Below are positions 1-43,927 of a stretch of DNA of 43,927 nt, one piece after another. Origin of the DNA: Lysobacterales bacterium (GTDB lineage Bacteria; Pseudomonadota; Gammaproteobacteria; Xanthomonadales; SZUA-36). Numbering within the stretch: position 1 is the stretch's first letter; each line of letters begins with the position of its first letter. The DNA is taken from contig JAOUCS010000015.1 in the NCBI GenBank assembly GCA_029859645.1, positions 1 through 43,927 of the forward strand, read 5' to 3'. The notes beneath the pieces were generated by a model. It was not told where the DNA came from, did not search any database, and worked only from the letters and a program-made list of their open reading frames with translations. A program made the translations under genes and the position numbers.

Positions 1-1
1 T

Positions 2-745
2 GGAATTTCGCTCGTGTTGATCACCGGCCTGTGCTGGGCTGGCACGGCCGGAGCCGAAGATACAGGAGTTCGCCAGGACGAAAGTGCCATCGAGGTGCTC
101 AAGAGCATGAGCGCCTTCAACGGGTCGCTGGACCGTTTCACCATCAGCAGTGTCAGCATGACCGATGCCAGGTTGGGCGCCGGATTGATCGTGACCAACG
201 TTGCCGAGGTCGAAATGAATATCGACCGCCCCGGGTCTGCGTTTATCAGTGTTTTCGACGGGGTCAACTCCAAGAAACTGTTTTTCCACGATGGCAAGTT
301 CACGGTTTACAACTCTGAAAAAAGTTACTACGCACAAACCGAGATACCGAAGGACCTTGATGCGGCGATGAAATTTACCGTGGAAGATCTGGAAATTGAC
401 GCTCCGTTGTTGGACCTGATGTATCGAGACGCGGCAGAGTATTTAATTACCTCTCAGGACACTATCCTCTACCTGACCGACAAGGCCCGTGTTGCCGGTG
501 TCGATTGTCACCACCTGGCCATTCGCGGTCCTGATTCCGACGTCCAGCTGTGGGTGCAGGAAGGTGACCGGCCGCTGCTTCGTAAAATCATCATCACATC
601 GAAGTGGGAGGGTGGTTCGCCCCGTTTCGTGGCCAATCTGCAATGGGATACGGACCCTGAATTCGATGATGGGGTTTTTAAGTTTAAAGCGCCGGAAGGG
701 TCCACCAACATTGGGTTCCACCACTCGAAAGGACAGGGGGAGTAA
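2..745 (+). CDS. DUF2092-type periplasmic protein, 5' truncated
   Basis: The frame is open to the left edge of the window, so the true start lies upstream. What remains begins inside a hydrophobic signal-peptide core (ISLVLITGLCWAGTAGA) with a plausible cleavage site after AGA-ED, and the basic n-region is missing. About 235 mature residues follow. The pattern (a helix near ALKSMSAFNG-type sequence, many beta strands, a late segment reading LQWDTDPEFDDGVFKFKAPEG) matches DUF2092 'predicted periplasmic protein' families, which are thought to share the LolA/LolB-like fold. That fold suggests binding of a lipid or hydrophobic ligand in the periplasm, but no ligand can be read from the sequence. 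The stop is directly followed by the start of the next small gene (1-nt gap), which indicates co-transcription and coupling. The family call is by recognition; function is unknown. Confidence 0.8.
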   Translation, partial: GISLVLITGLCWAGTAGAEDTGVRQDESAIEVLKSMSAFNGSLDRFTISSVSMTDARLGAGLIVTNVAEVEMNIDRPGSAFISVFDGVNSKKLFFHDGKFTVYNSEKSYYAQTEIPKDLDAAMKFTVEDLEIDAPLLDLMYRDAAEYLITSQDTILYLTDKARVAGVDCHHLAIRGPDSDVQLWVQEGDRPLLRKIIITSKWEGGSPRFVANLQWDTDPEFDDGVFKFKAPEGSTNIGFHHSKGQGE

Positions 746-746
746 T

Positions 747-1091
747 ATGAAACGCAGAGACTTGCTCCGTTCCCTGGCCACCGTGGCTGTTGGCGCAGCT
801 GCCATTCCTTTGAGTAACCTGGTCGAGGCCCGTGTCGGCCGGCCGGCAACCCCCGGCAGCGTCGCCGGTGTCCGCCGCAGGACCCGCCGGCGCACGCGCA
901 GACGGGTGTATCGGCACATGACCCTTTATTCATTGCCTTATGGCTGTGCGACCACGCGTGTGAGGGGTGGAGTCTCCTATTACTACTGCGGCGGCATCTG
1001 GTACCAGCCGACTTACCAGGGCTCAACGGTCGTTTACGTGGTTACTGACATCGAATCCGGCGCCAATACCAACTTGGAGTTCTACGAGTAG
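747..1091 (+). CDS. Small exported arginine-rich protein with Tat-like signal
   Basis: The 114-residue product starts at the ATG preceded by an AGGGGG-type ribosome site inside the end of the upstream gene. The N-terminus MKRRDLLRSLATVAVGAAAIP carries a twin-arginine motif (RRDLL) and an alanine-rich hydrophobic stretch, so export by the Tat pathway is likely. The mature part has a strongly basic tract near residues 44-54 (RRRTRRRTRRRVYR), then a compact Tyr/Gly/Cys region with two cysteines (CATTRVRGG, YYYCGGIWYQP) and a hydrophobic strand STVVYVV. The Tyr/Gly 'ring' resembles DUF6515-like small envelope proteins, but this is a weak resemblance. It sits between a DUF2092 gene and a phosphatase gene on the same strand. 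The function is not recognised; a cofactor-binding or envelope polyanion-binding role would be speculation. Confidence 0.75.
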   Translation: MKRRDLLRSLATVAVGAAAIPLSNLVEARVGRPATPGSVAGVRRRTRRRTRRRVYRHMTLYSLPYGCATTRVRGGVSYYYCGGIWYQPTYQGSTVVYVVTDIESGANTNLEFYE

Positions 1092-1100
1092 GTAAGCGGC

Positions 1101-2801
1101 ATGATTTCGCTGATGAGCAGGTTTTGGTTGCTGGCGCTTGGTGCGTGCCTGTTTTCGCCCACGGCAGTAGCTGTCGAAGGCGAGCCGGAAATTCGGCTCG
1201 TGCTGCAAATCACAGTGGACGGTTTACGCCCGGACCTGATTTCCCGCGGTGCCGGGCACTTTGAAGAGGGTGGGTTCAAGTACCTGTTAGATAATGGCGC
1301 CGTGTTCGCCAATGCGCATTACCAGCATGCCAATACCGAGACCATCGTGGGGCACGCCACGCTGGCTACCGGCGCACACCCTTCCGTGCACGGCATGACC
1401 GGGAATGTCTGGTACGATGCCGAGGCGGACGAGCTTTCCTATAACATCGAAGATCCGGACAGTCCTCTGCTCCCCGTTCGTGAAGATCAGCAGAGCGGCG
1501 ACCAGGTTGACCCGGCCCAGAAGCTTTCACGCACCCAGGGCCGGTCGCCGGAATCCCTGCTGGCGGAAACCCTGGCCGACAAGTTACTGGCCTACACGGC
1601 CGGTAAATCCAGGGTGTTTGCGGTGTCCGGCAAGGACCGCAGTGCGGTTGCGATGGCCGGCAAAGGCGGCAAGGCGTTCTGGATGTCCACTGACAGTGGT
1701 GATCTTGTGACGTCCACCTGGTACTACGCTGGCTACCCCGACTGGGTGGCTCACTGGAATTCTGCTCGCAAGGCTTCCCGTTACGCGGGCACGGAATGGC
1801 GCTTGTTTAAGGACAAAGACAGTTACCTGCTGGCGTCGCGTGACGACCGGCCTTACGAAGCTGACCTGGGTGGATTTGGAAGAGTCTTCCCGCACCGCTT
1901 TGGTGACGCAGGTAACAAGTTGCTTTACACACAGCTGGTCGCCAGCCCCGAAGGGGATGCACTGTTAGCTGATTTTGCCCGGGCCCTGATCACCAACGAA
2001 CAACTGGGCCATGGCCCGGTGACGGACTTTCTTTCGGTCAGTTTTTCCGGCGTAGACGCGGTCAATCATTTCTTCGGGCCGGCCAGCCTCGAAAGCGAAG
2101 ACATGGTTTTACGTCTTGATCGAACGCTTGCCGGCTTCCTGGCTTTTATCGACGAACAGATCGGCCTGGACAGGACATTGATCGTGCTGTCTGCCGATCA
2201 TGGTATCGCTGAACTGCCCGAGTACATGGCGGAACGTGGGATGAAGACAGGAAGGCTGACGCCCGACGTTATCCTGGAGGCAGCAGACCGGATTTCCGAA
2301 GATCGATTCGGCATCAAGGGCCTGGTTAAATTCTACTATCGGCCGTATCTGTACCTGGATGGTGAGCGTATTGACCAGGCCAGCCTGGACTTCGATCATG
2401 TGCGTGACGTGCTGGCTGAAAGTCTCACGCTTGAGCCGGGCATCCACATCGCCGCCACCCGGCAGATGCTCGATAAGTGGCCGGACCGGAAACTTTTCGG
2501 CCAGATTCGAAACAATTTTCACCCGGCGAGGTCCGGAGATATCTACGTGGTCCAGGATCCCTACTGGTTTAATTTCGACGAGGGGCCGGTGACAGGGATG
2601 CATGGATCACCCTGGAATTACGATACCCATGTGCCGGTCATCTTCGCCGGCCCGGGGATCAGGGCCGGGACCATCTACCGAGCAGTGCAGCCAGCCGATG
2701 TCGCTCCGAGTATTGCCGCACTGCTGAAAATGTCTCCCCCCGCATCTGCACAGGGCGTGGTTTTGCCTGAACTGTTTGGCAGCCCTCAATCGCTTGACTG
2801 A
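1101..2801 (+). CDS. Alkaline phosphatase family (NPP/PafA-like) secreted enzyme
   Basis: This 566-residue protein has an N-terminal signal peptide (MISLMSRFWLLALGACLFSP.., cleavage near AVA-VEGEPE). It is a member of the type I phosphodiesterase/nucleotide pyrophosphatase branch of the alkaline phosphatase superfamily. The first metal-binding Asp is in VDGLRPD (Asp40). A Thr at the nucleophile position precedes IVGHATLATGAHPSVHG (about residue 81). Further metal ligands fit FSGVDAVNHFFG, LSADHGIAE and GMHGSPWNYDTHVPVIFAG. Such enzymes hydrolyse phosphate mono- or diesters in the periplasm with two zinc ions; PafA-type phosphatases are the closest pattern I recognise. The exact substrate cannot be told. 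The ATG follows the upstream stop by 9 nt with AGGTAAG as ribosome site. The end overlaps the start of the TonB-dependent receptor gene, which suggests a shared transcript and a linked role in organic phosphate or siderophore-type uptake (inference). Confidence 0.88.
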   Translation: MISLMSRFWLLALGACLFSPTAVAVEGEPEIRLVLQITVDGLRPDLISRGAGHFEEGGFKYLLDNGAVFANAHYQHANTETIVGHATLATGAHPSVHGMTGNVWYDAEADELSYNIEDPDSPLLPVREDQQSGDQVDPAQKLSRTQGRSPESLLAETLADKLLAYTAGKSRVFAVSGKDRSAVAMAGKGGKAFWMSTDSGDLVTSTWYYAGYPDWVAHWNSARKASRYAGTEWRLFKDKDSYLLASRDDRPYEADLGGFGRVFPHRFGDAGNKLLYTQLVASPEGDALLADFARALITNEQLGHGPVTDFLSVSFSGVDAVNHFFGPASLESEDMVLRLDRTLAGFLAFIDEQIGLDRTLIVLSADHGIAELPEYMAERGMKTGRLTPDVILEAADRISEDRFGIKGLVKFYYRPYLYLDGERIDQASLDFDHVRDVLAESLTLEPGIHIAATRQMLDKWPDRKLFGQIRNNFHPARSGDIYVVQDPYWFNFDEGPVTGMHGSPWNYDTHVPVIFAGPGIRAGTIYRAVQPADVAPSIAALLKMSPPASAQGVVLPELFGSPQSLD

Positions 2802-4860
2802 ATCTTCACGCCACACCACCAGGTTTCTGGTGCTTTTGCTGGCAACATTGGTTGCCTCGGGCGCAGAAGCGAGCAATCAGGATGTTTTGGAAGAAGTGGT
2901 CGTAACCGCTACCCGCATCCCTACTAAGCTGACGAATCTGCCGTTTGCCGTCGGCAGTGTTGGCAAAGAACAGGTTCAACGCGCCCGTCAGCAACTGGGG
3001 CTGGATGAGTCGCTGGTCGCCATTCCCGGACTGTTTTTCCAGAACCGTTACAACTTTGCACAGGATCTTCGGATCGCCATCCGGGGATTTGGCGCGCGTG
3101 CGAACTTCGGTATCCGTGGCATCAGGATTTTCGCCGATGACATTCCGTTGACTCTGCCGGATGGGCAGGGCAGCGTGGATGCAATCGACCTGGGTTCGGT
3201 ACAGCAAATTGACGTGATACGGGGACCTTTCTCCGCGGTGTATGGCTCAGCTTCCGGCGGCGTCATCAATATCCGGACCGAGGATGGGCCGGAGACACCT
3301 TTCCTGTCCGGCCGGCTGAATTTCGGCGCCTATGATTACCGCCAGGGCCAGGTAAAAGCAGGTGGGCAGGCCGGAAAGCTCAACTGGCTGGCCAATTTCT
3401 CGGCAACGAAGCTGGATGGGTACCGCGATCATGCCGAGTACAAGAGTCGTCTTTTCAACAGTAAATTTCGCTACGATTTCAGCGAGCGTTCGCACCTGAC
3501 CGTAGTGCTCAATGCCGTGGACTCGCCCCGCGCGAATGATCCGGGTGGCCTGAACGCGCGCGAAGTGGCCGAGGACCGCCGCCAGGCGGCGCCCCGCAAC
3601 CTGCTGTACAACGCCGGCGAATCTCTGGATCAGCAATCGATCGGCCTGGCCTTCCGTTCAGATTTACGCGACAACCAGCAATTGATGCTGCGAAGCTATT
3701 TCGTCGACCGGGATTTCAGTAACCGTTTGCCCTTTGACGTGAACAGCAACGGGCAGGGCGGCAGCATCGACCTGGGCCGGCGTTTCTCCGGCGTGGGCGG
3801 CAGCTACGGTTGGACTTCCACGCTTGCGGGCCGGTCCAATCAGTTGATCGTGGGACTGGATTACGACGCGCAACGTGACCATCGCCGTCGCTATGCCAAC
3901 AATCAGGGCCTCCAGGGAGACCTGACCACCAACCAGGACGAGGATGTCACGACCACCGGGGTCTATATCCAGGATGTCCTGGATGTGACCGATTCGGCCG
4001 CACTGACGTTGGGGGGGAGGTTCGATGACGTCGACTACGAAGTGACGGACCGGACCGGATCAGGGGGCGACGGGCGACGCAGTTTCAACGAGTTCAGCCC
4101 GATGGCCGGGATCAACTGGTCCGTGCGTGAAGCAATCAATGTTTATGGCAATGTATCGCGTTCATTCGATCCTCCCGCTACCACCGAGCTGGCTAACCCG
4201 GACGGGCCGACCGGATTCAACCAGGAACTGGAGTCGCAGACCGCGACCAACTATGAAATCGGAGTCAAAGGCTTGCTGACCGGAAGGATGCGCTATGAAC
4301 TGGCGGCCTTCCACATCAAGGTTAAAGATGAGATTGTGCCCTTTGAGCTGGAAGGTTCCGGCCAGTCTTTTTTCCAGAATGCCGGCAAGTCCAGCCATGA
4401 TGGAATCGAAGCGGCGCTGACCCTCGACCTGGCGCCCGGTTTGGTGGGGACCATGACGTACACCTGGTCGGATTTCAAATTTGATGAGTTTAGCGGTAGC
4501 AACGGCGAGATTTATGACGGCAATCGCATTCCCGGAGTGCCGCAGCACCTGTTCAATTTTGATCTGAACTGGTCGCATGCGTCTGGTTTTTTTGCGGCCT
4601 GGGATATGCTTTACGTGGGCCGCTTTTATGCTGACAATGCGAATACGGTGGAAACAGAGGACTACGTCGTTTCCAACCTGCGGTCCGGATTCCGGTGGGA
4701 ATCTGCCCAGTGGGTGCTTGAACCTTTCATCGGCATCAACAATCTTCTCGACAAGAAGTACATAGCAAACGTGCGCCTGAATGCCTCGTTCGGCAGGTAT
4801 TTCGAGCCGGCGCCAGAAAGGAATTTCTACGCGGGGCTTCTGCTCCGCTATGGTTTTTGA
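2794..4860 (+). CDS. TonB-dependent outer-membrane receptor
   Basis: The product is about 688 residues. It has a signal peptide (RFLVLLLATLVASGAEA), then a TonB-box-like start LEEVVVTATR, a plug domain with QDLRIAIRGFGARANFGIRG, DDIPLTLPDGQG and IDVIRGPFSAVYGSASGGVINI, and a long beta-barrel ending in the aromatic residue Phe (LLLRYGF), as outer-membrane barrels do. Receptors of this type use the proton-motive force via TonB-ExbB-ExbD to import siderophores, cobalamin, sugars or other large ligands; the ligand cannot be assigned. I chose the TTG at 2794, which overlaps the phosphatase stop by 8 nt; a TTG at 2776 in the same frame is an alternative, and neither has a strong ribosome site. The overlap indicates translational coupling to the phosphatase. 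No Fur-like site was seen because the upstream DNA is coding. Confidence 0.93.
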   Translation: MTESSRHTTRFLVLLLATLVASGAEASNQDVLEEVVVTATRIPTKLTNLPFAVGSVGKEQVQRARQQLGLDESLVAIPGLFFQNRYNFAQDLRIAIRGFGARANFGIRGIRIFADDIPLTLPDGQGSVDAIDLGSVQQIDVIRGPFSAVYGSASGGVINIRTEDGPETPFLSGRLNFGAYDYRQGQVKAGGQAGKLNWLANFSATKLDGYRDHAEYKSRLFNSKFRYDFSERSHLTVVLNAVDSPRANDPGGLNAREVAEDRRQAAPRNLLYNAGESLDQQSIGLAFRSDLRDNQQLMLRSYFVDRDFSNRLPFDVNSNGQGGSIDLGRRFSGVGGSYGWTSTLAGRSNQLIVGLDYDAQRDHRRRYANNQGLQGDLTTNQDEDVTTTGVYIQDVLDVTDSAALTLGGRFDDVDYEVTDRTGSGGDGRRSFNEFSPMAGINWSVREAINVYGNVSRSFDPPATTELANPDGPTGFNQELESQTATNYEIGVKGLLTGRMRYELAAFHIKVKDEIVPFELEGSGQSFFQNAGKSSHDGIEAALTLDLAPGLVGTMTYTWSDFKFDEFSGSNGEIYDGNRIPGVPQHLFNFDLNWSHASGFFAAWDMLYVGRFYADNANTVETEDYVVSNLRSGFRWESAQWVLEPFIGINNLLDKKYIANVRLNASFGRYFEPAPERNFYAGLLLRYGF

Positions 4861-4871
4861 AGAGTAATGAA

Positions 4872-5384
4872 ATGACAGAAAAAAACGGCAAAAACTGGTC
4901 CATGGCTGATATATCAGGCAAAAAAACGACTCACCGCGTGGCAATCGCGGGGGGTAGAATCTGTATCGGGCAAGAGGCGTTCCGCTTACTTGAGGCCGGT
5001 AAGATGCCCAAGGGTGACCCACTGGCCATGGCCGAAATTGCCGGTATCCAGGCGGCCAAGCAAACACCCGCGCTTATACCGCTGTGTCATCCCATTTCAT
5101 TGAACCGCGTTCTCATTCATTCGATCCTGCGGCCGGATGACTTTTCCGTCGAAGTGTTCTGTGTTGCGGAAATCGCCGAGAAAACCGGCGTTGAGATGGA
5201 GGCGTTGACCGGCCTGTCCATCGCTCTGCTGACTATCTGGGATTTGAGCAAACCCGTTAACCCGGCGCTGGAAATCTCGAACAATCGCCTGGTGTACAAA
5301 TCAGGGGGTAAAAGTGGTGTATGGATTCACCCGGACGGGTTACCCGATGAAGTAGTCGAGATTATCGCGGAACTCGAGCGCTGA
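4872..5384 (+). CDS. moaC: Cyclic pyranopterin monophosphate synthase MoaC
   Basis: This 170-residue enzyme carries out the second half of the first molybdenum cofactor step: it converts 3',8-cyclo-7,8-dihydro-GTP (made by MoaA) to cyclic pyranopterin monophosphate. Recognisable family motifs are MADISGK near the N-terminus, LIPLCHPI with the conserved His, KTGVEMEALTGLS with its Glu residues, and the catalytic Asp/Lys pair in IWDLSKP (usually DMCKA, so Cys and Met are replaced but Asp and Lys are kept). YKSGGKSG near the end is also typical. The ATG at 4872 has GAAGAG about 7 nt upstream and is preferred over an in-frame TTG at 4857. The gene follows the receptor gene by 11 nt but is functionally part of the convergent moa cluster; its last 23 nt overlap the end of moaE on the other strand. 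Confidence 0.95.
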   Translation: MTEKNGKNWSMADISGKKTTHRVAIAGGRICIGQEAFRLLEAGKMPKGDPLAMAEIAGIQAAKQTPALIPLCHPISLNRVLIHSILRPDDFSVEVFCVAEIAEKTGVEMEALTGLSIALLTIWDLSKPVNPALEISNNRLVYKSGGKSGVWIHPDGLPDEVVEIIAELER

Positions 5385-5832
5385 CCGCGCCATGTTCGTG
5401 CCCCGCTTCTGAGCAGCGCTGGCAGTTGACCCACTCTTCGTTGCCGTTGGCGTAATACTCTTTTTTCCAGATGGGCAGGCGTATCTTGGCCTGGTCAATG
5501 ATGTAGCGGCAGGCATCAAAGGCCTCTCCGCGATGAGGCGAGGAAACTCCGACCACGACGGCGACATCCGACAGTTCCAGTAAACCGCTGCGGTGGATTG
5601 CGCAGGCATTGCTGACACCGAAGCGTTGCTTGGCTTCAGCGATGATTCTAGACCCTTCTTTCAACGCCAGTGGCTCATACACCTCGTACTCCAGGCGCAG
5701 GACCTGCCTGCCTTCATTGTGGTCGCGTACCCAGCCGTCGAATTGGACATAGGCGCCGCAGGAACGGTTGAGCAGGCGGCGACGGAAAGCCTCCAGGTCA
5801 ATCATCTGACTGCTGATTTCGAACGCGTTCAT
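5362..5832 (-). CDS. moaE: Molybdopterin synthase catalytic subunit MoaE
   Basis: The 156-residue large subunit of molybdopterin synthase transfers sulfur from the MoaD thiocarboxylate to cyclic pyranopterin monophosphate, forming the dithiolene. Family signatures are GAYVQFDGWVRDHNEG, LEYEVYEPLA, AIHRSGLLELSDVAVVVGVSSPHRGEAFDACRYIIDQ and the catalytic lysine region KIRLPIWKKEYY. The C-terminus after EEWV is extended and holds two cysteines and two histidines (NCQRCSEAGHEHG), which is unusual for the family. The start codon overlaps the moaD stop by 4 nt (ATGA), a standard coupled junction. The 3' end overlaps moaC on the opposite strand. Identification is secure; the meaning of the Cys/His tail is unknown. 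Confidence 0.95.
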   Translation of the reverse strand: MNAFEISSQMIDLEAFRRRLLNRSCGAYVQFDGWVRDHNEGRQVLRLEYEVYEPLALKEGSRIIAEAKQRFGVSNACAIHRSGLLELSDVAVVVGVSSPHRGEAFDACRYIIDQAKIRLPIWKKEYYANGNEEWVNCQRCSEAGHEHGAVSARVPR

Positions 5833-6068
5833 CCGCCGGCGACCGGGGGAAAAAAAAGAACTTCGTCACCCTCAGACAGCATGCTGTCCCACTGGGCCAT
5901 TTCATCATTGATGGCAACCATCGAGGACGAATAATTCTGCAACCCGGCATACCTGCGGGTACATTCCTCGAACAGACCGGCCGGCGAGGCAGCGGTCGTT
6001 TCGACGACCTCTGTTTCCACGCCCGTGATTTCACGGAACGCAGCGAAAAACCGGACACAGATCTTCAT
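5829..6068 (-). CDS. moaD: Molybdopterin synthase sulfur carrier subunit MoaD
   Basis: This is a 79-residue ubiquitin-fold protein (MKICVRFFAAFREITG...) ending in FFPPVAGG. The C-terminal Gly-Gly is the site that is adenylated and converted to a thiocarboxylate, the sulfur donor for MoaE. The length matches the family (about 80 residues). It follows moaA by only 3 nt and overlaps moaE by 4 nt, so moaA-moaD-moaE form one translation-coupled operon. No moeB activator gene is present in the window; another E1-like enzyme must act from elsewhere. Confidence 0.95.
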   Translation of the reverse strand: MKICVRFFAAFREITGVETEVVETTAASPAGLFEECTRRYAGLQNYSSSMVAINDEMAQWDSMLSEGDEVLFFPPVAGG

Positions 6069-6071
6069 GGC

Positions 6072-7115
6072 TCAACCACCCAGCTTGTACATTTCGACCT
6101 TTTCGCGATCATGCCCCGGTTGACCCCGTTCCTCGCTGTAGCGGTCATTGCGTCGTACCCAGATTTCACTGACTTTTCGTGACAGTTCACCCGTATCCTC
6201 GCTATGACGGATCAGGGGCATCAGGTTGGTACCCTTGTTTGAAAACAGGCAGGTGTAGAAAATGCCATCGGCAGTGACCCGGGCACGGGTACAACCCCCG
6301 CAAAACGGTTGCGTGATGGAGCTGATGAAACCAATTTCACCCTGCCCATCAACGTATTCATAGCGTCTTGCTGTCTCTGCTGGATTACCCGAATTCACTC
6401 TGAGTATGGGCCACTTGTTGCCGATTTCTTCAATCCATTCAGAGTTTGGAACCACGTCGCTTTCGCTCCAGTGGTTGCTGTTGCCCACGTCCATGAACTC
6501 AATCAGGCGCACACGGTGAGGAGTGCCACGGAAATGGTCAAGCAGATCCAGAATGGTGTGGTCATTAACACCTTTCTGGACCACGGTATTAATTTTCAGC
6601 TGTCGAAATCCGGCTGCCTCTGCGGCAGAGATGCCTCCCAGAATCTCATCGAGCTTTGCTTTACCACCACTCATTTCGGCCAGTACTTTCGGGTCGAGCG
6701 TGTCCAGGCTGACCGTGATCCGGTTCAATCCAGCCGCTGCCAGGTCGTCAGCCAAACGCGGCAACATGACGCCGTTGGTGGTCAGTGCGATGTCTTCGAG
6801 CCCCGAAATCCCGGCCAGCTGTTCTACCAGGGCCGGCAATCCAGGCCGCAGCAGGGGCTCGCCACCGGTGAGGCGCAGTTTTCTCACACCCAGGCTCACG
6901 AAAGCCCTGACCAGGTCTTCGATTTCATGGTCCGTCAGCAGCTTTTCCAGCGGCAGGAACACGCCTCTGCCTTGCAGGGAATCCGCCGGCATGCAGTAAG
7001 TGCAACGGAAATTGCAGCGGTCGATCACTGAAACACGCAGTTCCTGCAGGGACCGTTGAAAAGCATCCTGCAGAGGAACGGTCTCGGTGAACTTGAGCGG
7101 CAGCCGCATATCCAT
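6072..7115 (-). CDS. moaA: GTP 3',8-cyclase MoaA (radical SAM)
   Basis: The 347-residue radical SAM enzyme starts molybdenum cofactor synthesis by cyclising GTP to 3',8-cyclo-7,8-dihydro-GTP. The N-terminal [4Fe-4S] cluster motif is visible as CNFRCTYCMP (Cys34, Cys38, Cys41), followed by KLRLTGGEPLLRPG (SAM binding), ALTTNGVML and ITVSLDTLDP. The second, substrate-binding cluster motif is FCGGCTRARVTADGIFYTCLF. The protein ends in Gly-Gly (EMYKLGG), a C-terminal tail needed for activity in studied MoaA proteins. It is the first gene of moaA-moaD-moaE and lies 16 nt downstream of the DUF3144 gene, so it may share the tam transcript. Confidence 0.97.
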   Translation of the reverse strand: MDMRLPLKFTETVPLQDAFQRSLQELRVSVIDRCNFRCTYCMPADSLQGRGVFLPLEKLLTDHEIEDLVRAFVSLGVRKLRLTGGEPLLRPGLPALVEQLAGISGLEDIALTTNGVMLPRLADDLAAAGLNRITVSLDTLDPKVLAEMSGGKAKLDEILGGISAAEAAGFRQLKINTVVQKGVNDHTILDLLDHFRGTPHRVRLIEFMDVGNSNHWSESDVVPNSEWIEEIGNKWPILRVNSGNPAETARRYEYVDGQGEIGFISSITQPFCGGCTRARVTADGIFYTCLFSNKGTNLMPLIRHSEDTGELSRKVSEIWVRRNDRYSEERGQPGHDREKVEMYKLGG

Positions 7116-7131
7116 CAGGGTTTAGGGCGGC

Positions 7132-7398
7132 TCAGGCTTGCTTGGTTTTCTGTTTTAACTGCGCCTTTTTGACTTCCTGGTGGTGCTCCAGCGTGCGGCG
7201 ATACACGGCGATGACCTTATCAACTCCGCTGGATTCCAGCGCGCCATCGTTTCCCGCTGCAATATAAGTGGCATACACCCCTGAAGCCGTCATCAAAGCG
7301 CCTGAAACCAGGGTCGGGTCGATTTCCTCCAGCCTTAGTTCATTGGCCAGTTCGATGAATTTATTGGTGCAATACTGATGTTTTTCCTGATCGTTCAC
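7132..7398 (-). CDS. DUF3144 family small protein
   Basis: The 88-residue protein starts at a GTG with GGAG about 7 nt upstream. An in-frame ATG at 7467 overlaps the tamB stop (ATGA) but lacks a ribosome site. The core reads NKFIELANELRLEEIDPTLVSGALMTASGVYATYIAAGN and a later helix ALESSGVDKVIAVYRRTLEHHQEVK, which fits DUF3144, a family of small helical proteins of unknown function common in Gammaproteobacteria. There is no signal peptide or membrane segment. It ends in a Lys/Gln-rich tail. It lies between tamB and moaA on the same strand; this position gives no firm hint of function. Confidence 0.8.
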   Translation of the reverse strand: MNDQEKHQYCTNKFIELANELRLEEIDPTLVSGALMTASGVYATYIAAGNDGALESSGVDKVIAVYRRTLEHHQEVKKAQLKQKTKQA

Positions 7399-7463
7399 TT
7401 TCGTGCTCCAGCCGTGAGGTAAGGAACGCATATTGTATGCAGATTCGATGTGTTTTGCGCGCT

Positions 7464-10400
7464 TCATCGTTCAATGATGTAATTTATGTCCAGCCCGGTT
7501 TCACGCTGACCCGATGACGCCCGGATACCAAAGCCTCTGCCCAGATCGTAGCGCACCTTAAGCACGTTGCCGTCCTCGAAGACGCCGATGCCGTAGCTGA
7601 TATAGAGCCTTGGCAGTACATACATACCGACATCCACTGCGCCTACGCCCTGTTCATAATTGAAGTCACTACCTGTCACCAGCAAGGTTTGAGCCCTTTC
7701 CCTGGTGGTCATGGGCACCGTGTAGGCTTCGACCACCGGGCGGTTGAGGGTACCGGCAACCATCAGTCCGGCTCTGCGGATTTGCGAATTACCAAAAATT
7801 TCGCGTTCCGCACGGATATTCAGGTGCGGATTGTCGGCGGGTGTGTCGGTAAAACTGACTCTGCCCCGGGTGATCCTGAGAAATTGCCCGAAGGCCTGGA
7901 TATCGCCGGTACCATTGAATCTGCCGTTGGCGACCGGAATCAGCTGGTCCTGCCAATTGAACCGGGCTGACCCGGTTACGTCGATATGTGCGACATCGAG
8001 ATCCACCAATACGTCCTCACCCAGCACCACCTCGAGGGTTCCCTGCAGCTTGATCGCGTTTTCTTTCAGGAAATCCTGCTCCACCACGGGCAGCTCCCCG
8101 GCCACGATCACCACATCAGCGCTTTGGCGGACACTGGCCTGGGGGAGGTAGCTGGGCGCCAGCCGGGTTGCCGGGATTTCCACGCGCCCATTGAGCGTCA
8201 GCGTCTTATTTTGCCAGGACAATTGCAGATCAGGATTTGCTATGACCTTCAGGTCGGGGACATCAATGACCGTCAGGTTTTGTCCCGTCAACTCGAAATC
8301 GATTACCGGGGAAAGAATATCTGCAAATAATATCTGCGTGCTGATCTCGCCGCTGCCATCGCCGGCAGTGAAGCTGCCATTAAGCATTATCTGGTCCAGT
8401 TTGCTGATTTCGCCAGTCAGGTTGATGTCCGAGAACGAGAACCCGGACGCCCTGTTACTGATGGCACCATTGGCGAGAGAAGCCCTGCCCTGGAACGACG
8501 GATCGGATATCGTGCCGTTAAGTGCCAGGTCCACGTCAAGCACGCCATCGATCGTATCGAAAGCCGGAAAGATCTTGCCCACCACACCGATATCGCTCAG
8601 ATCGATCCGGGCTGTGCCCTGGATCGGACTCTCGGTCCCCCGGCGCAAGTCGTCAGCACTGAAATTGACGTCTATTGCGCCAGTCTGTGGGAAAGAAAGG
8701 TCAAGAACACCGCTCTGAAGTCGGCCGTTTGCCACTTCAAAGCCAAACAGTCCGGACCCGGTCTCCAGCTGAATATCGTCATCACCTTCCAGGGTAATCA
8801 CACCTGGAGACATTTCGATCCGGGCATTGCCAGAACGATTGGCGCCAGGCGCCTGGCGCCAATTGAAGGTGCCGCTAAGCACCTGATTAAATCGGACATC
8901 GGTGTCCACGAACAGCTCGAGCACGCTCAGCGGTATCGCGGTCAGGTCGGTGGATAAGCTGATTTCATCTGGAGCCTGCCATGATGTCGCCGCGCAGAGC
9001 GTTGCTTTTCGCGTGCCGGTGAGGCAAAGATCCTGCAAGCTGAACCGATCGGGATTCATTTCCAGCGGTGCAGGCTGATCCAGCGATATGGAGAACTGTT
9101 CGCGGCTGAGATTGAAATTTGCCAATTGTCCCTTCCAGCCTGAATTCACGGGGTCTGACCAGTCGACGACTGAACCCTGGAGGGCAATACGGATGGTCCT
9201 GTTTTCAACGGCGGCCAGGATATCGATTCTTTCCAGCGGTGTTCCCGAATTGAATTCCAGCGTCAGTGATTCCAGGGCAGTCTCGCTAAAATCAAGACCC
9301 GAAAACACCAGTTTGTTTTGCAGGGTTTCAACCGAATCTATCATGATGTCACCGAACTGCAATTGCTGCGCCGTGAGATCCCCCGATATGGATGGAGCAT
9401 CCGGTCGCAGCGAGACCGAGCCACTGGTGTTCAGGGAACCGCCGAACTGGTCGTGAAAATGCGACAGGGCTTCGATGTCAACGGAGAACCGGATACCTTC
9501 CGGCGAATAGAGGTCGCCATCCAGCGTCATCACAGAGCTGCCGGAAATCACTTCCAGGGAAGTTACATTGACCCTGTCTTCGCCGAATTTGAATCTGCCG
9601 CTGGCGCTCAGCGGAATTTGCCTGAGCACACCTTCGAGTTGCTGTATGTCAACTTCTGCAGCCAGCGGTTCAAGTTGCCCGCCGGCGCTGAACTCGGCGC
9701 TGAATATGCCAGGGTATTCCGGCATTAGCGCCTTTGTATGAATGTCCTGTGCACGCAATGATACCTGGAATGGCTGGTTGCCGGTCCAATCGAAAGAAAC
9801 GTCCCCAGCCAGGATCCCTCCCAGCACCGCTCCTTCGTGAAGCTGGATCCCGAGTGACTGCTGGTTACCCGCCCCGCTCAAGCGCAAGCGCCCTTCCGGG
9901 AAACCGGCAGCCTGGACATCCAGCCGACCGTTCAGCTGCCAGTTCTCAGGCGTTCCCGAGACATCGAACTGACCTTCCTTGCTGCCGAACTGAGGCTTGG
10001 CCGCAGCGGGTGGCCAACTCAGCTCTTTCCAGCCCAACTGCCCATCCACCACTCCCGAGGCTAAATCGAACAGGCCACTTCCCGAAGCAACGAACGCGGC
10101 ATCGCTTATTGACAGTTTGAATGCGGAAACAGATATCTCGTCACCGCTCCATTCCAGCGCCAGCTCACCCGACACGCGATGATCCTCTGGCCAGTCATCC
10201 AGCCATGACCCGGGATTCAGGTGGTTCAGGATCGCGTCCACGGCAACCGTCAGGTCCGTGTCCCAGGAAATCCGGGCCTGTGACTCCAACGATAGCTGAG
10301 ACCCATCCAGCGAGATTCGTTCTGCTGAAAACCCGGTTACACCACCGCTACCCGCCAACTGCAGCCGGCCAGGATCCAATCCCGGCACTAACAGGTCTGT

Positions 10401-11267
10401 TTCGAGGTTAAGCATGTATGCGGACAGCTGCCCCTGGCTGCGCGCTTCGAGCTTCGCCAGGCTGACGTCCGGCTCTGGCGCAGTCAAAGGCCAACGCAGG
10501 TCTGGTGCCCTGAGTTCAAGATCCCATTCGGGTTCATCCAGCAGCTTGATCAGGCTGCCGGTCAATCGGGCCGCGGGAACCTTACTGTCAATTTCGAGTT
10601 GGAGTTGCTCCAGTGATCCGGACATCTGCCCGGTTATTGAAAATTCACCTGTAGTGGTGAATCGCACATCCAGGGAATGCGGAGGAGCGAATCCCAACTG
10701 CCCTGCCAGGTTAAAGTCATGACCTTCGGTGGTCAGGGAAAGGCTGTCCAGCGCCAGCGTGTCGTGGACCATACCGCTGGTGGTGACCGCCTCCAGCTGA
10801 ACGATATTTTTCCCCGAAACATCCAGGTAGTCGAGCCGATTCAGATGGATATCTTCGACGCGAACAGGCACGGGCAGAGCAAGTCCTCCGAGTACCTGGT
10901 GCAGGTCAGCCGGAGCATCGGTATCCTGGCCGGATGTTTCGAGTGACTTGATGGTGATTGCACCGGTATGTACCCGTTCAATCTTCACTGCAGGCGGGAG
11001 CAGGTCGATATCGACGGCTGTGCTGATCTTCGCGATATCAACTCGCACGGCGCTGTTTTGGAAATACAGGCCTTCCAGTTTCAAACCGGAACCAAGGTCA
11101 CCAGATATCGATGAAGCACCCAGATCAAATGCAGGAGATGAACTCAGCTTATGGAAAATCCAGCGGGCCCCGGACTCGGTATGCAGCAACCAGTTCCAGG
11201 CGCTGATTCCTGTGCCCAGCAGTACAAGGGGAATGATGAGCAAAAGCAGGGCTTTTCGCAGGCTCAT
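7464..11267 (-). CDS. tamB: Translocation and assembly module subunit TamB
   Basis: The product is a 1267-residue AsmA/TamB-type protein (E. coli TamB is about the same size). It has an N-terminal inner-membrane anchor (ALLLLIIPLVLLGTGISAWNWLL) followed by a very long, repetitive beta-rich periplasmic region of the kind that forms a lipid-conducting groove. The conserved C-terminal TamB (DUF490) domain holds RGRVSFTDTPADNPHLNIRAERE, PMTTRERAQTLLVTGSDFNYEQG and a final VRYDLGRGFGIRASSGQRETGLDINYIIE. TamB spans the periplasm and works with TamA in insertion of some outer-membrane proteins and in phospholipid transport to the outer membrane. The start overlaps the tamA stop by 4 nt (ATGA), so the pair is coupled. 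Confidence 0.96.
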   Translation of the reverse strand: MSLRKALLLLIIPLVLLGTGISAWNWLLHTESGARWIFHKLSSSPAFDLGASSISGDLGSGLKLEGLYFQNSAVRVDIAKISTAVDIDLLPPAVKIERVHTGAITIKSLETSGQDTDAPADLHQVLGGLALPVPVRVEDIHLNRLDYLDVSGKNIVQLEAVTTSGMVHDTLALDSLSLTTEGHDFNLAGQLGFAPPHSLDVRFTTTGEFSITGQMSGSLEQLQLEIDSKVPAARLTGSLIKLLDEPEWDLELRAPDLRWPLTAPEPDVSLAKLEARSQGQLSAYMLNLETDLLVPGLDPGRLQLAGSGGVTGFSAERISLDGSQLSLESQARISWDTDLTVAVDAILNHLNPGSWLDDWPEDHRVSGELALEWSGDEISVSAFKLSISDAAFVASGSGLFDLASGVVDGQLGWKELSWPPAAAKPQFGSKEGQFDVSGTPENWQLNGRLDVQAAGFPEGRLRLSGAGNQQSLGIQLHEGAVLGGILAGDVSFDWTGNQPFQVSLRAQDIHTKALMPEYPGIFSAEFSAGGQLEPLAAEVDIQQLEGVLRQIPLSASGRFKFGEDRVNVTSLEVISGSSVMTLDGDLYSPEGIRFSVDIEALSHFHDQFGGSLNTSGSVSLRPDAPSISGDLTAQQLQFGDIMIDSVETLQNKLVFSGLDFSETALESLTLEFNSGTPLERIDILAAVENRTIRIALQGSVVDWSDPVNSGWKGQLANFNLSREQFSISLDQPAPLEMNPDRFSLQDLCLTGTRKATLCAATSWQAPDEISLSTDLTAIPLSVLELFVDTDVRFNQVLSGTFNWRQAPGANRSGNARIEMSPGVITLEGDDDIQLETGSGLFGFEVANGRLQSGVLDLSFPQTGAIDVNFSADDLRRGTESPIQGTARIDLSDIGVVGKIFPAFDTIDGVLDVDLALNGTISDPSFQGRASLANGAISNRASGFSFSDINLTGEISKLDQIMLNGSFTAGDGSGEISTQILFADILSPVIDFELTGQNLTVIDVPDLKVIANPDLQLSWQNKTLTLNGRVEIPATRLAPSYLPQASVRQSADVVIVAGELPVVEQDFLKENAIKLQGTLEVVLGEDVLVDLDVAHIDVTGSARFNWQDQLIPVANGRFNGTGDIQAFGQFLRITRGRVSFTDTPADNPHLNIRAEREIFGNSQIRRAGLMVAGTLNRPVVEAYTVPMTTRERAQTLLVTGSDFNYEQGVGAVDVGMYVLPRLYISYGIGVFEDGNVLKVRYDLGRGFGIRASSGQRETGLDINYIIER

Positions 11268-13174
11268 AACAGCGGCGTCCCGATGGTGAAATGAATCCGC
11301 CAGGGTTTGCCCGGCTCGTCTATGGCATTCGCAAAATCAAGGCGGATCGGGCCGGCAATCGAATACCACCTGATACCCAAACCTACGCCTTTCTTGAGCT
11401 TCAACCTATCCCAGTCGTTGAAAGCATTACCCACGTCGAAAAAAACGGCGGCGGACCAGTCATCCAGGAACCGGTATTCGAACTCGGCGCTGGCGGTGAT
11501 GATGTTGTTCGACCCGACATTGTTATTGCTGAGGTCTTCGAAGCCATAGCCCCTGACGCTCTGGCTGCCACCCGCTTTGAAACGATAGAGGTAAGGTAGC
11601 TCGGTGACCGACAGGCGAATGAGCTGGCCGTCGGCTTCCGTGGTTTGTTCGAGTACGTCTGCGTTGGAATACCCCACTTCTCCACGCACAAGGAACTTCC
11701 AGCGCTCACGCCAAATCGTATTCCAGGCGGAAGACACATAGACCTGGCTAAAATCCAGATCGGACCCCCAGGCAGTATTGGAGGTGAAAATATGTGCCCG
11801 GTGGCGGTGGCCCACGGTTGCAAACCCACTGCCACGAACAGCGGGCCAGTCCCAGCCAACCCCCACTGACAGGTTCTCACTGGGCTCGCTGATGTATTCG
11901 TACTCTTCATCCGTCAGGCGTACCAGTGGATTGACTTCTGGTGCGGAATCAACCGGGGAGAAGGTATTGGTCTCTTTCAGGAATTCCACGAACCAGTGTT
12001 CATGAATCTGATGGCGGCCTTCGTCAAGTCCCCTGACTATCAGCCAGCCGGGCCGGAAGCTGTAGTCATAAACGTTACCCTCGGCAATGGTGATGGAATC
12101 TTCCACAATTTCGCCCGGGCGAACCTTGAATTTCTGCTGCTGGGTTCTGAACGCGAGCTCAGCGGTCCAGTACTGCCGGGCTGCCACCGTGCGTGGTTGC
12201 CGGTACTTGGTGCGAAATTGCAATTCGTTGCGCAGCTGCTGCCAGCCAACACCCATATCCAGGCTGTCACCGCGGGTGGACAGCAGGTGCCGGGTCCACA
12301 TGGCCTGTGCCCTCACTCCCGTGTCCGTGCCATAACCGAGGCTTCCCTGGTAGGTATTCCGCTTCCGTTCTTCCATGTTCACGACCAGGTTGACCCGCGG
12401 AGGGATTTCCTCCAGGCGGCGTTCTTCAACGACCTCTATGTTTTCGAAGTATGCCGTCCGCCAGAGATCAAGCCGGAACTGTTCCAGCAACCACTCGTCA
12501 TATGGCTGCCCCTCGGTGAATCGGGGCAGGTTTTCAAGCACCGTCGGATTGACACTCTCCTGGTTGAAAACAATCGTGCCCATCAGGGCCTGCATGCCGG
12601 TATCCAGGGTCAGCACCAGGCTGGCCTGGTTGTTGAGCAGGTCGAGCCTGATCTGCTGCTCGCTGAACCGGGCATTAAGGTAGCCGTGAGCACTGCAGAG
12701 TCGCAGCGCGGCTTCTTTCAGTTCTTCCCAGCGAACCTGGTTGAGCACCTGGCCATCGGTCAGCGGCCAGTCCGCCTGCCAGTCCAGCAGCCCCTGGTCC
12801 GCACTGCCATCGCCGGTCAGTCTGACCGAGTAATCCGAGATGATGATGGGCGGTCCTTTGTCGACTGTGAGAACGATTCGCCAGCTTCGTTCGGCAACGG
12901 CAATCAGTTCACTGCGGGTTTCAGCATGGTAGTACCCAAAAGGCCTTAACGCCGCTGCGGCCTGCAATTCGGCGTCAGCCATGATCCCTTCGAGCCGCCG
13001 CCGCGACAGTCGCGTGTTGCCCTCAATCCGGAAAGACTGGGTCCTGGCCTGGACGTTCTTCAGCATATCTCCGTCAACGCCGTTTACGACCAGTTCCAGT
13101 TCGTCGGCAACCGCGGACGCGGCCAGCAGCATGGCTGCCAGCCAGATGCTGAACAGGACGAACTGCTTCATCAT
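11264..13174 (-). CDS. tamA: Outer-membrane assembly factor TamA (Omp85 family)
   Basis: The 636-residue protein carries a signal peptide (FVLFSIWLAAMLLAASAVADE), an N-terminal set of POTRA domains (about residues 25-265, including FRIEGNTRLSRRRLEGIMADAELQ) and a C-terminal 16-strand Omp85 barrel. The lid-lock signature is visible as SQSVRGYGFEDLSNNNVGSNN, and a final barrel part reads FFDVGNAFNDW and GLGIRWYSIAGPIRLDFA. It cooperates with TamB to insert autotransporters and other outer-membrane proteins. It is somewhat longer than E. coli TamA (577). Two adjacent Met codons (13174 and 13171) could start it; no strong ribosome site was seen. The 87-nt gap to the divergent MBL-fold gene should hold its promoter. 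Confidence 0.96.
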   Translation of the reverse strand: MMKQFVLFSIWLAAMLLAASAVADELELVVNGVDGDMLKNVQARTQSFRIEGNTRLSRRRLEGIMADAELQAAAALRPFGYYHAETRSELIAVAERSWRIVLTVDKGPPIIISDYSVRLTGDGSADQGLLDWQADWPLTDGQVLNQVRWEELKEAALRLCSAHGYLNARFSEQQIRLDLLNNQASLVLTLDTGMQALMGTIVFNQESVNPTVLENLPRFTEGQPYDEWLLEQFRLDLWRTAYFENIEVVEERRLEEIPPRVNLVVNMEERKRNTYQGSLGYGTDTGVRAQAMWTRHLLSTRGDSLDMGVGWQQLRNELQFRTKYRQPRTVAARQYWTAELAFRTQQQKFKVRPGEIVEDSITIAEGNVYDYSFRPGWLIVRGLDEGRHQIHEHWFVEFLKETNTFSPVDSAPEVNPLVRLTDEEYEYISEPSENLSVGVGWDWPAVRGSGFATVGHRHRAHIFTSNTAWGSDLDFSQVYVSSAWNTIWRERWKFLVRGEVGYSNADVLEQTTEADGQLIRLSVTELPYLYRFKAGGSQSVRGYGFEDLSNNNVGSNNIITASAEFEYRFLDDWSAAVFFDVGNAFNDWDRLKLKKGVGLGIRWYSIAGPIRLDFANAIDEPGKPWRIHFTIGTPLL

Positions 13175-13261
13175 GAACGGGTCGCAAAAATCAACATTGC
13201 GTTATCGTGCACTATCGGCCGAAAATGTACACCCTCTCAATGATATTTGTTTGGAGCAGAC

Positions 13262-14215
13262 ATGAACGATTGCATTACTGCCCTGGAATACGAAGGCGGT
13301 GTCCTTGCCATTGACAGCGGCATGGTCCGTCCGCAGATGGCAGCCTGTTACCTGCTCGAAACAGATTCGGCGGTGGCTGTAATCGAGGTGGGGAACAACG
13401 ACAGCGCTGGCAGGATCGTCAAGGTGCTGGAAAGCCGGGGCAGGGACGTTATGGAAGTCAGCCACGTGATCGTGACGCATGTTCACCTGGACCATGCCGG
13501 CGGTGCCGGAAAACTGATGCAGGAATTGCCCAATGCCAGCCTGCTGGTCCACCCACGCGGCGCCCGGCACATGATCGATCCGTCGCGGCTGGAAGCGAGC
13601 GCCCGGGCGGTGTACGGAGACCCAGCATTCGACAGCATGTACGGCTCACTGATTCCGGTGCCGGAGGATCGGGTTAAAATCATCGACGAAGGGGATTCTG
13701 TGGAAGTGGGAGGGAGAAAGCTGGCGTTCATCGATACACCCGGCCATGCCCGTCACCATTTTTGTGTCTGGGACGAACAGACCCGCGGCTGGTTTTCGGG
13801 TGATACCTTCGGCATTTCCTATCGCGAACTGGATACTGCCGCCGGACCCTTCATATTTCCGACCACCACGCCCGTCCAGTTCGATCCGCAGGCATTGACG
13901 GCTTCCGTGCAACGGATGATGCAGTACGAGCCGGATCATATGTACCTGACGCACTTCGGCCGGGTCAGCGATGTGGAGCGGCTTGCACGGCAAATGACAG
14001 AAGGTGTCCAGATGTTTGCAGAGCTGGGTGAACGCCAGGACGGGACGGAAAACCGCAGCGCAAATATCCAGTCGGAAATGATGGCCTGGCTGACTGCACG
14101 CGCCCGGGCGCATGGCGTCACCTGTTCCGATGAGGATCTGCGTGAAATTTTTGCCGGTGACGTATTGCTCAATACACAGGGTATCGAGTTCTGGCTGGAT
14201 CACGGACGCGGCTGA
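13262..14215 (+). CDS. MBL-fold metallo-hydrolase
   Basis: This is a 317-residue metallo-beta-lactamase-fold protein. The metal-binding motif is VTHVHLDHAGG (His73, His75, Asp77, His78); later ligands fit TPGHARHHF (about 160), FSGDTFG (about 180) and YLTHFGRV (about 234). The ATG has GGAG 6 nt upstream and is preferred over an in-frame upstream alternative at 13247. There is no signal peptide, so it is cytoplasmic. The C-terminal part (about residues 240-317) is helical and may be a regulatory or dimerising extension. Members of this superfamily act as thioesterases, lactonases, phosphodiesterases or glyoxalases; the sequence alone does not choose among them. It stands alone, divergent from tamA and convergent with the RND operon (no gap to the adaptor stop). 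Confidence 0.88.
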   Translation: MNDCITALEYEGGVLAIDSGMVRPQMAACYLLETDSAVAVIEVGNNDSAGRIVKVLESRGRDVMEVSHVIVTHVHLDHAGGAGKLMQELPNASLLVHPRGARHMIDPSRLEASARAVYGDPAFDSMYGSLIPVPEDRVKIIDEGDSVEVGGRKLAFIDTPGHARHHFCVWDEQTRGWFSGDTFGISYRELDTAAGPFIFPTTTPVQFDPQALTASVQRMMQYEPDHMYLTHFGRVSDVERLARQMTEGVQMFAELGERQDGTENRSANIQSEMMAWLTARARAHGVTCSDEDLREIFAGDVLLNTQGIEFWLDHGRG

Positions 14216-15259
14216 CTATCCGCCGGCAATGACCACTTCCTGTCCGGGCTGAAGCCGTTCGGCCCCGCGGGTAATAACGCGGTCGCCACCGTTGACGTCA
14301 CCAATCACCTCTACCAGGCTGCCGAGCCCGATGCCCGTGTCCACACTGACTTTTTCCACCATGTTGTCGCTGGTCACCCTGAGTACAAACATCTCTGAAC
14401 CTCGCAGCACCAGCGCATCCCGGGGCACCGCCACCAGTTTACGAGGGTCGCTGTTGGGCAGGGCCACCCGGACCGAGCTGCCGATCACCCAGTTGGGGTT
14501 GTTGGCCGCGATCCTGACTTCGAACATCCTCGAGCGTTCATCACCCACCGGAATCACTCGTTTGACGGGGCTCAGCGTTTCGACATGCTGGTGTTCTATG
14601 GAGACTTCCAGCCCTTCATGCAAATAGCCTGAGACACTCAGCGGGGCCTGTGCCCTGATTTCCCGGTTTTGGGTGTCAACCAGGCGCGCCACCTGCGCGC
14701 CCCTGGCGACGAATTCACCGACCTGCAGCTGTCGTTCGACGACAATTCCAGAGAATGGAGCCAGTACCCGGGTCTGGTCAATTCTGCGGCTGGTCTGGGC
14801 AGCTGCTATTTCAGCGCGGCGAATATCCTGAATGATCATGTCGAGTTCAGCCCTGGCTTCATCGATCTGGTTGGCTGATGCATTGTTATTGGCCGCCAGC
14901 ATGTTCAGCCGTTCCAGGTTGTTTTTAAGGTACCGCTCCCTGGCTTGCAGGCTTTCCAGCATCGCCTTGTTGTCCTGCAATTCCAATTCCAGGTCGGTCG
15001 CGTCAATGGTAGCGACCGGCTTGCCCATCTCAACCTGCTCGCCGACTTCGGCCACCCAGGTGATCCGTCCGTCGGTTTCGGCGCCGATGCGGGCGTCGTT
15101 GCGGCTGATGACACTGCCGGAAACCCACATCGAAGCCGAGAAGGTATCCAGTTTCGCCTCATCAACTGCCACCGGCGCGGGCGGGGGTGTTTGTGCCAAA
15201 GCCAGTATTGGCAGTGCGGCCAGGCTAGTGATAAGCAGTGTATGCAAAATGTTTTTCAT
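14216..15259 (-). CDS. RND efflux periplasmic adaptor subunit (MFP/HlyD-type)
   Basis: The 347-residue product starts at an ATG with AAGGAG; that ribosome site overlaps the stop of the RND gene, so translation is coupled. It has a signal peptide ending ALA-QTPP with no lipobox cysteine. Barrel-sandwich (lipoyl) halves are visible as GRITWVAEVGEQVEMGKPVATID and APFSGIVVERQLQVGEFVARG, separated by a coiled-coil hairpin (about residues 90-160, ALESLQARERYLKNN... AELDMIIQDIRRAEI). A beta-barrel and a membrane-proximal domain ending GDRVITRGAERLQPGQEVVI follow. It bridges the RND pump to an outer-membrane channel; no TolC-type gene is in the window. The adaptor lies downstream of the pump, the reverse of the common order. 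Confidence 0.93.
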   Translation of the reverse strand: MKNILHTLLITSLAALPILALAQTPPPAPVAVDEAKLDTFSASMWVSGSVISRNDARIGAETDGRITWVAEVGEQVEMGKPVATIDATDLELELQDNKAMLESLQARERYLKNNLERLNMLAANNNASANQIDEARAELDMIIQDIRRAEIAAAQTSRRIDQTRVLAPFSGIVVERQLQVGEFVARGAQVARLVDTQNREIRAQAPLSVSGYLHEGLEVSIEHQHVETLSPVKRVIPVGDERSRMFEVRIAANNPNWVIGSSVRVALPNSDPRKLVAVPRDALVLRGSEMFVLRVTSDNMVEKVSVDTGIGLGSLVEVIGDVNGGDRVITRGAERLQPGQEVVIAGG

Positions 15260-15273
15260 AACGGGTATCTCCT

Positions 15274-18200
15274 TCAGGTCACGAGTTCTGGAACAACACG
15301 TGGGGAGTCTTCGTGCTCCACGGTCTTGCTGGAGCGCGCGCTGCCAAGCCGCAGCAGGCTGGGCAGCATCAACAGGGTAAAAAACAGGCTGCAAGTCATG
15401 CCACCGACGATGGTGGTAGCCAGCCCGCGATAGATTACGCTGCCTTCGCCTGGCATCAGGACCAAAGGCAACATTCCGAAAATGGTCGTAAACGTGCTCA
15501 TGAAGATGGGGCGCATCCGGATGCTTAGCGCCTTCTCGACGGCTGCATCACGCGTCATGCCTTTGCGTTCCGCCCGGCGGGTCTGATCGACCAGCAGGAT
15601 GGCGTTATTGACCACCAGGCCCAGCAGGATGATGAAGCCGATCATGGTCAACAGGTCCATCGGCTGAAAGGTAAACAGGTTCAGGACCTGCAGCGAGAGG
15701 ATTCCACCCACGCCGGCCAGCGGAATGGTCAGCGTTACGATGGCGCTGTCCCTGATCGACCTGAACAAACCGGCCATTAACAGGAACAGGATCATCAGCG
15801 CCAGCAGGAAATTGCCGGTCATTGTCTCGATCGCATCGCTCAGGCTGTCGGCGCTGCCGCCGTAGATGATCGTTCCATCCTCGGGCAAGGCGGCTTTTAA
15901 CAGAGGTTCGACTTCGTCATTGATCTGTTGAACGGCGGTTTCGAGGGAGACGTTTTCCGGCGGACTGACGCTCAGTGTAACGGTGCGGCGCCCGTTGACC
16001 CGGCGGATCTGTCCTGGGCCCGTGGTGCGCTCCACCTGGACCAGTTCACCCAGCGGCACGACTTCGCCGGCCGGTGTCATCACGGGCGTGGACGCCAGTT
16101 GTTCGGGCGTGTCCCAGCCGCCTGCTTTCAGGATAATGTCCATGCGTTCTTCGCCGTTGAAGTATTCGCCGAGCCACAGCCCGTTGCCGAGGGTGCGAAT
16201 CACCGAAGCGATGGCGTTACGGTTCCAGCCCACTTCCGAAATCCGTGAATCGTCGGGGAAAATTCGCAGCTCGGGCTCCGACAGTTCGGGTGGCGGGAAA
16301 GCCCGGACATTGGCGCCCGGAAACGATTCCATCAATTGTTGCTGCCCGGCCAATGACGCCGCCACCAGGCCAGCTTCGTCCGCGGACTGCAGGTGGACCG
16401 CGATATCACGCCCGCCGCCGAACCCACCGAACAGGTTGCCCTGTGAAGCAAAGCCGCGGAAATCGGGGATGCCCACCATGATCTCTTCCCGCATGACGAC
16501 TTCCAGGTCTTTCACCTTCGATTGGTCCAGAACGCGCGCCCCGATGGTTCCACCGCCGGAAAACAGCCAGATGTAGTAGTTCTTCAGGGCAGGCTCTTTT
16601 TCACCGTCCATGTAGGGCTGCAGGCGCTCCACCAACGTGCTGACAATTTCCTGCTCCTTGATGTCCCAGGTCGCGCCCGGAGGGGTCTGCAGGAACGCAT
16701 CAACGGCGTCGCGCTTGACGGGTGGCAGGTAGTCGAGTTGCGGAAACAGCGCCCAGGTCAGCAACAGAGGGATGGCGACCAGCTTGATGATGATTCCTGC
16801 CCGTCGCCAATGGGTGTGGGTGGCTTTCATCAGCAGGCCGGCGAGCTTTGACCAGACGGGAGACTGGTTACGCGCCAGCTTCTGATGGGTCAGCCAACTG
16901 CCGCCCAGTGCCGGCAGGATGGTAAGGGCAACGATCAGGGAGGCGCAGACCGCGATGGCGATGGTCAGGGCAAGGTCTGCAAACAACTGCCCTTCCACGT
17001 CCTGCAGGAACAGGACAGGCAGGAAAATGGCCACCGTGGTCGCGGTGGAAGCGAGCAGCGCGCCCTTGACCTGGCCGGCCCCCCGAAGAGCCGCTTTGCC
17101 GGGGCTCTCGCCCTGTTCCCGCAGGCGCACGATGTTCTCGCTGACCACGATGGCAGCGTCGAGCACCATGCCGACGGCAAAGGCGAGCCCGGCGAGGGAG
17201 ATGACGTTGAGGGACCGGCCGGTCAATTGCAACACGATAAAAGTTGTCAGCAGTGAAACAGGAATGGACGTCGCGATCAGCAGGGTGCCCCTGGCGTCTC
17301 TCAGGAACCACCACAGCACCCCGACCGCCAGCAGTATGCCGATCATCAGGTTACTGGTGACCAGGTTGACCGCGCGCTTGATGAAAACGGAAGCGTCGAA
17401 GGATTGCCGGGCATCCAGCCCCAGTTCTTTCAACGGGCCTTCCCGCAATTCTTCCATGACCGCCTTGACCTCGGTCAGCGCGGCCAGCACGTTGGCGCCG
17501 TTCTGGCGGTCGATGCGAATACCCATGGCCGGATTGCCATTCTGGATCACGATGTCCCGGCGCAGGCCCCGATCTACCTTGATTTCTGCGATATCGCCGA
17601 GCCGTACCGGCCGCCCTTCCCGCCATTCGAGTACCTGGTTGCGAAGCTGTTCGGGATCGTAGCGGCCTTCAAACCTCAGCGTATACTGGCGCCGGCCGAC
17701 GTCGATAAAGCCTCCGGATATGTCATTACTGCGGCTGGCATTGGCGGCGATATCGGTCAGCGGCAGCCCGAGCTCGGCGGCGCGGTAGGGGTCGATAACG
17801 ATCTGCAGTTGCTCCGGTGAACCGTCCAGGATATCCACTCCGGCAACACCGTCGATACTTTCGATGCGGGGTTTGATGATGTCCTCGACCTGCTGGGCAT
17901 AGTCCGTCAGTTTTCCGGGTGTGCCCGGCAGCATCTGAACGAAATACCAGGTCAGCGCGCCGTTCGCCCCACCACGGCCACCTAACTGAACCACTGGCGG
18001 ATCGGCGTCGGCCGGCAAGGGCGGTAAACGGTTAAGCCGACCGATGACGTCCATCAGCGTGGCTTGCATGTCGGTTTCGAGGTTGAACTGCAGGTTGATG
18101 AAGGCGCCGCCATTAAAGGCATTGGCTTCCATCACGCGCATTCCCGGAAGCCCTTGCAGGACTTCCTCCATCGGTTCGAGAATTTCCGCCTCTACCTCGC

Positions 18201-18369
18201 GTGGTGAAGCGGCTCGCCAATTGGCCTGGACATTCAACTGCGGCAGGTCGATGTCGGGAAACAACTGGACCGGCAGTTTGTTCAGACTGAACAGGCCAAA
18301 CAGTGTAATGATCGCGACGGCGACGGCCACGCCTGCTGGATTCCTGACGGCTTGTTCGGTAATGCCCAT
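15274..18369 (-). CDS. RND-family efflux transporter (AcrB/HAE-type)
   Basis: The 1031-residue inner-membrane pump has the standard RND plan: TM1 near residues 12-30, a large periplasmic porter loop, TM2-6 (about 340-500), a second porter loop (about 560-850) and TM8-12. In TM4 the sequence is AVGMVLDAAIVVSENIVR. Asp404 matches AcrB Asp407, but the second relay Asp (AcrB Asp408) is Ala405. In the TM10 segment LGLVVNNAILLVDQ, Asn stands where AcrB has Lys940. Reduced relays of this kind occur in other RND branches, so proton coupling may still work. Strong ribosome site GGGAGGAG. A 12-nt inverted repeat lies just upstream (18386-18397). Substrates (drugs, solvents, lipids) cannot be told. Confidence 0.95.
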   Translation of the reverse strand: MGITEQAVRNPAGVAVAVAIITLFGLFSLNKLPVQLFPDIDLPQLNVQANWRAASPREVEAEILEPMEEVLQGLPGMRVMEANAFNGGAFINLQFNLETDMQATLMDVIGRLNRLPPLPADADPPVVQLGGRGGANGALTWYFVQMLPGTPGKLTDYAQQVEDIIKPRIESIDGVAGVDILDGSPEQLQIVIDPYRAAELGLPLTDIAANASRSNDISGGFIDVGRRQYTLRFEGRYDPEQLRNQVLEWREGRPVRLGDIAEIKVDRGLRRDIVIQNGNPAMGIRIDRQNGANVLAALTEVKAVMEELREGPLKELGLDARQSFDASVFIKRAVNLVTSNLMIGILLAVGVLWWFLRDARGTLLIATSIPVSLLTTFIVLQLTGRSLNVISLAGLAFAVGMVLDAAIVVSENIVRLREQGESPGKAALRGAGQVKGALLASTATTVAIFLPVLFLQDVEGQLFADLALTIAIAVCASLIVALTILPALGGSWLTHQKLARNQSPVWSKLAGLLMKATHTHWRRAGIIIKLVAIPLLLTWALFPQLDYLPPVKRDAVDAFLQTPPGATWDIKEQEIVSTLVERLQPYMDGEKEPALKNYYIWLFSGGGTIGARVLDQSKVKDLEVVMREEIMVGIPDFRGFASQGNLFGGFGGGRDIAVHLQSADEAGLVAASLAGQQQLMESFPGANVRAFPPPELSEPELRIFPDDSRISEVGWNRNAIASVIRTLGNGLWLGEYFNGEERMDIILKAGGWDTPEQLASTPVMTPAGEVVPLGELVQVERTTGPGQIRRVNGRRTVTLSVSPPENVSLETAVQQINDEVEPLLKAALPEDGTIIYGGSADSLSDAIETMTGNFLLALMILFLLMAGLFRSIRDSAIVTLTIPLAGVGGILSLQVLNLFTFQPMDLLTMIGFIILLGLVVNNAILLVDQTRRAERKGMTRDAAVEKALSIRMRPIFMSTFTTIFGMLPLVLMPGEGSVIYRGLATTIVGGMTCSLFFTLLMLPSLLRLGSARSSKTVEHEDSPRVVPELVT

Positions 18370-18481
18370 GTTTACTCCTCCCGCTATCTGGTCAGATTAG
18401 ACGGCAAAAGAAGTCAACAAGTTGTGTCGAAAGTAATGGTTTGCGATTACATGAAGCGGTTGCTCGGTGAACCGAGGAAAT

Positions 18482-19303
18482 TCAGGAAAAAAGTTTCAGC
18501 TTGTCTTTATAAGTGCGTGACAGTTTGACCGTATTACCGCCTTTCAGGGTCAGAAAATACTCGCCGTTGATGTGTGCCCGCATTTCAGTCACACGGTGAA
18601 TATTGACGATGGTTGAGCGATGGATGCGATGCAGGTAGTCGGGGTCCAGTTCCGCTTCCAGCTTTTTCATTGTCATCCGCATGATGTGGGTTTCCCCGCC
18701 GGCATGAACGCACATATAGTCGCCGGCTGCATCGATCCAGTCGATTTCATCCTGTGGCACCCAGGTGGTCGTTCCGCCGTCCTTGATAGCAAGCTTAGGC
18801 ACTTCCTTTTTTTTGAGTGAGTCGACGCCTTTTGCTTCGAGTTCCGTCATGCTGGATACCGGCTCCCCGGTGATATCACCCACTAGCTTCAGCAGTGATT
18901 GCCTGTGCTTAAGGGCCCGTTTCTGGTCCAGGGTGTCGTTTACCCGGGCCAGTGCCTCGGAAAGCCTGTCGTCCTCGATGGGTTTAAGGATATAGTCCAG
19001 TGCGTTGGCTTCGAACGCCTTGATCGCGTAGTCGTCGAAAGCGGTAACAAATACAACGGTCGGCATGTCTTCAGGGGGAAGTCTGCGCAGCACTTCGAAG
19101 CCATCGATTCCCGGCATCTGGATATCGAGAAAAACCAGGTCAGGATGATGCTCACTGATGAGTTTGAGCGCCTCGCGACCATTTTTAGCTTCCGCGATGA
19201 TGTCGACATCATCCCTGGCGGCCAGGCGCAATTTAAGCCCCCTCCTGGCGAGGGCTTCGTCGTCTACGATGATGGTTTTGAGCACATGTGCCATTGCTAC
19301 CAT
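18482..19303 (-). CDS. LytTR-family two-component response regulator
   Basis: This cytoplasmic transcription regulator has about 273 residues. The receiver domain (about 8-125) has the acidic pair VDDE, the phospho-acceptor Asp60 in DLVFLDIQMPG, the conserved Thr in VFVTAFDDYA and Lys in YILKPIEDD. A linker of about 50 residues is followed by a LytTR DNA-binding domain (about 170-273) with IDWIDAAGDYMCVHAGG, MRMTMKKLEAEL, YLHRIHRSTIVNIHRV and NTVKLSRTYKDKL. LytTR proteins bind direct repeats upstream of target promoters. I used the ATG at 19303; an ATG at 19294 is equally possible. No histidine kinase gene is adjacent, so it is an orphan here. It lies between the RND operon and a UrcA-family gene; either could be a target (inference). 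Confidence 0.92.
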   Translation of the reverse strand: MVAMAHVLKTIIVDDEALARRGLKLRLAARDDVDIIAEAKNGREALKLISEHHPDLVFLDIQMPGIDGFEVLRRLPPEDMPTVVFVTAFDDYAIKAFEANALDYILKPIEDDRLSEALARVNDTLDQKRALKHRQSLLKLVGDITGEPVSSMTELEAKGVDSLKKKEVPKLAIKDGGTTTWVPQDEIDWIDAAGDYMCVHAGGETHIMRMTMKKLEAELDPDYLHRIHRSTIVNIHRVTEMRAHINGEYFLTLKGGNTVKLSRTYKDKLKLFS

Positions 19304-19373
19304 CAAGCATATCATCCCTGATTTTTCTGGCAATCAAATCCTCGTGTACAGAGGTTTTTTCGATAGAAATAAA

Positions 19374-19401
19374 CAGGCGGACTCCGTTCGGAGCCCGCCT
19401 G
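19374..19401 (-). terminator. Rho-independent terminator of the UrcA-family gene
   Basis: The stem CAGGCGG-x-CTCCG pairs with CGGAG-x-CCGCCTG around a tiny loop (one internal mismatch). Read on the minus strand it is followed by TTTATTTCT at 19373-19365. It lies 28 nt past the stop of the UrcA-family gene and before the LytTR gene, so the two genes are probably separate transcription units. Confidence 0.75.
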
Positions 19402-19428
19402 CTCAGTACGATGCAAGAATCCGGCTTG

Positions 19429-19773
19429 CTATTGATAATGCAGTTCGGCCACTTCGGGATTGTCCAGGCGCTCTACAGCGGCTGTCAGGGTCCCTTCATA
19501 GCACTGTTCCACTTTCTGGGATTGGCGAACGCTGCCGGTAATCCGGCGATCAGACGGACCGCAGACTTCTTTTGTCTGGGATTTCAATTTGCCATACACC
19601 GCGTTGGCCTCGTTATCAACTTCCGGTTGCCACTCGCTGTTGAGGAGGCTCATGTTGACATCTTGCTTGTTCTCGGCGCCGGCCAAAGTGATCAGCGGAA
19701 GAGAGAGCGCGGTTACGGCAACCAGGGAAACTACAGAGTTACGGATTGTGTGAGCGGTAGATTTTGTTTTCAC
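19429..19773 (-). CDS. UrcA family secreted protein
   Basis: The 114-residue protein starts at a GTG with AAAAGGTG about 6 nt upstream; the frame continues upstream but without a better site. The N-terminus is a signal peptide (NSVVSLVAVTALSLPLITLAGA). The mature part has the UrcA pattern: a first half with NSEWQPEVDNEANAVYGKLKS, then KEVCGPSDRRI and a second cysteine in VEQCYEGTLTAAVERLDNPEVAELH. The two cysteines probably form a disulfide in the periplasm. UrcA proteins are common in Xanthomonadales and sphingomonads; their function is unknown. It appears monocistronic with its own terminator. Confidence 0.8.
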   Translation of the reverse strand: MKTKSTAHTIRNSVVSLVAVTALSLPLITLAGAENKQDVNMSLLNSEWQPEVDNEANAVYGKLKSQTKEVCGPSDRRITGSVRQSQKVEQCYEGTLTAAVERLDNPEVAELHYQ

Positions 19774-20066
19774 GTTTAGCACCTTTTGTGTGTTAATCGA
19801 AATGTCCATGAGCCAGAACAGGTGACCCATGTATGTACAGATGCACTAAACACGAAAAAAGTTATACGTGTTGCGACGAGTTGAATGGCGTGCGGCGATG
19901 AACGGAATGGTTGACGGGAAAAACAGTTACCTCAGTTGATCGGTTATCATGAGTAACATGGATTCGACCACAAGGATTTTGCTGATTTCTGCTGCAGGCT
20001 GTGCTTTCCTTTTTGCAGACCTGATGCCGGCTGGCAATTAGCAACCCGGGAATCGATTCAGGCTTT
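19774..20066. other. Intergenic region between UrcA-family and glycosyltransferase genes
   Basis: This 293-nt stretch separates two divergent genes and should hold both promoters, but I cannot single out convincing -35/-10 pairs. It contains a 30-codon frame on the plus strand (19949-20041, product starting MSNMDSTTRILLIS) with a hydrophobic centre and no clear ribosome site. I do not call it a gene. Confidence 0.4.
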
Positions 20067-21785
20067 ATGTACCCCGCCAGCAGTTTCATTTTTGTCGGAG
20101 TTTTCGCCGCGCTGTCCTTCCTCGCCGGTTTCGCGGTCCTGTCGCGTGTTGCTGCAGGCCAACTGGAATTCTCCCGGTTGTTAGCCATTCCGGTTGGCGC
20201 CGGGTTGGTGATCTGCCTGCTGTTTCTGCTGGCCGTGGCTGGCGCGTTGATGCCGCTGCCGCTGGTGCTGACAGCTGTCGGACTTGCGCTGGCCTCATGG
20301 TTAGCATGCCGTGGAAGGATTCAAGAAGCGCTTGGTGCAGCCGGGAGTTATAACCGTGTGTCGCTCATGCTGCTGGCTGTGTTGTTGGCCTATACCGCCT
20401 ATGCGGCCTTGGGTGTGCCACTGGAATGGGATGAGTTGTCCTATCATCTGCCCTATGCGCGTGACTATGCTGAAAGTGGCAGCCTGGTGGTCAGCGAGTA
20501 TTTGCGCTTTCCGCTGCACACGCACAACGTTCACCTGTTGTATGCGGTCGCGCTGATTTTCAGTGATGAAACGGCAACCCATCTGTTACACGCATTGTCC
20601 GGTGTGCTGGTAGCTGTCGGAATGGTGTCCTGGTGCCGCGCAAATCTCACTTATGGTGTCGGCATTGTCGCGGCAGCTTTGTATGTCGGCCTGTCCGCCA
20701 CATATTACGACACGGCTTATGTAGACCTGACTCTGGGATTGTTCGTGTTCTATGCTTTCTTTGCTTTAAGCGCATGGCAAGAGACACGTGAGCCTGGTTT
20801 TCTGCTGGCTTCCGCTTTTCTGCTGGCCATGGCCGCCGGCACCAAGTACCAGGGACTGGTGCAACTGGTGGTGTTCTTTTTCGCTCTGCTGGCCATCACC
20901 CGTTCTGCCAGCGTGTTCGCCAGGGTTGCGTTGGTGTTGCTGCTGTTTGGAACCTGGTGGTACATTCGAAACCTGCTGGTTTCCGGCGACCCCATCCACC
21001 CTATGGGCGCACGTCTTTTTGGTTATTGGCTATGGAACGAATCCGACCTTGCCGGGCAGTTGGGGAATATTTCGACATACCGGGATCACCTCCACTGGGT
21101 GCTGGTTCCTGCGCTGGGTTCGGTCTGGCTGGTGAGATCCATGAATGCGCGTTACCGCTCACTGGTCATCGTTGGACTGGGAGGATTGTTAATCTGGTAC
21201 CTCACTTCCCGTTATCAGCGTTACCTCCTGCCGACACTGCCGTTCCTGGCTATCCTGTCAGTACATGTCAGCGGGCACTATGGTCGAACCTGGACTGCCG
21301 CTTCCCGGCTGCCAGAGGTCACCCGAAAGCGCCTGGTCCTGGTGTTACTGGTGCTGCTAAGCGTCGTAGCTGTTGCGGACATTGTGGGTAAGTGGGCTGA
21401 CACCTGTTTCACCCGGTCCTGTATCGACAAGGTCTACGAACGGGAGCTTTTTACCGCTCAGGCCGCCAGGTCGGTCCCCGGTTTTCGACGGCTCGCCCTG
21501 TATCAGATGGGGCTGGAAAACGAGCTGTATTTGCTGGGTAAACCAGTATTTGGCGACTGGTTTGGCCCCTATCGTTACAACGACCTGATTGCGTTGGGTG
21601 GTGACGGTGAGGCGACGGCCGCCCATCTGAAACGCATCGGTGCTGACAGCCTGATCATCAACAAAACCCTGCACCAGTTCCAGGACTTCCTGGAAAACGA
21701 CCGCCTGGATGAAGTGTTGATTCCGGTTTACGAGGATAGGGCGGTCATTTTGTACCAACTGCCGGAGTCTCACAGCCGACGCTGA
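20067..21785 (+). CDS. Polytopic membrane glycosyltransferase (GT-C / GT39-like)
   Basis: The 572-residue integral membrane protein has about 10-12 hydrophobic segments, starting with SFIFVGVFAALSFLAGFAVL. The first large periplasmic loop has the acidic GT-C signature EWDELSYHLPYARDYAESG, the position where lipid-linked-sugar transferases such as ArnT/PMT relatives carry catalytic acids. Later typical pieces are AAGTKYQG and TWWYIRNLLVSGDPIHPMG. A soluble C-terminal part (about 455-572) holds cysteines (DTCFTRSCIDKV) and a final ...AVILYQL strand, common in proteins that sense or position the acceptor. It likely transfers a sugar from a polyprenyl-phosphate donor to a lipid or protein in the periplasm, but donor and acceptor are unknown. 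It stands alone, with no polysaccharide cluster around it. Confidence 0.85.
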   Translation: MYPASSFIFVGVFAALSFLAGFAVLSRVAAGQLEFSRLLAIPVGAGLVICLLFLLAVAGALMPLPLVLTAVGLALASWLACRGRIQEALGAAGSYNRVSLMLLAVLLAYTAYAALGVPLEWDELSYHLPYARDYAESGSLVVSEYLRFPLHTHNVHLLYAVALIFSDETATHLLHALSGVLVAVGMVSWCRANLTYGVGIVAAALYVGLSATYYDTAYVDLTLGLFVFYAFFALSAWQETREPGFLLASAFLLAMAAGTKYQGLVQLVVFFFALLAITRSASVFARVALVLLLFGTWWYIRNLLVSGDPIHPMGARLFGYWLWNESDLAGQLGNISTYRDHLHWVLVPALGSVWLVRSMNARYRSLVIVGLGGLLIWYLTSRYQRYLLPTLPFLAILSVHVSGHYGRTWTAASRLPEVTRKRLVLVLLVLLSVVAVADIVGKWADTCFTRSCIDKVYERELFTAQAARSVPGFRRLALYQMGLENELYLLGKPVFGDWFGPYRYNDLIALGGDGEATAAHLKRIGADSLIINKTLHQFQDFLENDRLDEVLIPVYEDRAVILYQLPESHSRR

Positions 21786-21812
21786 ACACTGAATGGCTTC
21801 ACTGAACCGGGA

Positions 21813-22775
21813 TCATAGCCACTTTTTAAAGCGAAACAGCAAGGCGAGCGCGATGGTCAGGCCGGCGCACATTGCCACGACGATCCAGAACGCCGCTTCT
21901 TGTTCCATTCCGGGCATGCCGCCTACGTTGATACCCATGAGCCCGGTAAAGAAACTCAAGGGAAGAAAAATTGTCGCCACGACGGTGAATACATAAGAGC
22001 GTTTATTCATCTGCTCCGAGACGCGGGTAGCCAGTTCATCCTGAGCCAGCGCAGCCCGGTCACGCACTTCGTCAATGTCTTCGATGTAGCGCACCAGGCG
22101 GTCGCTGGTTTCCCGCAGGCGTAAGCGGTCGAATTCTTCCAGCCACCCAAGATTTTCACTCACCAGGCGATTCATCGCCTCGCGTTGGGGTGCCAGGTAG
22201 CGTCTCATGGAGACGGTTCTTTTGCGTAACTTCGACAACTTGATCCGGATGCCGGTGGTCTCGTCGTTGAGAATGTCTTCTTCCAGCGCCAGCATCTGGT
22301 CCTCGCAGTCTTCAACGGTGTCATTCATGCGGCGGACGATTCGGTCGATCCACGATGCCAGGAGTTCAGCGGCTGTCTTCGGCCCGTTGCCAGCCTCCAG
22401 TTCCTCGAGTACGTCCTGGGTAGAAAGAAGTTTCCGTCGACGCGTACTGATGACCTTCTTTCCGTCCGTCCAGATGCGCAAGGAGACCATGTCTTCAGGG
22501 TCATTCCCGGGACTGAGATTGACGCCCCGTAACGACAACAAAAGCGAGTCACCTCGGTGCTGGCAGCGTGGCCGGGTTTCACCTGAGAGCAGGGCGCTGA
22601 CGACAATTTCATTGAGGCCGCTCGAATCTTCCAACCAGGCGCGGGCTTCAGGGTCTTCGTAATTGAAATGCAGCCACAGACAACCCTGCCCGGGCTCCCA
22701 GTGCTCGATACGGTCCCAAGGTACGGGTGTCATACCACCCTTACCGTCCAACAGCAGGGCATGGATTGGGTTCAT
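21813..22775 (-). CDS. zntB: CorA-family zinc/magnesium transporter, ZntB-like
   Basis: The product has about 320 residues from the ATG at 22775 (an in-frame TTG at 22817 would add 14). A large cytoplasmic N-domain (alpha/beta funnel) is followed by long helices (about 150-260) and two C-terminal TM segments (YVFTVVATIFLPLSFFTGLM and FWIVVAMCAGLTIALALLF). The loop after TM1 reads GINVGGMPG, the ZntB variant, rather than the GMN-FEFMPE of CorA, so a ZntB-like proton-driven zinc transporter is the better call. It functions as a homopentamer in the inner membrane. It lies 70 nt downstream of the DUF4956-like gene on the same strand, probably in one transcript with comM. Confidence 0.88.
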   Translation of the reverse strand: MNPIHALLLDGKGGMTPVPWDRIEHWEPGQGCLWLHFNYEDPEARAWLEDSSGLNEIVVSALLSGETRPRCQHRGDSLLLSLRGVNLSPGNDPEDMVSLRIWTDGKKVISTRRRKLLSTQDVLEELEAGNGPKTAAELLASWIDRIVRRMNDTVEDCEDQMLALEEDILNDETTGIRIKLSKLRKRTVSMRRYLAPQREAMNRLVSENLGWLEEFDRLRLRETSDRLVRYIEDIDEVRDRAALAQDELATRVSEQMNKRSYVFTVVATIFLPLSFFTGLMGINVGGMPGMEQEAAFWIVVAMCAGLTIALALLFRFKKWL

Positions 22776-22845
22776 CGGCTCAGGAGCTTCGGGTTCTGCA
22801 GCAAAGCAGGCTTGCAATGGTATCTTTCAGACAGTCTCTGCGGCA

Positions 22846-23505
22846 CTATGATTTCTCATCCGTTTTTTCTATCCGCTCTTCCGATGGCCTGACCGCATCC
22901 TCTTCGAGCAATGGCTCCAGCGCCAGCGCGGAATAAACGAAGAAGACACTCAGCGCGAGCGCGATTTCGAGTGTCTGGGTTCCGGCCGCCAGGCCGACCG
23001 CCATGCAGGCAAATATGAACAGGGCATCGGTCAGGTTCTTAAGGGAAGTCCGGTAGCGCACTCCGGCAAAAATACCCGTCAGCGCAAATGCCAGCGCGAG
23101 GCTGAACTTGACGATTACGATGATGGCCGTCACCACCAGGGGCAGAAGCAGCAGGCTGGAACTGACCTTGTGTCCGGCGGGTATTTCTTCAGCAACTTCG
23201 AGGTCGCCCACGGCTATGTAAACCCAACGTATCGGGATCATCAGCAATAATGCGCCCAACATTGACAACGCAATGCCAATGCCATCCGACACGAGGTCTA
23301 TTGGCATGCGCACTTGCGTGATCAGCACACTCAGGTCCGGCTCGGCGGGGAAATCACCACCGCCCTGCAACCTGTTCAGTCCGCCAAAGGGCAGCAGCGG
23401 AGTGATTTTTGGAAAGAGTTTAACCAGCAACGAAATAATACCCACCACTACCACGTAGTAGACAATGAGTTTGAAGCCAAGCCTGTTTCTTTGAGTAAGT
23501 GTCAC
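22846..23505 (-). CDS. DUF4956-like membrane protein
   Basis: The 219-residue protein starts at a GTG 4 nt after the comM stop. It has TM segments at about 11-30 (LIVYYVVVVGIISLLVKLF), 78-100 (GIALSMLGALLLMIPIRWVYI), 118-140 and 165-190. The signature FALTGIFAGVRYRTSLKNLTDALFIFACMAVGLAAG matches the DUF4956 type of membrane protein (charged RxRTSLKN segment between two hydrophobic stretches). In other bacteria DUF4956 proteins sit near polyphosphate or VTC-like genes, but no such partner is here. The C-terminus is acidic and cytoplasmic. Function unknown. Its tight spacing to comM suggests co-transcription. Confidence 0.7.
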   Translation of the reverse strand: MTLTQRNRLGFKLIVYYVVVVGIISLLVKLFPKITPLLPFGGLNRLQGGGDFPAEPDLSVLITQVRMPIDLVSDGIGIALSMLGALLLMIPIRWVYIAVGDLEVAEEIPAGHKVSSSLLLLPLVVTAIIVIVKFSLALAFALTGIFAGVRYRTSLKNLTDALFIFACMAVGLAAGTQTLEIALALSVFFVYSALALEPLLEEDAVRPSEERIEKTDEKS

Positions 23506-23509
23506 AGCT

Positions 23510-25769
<2,260 letters not shown>

Positions 25770-25873
25770 GTGATTTCAGCGGTGAGCCGAAAAAAATCGA
25801 AGAAACTAAATCGCACTTTGGAGCGTCTATTATCTGAGACCGACCAAAAAACCGAGTATCAGGGCAAAGAATA

Positions 25874-28078
25874 ATGACAGAACGCCACTCCTTCATATCG
25901 GCGACCCTCGCTGAGCTGAACCGGCGAAAAGTGCTCAGGACCGTGGGCGCTTACGCGGTGGGCGTCTTTGTGCTGCTGCAATTGATGGACGCAGCGGTCG
26001 AACCGCTCAGGCTGCCCGACTGGCTGCCGACACTACTGGTGGTATTGCTGATACTTGGCTTTCCGGTGGTTTTCCTGCTGGCCTGGCATCTCGATATTCG
26101 CTCCGATGGAATTCACCGTACCCAGAGCGCCGGTCTGCTGACCCGGTCACAGAGCACTATCCTGTTCAGTATTATGCTGGTGGCCATGGGGGGGCTGGCT
26201 TACGGCTTCTACCAGTACTATGCCGGCGTTTTCCAGTCAACGTCCCTGCAGGCCCCGGTCCAGGTAGCTGCCGAGCGTGAATTTACTGCACCCGAAAACT
26301 CCATTGCCGTGCTGCCTTTCACTGACATGTCGCAGGAAAGCGACCAGGGTCAGTTCGCAGCAGGCATGTCGGAGGAAATCCTGAACCTGCTTGCCCAGGT
26401 GGATGGATTGAACGTGGCGGCGCGAACGTCGTCGTTCGCATTTCGTGACAACGAGGGCGACATTCGCGAGATCGGACGCCTGTTGAACGTCCGGACCGTG
26501 CTTGAAGGCAGCATCCGCAAGTCAGGTGACCGCATCAGGCTGACGGCACAGTTGATCAACGTCGAAGACGGCTTCCATATCTGGTCTAAGATTTACGACC
26601 GCGACATGACGGATATCTTTGAAATCCAGGACGAGGTCGCCAGCAGCATCGCTACCGCGCTGGTAGATTCCTTCGAAGGTCTTACTGCCAAACCGGAATC
26701 ACGCACCGACAGTATTGCTGCAGCCCAGGCCTACCGGACAGGACGCCTGCATTGGTGGCGCCGGACACCGGATGAATTGCAAAAAGCCATCGAGTTGTTC
26801 GCCAAGGCACTGGAACACGATGCCCAGTATGCACCGGCCTATGCAGCGATGGCCGATACCTGGCTGCTGATTTCGCTGTATGGCAACATCACCACGATCA
26901 AGGCGACGCAGAAAGCCCAGGCCATGATTGAAAAAGCCCTGGCCATTGACCCCAATTCTGCCGAGGCATTTGCTGCGCTGGGCCTGGCCCGCTGGCAGAT
27001 TGGCCAGTATGATGCGGCCGAATCAGCGCTGCGGCAGGCGGTGGAATTGAATGAGGACTACATACCGGCGCAGCTTTGGCTGGCCGGAGTGCTTGGAGAG
27101 CAGGGACGATACCCCGAAGAGCACCTGGTGCTGCAGCAAGCCATGCAGCGTGACCCCCTGAACGAACTGCTGATGGTCAATTACGCCCAGAATCTTTCAA
27201 CACGGGGGGATTGGCAGGCGGGCCGCGATATTTTGGGAGGCCTGCTGCAATTGCGGCCGGATTCAACCATTCTGCTGCGTTTCATGGCAAAAATGGAGAT
27301 TTACAACGGCAACCTCGTGGAAGGCTGGAAACTGGCGAACAGGGCCTATCAGCTGGCGCCGGACAATCCGGAGGATATTGCTTCCCTGGCCCGGACCTGG
27401 GTGCTGCTGGGTGACGTCGAAGAGGCAGAGCGGCTGGTGCTGGAAGGGCTGGAATCAGCGGGTAACAACCAGAATCTGCTCGGGACATACTGGATGACGC
27501 TAATGGTCGCGCGCCGCTATGAAGAAGCCGAGACCCTCGTTCGGGAATGGATTGCCGAGGCAGGAGACGACTTGCCTGAAACGATGAAGCGAAGATTTGA
27601 TTTTCAACTGGGGATGATCGCAATCATCCGCGGGGATCTGCCCCGTGCCCGGGATCTGCTGATTTCAGCGATCAACGATGACGAGGTATTGGCCTACAGC
27701 GGTGACGCGGTGATGGTAGTCACGCTGGCGGCTCTTGCTTCGGAACAACTGGGTGATACCGAGACCGCCGAAGAAATGCTGAGCGACGCCGAGCGTAAAA
27801 TACGCCGGGCACGGCTCAACGGCGTGGATGATCCCGGTATTTATTACAACGAAGCCATTCTACTGACGATGCAAAGCCAGCCTGAGAGGGCGATGCAGAA
27901 ACTCAATGAAGCGTACCAGCGGGGTTTTCGTGAGCAGTGGGTAATGGATATCGACGGTCGCCTGGCCCCGCTCAGAAGCCATCCTGAATTCCTGGCGCTG
28001 ATGGAACAGATCAGGAATGAAGTGGACCAGGCCAGAACCGAGATCGAAACCTTATCCCAGGTGCTGGCCCAGCTGTAA
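25874..28078 (+). CDS. Membrane protein with TolB-like domain and TPR repeats
   Basis: The 734-residue protein begins with a short cytoplasmic region (LAELNRRKVLRTVGAYAVG) and three hydrophobic segments (about 24-42, 48-70 and 95-113). A TolB-like/FlgO-like domain follows (about 140-275: SIAVLPFTDMSQESDQGQFAAGMSEEILNLLAQV, TVLEGSIRKSGDRIRLTAQLIN, HIWSKIYDRDMTDIFEIQDEVA). TPR repeats then run to about 700 (for example YAPAYAAMADTWLL, AEAFAALGLARWQIGQYDAAESALRQAVEL). In many relatives the N-terminus carries an adenylate cyclase or OmpR-type DNA-binding domain; here only the membrane part is present. This suggests a scaffold or sensor role in the envelope (inference). It is 104 nt downstream of glnB and convergent with recG. 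Confidence 0.85.
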   Translation: MTERHSFISATLAELNRRKVLRTVGAYAVGVFVLLQLMDAAVEPLRLPDWLPTLLVVLLILGFPVVFLLAWHLDIRSDGIHRTQSAGLLTRSQSTILFSIMLVAMGGLAYGFYQYYAGVFQSTSLQAPVQVAAEREFTAPENSIAVLPFTDMSQESDQGQFAAGMSEEILNLLAQVDGLNVAARTSSFAFRDNEGDIREIGRLLNVRTVLEGSIRKSGDRIRLTAQLINVEDGFHIWSKIYDRDMTDIFEIQDEVASSIATALVDSFEGLTAKPESRTDSIAAAQAYRTGRLHWWRRTPDELQKAIELFAKALEHDAQYAPAYAAMADTWLLISLYGNITTIKATQKAQAMIEKALAIDPNSAEAFAALGLARWQIGQYDAAESALRQAVELNEDYIPAQLWLAGVLGEQGRYPEEHLVLQQAMQRDPLNELLMVNYAQNLSTRGDWQAGRDILGGLLQLRPDSTILLRFMAKMEIYNGNLVEGWKLANRAYQLAPDNPEDIASLARTWVLLGDVEEAERLVLEGLESAGNNQNLLGTYWMTLMVARRYEEAETLVREWIAEAGDDLPETMKRRFDFQLGMIAIIRGDLPRARDLLISAINDDEVLAYSGDAVMVVTLAALASEQLGDTETAEEMLSDAERKIRRARLNGVDDPGIYYNEAILLTMQSQPERAMQKLNEAYQRGFREQWVMDIDGRLAPLRSHPEFLALMEQIRNEVDQARTEIETLSQVLAQL

Positions 28079-28098
28079 GCAAACATTTCCAGCCGGCG

Positions 28099-30171
28099 TT
28101 AAACTCCGGCAAACCGCGCGGCATCGCCGATCCAGCGCCGGATCAGCTTTGCCGATGTCTCCGGGTTGCGCTTGAGTAAACGTTCGGCAACCGCCGGAAT
28201 GCTTTCCAGCAGTTGCTGATCGCGGGACAGGTCGGCTACCCGGAATTGCAACATACCTGTCTGTCGCGTGCCCAGAACCTCCCCGGGCCCGCGCAGTTCG
28301 AGGTCCTTTTCCGCAATGCGGAATCCATCGGTGGTTTCCCGCATGATGTTCAGGCGCTCTTTGGCCAGCGGGCCAATGGGTGGGCTGTATAACAGCACGC
28401 AGGAAGCCTGCTCATCACCACGACCCACACGCCCCCTGAGCTGATGCAGTTGCGCGAGACCCAGGCGTTCGGCGTTTTCGATGATCATCAGGGACGCATT
28501 GGGTACGTCCACACCGACTTCGATCACCGTGGTGGCAACCAGTAACTGGATGTCGCCTTGTTTGAAGTGATCCATTACTTGCTGTTTATCCTGCGGCTTC
28601 ATTCTTCCGTGGACCAACCCTACTTCGATCCCTGCGAGGCTGGCTTGTAAATTTCGGGCGACTTCTTCTGCGGCCTGCGCCTGGACCGCATCGGATTCTT
28701 CGATCAGTGTGCATACCCAGTAGGCCTGTTTTCCCTCCCGACAGGCCGCCGCAACCCTCGATACGACTTCGTTGCGCCGTTCATCGGAAATGACCGCCGT
28801 GGTGACCGGTTTCCTGCCTGGTGGAAGTTCGTCGATCACCGAGGTTTCCAGCCCGGCATAGGCGGTCATTGCAAGGGTCCTTGGAATCGGGGTGGCCGTC
28901 ATGATCAGTTGATGTGCGTGCAGTGACTCGGCGCCGGCTTTGTCCAGCAGGGCCAGCCGCTGATGAACGCCAAAACGGTGTTGCTCATCCACGATTGCCA
29001 GACCCAGCTTGCCAAAACTGACCCCTTCCTGCATCAGGGCATGGGTGCCGATGACCAGTGGTGCGCCCTGTTCAATCGCATCCAGTGCGGCTTGACGTGC
29101 TTTTCCGGTGACTTTTCCGCTGAGCCAGATTGGTGAGATTCCCAACGGCTCCAGCCATTCAGTAAAACTTCGAAGATGTTGCTCGGCCAGCAGTTCCGTG
29201 GGCGCCATCATGGCTACCTGGAATCCATTACCCATGGTTCTCAAGGCAGCCAGGGCCGCTACCACGGTTTTACCGGATCCGACATCACCCTGCACCAGTC
29301 GTTGCATGGGATGGTCGAGTGAAAGGTCCCGGTGGATCTCATCGATGACACGATACTGCGCGCCGGTCAGTCGAAACGGAAGACGCTCCAGGAATGTCTG
29401 CTCAAGTGTTGATTTGCTGGGCATCCCTGCTGCCCGAAGCTTACGCTGCTGCCGGTGCAGCTGTTGAACGCTGAGGTTGTGGGCCAGCAGTTCCTCCAGG
29501 GCCAGGCGCTGCTGCGCCGGATGCCGCCTTTCCACCAGCGCGGCCACATCCGCGCCGGCGGGTGGCCGGTGAATGTAGGTCAGTGCTTCCGCCAGCGGAG
29601 ACATTTTAAGGTTACCGCGAAGGTCATCCGGCAGCAGTTCTTCAAGTTCCAGCTGACCCGAGTTCAGCAGCGCGAGCGCCTGTTCAGTCAGCTTCTGCCA
29701 GCTGGCCTGGCCCAGGCCCTCAACGGTCGGATAGACCGGTGTCAGGCGATCAGAAACGGCTTCATCGGCTTCATTGAGTATCCGCTTGTAGCTGGGGTGA
29801 ACCATGTCCAGTCCCTGGTAACCGCCCCGGACCTCGCCATAGCAGCGAACCTGCGTTCCCCTTGAAAACTGGCGTTTCTGGGCTGCCCTGAAGTGAAAAA
29901 ACCGGAGCGTCAGCCGCCCGGTACCATCAGAGATGACGACAACCAGCGTGGCGCGCCTGCCGCGCACGATCGTGGAATGTTCCACTTCTCCTTCAACCAG
30001 CACGCGGGCGCCGGGATACAATGCGCCGATCGGATGAATACGGGTCCGGTCCTCGTATCGAAAAGGCAGGTGAAAAAGCAGATCCTGGCTGGAATGGATG
30101 CCCAGCTGATTCAGAGATGATTCGAGACTGGGGCCGACCCCGCGAAGTTCGCGTAAATCAGAGGCCAACAA
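28099..30171 (-). CDS. recG: ATP-dependent DNA helicase RecG
   Basis: The product has about 690 residues (E. coli RecG 693). An N-terminal wedge/OB domain ([42 protein letters not shown]) is followed by helicase motifs: I in [20 protein letters not shown], Ia [14 protein letters not shown] (DEQH) [50 protein letters not shown] and [14 protein letters not shown]. The C-terminal TRG segment reads [25 protein letters not shown]. RecG remodels stalled forks and branch-migrates Holliday junctions. The frame is open to 30219, but alignment and GTGGAAG upstream favour a TTG at 30171 (or 30168) inside the end of ridA, giving a 14-nt overlap. Confidence 0.97.
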
Positions 30172-30538
30172 CGGCTTCCACTTCCACCCCCGCGCCCATT
30201 GGCAGAGCCGCAACGCCAACCGTGGCCCGGGCGGGGTAGGGTTCGGTGAAATATTCCGCCATGACCTCGTTCACGCGGGCGAAATTTTCGAGGTCGGTCA
30301 TGTAGATGTTGAGCTTGACGATGCCATCGAGGCTGCCGCCCGCAGCTTCGCATACCGCACGCAGGTTCATGAACACGCGATGAGCCTGGGCGACGATATC
30401 ACCTTCCACGATCTGCATGGTCGATGGATTCAGTGGTATCTGGCCCGACAGGTACACCGTATTGCCATGCCTGACGGCCTGGGAATAGGGCCCGATTGCC
30501 TTTGGCGCCTTGTCTGTATTGATGGTTTCCCTTGTCAT
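30158..30538 (-). CDS. ridA: RidA family enamine/imine deaminase
   Basis: The 126-residue trimeric enzyme hydrolyses reactive enamine/imine intermediates such as 2-aminoacrylate released by PLP enzymes. Signatures are [61 protein letters not shown] and the catalytic Arg in [25 protein letters not shown], with the downstream Glu kept. It sits between spoT (24-nt gap) and recG (overlap), the usual gammaproteobacterial place for this gene. Confidence 0.96.
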
Positions 30539-30562
30539 GGTGCTGTCCTCGCAGATTTATGA

Positions 30563-32704
30563 CTAACCCACCCGGTGTGCCCTGATGACATTGCTGTTTC
30601 TTCGCAGTCTTCGCATGACGCGCGCCATGTGGTCGCGATCCTTGACGCTGATATTGAACAGCAAAGTGGCGATTTCAGGATTGGCTTCCGGTTGGGCCAC
30701 GGTTTCGATATTACTTCCCGCCTCACCGATGCTGGTGGAAACATTTGCCAGGACGCCTGGCGTATTGCGGGTTACGATGCGCACGGACACCGGGAACATT
30801 CCCTTGGTGATCGGCGCCCAGATGACATCCACGCAGCGGTCAGGGTGCTTGCGGAATTCACGCACATTGCTGCAGGAAACCCGGTGCACAACCAGCCCTT
30901 TGTCGGTAGAGACATAGGCCATGATCTTGTCGCCGGGAACCGGCAGGCAACAGGCGCCAAAGCTCAGGGCGTTCCCCTCGGAGCCGGCAATGGTGATGGC
31001 TTCACCGGTATCGTGCGCATCGGTGTGTGGATGAGTTTCGGGCAGGAGTTTGCCGGCCACGATGTTGGCCAGTGTCGTACCCAGGGCCAATTCATGAAAT
31101 ACGTCTTCCTGCCGCGTCAGGTGATTTTCTTGCAGGAATTTTTTCCAGTTTTGCTCCGGGATCGCATCAACCGAGCTGCCGCGTGCATTAAGGGCTTTCT
31201 CAAGTAATCTGAGCCCCAGTGCCACGGTTTCTTCCTGGCGCAGACTCTTCAGATAGTGCCTGATGGCTGTGCGGGCTCTGGCCGTGGCGGCGAATTCAAG
31301 CCACTCCGGCTTCGGCTGGACTTTCTTGTTGGTCTTGATCTCGACGGTCTGTCCGTTAGCCAGGCGCGTTGACAGAGGGACCTCAAGGTGGTCGACCAGC
31401 GCTTCAGCCGTGTGGTTCCCTACATCGGTATGGATTGCATAAGCAAAATCCAGTGCTGTTGCATTCTTGCGCAGGTCGATGATCTTACCTTTGGGTGTAA
31501 ATACGAAAATCTCGTCGGGGAACAGGTCCGACTTGGCATGATCCAGGAACTCGAGTGAGTCACCGGTATGGCGCTGGACATCGACCAGGCGCATCAGCCA
31601 TTCCCTGGCCCGGACTTCAGCGGTTTTTGGACTGGGTCCGCCCGGACCGGCGCCCGCCTTATACTGCCAGTGGGCCGCTGCGCCCTTGCTGGCCATGATA
31701 TCCATTTCCTCGGTTCGTATCTGAATTTCTATCGGCAAACCATAAGGACTGTTAAGGATGGTGTGCAGCGACTGGTAACCGTTGGCCTTGGGCAGCGCGA
31801 TAAAATCCTTGAATCGGCCGGGCTTGGGCTGGTAAAGGCTGTGCACGGCGCCCAGCGCCAGGTAACAGTGCGACTCGGTATGAGTGATGACGCGGAAAGC
31901 GAAGAAATCGGTGACGTCTGAAAAGGACAGGTCTTTGGCCAACATTTTTTTGTAAATGCTGTAAGGTGATTTTTCCCGGCCGGTAATTCGACAGGGAACC
32001 CCCACGTCGTTCATCTTCTTGCGCAGCCCTTCGAGAATGTTCTCTACAATTTCCTGCCGGTGGCCGGTCATCGACTCAAGGTGTTCGTTGATGGTTTTGT
32101 GTCGCCAGGGGTACAGGCTGGCGAACCCCATGTCCTCCAGTTCGTGTTTCATGCTGTTCATGCCAAGCCGGTCTGCAATCGGCGCATAGATATCCAGCGT
32201 TTCCCGGGCAATACGTCGTCGCGAGTCAAGTGACATGCTGCCCAGCGTCCGCATGTTGTGCAGACGGTCTGCAAGCTTGATGAAAATCACCCGGAGGTCG
32301 CGAGACATGGCCAGCATCAGCTTGCGGAAGCTTTCGGCATCCGCCTCAATCCGTGTGCGGAATTTCATCTTGTCGAGCTTGGTGACGCCTTCGACCAGGT
32401 CGGCGATTTCCGGACCGAAGTCAGCCTCTATGTCGGTCCAGCCGATTTCAGTATCTTCAATGGTGTCGTGCAGTATCGCGGCTGCAATACTGACGTGATC
32501 CATGCGCAGATTCGCCAGGATCTGCGCGACAGCCACAGGATGGAGAATATAGGGTTCACCGGTTTTCCGGGTTTGTCCGCGGTGGGCGGCTTCACCCAGG
32601 TCATAAGCTCGCAGCACGATGGCCACGGCTTCCGGATCAAGGTAGGTGTTCAGCAGGTCCCTGAGCTTCAGGACGGGTTCGGGATATCCTGTTGCTGCCT
32701 GCAT
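30563..32704 (-). CDS. spoT: Bifunctional (p)ppGpp synthetase/hydrolase SpoT
   Basis: The 713-residue stringent-response enzyme has an intact HD hydrolase domain (residues 1-200: HRGQTRKTGEPYILHPVAVA, AAILHDTIEDTE with His79/Asp80, IKLADRLHNMRTL). The synthetase domain keeps its catalytic carboxylates (Asp266 in TDFFAFRV, Glu326 in PIEIQIRT) and GYQSLHT. TGS (about 395-460: IFVFTPKGKIIDLRKNATALDFAYAIHT), helical and zinc-finger-like regions and a C-terminal ACT domain (about 640-713) follow. Both activities look functional, so it can make and degrade (p)ppGpp. The start is just upstream of rpoZ's end (38-nt gap) in the order gmk-rpoZ-spoT. Confidence 0.97.
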   Translation of the reverse strand: MQAATGYPEPVLKLRDLLNTYLDPEAVAIVLRAYDLGEAAHRGQTRKTGEPYILHPVAVAQILANLRMDHVSIAAAILHDTIEDTEIGWTDIEADFGPEIADLVEGVTKLDKMKFRTRIEADAESFRKLMLAMSRDLRVIFIKLADRLHNMRTLGSMSLDSRRRIARETLDIYAPIADRLGMNSMKHELEDMGFASLYPWRHKTINEHLESMTGHRQEIVENILEGLRKKMNDVGVPCRITGREKSPYSIYKKMLAKDLSFSDVTDFFAFRVITHTESHCYLALGAVHSLYQPKPGRFKDFIALPKANGYQSLHTILNSPYGLPIEIQIRTEEMDIMASKGAAAHWQYKAGAGPGGPSPKTAEVRAREWLMRLVDVQRHTGDSLEFLDHAKSDLFPDEIFVFTPKGKIIDLRKNATALDFAYAIHTDVGNHTAEALVDHLEVPLSTRLANGQTVEIKTNKKVQPKPEWLEFAATARARTAIRHYLKSLRQEETVALGLRLLEKALNARGSSVDAIPEQNWKKFLQENHLTRQEDVFHELALGTTLANIVAGKLLPETHPHTDAHDTGEAITIAGSEGNALSFGACCLPVPGDKIMAYVSTDKGLVVHRVSCSNVREFRKHPDRCVDVIWAPITKGMFPVSVRIVTRNTPGVLANVSTSIGEAGSNIETVAQPEANPEIATLLFNISVKDRDHMARVMRRLRRNSNVIRAHRVG

Positions 32705-32742
32705 GGGACCTGTTCTTGGCTGTTGGCCGGTGATTGCGTTGC

Positions 32743-33006
32743 TTACGGCGTGAAGTCGTCGTCCTCGATGCGGGTGTCGAATGCTTCGGCTGTTTCGATT
32801 TCAGCCTGGATGACATCGACGCGCTCAGGATCAACCAAACCATCAGCGATTTCCCGCAAGGCGATAACGGTAGGCTTGTCGTTCTCTTCCTCGACCAGCG
32901 GCTCTGCGCCGTGAGAGATCTGGCGAGCCCGCTTGGTCGCCGTGAGTACCATCTCGAAACGGTTATCGATCCTGTTAAGACAGTCTTCTACTGTAATTCG
33001 TGCCAT
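32743..33006 (-). CDS. rpoZ: DNA-directed RNA polymerase subunit omega
   Basis: The 87-residue omega subunit begins [33 protein letters not shown], the fully conserved family start; GGAA lies about 9 nt upstream. An in-frame extension to 33045 is not supported. The middle [15 protein letters not shown] is also typical, and the acidic tail ([11 protein letters not shown]) is variable in the family. Omega helps assemble RNA polymerase and forms part of a ppGpp site, so its place next to spoT is meaningful. A 71-nt gap separates it from gmk. Confidence 0.96.
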
Positions 33007-33077
33007 ATTTATGTTTCCAAAAATGCCGTTGAATCTGTTTCCCAAAAGCCTTTAAGGCCCGGGCTGAACGTACCATT

Positions 33078-33698
33078 TTATCTCGTTCCAAGCAGTTCCG
33101 CCATCATTTCGCGGTATTCGCTCTCAGTCCGGCGCCGCTTGGGATTGCCGGAGCGGATAATCGCATGCAAATCGAGCAATGCCTTCTCGAAATCGTCATT
33201 GATGACCAGGTCATCAAACTCGTCCCAGTGGGAAATTTCGGCCTGGGCTTCGCGCATTCGACGCTGGATGACTTGCTCGCTGTCCTGGCCCCGCGCCTCC
33301 AACCGCTGGCGCAGAATTTCCAGCGACGGCGGCACGATAAAAACAGAGCGGCAGGAAGGAAAAGCCTTCCTGATCTGGCGGGCGCCCTGCCAGTCTATAT
33401 CCAGGATGACATCAAAACCGGCCGCGAGCTGGCTTTCCACCGCTTTTCGCCCGGTGCCGTAGCGGTTGCCAAAGACCAGGGCATGCTCCAGGAATTCATT
33501 CTGTTCGGCCAGGGATTCAAAAGTCTGGAGGTCGACGAAATGATAGTGAACCCCGTCCTGCTCGGCTGGCCTGGGCGTGCGGGTGGTGTAGGAGACAGAA
33601 AGCCTGGTGCGCTGATCCTTCTCGAGAAGCGCGCTGATCAGGCTGGTTTTTCCTCCGCCGGAAGGGGCGGCTACAACGTACAGCCTGGGTTTACTCAA
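33078..33698 (-). CDS. gmk: Guanylate kinase
   Basis: The product has about 206 residues. It phosphorylates GMP to GDP with ATP. The P-loop is [10 protein letters not shown] (residues 10-19); GMP-binding residues lie in [21 protein letters not shown]; the lid is [21 protein letters not shown]. The frame is open to a GTG at 33716, but a TTG at 33698 (TTGAGTAA, overlapping the yicC stop by 8 nt) aligns its N-terminus (MSKPRLYVV) exactly with E. coli Gmk and has AGG about 9 nt upstream, so I prefer it. It is in the operon yicC-gmk-rpoZ-spoT. Confidence 0.95.
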
Positions 33699-34560
33699 TA
33701 TTCTGAACCTGTTCACGCATTTGCTCGATGGCGACCTTCAGTTCAACAGCGGCCTGGGTGGTGCGGTTGTCCACCGACTTGGAACTCAGCGTGTTGGATT
33801 CGCGATTGAATTCCTGCATCAGGAAATCCAGGCGGCGCCCTACCGGGTCGTCACGTTGCAGCACCAGCAAGGATTCATGTACGTGCGCATCCAGCCGGTC
33901 GAGTTCTTCGTCCACGTCAATTTTCTGTGACAGGATCGCCACTTCCTGCTCCAGCCGACCCGGGTCCAGTGGTTGTTGCAGGTCCGCGACGCGGGAGAGC
34001 AGTTTTTGTTTCAGGCCCTCACGAATATCCGGCAACCATTCGCGTACTTGTGACACATATCCGGAAATGTTGTTTAACCGTTCGCGGATGGCGGCGTCCA
34101 TTTGCTCGCCCTCGCGAGTTCGGGCAGACTTCAGCCCGGCGGCAGTCTCGGTGAGCAACTGTAGCGCGGCTTCATGCAGTGGTTGAGGGTCCGGCGCGCA
34201 TTCTTCGATCAATCCGGGCCAGCGCAGCATTGCCTGCAAATTGGGCTCCTGCTCAAGTCCGCTGATGGACTTCATCTGGCCATGCAACTGCAACAGCCGG
34301 GTCGCCAGCTGTTCATTCAGCTCCAGGCTGGAGCTGGCCATGTCGGCGGCCGCGACAAACCGGAGATTGGCATCGACTTTTCCCCGGCTCAGGAACTCAC
34401 CCAGGATTCTGCGGATGTCAGGTTCCAGCACCCTGAATTCCTCCGGAACCCGGAATCCGACTTCCAGGTAACGGTGGTTAACCGACCGGAGTTCCCAGGT
34501 CAGGCGACCAAAGGGAAATTGCCTTTCGGCGCTGGCAAATCCTGTCATACTGCGAATCAT
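33691..34560 (-). CDS. yicC: YicC family endoribonuclease
   Basis: The 289-residue protein starts [12 protein letters not shown], the nearly invariant family start, followed by [24 protein letters not shown]. The C-terminal DUF1732 part contains [36 protein letters not shown] and [19 protein letters not shown]. coli YicC is an RNA-binding hexameric endoribonuclease linked to decay of the small RNA RyhB. It is the first gene of the gmk operon and diverges from rph across 104 nt, a conserved gammaproteobacterial arrangement. Confidence 0.96.
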
Positions 34561-34566
34561 GAATTG

Positions 34567-34595
34567 TTGTCCATTGTTGTGATTGGCACAATATT
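34567..34595 (+). promoter_or_regulatory. Possible sigma-70 promoter for rph-rdgB-hemW
   Basis: TTGTCC (34567-34572) and AATATT (34590-34595) are separated by 17 nt in the yicC/rph divergent gap. Each hexamer matches four of six consensus bases. Its position suits the rph operon (start at 34665). This is a pattern match only. Confidence 0.3.
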
Positions 34596-34664
34596 ACCGG
34601 CAAACGAGGGGCGCGTCAGTGATGTTTCGCTCCAGAATCCGAATCAGCAGAACAGGATGAATCA

Positions 34665-35381
34665 ATGAGACCAAGCGGCAGATCGCCCGACGAGTTGAGA
34701 TCGACGGTTATCAAACGGAATTACACCCGGCATGCGGAAGGTTCAGTGCTGGTCTGCTGCGGTGAAACCCATGTCTTGTGCACCGCTTCGGTGGAAGAGC
34801 GCGTGCCGCCGTTCCTGCGTGGCAAGGGCGAGGGCTGGGTGACAGCTGAATACGGCATGCTCCCCCGCTCGACGGGAAGCCGCATGTCCAGGGAAGCAGC
34901 GCGTGGTAAACAGGGCGGCCGGACGCTCGAGATCCAACGGCTGATCGGCCGGTCCTTGCGTGCAGTGGTTGACCGGGCGGCACTGGGTGAGCGGACGATC
35001 ACGCTGGATTGCGATGTGTTGCAGGCGGATGGAGGCACGCGAACCGCCTCGGTTACAGGGGCCTATGTTGCGTTGGTCGATGCGTGCCGCTGGCTGCTGT
35101 CCCGGGGGAAGATAAAAAGCGATCCGATTCACGGGCAGGTGGCAGCGGTTTCAGTGGGTATTTTTGGTGATATTCCGGTGCTCGACCTGGACTACCCGGA
35201 AGATTCCGGTGCGGAAACCGATATGAATGTCGTTATGAATGACGGCGGAGCATTCATCGAGTTGCAAGGTACCGCCGAGGGGCACGCTTTTCGCCGAAAT
35301 GAACTGGACGCCATGTTGACATTGGCAGAGCAGGGCATTCGACAGTTGATGACTATCCAGGATGAGGCTTTGAATGGCTGA
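34665..35381 (+). CDS. rph: Ribonuclease PH
   Basis: The 238-residue phosphate-dependent exoribonuclease trims the 3' ends of tRNA precursors. It shows [54 protein letters not shown] and [26 protein letters not shown]; the phosphate-binding segment and the Asp residues in [19 protein letters not shown] are present. The length equals the intact E. coli enzyme, so it is not the truncated K-12 form. AGGA lies about 7 nt before the ATG. The stop overlaps rdgB by 8 nt. Confidence 0.97.
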
Positions 35382-35988
35382 GCCCGAACAGCCCGGGAAG
35401 GCTCTCGTGCTGGCCAGTGGCAATGCCGGAAAACTTCGCGAACTGGCTGCCATACTTGTACCCCTGGGCTGGAAAGTAAGCGGCCAGAGCGACTGGGGTG
35501 TGACCGGGGCGGTCGAGGATGGCCTCAGTTTTATCGAAAATGCACTGATCAAAGCGCGCCACGCTTCGAAAAACACCGGTTTGCCGGCGCTCGGAGATGA
35601 CTCCGGGCTGGTGGTTGACGCCTTGAACGGCGCGCCTGGTATCTATTCCGCCAGGTTTGCGGGTGCGGATGCGGATGACCAGGCCAACAACCTCAAGCTG
35701 CTCAGGAAGCTCAACGGTGTGCCTCCTGAGGGCCGGACGGCCCATTTTTACTGTGCGATGGCGCTGGTTCGTCACCCGGACGATCCCTCGCCGTTACTGG
35801 CAACAGGCGCCTGGCACGGTGTCATTACCGACACTCCGGCCGGTGTCGGCGGGTTTGGATACGACCCGTTATTCTGGATTCCGAACGAAGGATGCACCTC
35901 TGCCGAGCTGACTGCTGAAAAGAAAAACCGCCTCAGTCACCGCGGACGGGCGTTGGCGCAGATGCTGGAGCAACTGGCTGAATTCTGA
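35374..35988 (+). CDS. rdgB: XTP/dITP diphosphatase RdgB
   Basis: The 204-residue nucleotide pool sanitiser hydrolyses ITP, dITP and XTP to monophosphates and pyrophosphate. Signatures are [76 protein letters not shown] and [11 protein letters not shown]. The start (ATGGCTGA) overlaps the rph stop, and hemW begins 2 nt after its own stop, so rph-rdgB-hemW is a tight operon. Confidence 0.97.
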
Positions 35989-35990
35989 GC

Positions 35991-37136
35991 ATGGAACTGC
36001 CGCCCCTATCGCTTTATGTCCACCTGCCCTGGTGTGTCAAAAAATGTCCGTATTGCGACTTTAATTCCCATGCCTTGAAGGGCGAGGCGCCCTATGAGGA
36101 ATACTGTCAGGCGCTGCTGAAAGACCTGGAGCTGGATTTGCCACTGGTCTGGGGGCGTACCGTGCACAGCGTATTCTTTGGCGGTGGCACGCCCAGCCTG
36201 TTCAGCGCCGGGCAGATCGATCAGCTCCTGAAGGGTTTCCGGCGCCTGTTGAGAATCAGCCCGGAGGCCGAGGTCACCTTGGAGGCCAACCCCGGCACCA
36301 CGGAACACGACAGCTTTGCAGCGTACAGGGATGCCGGCATCAACCGCGTTTCGCTGGGTGTCCAGAGTTTCAGCGATGATCGCCTGGCCGCGATCGGCCG
36401 GATTCATGGCCGTGCCGAAGTAGCCAGGGCAGTGGAGAGCATTGATCGCTCCGGTATTAGCAATTTCAACATTGACCTGATGCATGCCTTGCCCGGTCAG
36501 GACACTGAAGCCGCCGTTCAGGATGTAAGAGACGCGATTTCATGCCATCCCGCCCATATCTCGCACTACCAGCTGACGCTCGAGCCAAATACGCCGTTTC
36601 ATGCGAATCCGCCACCGCTACCCGATGACGATCAGGCCTGGCGAATGCAGGATGAGTGTGGCCAGCTGTTGCAGTATGCCGGGTATGCCCAATACGAAAT
36701 TTCTGCCTGGGCGCTTCCCGGTGAAGAATGCAGGCACAATCTCAATTATTGGCGCTATGGCGATTTTCTCGGGATTGGGGCGGGCGCGCATGGGAAAATT
36801 ACGTTGCCTTCCGAAAACGGTATACGGCGCCGGATCCGTTCCCGGCATCCGCTTTCCTGGATGAAACAGGTATGGCAAGGCGACGGGCTGGCGGAAGACA
36901 GGCAGTTGCGCCCTGCTGAGTGTGTTTTCGAGTTTTTTCTCAACCAGTTGCGGTTGAAAGAAGGGGTCAGAAAGTCGCAATTTGAGCCACGCACGGGCGT
37001 CAGCTGGCCTGAGGTTGAAAAGCCGGTCAATGCCGCCATTGAAAAAGGTCTGCTGAAGGACCAGAATGGACTTCTGGTGCCGACCGAACTGGGCTGGCGT
37101 TTCACGAATGAAATCCAGGCGCTTTTTCTGCCCTGA
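35991..37136 (+). CDS. hemW: Radical SAM heme chaperone HemW
   Basis: The 381-residue protein has the radical SAM cluster motif CVKKCPYCDF (Cys15, Cys19, Cys22). Phe follows where HemN has a fourth Cys, the mark of HemW rather than coproporphyrinogen dehydrogenase. Other features are FFGGGTPSLFSAGQID, LEANPGT, RVSLGVQSFSDDRL, GRIHG and HISHYQLTLEPNTPF, with a C-terminal HemN-type domain ending GWRFTNEIQALFLP. HemW binds heme and delivers it to respiratory proteins. It is often placed next to rdgB. Confidence 0.96.
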   Translation: MELPPLSLYVHLPWCVKKCPYCDFNSHALKGEAPYEEYCQALLKDLELDLPLVWGRTVHSVFFGGGTPSLFSAGQIDQLLKGFRRLLRISPEAEVTLEANPGTTEHDSFAAYRDAGINRVSLGVQSFSDDRLAAIGRIHGRAEVARAVESIDRSGISNFNIDLMHALPGQDTEAAVQDVRDAISCHPAHISHYQLTLEPNTPFHANPPPLPDDDQAWRMQDECGQLLQYAGYAQYEISAWALPGEECRHNLNYWRYGDFLGIGAGAHGKITLPSENGIRRRIRSRHPLSWMKQVWQGDGLAEDRQLRPAECVFEFFLNQLRLKEGVRKSQFEPRTGVSWPEVEKPVNAAIEKGLLKDQNGLLVPTELGWRFTNEIQALFLP

Positions 37137-37215
37137 AAGTCTTGCATTCGGGCGCCCGGCTGAGTAAACTGGCCGGTCTTTCGCGTAAGCGTATACTGAA
37201 TAAATAGGAATTGTC

Positions 37216-37458
37216 ATGAAAGCCGGCATTCACCCCGAATACAATGATGTGGTGTTCCAGGACCTATCTTCGGATTTTGCGATCCTGACCCGCTCCACGA
37301 TCAAGAGCAAGGAAACCATCAAGTGGGAAGACGGTAACGAATACCCATTGGTGAAAGTTGAAGTTTCCAGTGCCTCACACCCGTTCTATACAGGAAAGCA
37401 CAAAGTGCTGGATTCTGGTGGCCGGGTCGACCGTTTCAAGAAGCGTTACGGCAAGTAA
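37216..37458 (+). CDS. rpmE2: 50S ribosomal protein L31 type B
   Basis: The 80-residue protein ([31 protein letters not shown]..., [28 protein letters not shown]) has the L31 pattern but lacks the zinc-binding cysteines of the A-type, so it is the zinc-independent type B form. In many bacteria the B-type replaces the A-type under zinc limitation under Zur control; I see no convincing Zur palindrome in the 79-nt upstream gap. AGGAA lies a few nt before the ATG. It ends with a strong terminator. Confidence 0.95.
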
Positions 37459-37479
37459 GGCACTCAACCAATCGAAGAA

Positions 37480-37506
37480 AACCCGCCTTTATGGCGGGTT
37501 TTTTTT
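37480..37506 (+). terminator. Rho-independent terminator after L31 gene
   Basis: A perfect 8-bp stem AACCCGCC / GGCGGGTT with a 5-nt loop is followed by six further T residues (37501-37506), 21 nt past the L31 stop codon. It separates the L31 transcript from gltA. Confidence 0.92.
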
Positions 37507-37563
37507 GCCCGAAATCCGATCGAATCATTATCTATAAAGAGTTGAATATTAACAGGTTTAATG

Positions 37564-37594
37564 TTGGCTGAAAATTATCAAATTGTGCTATATT
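37564..37594 (+). promoter_or_regulatory. Probable extended -10 promoter for gltA
   Basis: A near-consensus -10 TATATT (37589-37594) is preceded by TG one base upstream (extended -10). A weak -35 TTGGCT lies at 37564-37569 with a long 19-nt spacer. The surrounding DNA is strongly AT-rich compared with the genes. It lies about 37 nt before the gltA start codon. Confidence 0.5.
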
Positions 37595-37630
37595 GATTGG
37601 CCCCGATCAGTATTTGTGCAGGAGAATCCA

Positions 37631-38923
37631 GTGGCCGAAAAAAAAGTAATTGTAACTGATGAATCATCTGGCAAACGGTTGGAACTGCCAAAAGTCGTTG
37701 GAACCGAGGGCGAACCGACCCTGGAAATCAAATCGCTTCCTTCTGAGCTGGGATATTTCACCTATGACCCGGGTTTCACCGCGACGGCCGCCTGCACCAG
37801 CAAGATTACGTTTATCGATGGTGGCAAGGGCATTCTGCGTTACCGCGGATACCCGATTGAACAGTTGGCCGAACGCAGCACCTTTGTTGAAGTGGCCTAT
37901 CTGCTTCTGAACGGAGAACTGCCTACTGAAAAAGGCCTTAATGCTTTTCGGGATGAATTGACCTATCACACGATGGTCCAGGAACAGGTCAACCATTTCA
38001 TACAGGGTTTTCATTATGACGCGCACCCGATGGCAATGATGGCCGGCGTGGTTGGCTCCCTGGCGGCGTTTTATCACAACCGGATGGACATGGAGAACCC
38101 GGAACACCGGATGCTGTCTGCGATGAGAATGATCGCAAAAATGCCGACCATCGCAGCCTCATGCTATCGGCATCACATGGGTTGGCCGGTTGCTTACCCC
38201 AGGAACAACCTGCGATTCTGTGAGCGTTTTCTCAACATGATGTTTTCGGTGCCAGCCGAGGAATACGAGGTCAGCGAAGTAGCTGCCAAGGCGCTGGACC
38301 TGTTGTTCATTCTGCATGCAGATCATGAACAAAACGCCAGTACGTCCACCGTCAGGCTGGTTGGCTCCACCGGAGCCAATCCGTATGCCTGTGTTGCGGC
38401 GGGCATATCTGCGCTGTGGGGTCCGGCGCATGGTGGCGCCAATGAAGCAGTGCTCTCGATGCTGGCTCAAATCGGAGACATTTCCGAAGTACCCAAATTT
38501 ATCAAGCGGGCCAAGGACAAGTCCGATCCTTTCCGGCTGATGGGATTTGGTCATCGCGTATACAAGCATTACGATCCGCGGGCTACCATCATCCGCGCCG
38601 CCTGTTACGAAGTTCTGGATGAACTGGGCAAGGATGACCCGATGATGGACCTGGCCATGGAACTGGAACGGATAGCCCTCGAAGACGACTATTTCGTTGA
38701 GAAGAAGCTTTATCCAAACGTGGATTTCTATTCAGGCATCATCTACAAGGCGCTGGGCATTCCTGTCAGCATGTTCACCGTCATGTTCGCGATTGCCAGA
38801 ACGGTTGGCTGGGTATCGCAGTGGCTTGAGCAATGTGAAACACCGACCAAGATCGGCAGGCCCAGGCAGGTCTATGCCGGCGAAACGGAACGGCGTTACC
38901 GCGCCTTGCACCGAAGGAAATAA
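37631..38923 (+). CDS. gltA: Citrate synthase (type II)
   Basis: The 430-residue enzyme (E. coli 427) condenses oxaloacetate and acetyl-CoA in the TCA cycle. Catalytic residues are visible: His267 in [11 protein letters not shown], the second His in [15 protein letters not shown] (about 308) and the Asp in [16 protein letters not shown] (about 365). The N-terminal extension region (residues 1-45) is typical of hexameric, NADH-regulated type II enzymes. The GTG start has AGGAG about 7 nt upstream; the frame upstream to 37583 overlaps the promoter and is rejected. The gene is monocistronic and converges on the next gene with only 16 nt between stops. Confidence 0.97.
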
Positions 38924-38939
38924 TGCCAGGATGAGTGGT

Positions 38940-39632
38940 TCAGGGGGCCTGTTGGCCGGGCTCCGTGGCCGCTATTGGCAATGATTCAGCGAGCAAGCAC
39001 TCAGTTTCGCTAAGCGTGGCCCGGCGTTGTGGTTTACCGTCAATCGGGCTTGGCGGCGCCTGTCGCAGGTGGACCGGTTCGAAAATCGTCAACTCAACGG
39101 ATGCTCCATTCAATTCGAATACGATCAACGGCACCGTCTTGTGCGTGCCGTCGAACCATCGAATCTGACGCTGTTCTTCACTGAACGGCTGACCATGTTC
39201 CAGGAAATAAAGAATCACCAATTCGGTCGAGTCAGCGAAAACATGCAGTGCAATTCTGGAGTGCGAGCTTGCAGTACCGTCCAGGACGGAGCCGACCAGC
39301 CGGGGAGTAAATGACTGCAGCCTTTGCATGGCCTCTATGGCCGTCTCGCGCAAATACTCGAGGTTCTCGGTATGAGCCGGGCCACCATAAAGACCCTGAT
39401 AGCTGTGAAGTGCTTCTTTTACCTCGATATTACTGGGAAGAGCCAGGCGTTCGCTGACGCCGATTCTTTCAGCAGCCTTTTTCTTTGCGGCATGATAGTT
39501 GTGCTGGCCCTCGGTTGAAATGATGCGTGCGGCCTCCGCAGCAACTTCCAGCCGAATCTGCCTGAGCCTCCTGATATGGCGGGGAGGGGCTGCCTCAGTA
39601 TATTTCGTACGGGTCTTCTTCGAGCGGGGCAT
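38940..39632 (-). CDS. Conserved protein with nucleotidyltransferase-like signature
   Basis: The product has 230 residues from the ATG at 39632, which lies inside the last 38 nt of mrcA; the frame further upstream is only a shadow of mrcA. A basic helical N-terminus (MPRSKKTRTKYTEAAPPRHI, then EVAAEAARIISTEGQHNYHAAKKKAAERIG) precedes a domain with RLVGSVLDGTASSHSRIALHVFADSTELVILYFLEHG and a later VPLIVFELNGASVELTIFEP. The Gly-Ser and spacing resemble the nucleotidyltransferase pattern GSx(10)DhDhH, but the paired acidic residues are Arg/Ala, so catalysis is doubtful. I recall similar unnamed genes beside mrcA in other Gammaproteobacteria. There is no signal peptide. Function unknown; a role with cell-wall genes is only a guess from position. 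Confidence 0.72.
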   Translation of the reverse strand: MPRSKKTRTKYTEAAPPRHIRRLRQIRLEVAAEAARIISTEGQHNYHAAKKKAAERIGVSERLALPSNIEVKEALHSYQGLYGGPAHTENLEYLRETAIEAMQRLQSFTPRLVGSVLDGTASSHSRIALHVFADSTELVILYFLEHGQPFSEEQRQIRWFDGTHKTVPLIVFELNGASVELTIFEPVHLRQAPPSPIDGKPQRRATLSETECLLAESLPIAATEPGQQAP

Positions 39633-42087
39633 CCTGATCTTCTCCCTGATCCATTTGCTGCATCGGAGGCAGCCTTCCAGCCTGGAATATTTCCATGATT
39701 GCGTCGTCGTTATCAAGCAATGCAAGCATACCTGTTTCCGGATCGATTTTGGCCTGGGCCAGGCCTTCGGGCATCGCCGGCGGCCGGTCTTCCGTGCCTT
39801 CAAGGGCAATGGCCATGAATTCCATCCAGACCGGCAGGGCGGCACGGCCCCCCAGTTCTCGCCGGCCCATCGGCTCATGGTTGTCGAAACCAACCCAGAC
39901 CGATGTCACCAGGTGATCGTTGTAACCCGAAAACCAGGCATCGCGCTGTTCGTTGGTGGTTCCGGTTTTACCGGCAAGGTCCTTGCGGCCGAGCTGCATG
40001 GCCCTCACTCCGGTTCCCCGACGCACTACATCCATCATCATGGACCGGACCAGGTACGCATTTTGTGGCGAGATCGTTTGCTGGGCAAGCGTCCCTTCAA
40101 TTTTGAGCTCAGGCGCCTGCTGGCGGCGCAAGCCGGCCAAATCGTCAAGCTGCTCGTCACCCGCAGAAATGTCCAGTGGCCTGAATTCGGGTTCCACTTT
40201 TTCCACTACTGCGACATCTTCCTCGGGCAGAGACTCTTCTTCACAATCATCGCAAATGACGGAAGGCATTGTTTCGAAGACCTTTCGTCCCTCTGAATCT
40301 GAAATTCTGCGAATGAACTGTGGCGTTACCAGGTACCCGCCATTGGCGAATACTGCATAGCCTCTCGCCATGGACAGAGGGGTCAGAGAAGCACTGCCCA
40401 GGGCAAGCGAGAGGTTTGCAGGCATCTCGGATCTGTCGAATCCAAACCGCTCGGTAAAGTCCCGCGCGTATTCCACGCCAATCTCGCGCAGCAGCCGAAT
40501 GGATACCAGGTTGCGGGAATTGACCATTGCTTCACGCAGGCGCGTGGGCCCATAGAATTTTTCACTGAAGTTTTGTGGCTTCCAGGTTCGCTCCAGTTCC
40601 GAATCCTCGAAAACGATCGGTGCATCATTGACCAGGCTGGCAACGGTAAAGCCTTTTTCCAGCGCCGCAGAATAGATGAAGGGTTTAAAGCTGGAGCCAG
40701 GTTGCCTGCGGCCCTGGGTGATCCGGTTGTACTTGCTGCGGGCGAAGTCATAGCCGCCAACCAGCGCCTTGATATCGCCGTTTGAAGGGTCCAGTGAGAC
40801 CAGTGCCGCTTCGACTTCCGGCAGCTGCCCCAGCTTCCACTGACCGTCGTTATGCAGCCTGGCGCGTATGATATCGCCCGCTACCATGATGTCCTGGATG
40901 GATTTGGGCTTCTTGCCTTTTCTGTCGCGGTCGATGAAGGGTGCAGCCCAGGTCATGTCTTCGAGGGCGAGCGCCACGGTTTGACCGTTGCGCAGATAGA
41001 CCAGCGCCAGCTTCTCCTCGGTTTCAATGACCAGGCCGGGCTCAAGTCCGGATACCGGCCGATGTGGCATCAGGATATCTGCCCAGACATTGGTCGTGGA
41101 GTCCTGCAGCAGATCGACATGCGCCTCCGGTCCCCGGAAACCATGGCGCTGGTCGTATTCTTCAAGGCCGTTGGAAACCGCCAGGTTTGCTGCTGTCTGC
41201 AAGCGGCTGTTAATGGTGGTTGTGACCACGTATCCGCCGGTATAAGCCCTTGAACCCAATAACTTGAGGGCTTTCACACGCGCCATTTCAGCCACGTAAG
41301 GTGCGGAGATCTCAGCAATGGCGCCGTGGTAGTACGCGCGGTCTGCTTCATTGACTGCAGCATCGTGTTCACCCTGATCGATGTAGTCGAGTTCGAGCAT
41401 CCGATTGAGCACATAGTTTCTGCGTTCCAGGGCTCTTTCCGGCGAAGTGATGGGGTTGATTCGCGATGGCGCCTTGGGCAATGCCGCGATCATTGCGCAT
41501 TGAGCCAATGACAGCTGGTTTGTAGATTTTCCGTAATATACTTCGGCTGCCGCGCCGACACCGTAAGCACGGTAACCCAGGAAAATCTTGTTCAGGTACA
41601 ACTCCAGAATCTCATCCTTGTCGAGACTCTGTTCTATCTTGATGGCGAGGAAAGCTTCCTTGATTTTTCGTGTCCAGGTTTTTTCAGCCGTCAGGAAAAA
41701 ATTTCGGGCCAATTGCTGAGTGATGGTGCTGCCGCCGATACTTTTCTCACCCGTCGTTATCAGTGACCACACGGCGCGGGTGATCCCCTGGTAATCGAGT
41801 CCCGGATGTTCATAAAAGCGGGCATCTTCACCGGCGAGGAATGCCTGCTTTAACCATTGCGGCATGTTTTCGACCTGTACCGGTATGCGCCGCTTTTCGC
41901 CGAAAATACCCAACAACCTTCCATCTTCACTGAAGACGCGAAGAGGAACTTGCAGCTGAACATCACGCAGCGTTTCAACGTCGGGCAAATCAGGTTCAAG
42001 GACCCAGTAGGTGACGGCCACCGCTGCAGCCCCGAGCAGCGAAGAAACCAAAATGAATATGACAAATCTGCGAAAGAGTTTCTTCAC
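39595..42087 (-). CDS. mrcA: Bifunctional penicillin-binding protein 1A
   Basis: This 830-residue class A PBP polymerises and cross-links peptidoglycan. An N-terminal TM anchor (FVIFILVSSLLGAAAVAVTYWVL) is followed by a GT51 glycosyltransferase domain (Glu87 in GEDARFYEHPG; GGSTITQQLARNFF; KIKEAFLAIKIE), an OB-type insert (about 315-425) and the transpeptidase domain with SxxK at Ser465-Lys468 (GSSFKPF), SxN at 524-526 (SRN) and KTG at 707-709. Between SxN and KTG there is an acidic insertion (about 610-660) with CDDCEEE. The GTG start has AGGA 7 nt upstream. It is divergent from pilM, the usual arrangement in Pseudomonas-like bacteria. Confidence 0.97.
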   Translation of the reverse strand: MKKLFRRFVIFILVSSLLGAAAVAVTYWVLEPDLPDVETLRDVQLQVPLRVFSEDGRLLGIFGEKRRIPVQVENMPQWLKQAFLAGEDARFYEHPGLDYQGITRAVWSLITTGEKSIGGSTITQQLARNFFLTAEKTWTRKIKEAFLAIKIEQSLDKDEILELYLNKIFLGYRAYGVGAAAEVYYGKSTNQLSLAQCAMIAALPKAPSRINPITSPERALERRNYVLNRMLELDYIDQGEHDAAVNEADRAYYHGAIAEISAPYVAEMARVKALKLLGSRAYTGGYVVTTTINSRLQTAANLAVSNGLEEYDQRHGFRGPEAHVDLLQDSTTNVWADILMPHRPVSGLEPGLVIETEEKLALVYLRNGQTVALALEDMTWAAPFIDRDRKGKKPKSIQDIMVAGDIIRARLHNDGQWKLGQLPEVEAALVSLDPSNGDIKALVGGYDFARSKYNRITQGRRQPGSSFKPFIYSAALEKGFTVASLVNDAPIVFEDSELERTWKPQNFSEKFYGPTRLREAMVNSRNLVSIRLLREIGVEYARDFTERFGFDRSEMPANLSLALGSASLTPLSMARGYAVFANGGYLVTPQFIRRISDSEGRKVFETMPSVICDDCEEESLPEEDVAVVEKVEPEFRPLDISAGDEQLDDLAGLRRQQAPELKIEGTLAQQTISPQNAYLVRSMMMDVVRRGTGVRAMQLGRKDLAGKTGTTNEQRDAWFSGYNDHLVTSVWVGFDNHEPMGRRELGGRAALPVWMEFMAIALEGTEDRPPAMPEGLAQAKIDPETGMLALLDNDDAIMEIFQAGRLPPMQQMDQGEDQDAPLEEDPYEIY

Positions 42088-42384
42088 ACTACAATCCTGT
42101 TGTGATATTTTTCAGAAATCGAATCTTCTGGGTTGCAGCGCATAAGATACGATAATTCATGGCAAGCATGGAAGCGGCCATTGGCCATAAGACGTTGAAT
42201 ATTACGCTTTTCATTCCCGCTTCCACGCCTGTTAAACCTGACAACCTTAGCCGTTAGAGCCAGTTTTTTCGGAGCCGTTCAAAAATTTTTTTTCAAATCG
42301 GCATTGAGATACGAATCAAATTCTGTTAAAAACTAGTTCAGGAAGTGTCAATAAACCATTGTCGAACAAAGGATTGAGGGCAAT
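42088..42384. other. Divergent mrcA/pilM intergenic region
   Basis: The 297-nt control region carries AT-rich runs (for example the T-run near 42285) and a 9-bp inverted repeat TGGAAGCGG (42169-42177) / CCGCTTCCA (42217-42225). For pilM a weak sigma-70 pair TTGAGA (42304-42309) and TTAAAA (42326-42331) with a 16-nt spacer is possible. No clear promoter for mrcA was picked out, and no gene was seen. Confidence 0.4.
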
Positions 42385-43443
42385 TTGAAAATATTGGGCA
42401 CCAAATCACCACCCTTAATGGGTTTGGATATCGGGTCTTCGAGCATACGCTTGTTGCAACTATCCCGGCATGGAAACTCTTACCGGATCGATCACTTCGC
42501 GATAGAGCCATTACCACCTGGCGTTATCGTCGAAAAATCGGTTCAGGACATAGAGGCCATTTCCGGGGCCATCCAGTCTGCAGTCAGGAACTCGGGTTCG
42601 AGTTCCAAGTACTGTGCAGTGGCTGTTTCTGGTTCAGCAGTGTTCACGAAGACAATCAGCCTCCCTGCGAACCTGGCCGAAGCGGACATCGAAAGCCAGG
42701 TGCAGATCGAGGCCAATCAATATATTCCCTATCCGCTGGATGAAATCAGCTTGGATTTCGAAGTTCTTGGGCCTTCGGCCAGGAATGCGGACATGGTGGA
42801 TATTCTGCTGGCGGCCAGCAAGAACGAAAATGTTGAAAGCCGGCAGGACGCCCTCGAATCACTCGGCCTGAAAACGCGGGTGGTCGATGTCGAATCATTC
42901 GCCATGGCCAACGCCTTCGAGCTGATTCGTGAACGTGAGGGTATCCGGAGCACCGAAACCGTCGGAGTCTTCGATATCGGCTATGACCTGTCCACCTTGC
43001 TGATCCTGCGAAACGGCCGGGTCGTGTATACACGGGACCATCCGTTTGGCGGCAACCAGCTGGTTGAGGAAATCATGCGGCGGTATGACATGACCGCAGA
43101 GCAAGCCGGCTTTTTCATGCGAGGCGAACCGGGCCCCGAGAATTTCGAAGATGAGGTTCTGGAGCCGTTTATGTTGAATGTGGTTCACCAGATCAGTCGC
43201 GCACTCCAGTTTTACAGCTCCAGTGCCGAATTTTCCAACATCAGGACGATCTATCTTTCGGGCAGCATGGCCTCGGTTAAAGGTCTCGCTGATGTCGTGG
43301 AGCAGGAGTTGGGTATCAAGACGGGCGTGGCCGATCCGGTCAGCGGACTTGAACTCGCTCCGTCAGTGGCGGTTGCAGCTCTCACCAGAAATGCACCGAA
43401 CCTTATGATTGCGATGGGACTTGCTCTCAGGGGGTTTGACTGA
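42385..43443 (+). CDS. pilM: Type IV pilus inner-membrane platform protein PilM
   Basis: The 352-residue actin-like (FtsA-fold) cytoplasmic protein has nucleotide-binding pieces MGLDIGSSSIRLLQLS near the N-terminus, TVGVFDIGYDLSTLLIL in the middle and TIYLSGSMASVKGLADVVEQELGI toward the end. PilM binds the N-terminal peptide of PilN and links the pilus motor to the PilN-PilO-PilP alignment complex. The TTG start has GAGGG about 6 nt upstream; this rare start may keep expression low. Its TGA overlaps the pilN ATG by one base. Confidence 0.96.
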   Translation: MKILGTKSPPLMGLDIGSSSIRLLQLSRHGNSYRIDHFAIEPLPPGVIVEKSVQDIEAISGAIQSAVRNSGSSSKYCAVAVSGSAVFTKTISLPANLAEADIESQVQIEANQYIPYPLDEISLDFEVLGPSARNADMVDILLAASKNENVESRQDALESLGLKTRVVDVESFAMANAFELIREREGIRSTETVGVFDIGYDLSTLLILRNGRVVYTRDHPFGGNQLVEEIMRRYDMTAEQAGFFMRGEPGPENFEDEVLEPFMLNVVHQISRALQFYSSSAEFSNIRTIYLSGSMASVKGLADVVEQELGIKTGVADPVSGLELAPSVAVAALTRNAPNLMIAMGLALRGFD

Positions 43444-43927
43444 TGGCCAGAATTAATCTACTTCCATGGCGCGAGGAAGCGCGCAGGGATCGACAGCGTC
43501 AGTTCCTCTATTCACTGATGGGAACCCTGGTGCTTGGCGCCATACTGGTTCTCCTGGTGGGCTTGTTCTTCGATCAGCGTATCAGCCACCAGGAATCTCG
43601 TAATCAGCAGATTCAGGTTGAAATCAAGAGGCTGGAACAGCGAATTGCACGGATTCGCGAGTTGGAAAACACGCGTAACCGGCTGCTTTCGCGTAAACAG
43701 ATTATCGAATCGCTGCAGGCCAGCCGTTCTTTGACCGTTGAGCTGCTCGACAAGCTGGCCAAGACGATCCCGGTGGGTATTACATTAAGCAATGTACGAC
43801 AGCAAGGTGTCATTCTGACCCTGCTGGGCACCAGTCAGTCGAACGCGAGGGTTTCTGCTTACCTGCAGAGCCTGGACGGTATGGATCTGTTCGTGAAGCC
43901 TGAATTACAGTATGTACGGGCGTCACA
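43443..43927 (+). CDS. pilN: Type IV pilus assembly protein PilN (3' truncated by window)
   Basis: The start MARINLLPWREEARR is the conserved PilN cytoplasmic peptide (INLLPWR) that binds PilM. It is followed by one TM segment (FLYSLMGTLVLGAILVLLVGLFF), a coiled coil (about 50-90) and the start of the periplasmic ferredoxin-like domain (IPVGITLSNVRQQGVILTLLG). About 161 residues are visible and the gene runs off the window; pilO, pilP and pilQ would be expected next. Confidence 0.95.
   Translation, partial: MARINLLPWREEARRDRQRQFLYSLMGTLVLGAILVLLVGLFFDQRISHQESRNQQIQVEIKRLEQRIARIRELENTRNRLLSRKQIIESLQASRSLTVELLDKLAKTIPVGITLSNVRQQGVILTLLGTSQSNARVSAYLQSLDGMDLFVKPELQYVRAS

Follow-up and report, generated by a model that had tools for sequence, protein, structure and literature searches.

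A putative pseudo-nucleotidyltransferase family linked to mrcA in Gammaproteobacteria

Nucleotidyltransferases (NTases) carry a glycine-turn motif of the form hG[G/S]. The type VII antitoxin MntA is one of the minimal MNT NTases, and in MntA/HepT systems the NTase gene adjoins a HEPN toxin gene. Pseudo-NTases are known in eukaryotes, where Utp22/NOL6 and MiD51 are inactive, and we know of no cell-wall link for these proteins or for MAB21L1. To our knowledge, the cytoplasmic regulation of class A PBPs in Gram-negative bacteria, the enzymes on which GpsB and LpoA act as regulators, is poorly understood. MAB21L1 is reported to have bound CTP and to have been seen in an inactive conformation (PMC4897736).

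The window, i.e. the whole stretch of 43,927 nucleotides that was analysed, holds a gene whose product can be set against these systems. Its features are as follows.

38940..39632, minus strand: candidate pseudo-nucleotidyltransferase gene, 230 aa plus stop (ORF, translation, homologue matches, pN/pS)
39595..39632, minus strand: 38-bp overlap with mrcA, with the start codon within it (ORF coordinates, spacing in relatives)
39642..39647, minus strand: AGGGAG, similar to a ribosome-binding site, inside mrcA and 9 nt 5' of the ATG (sequence)
39595..42087, minus strand: mrcA, PBP1A family, directly upstream (profile scan)
42385..43443, plus strand: ORF divergent from mrcA, probably pilM-like (product used as neighbourhood probe)
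37583..38923, plus strand: gltA (citrate synthase), convergent, downstream of the NTase-like gene (profile scan)
39309..39581, minus strand: predicted four-helix N-terminal module, residues 18-108, weakly TetR-HTH-like (models, conservation, profile comparison)
39231..39293, minus strand: degenerate NTase signature GSVLDGTASSHSRIALHVFAD, residues 114-134, with R126 and A128 at the positions of the NTase Asp pair
38982..39383, minus strand: predicted NTase-fold core, residues 84-217 (AlphaFold2 model, fold searches)

With the Pol beta-like NTase superfamily (PF01909/PF18765/PF14091) the family shares the predicted core fold and the pattern G-x4-G-T/A-x3-S in equal spacing and register; unlike there, the DxD columns are unconstrained and the window protein matches none of these models. 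Utp22/NOL6, MiD51 and MAB21L1 are similar in keeping an NTase fold where catalysis is absent or doubtful, but they are eukaryotic. The minimal signature is shared with MntA and the MNT NTases, and 2 of 83 members weakly match NF047752 (best 0.01), whereas the window family differs from MntA by its N-terminal helical module, the DxD that is not kept and the missing HEPN neighbour in the window. GpsB and LpoA are comparable only in the proposed role, the modulation of a peptidoglycan synthase; no relation between them and the NTase-like family was seen.

The reading frame described in the initial annotation is complete (ATG 39632-39630, stop 38940-38942), encodes 230 aa on the minus strand and begins, as proposed there, inside mrcA, which ends at 39595; the stretches quoted from its product, VGSVLDGTASSHSRIALHVFAD and VELTIFEP, are both present. 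The window genome has a single copy. Since matches were found in 49 of the 61 genomes of the window's nearest kin (its own included) and pN lies well below pS (0.09-0.25 and 0.69-0.78 against nine relatives, with many dS values saturated), the ORF is not a chance one; the gene is under purifying selection and selected for its protein. The mrcA product exceeds the cut-off of the PBP1A family model TIGR02074 (603.7 bits, cut-off 508.75) and is below that of the narrower MrcA equivalog NF008643 (812.3 bits, cut-off 1263). Of the loci L001-L028, 28 with that of the window, 26 have the identical 38-bp overlap, and among L029-L047, outside family f1, the spacing ranges from an overlap of 71 bp to a gap of 236 bp. 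Judged by eye, purine-rich stretches similar to AGGGAG precede the start codon in many relatives.

The NTase-like fold suspected in the initial annotation found support in structure prediction. The AlphaFold2 model built from an 81-row alignment (pLDDT 89.3, pTM 0.79) matches NTase structures weakly but consistently, and no unrelated fold was recognised among the rows listed in the fold searches. In Foldseek no PDB entry reached E <= 1e-3; the 50 rows listed (E 2.3e-3 to 2.1e-2) are poly(A) polymerases, TUTases, CCA/tRNA-processing enzymes, Pol mu, LinB, SpoT and ANT(4'). The best VIA-align match was a CCA-adding enzyme (Z 8.7, rmsd 3.1, 104 aligned), against a background in which Z 7-8 is common, and two processome chains, which we take to be Utp22/NOL6, are also among the matches (6zqf_UV, Z 8.0; 7mq8_NH, Z 7.3). 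RelA/SpoT-type structures (5ded_E, Z 7.7, rmsd 3.2, 112 aligned; SpoT 7qps, TMq 0.37) are not separable from other NTase folds. Judging by their titles, we take the 50 Foldseek and 50 VIA-align rows listed to be NTase-superfamily proteins throughout. In a viral structure library, the four rows at E <= 1e-3 are mostly unnamed or uncharacterised, and some NTase-like ones stand lower down, so that this library was uninformative.

Because Z values of 7-8 are common, the NTase claim rests on the consistency of these rows together with the sequence register. Compared with 19 NTase sequences of related genomes, the core of an 83-row profile reached a probability of 26%, and in this alignment both glycines, the Ser and the Asp columns are in register with true NTases. 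The controls remained low. None of the TetR, MrcA, GltA and PilM profiles exceeded 0.7%, reversal of the profile gave 0.6%, and 30 column shuffles reached 0.7% at best. With the narrower 81-row profile the NTases were missed (0.4%). Several of the 83 diverse members match NTase models at E <= 1, namely DUF4269 (10, best 3.3e-5), NTP_transf_2 (8, best 0.0035) and Polbeta (3, best 2.4e-4), at a weak level at which unrelated Pfam families match members as well, e.g. COX7a in 4. The gathering cut-off of PF01909 (NTP_transf_2) was not reached, with best values of 0.0022 among 46 near relatives and 0.0035 among the 83 members, and the window protein itself gave no match to PF01909, PF18765 or PF14091 at E <= 1. 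A sequence search of the PDB yielded no meaningful match, the best being a putative kinase (0.012), and 0.4 and 0.5 with the broader profile. Taken as a prediction from models, an NTase-fold core in this family is well supported.

The signature of the window protein reads G114-S-V-L-D-G119-T-A-S-S-H-S-R126-I-A128-L-H130. The glycine turn is present (G114-S115), and class-wide G114 occurs in 169, G119 in 163 and Ser115 in 54 of 173 sequences. NTases carry Asp at the positions that the computed register equates with 126 and 128. In the window protein this metal-binding [D/E]h[D/E] pair is absent, as the initial annotation had noted, with R126 and A128 in its place, and the alignment of homologues extends the statement to the family, in which the pair is missing or unconstrained. 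A loss limited to the window can be dismissed, the columns being unconstrained across the class: an acid-x-acid pair occurs in 10 of 173 class sequences and in none of the 81 rows of the A2 set, where position 128 is never acidic and position 126 is acidic in 17 rows; class-wide, 74 of 173 sequences have an acid at 126 and 118 at 180. The third acid, E180 in the window, is E or D in 80 of 81 A2 rows and in the same 118 of 173 class sequences. Among 196 columns, ranked by conservation in 146 representatives under 70% identity, positions 126, 128 and 180 take ranks 168, 175 and 103, as against 2 for G114, 8 for R204, 9 for G119, 12 for L129 and 14 for H130. On a FastTree of 203 rows, the 10 rows with an acid pair need 9 changes, an acid at 126 needs 33 and one at 180 needs 27, counts that do not separate gain from loss. 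To judge from the sequences, the metal-binding carboxylates appear to be no longer under selection, which would make the family a pseudo-nucleotidyltransferase; in the plain reading, two-metal chemistry would not be what selection preserves. As strand residues alternate, H130 should face the same side of the strand as 126 and 128 and could form a different site together with E180.

The predicted N-terminal module spans four helices (residues 18-106 in a model of this part alone, 18-104 in the whole model). It holds many of the most conserved residues of the protein (A35, A49, K52, A53, P66), and 14 of the 25 most conserved positions fall within residues 1-108. Against 29 TetR domains of related genomes (PF00440), the 83-row profile reached 43% and the 81-row profile 4.2%, to be read against four unrelated profiles at 0.7% or less and one of 30 column shuffles that reached 26%. 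The structural similarity to the TetR protein 4cgr_A in VIA (Z 4.8, rmsd 2.6, 60 aligned, 25% identity) is far under the threshold for helical bundles. In TetR proteins the recognition helix follows a GVS turn; in both models of the module this helix is absent, residues 58-67 being coil. An assignment of the module alone to a known fold was discarded, given that Z did not exceed 5.4 and the rows were a mixture of designed, pilotin, TetR, TrpR and histone proteins. DNA binding by this module is no more than a possible lead.

The family has no model in Pfam or NCBIfam, and the window protein matched neither over the cut-off. In a collection of named genomes, 506 of 556 candidate stretches matched; among the best 80, which were kept, the closest are MAGs labelled Lysobacterales or Xanthomonadales, and the named carriers include Wenzhouxiangella, Dyella, Rhodanobacter, Tahibacter, Thioalkalivibrio and Steroidobacteraceae. 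A class-wide sample had the family in 179 of 369 genomes and lacked it in 190. Sampling across the phylum gave matches in 38 of 398 genomes, all 38 from the window's class, the 360 others being counted without division by class. The family is likely confined to Gammaproteobacteria in the GTDB sense. The gene is dispensable, because within the window's own family 8 of 37 genomes, some of them incomplete, lack a match and another one, G026, retains only a remnant. This remnant (L049:5022-5180) comprises 83 aa after mrcA, starts still 38 bp inside mrcA and is a decaying copy. In G342, the gene is split on one contig (L172, L188), with the N-terminal part behind mrcA at about 720 kb and the C-terminal part at about 2.47 Mb, owing to either an inversion through the gene or a misassembly. 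An origin from a mobile element or a toxin-antitoxin system was considered and rejected: a search of plasmids found no match to the window protein or to the one mpl-type protein used as a second query, and there is no HEPN toxin gene beside the window gene, whose neighbours are mrcA and gltA.

The linkage to mrcA is well supported. Among 49 near-relative loci, counting that of the window and the remnant, 48 have MrcA encoded immediately upstream in the same orientation; in the 49th (L048) it is about 1.8 kb upstream. It stands upstream in 77 of the 80 named loci, many of which are from the same genomes as the near-relative set, with a distance of 1.6 kb in L128. Class-wide, 177 of the 179 carriers gave 179 loci, two being second pieces of a genome and four genomes belonging also to the near-relative set; 172 of them have at least 1.2 kb of upstream DNA (7 are too short), and in 158 of these 172 MrcA lies upstream on the same strand, the match ends being at most 499 bp apart. 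The suggestion in the initial annotation that the gene is tied to mrcA thus holds in all three sets, and the homologues are not scattered. From the mrcA stop to the start codon of the NTase-like gene, the gap was estimated in 151 class loci (median 17 bp), of which 13 overlap, 98 have 0-50 bp, 28 have 51-100 bp, 9 have 101-200 bp and 3 are longer. Of the 98 class loci that have MrcA and extend upstream by at least 3.2 kb, 96 show a pilM match beyond mrcA. In the downstream direction, only 29 of the 164 class loci that extend for at least 1.4 kb have gltA, an adjacency limited to some lineages; the neighbourhood is therefore not frozen in general.

A PBP1A-type domain was also present in 49 of 66 class genomes drawn at random from those lacking the family, hence PBP1A does not depend on the NTase-like protein. 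In 40 relatives, PBP1A has by eye a cytoplasmic tail of only about 3-18 residues, and a GpsB-like docking on a cytoplasmic mini-domain of PBP1A was accordingly set aside as unlikely. A replacement of LpoA was likewise rejected: LpoA (PF04348) was detected in 40 of 40 PBP1A-bearing genomes without the family and in 38 of 40 with it.

Fourteen class loci are not linked to mrcA. Two of them (L180, L181) belong to an mpl-type group (f118, f199, f201, f206; 19 genomes), of which 17 genomes were fetched with wider flanks, G732 and G770 being omitted. Here the gene is divergent from mpl, which encodes the UDP-MurNAc:tripeptide ligase of murein recycling and was matched in 16 of the 17 genomes. Three of the Mpl sequences were checked against TIGR01081 (684-707 bits, cut-off 388.7), and the remaining matches rest on a profile made from these three. 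By open-frame ends, the gene and mpl are about 170 bp or less apart in 14 of the 16 genomes, about 650 bp in L330 and about 1.8 kb in L325. The scanned same-strand neighbours in this group include a thioredoxin-like gene and a biotin-carrier gene (both L325) and aroQ (L335), and we presume accC and prmA nearby, as assigned from length and order alone. In the 17th genome (L324, 4957-6408), the gene follows at about 40 bp or less behind mtgA, i.e. the gene of the monofunctional murein transglycosylase (257.6 bits against TIGR02070, cut-off 182.65). On the 203-row tree the mpl label needs two changes or perhaps one, which therefore indicates one or two relocations and not many independent ones.

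A further unlinked locus, L172, is half a gene whose other half stands behind mrcA. In L209 (3528-5126) and L220 (2306-4187), an open copy of the gene lies beside pilM, divergent from it and with mrcA missing in between, and a PBP1A-type OB domain was not detected in the respective genomes, G127 and G257. The named locus L117 (3752-5618) has the same arrangement next to pilM without mrcA, and all three give the impression that mrcA was lost while the gene behind it stayed. A PBP1A-type domain is present somewhere in 12 of the 14 unlinked genomes; as the gene persists in the two others, where PBP1A was not detected, the protein can outlast PBP1A. The initial annotation had supposed that the protein may be made only when PBP1A is made. 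The overlap and the spacing fit co-expression, but the gene has a ribosome-site-like sequence of its own, 14 of 172 class loci are unlinked to mrcA and two such genomes are without detected PBP1A, so that the supposition is supported only in part.

The nine other unlinked loci (L173, which equals L337, L198, L241, L249, L258, L269, L285, L287 and L292) have no recognised murein neighbour among the subset of ORFs scanned, and they weaken the case for a murein function. Their scanned neighbours are RlaP, HD, DUF4132, a dehydratase, CheW/response regulator, PriA, a Der-type GTPase, porphobilinogen deaminase, an epimerase, an ABC-auxiliary protein, HMP kinase and a class-III aminotransferase. One of these loci, L337 (3612-5640), holds a divergent member with intact GS and DID and without link to mrcA, situated downstream of genes for the RlaP nucleotidyltransferase and an HD-domain protein; by its sequence it is possibly an active relative.

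What could such a protein do? The most likely reading, to which we assign a probability of somewhat less than one half (about 0.46), is that of a soluble, non-catalytic, ligand-binding regulator of peptidoglycan metabolism. The product appears soluble, no membrane segment or signal peptide being evident by eye. It would probably be translated from the mrcA transcript through its own ribosome site, and nucleotide transfer would most likely be absent. As the glycine turns of the pocket are kept and His130 and Arg204 are conserved, ligand binding is probable, with a nucleotide or a UDP-sugar as a plausible ligand, and the protein may relay the bound state to a partner that takes part in making or recycling peptidoglycan. 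This partner is unlikely to be PBP1A alone, because the gene outlives mrcA in a few lineages. The regulator reading is supported by the class-wide coupling to mrcA, the mpl and mtgA contexts and the conserved turns with the new His and Arg. Against it speak the short PBP1A tails, the absence from half of the class, the unlinked loci of non-murein character, the persistence without detected PBP1A and the divergent orientation of mpl, which is therefore not in the same operon. An extended version, in which the TetR-like module and the dead NTase domain would form a one-component sensor that reads a cell-wall nucleotide sugar, e.g. the Mpl product UDP-MurNAc-peptide, and sets the output of murein genes or enzymes (PBP1A, MtgA, Mpl), seems quite improbable to us. 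If it were true, murein polymerisation in Gammaproteobacteria would be coupled by cytosolic feedback to the supply of murein precursors or to recycling.

Among the alternatives, the most serious one, which we nevertheless consider unlikely, is that the gene is an operon passenger with a role unrelated to the cell wall, e.g. in RNA or nucleotide metabolism, whose neighbourhood is kept for expression only. The mrcA-pilM arrangement is itself stable (96 of 98), the gene outlives mrcA beside pilM in L209, L220 and L117, and both the nine loci without a recognised murein neighbour among the ORFs scanned and the divergent DxD member next to RlaP and an HD protein would suit such a role. However, neighbours at this place are not retained indiscriminately, given that gltA is kept in 29 of 164 loci and the NTase-like gene with mrcA in 158 of 172, and a murein gene adjoins in 17 of 17 mpl-type genomes (mpl in 16, mtgA in one), a count reflecting perhaps only one or two relocations. 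Direct attachment to PBP1A or another membrane synthase as a structural adaptor, somewhat like GpsB and without need of a small ligand, would also be consistent with the co-occurrence and spacing with mrcA and with the 14 of 25 most conserved positions in residues 1-108. We judge it rather unlikely, since PBP1A has, by eye, no mini-domain in its cytoplasmic tail, the conservation of G114 and G119 would stay unexplained and the gene persists in the two genomes without detected PBP1A.

Equally improbable as the one-component sensor is an atypical active NTase, in which members with D/E126 and E/D180 would still coordinate a single metal, with a cell-wall nucleotide or a protein as substrate, and the window lineage would be a degraded copy. 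This pair is still found in some lineages, where activity is therefore possible: 46 of 173 class sequences are acidic at 126 as well as 180, in 6 of these 128 is also acidic, and 14 of 17 mpl-type members combine D126 with Y or H at 128. Nevertheless, few columns of the family vary as much as the two of the first strand, members with acid-x-acid are dispersed over the tree and the Ser of the GS motif at position 115 is present in only 54 of 173 sequences. Moreover, cGAS is reported to become inactive with Ala at any of the three acids or with E200Q together with D202N (PMC4897736).

The pseudo-enzyme tied to cell-wall synthesis that the initial annotation regarded as new has thus to be placed with some care: a pseudo-NTase is a known kind of protein, the family itself is uncharacterised and unnamed. 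Among the matches listed in a search of the open-access literature, titles and the beginnings of abstracts contained nothing on this family or on an mrcA-linked nucleotidyltransferase. Present in about half of the sampled class genomes, where it mostly accompanies mrcA and, in one branch, mpl or mtgA, the family offers a concrete candidate regulator, and it represents an apparent bacterial NTase-fold family that has shed the catalytic residues and kept the turns of the pocket. As a minor observation from the same window, an ORF of 80 aa at 37216-37458, before gltA, resembles ribosomal protein L31 by eye.
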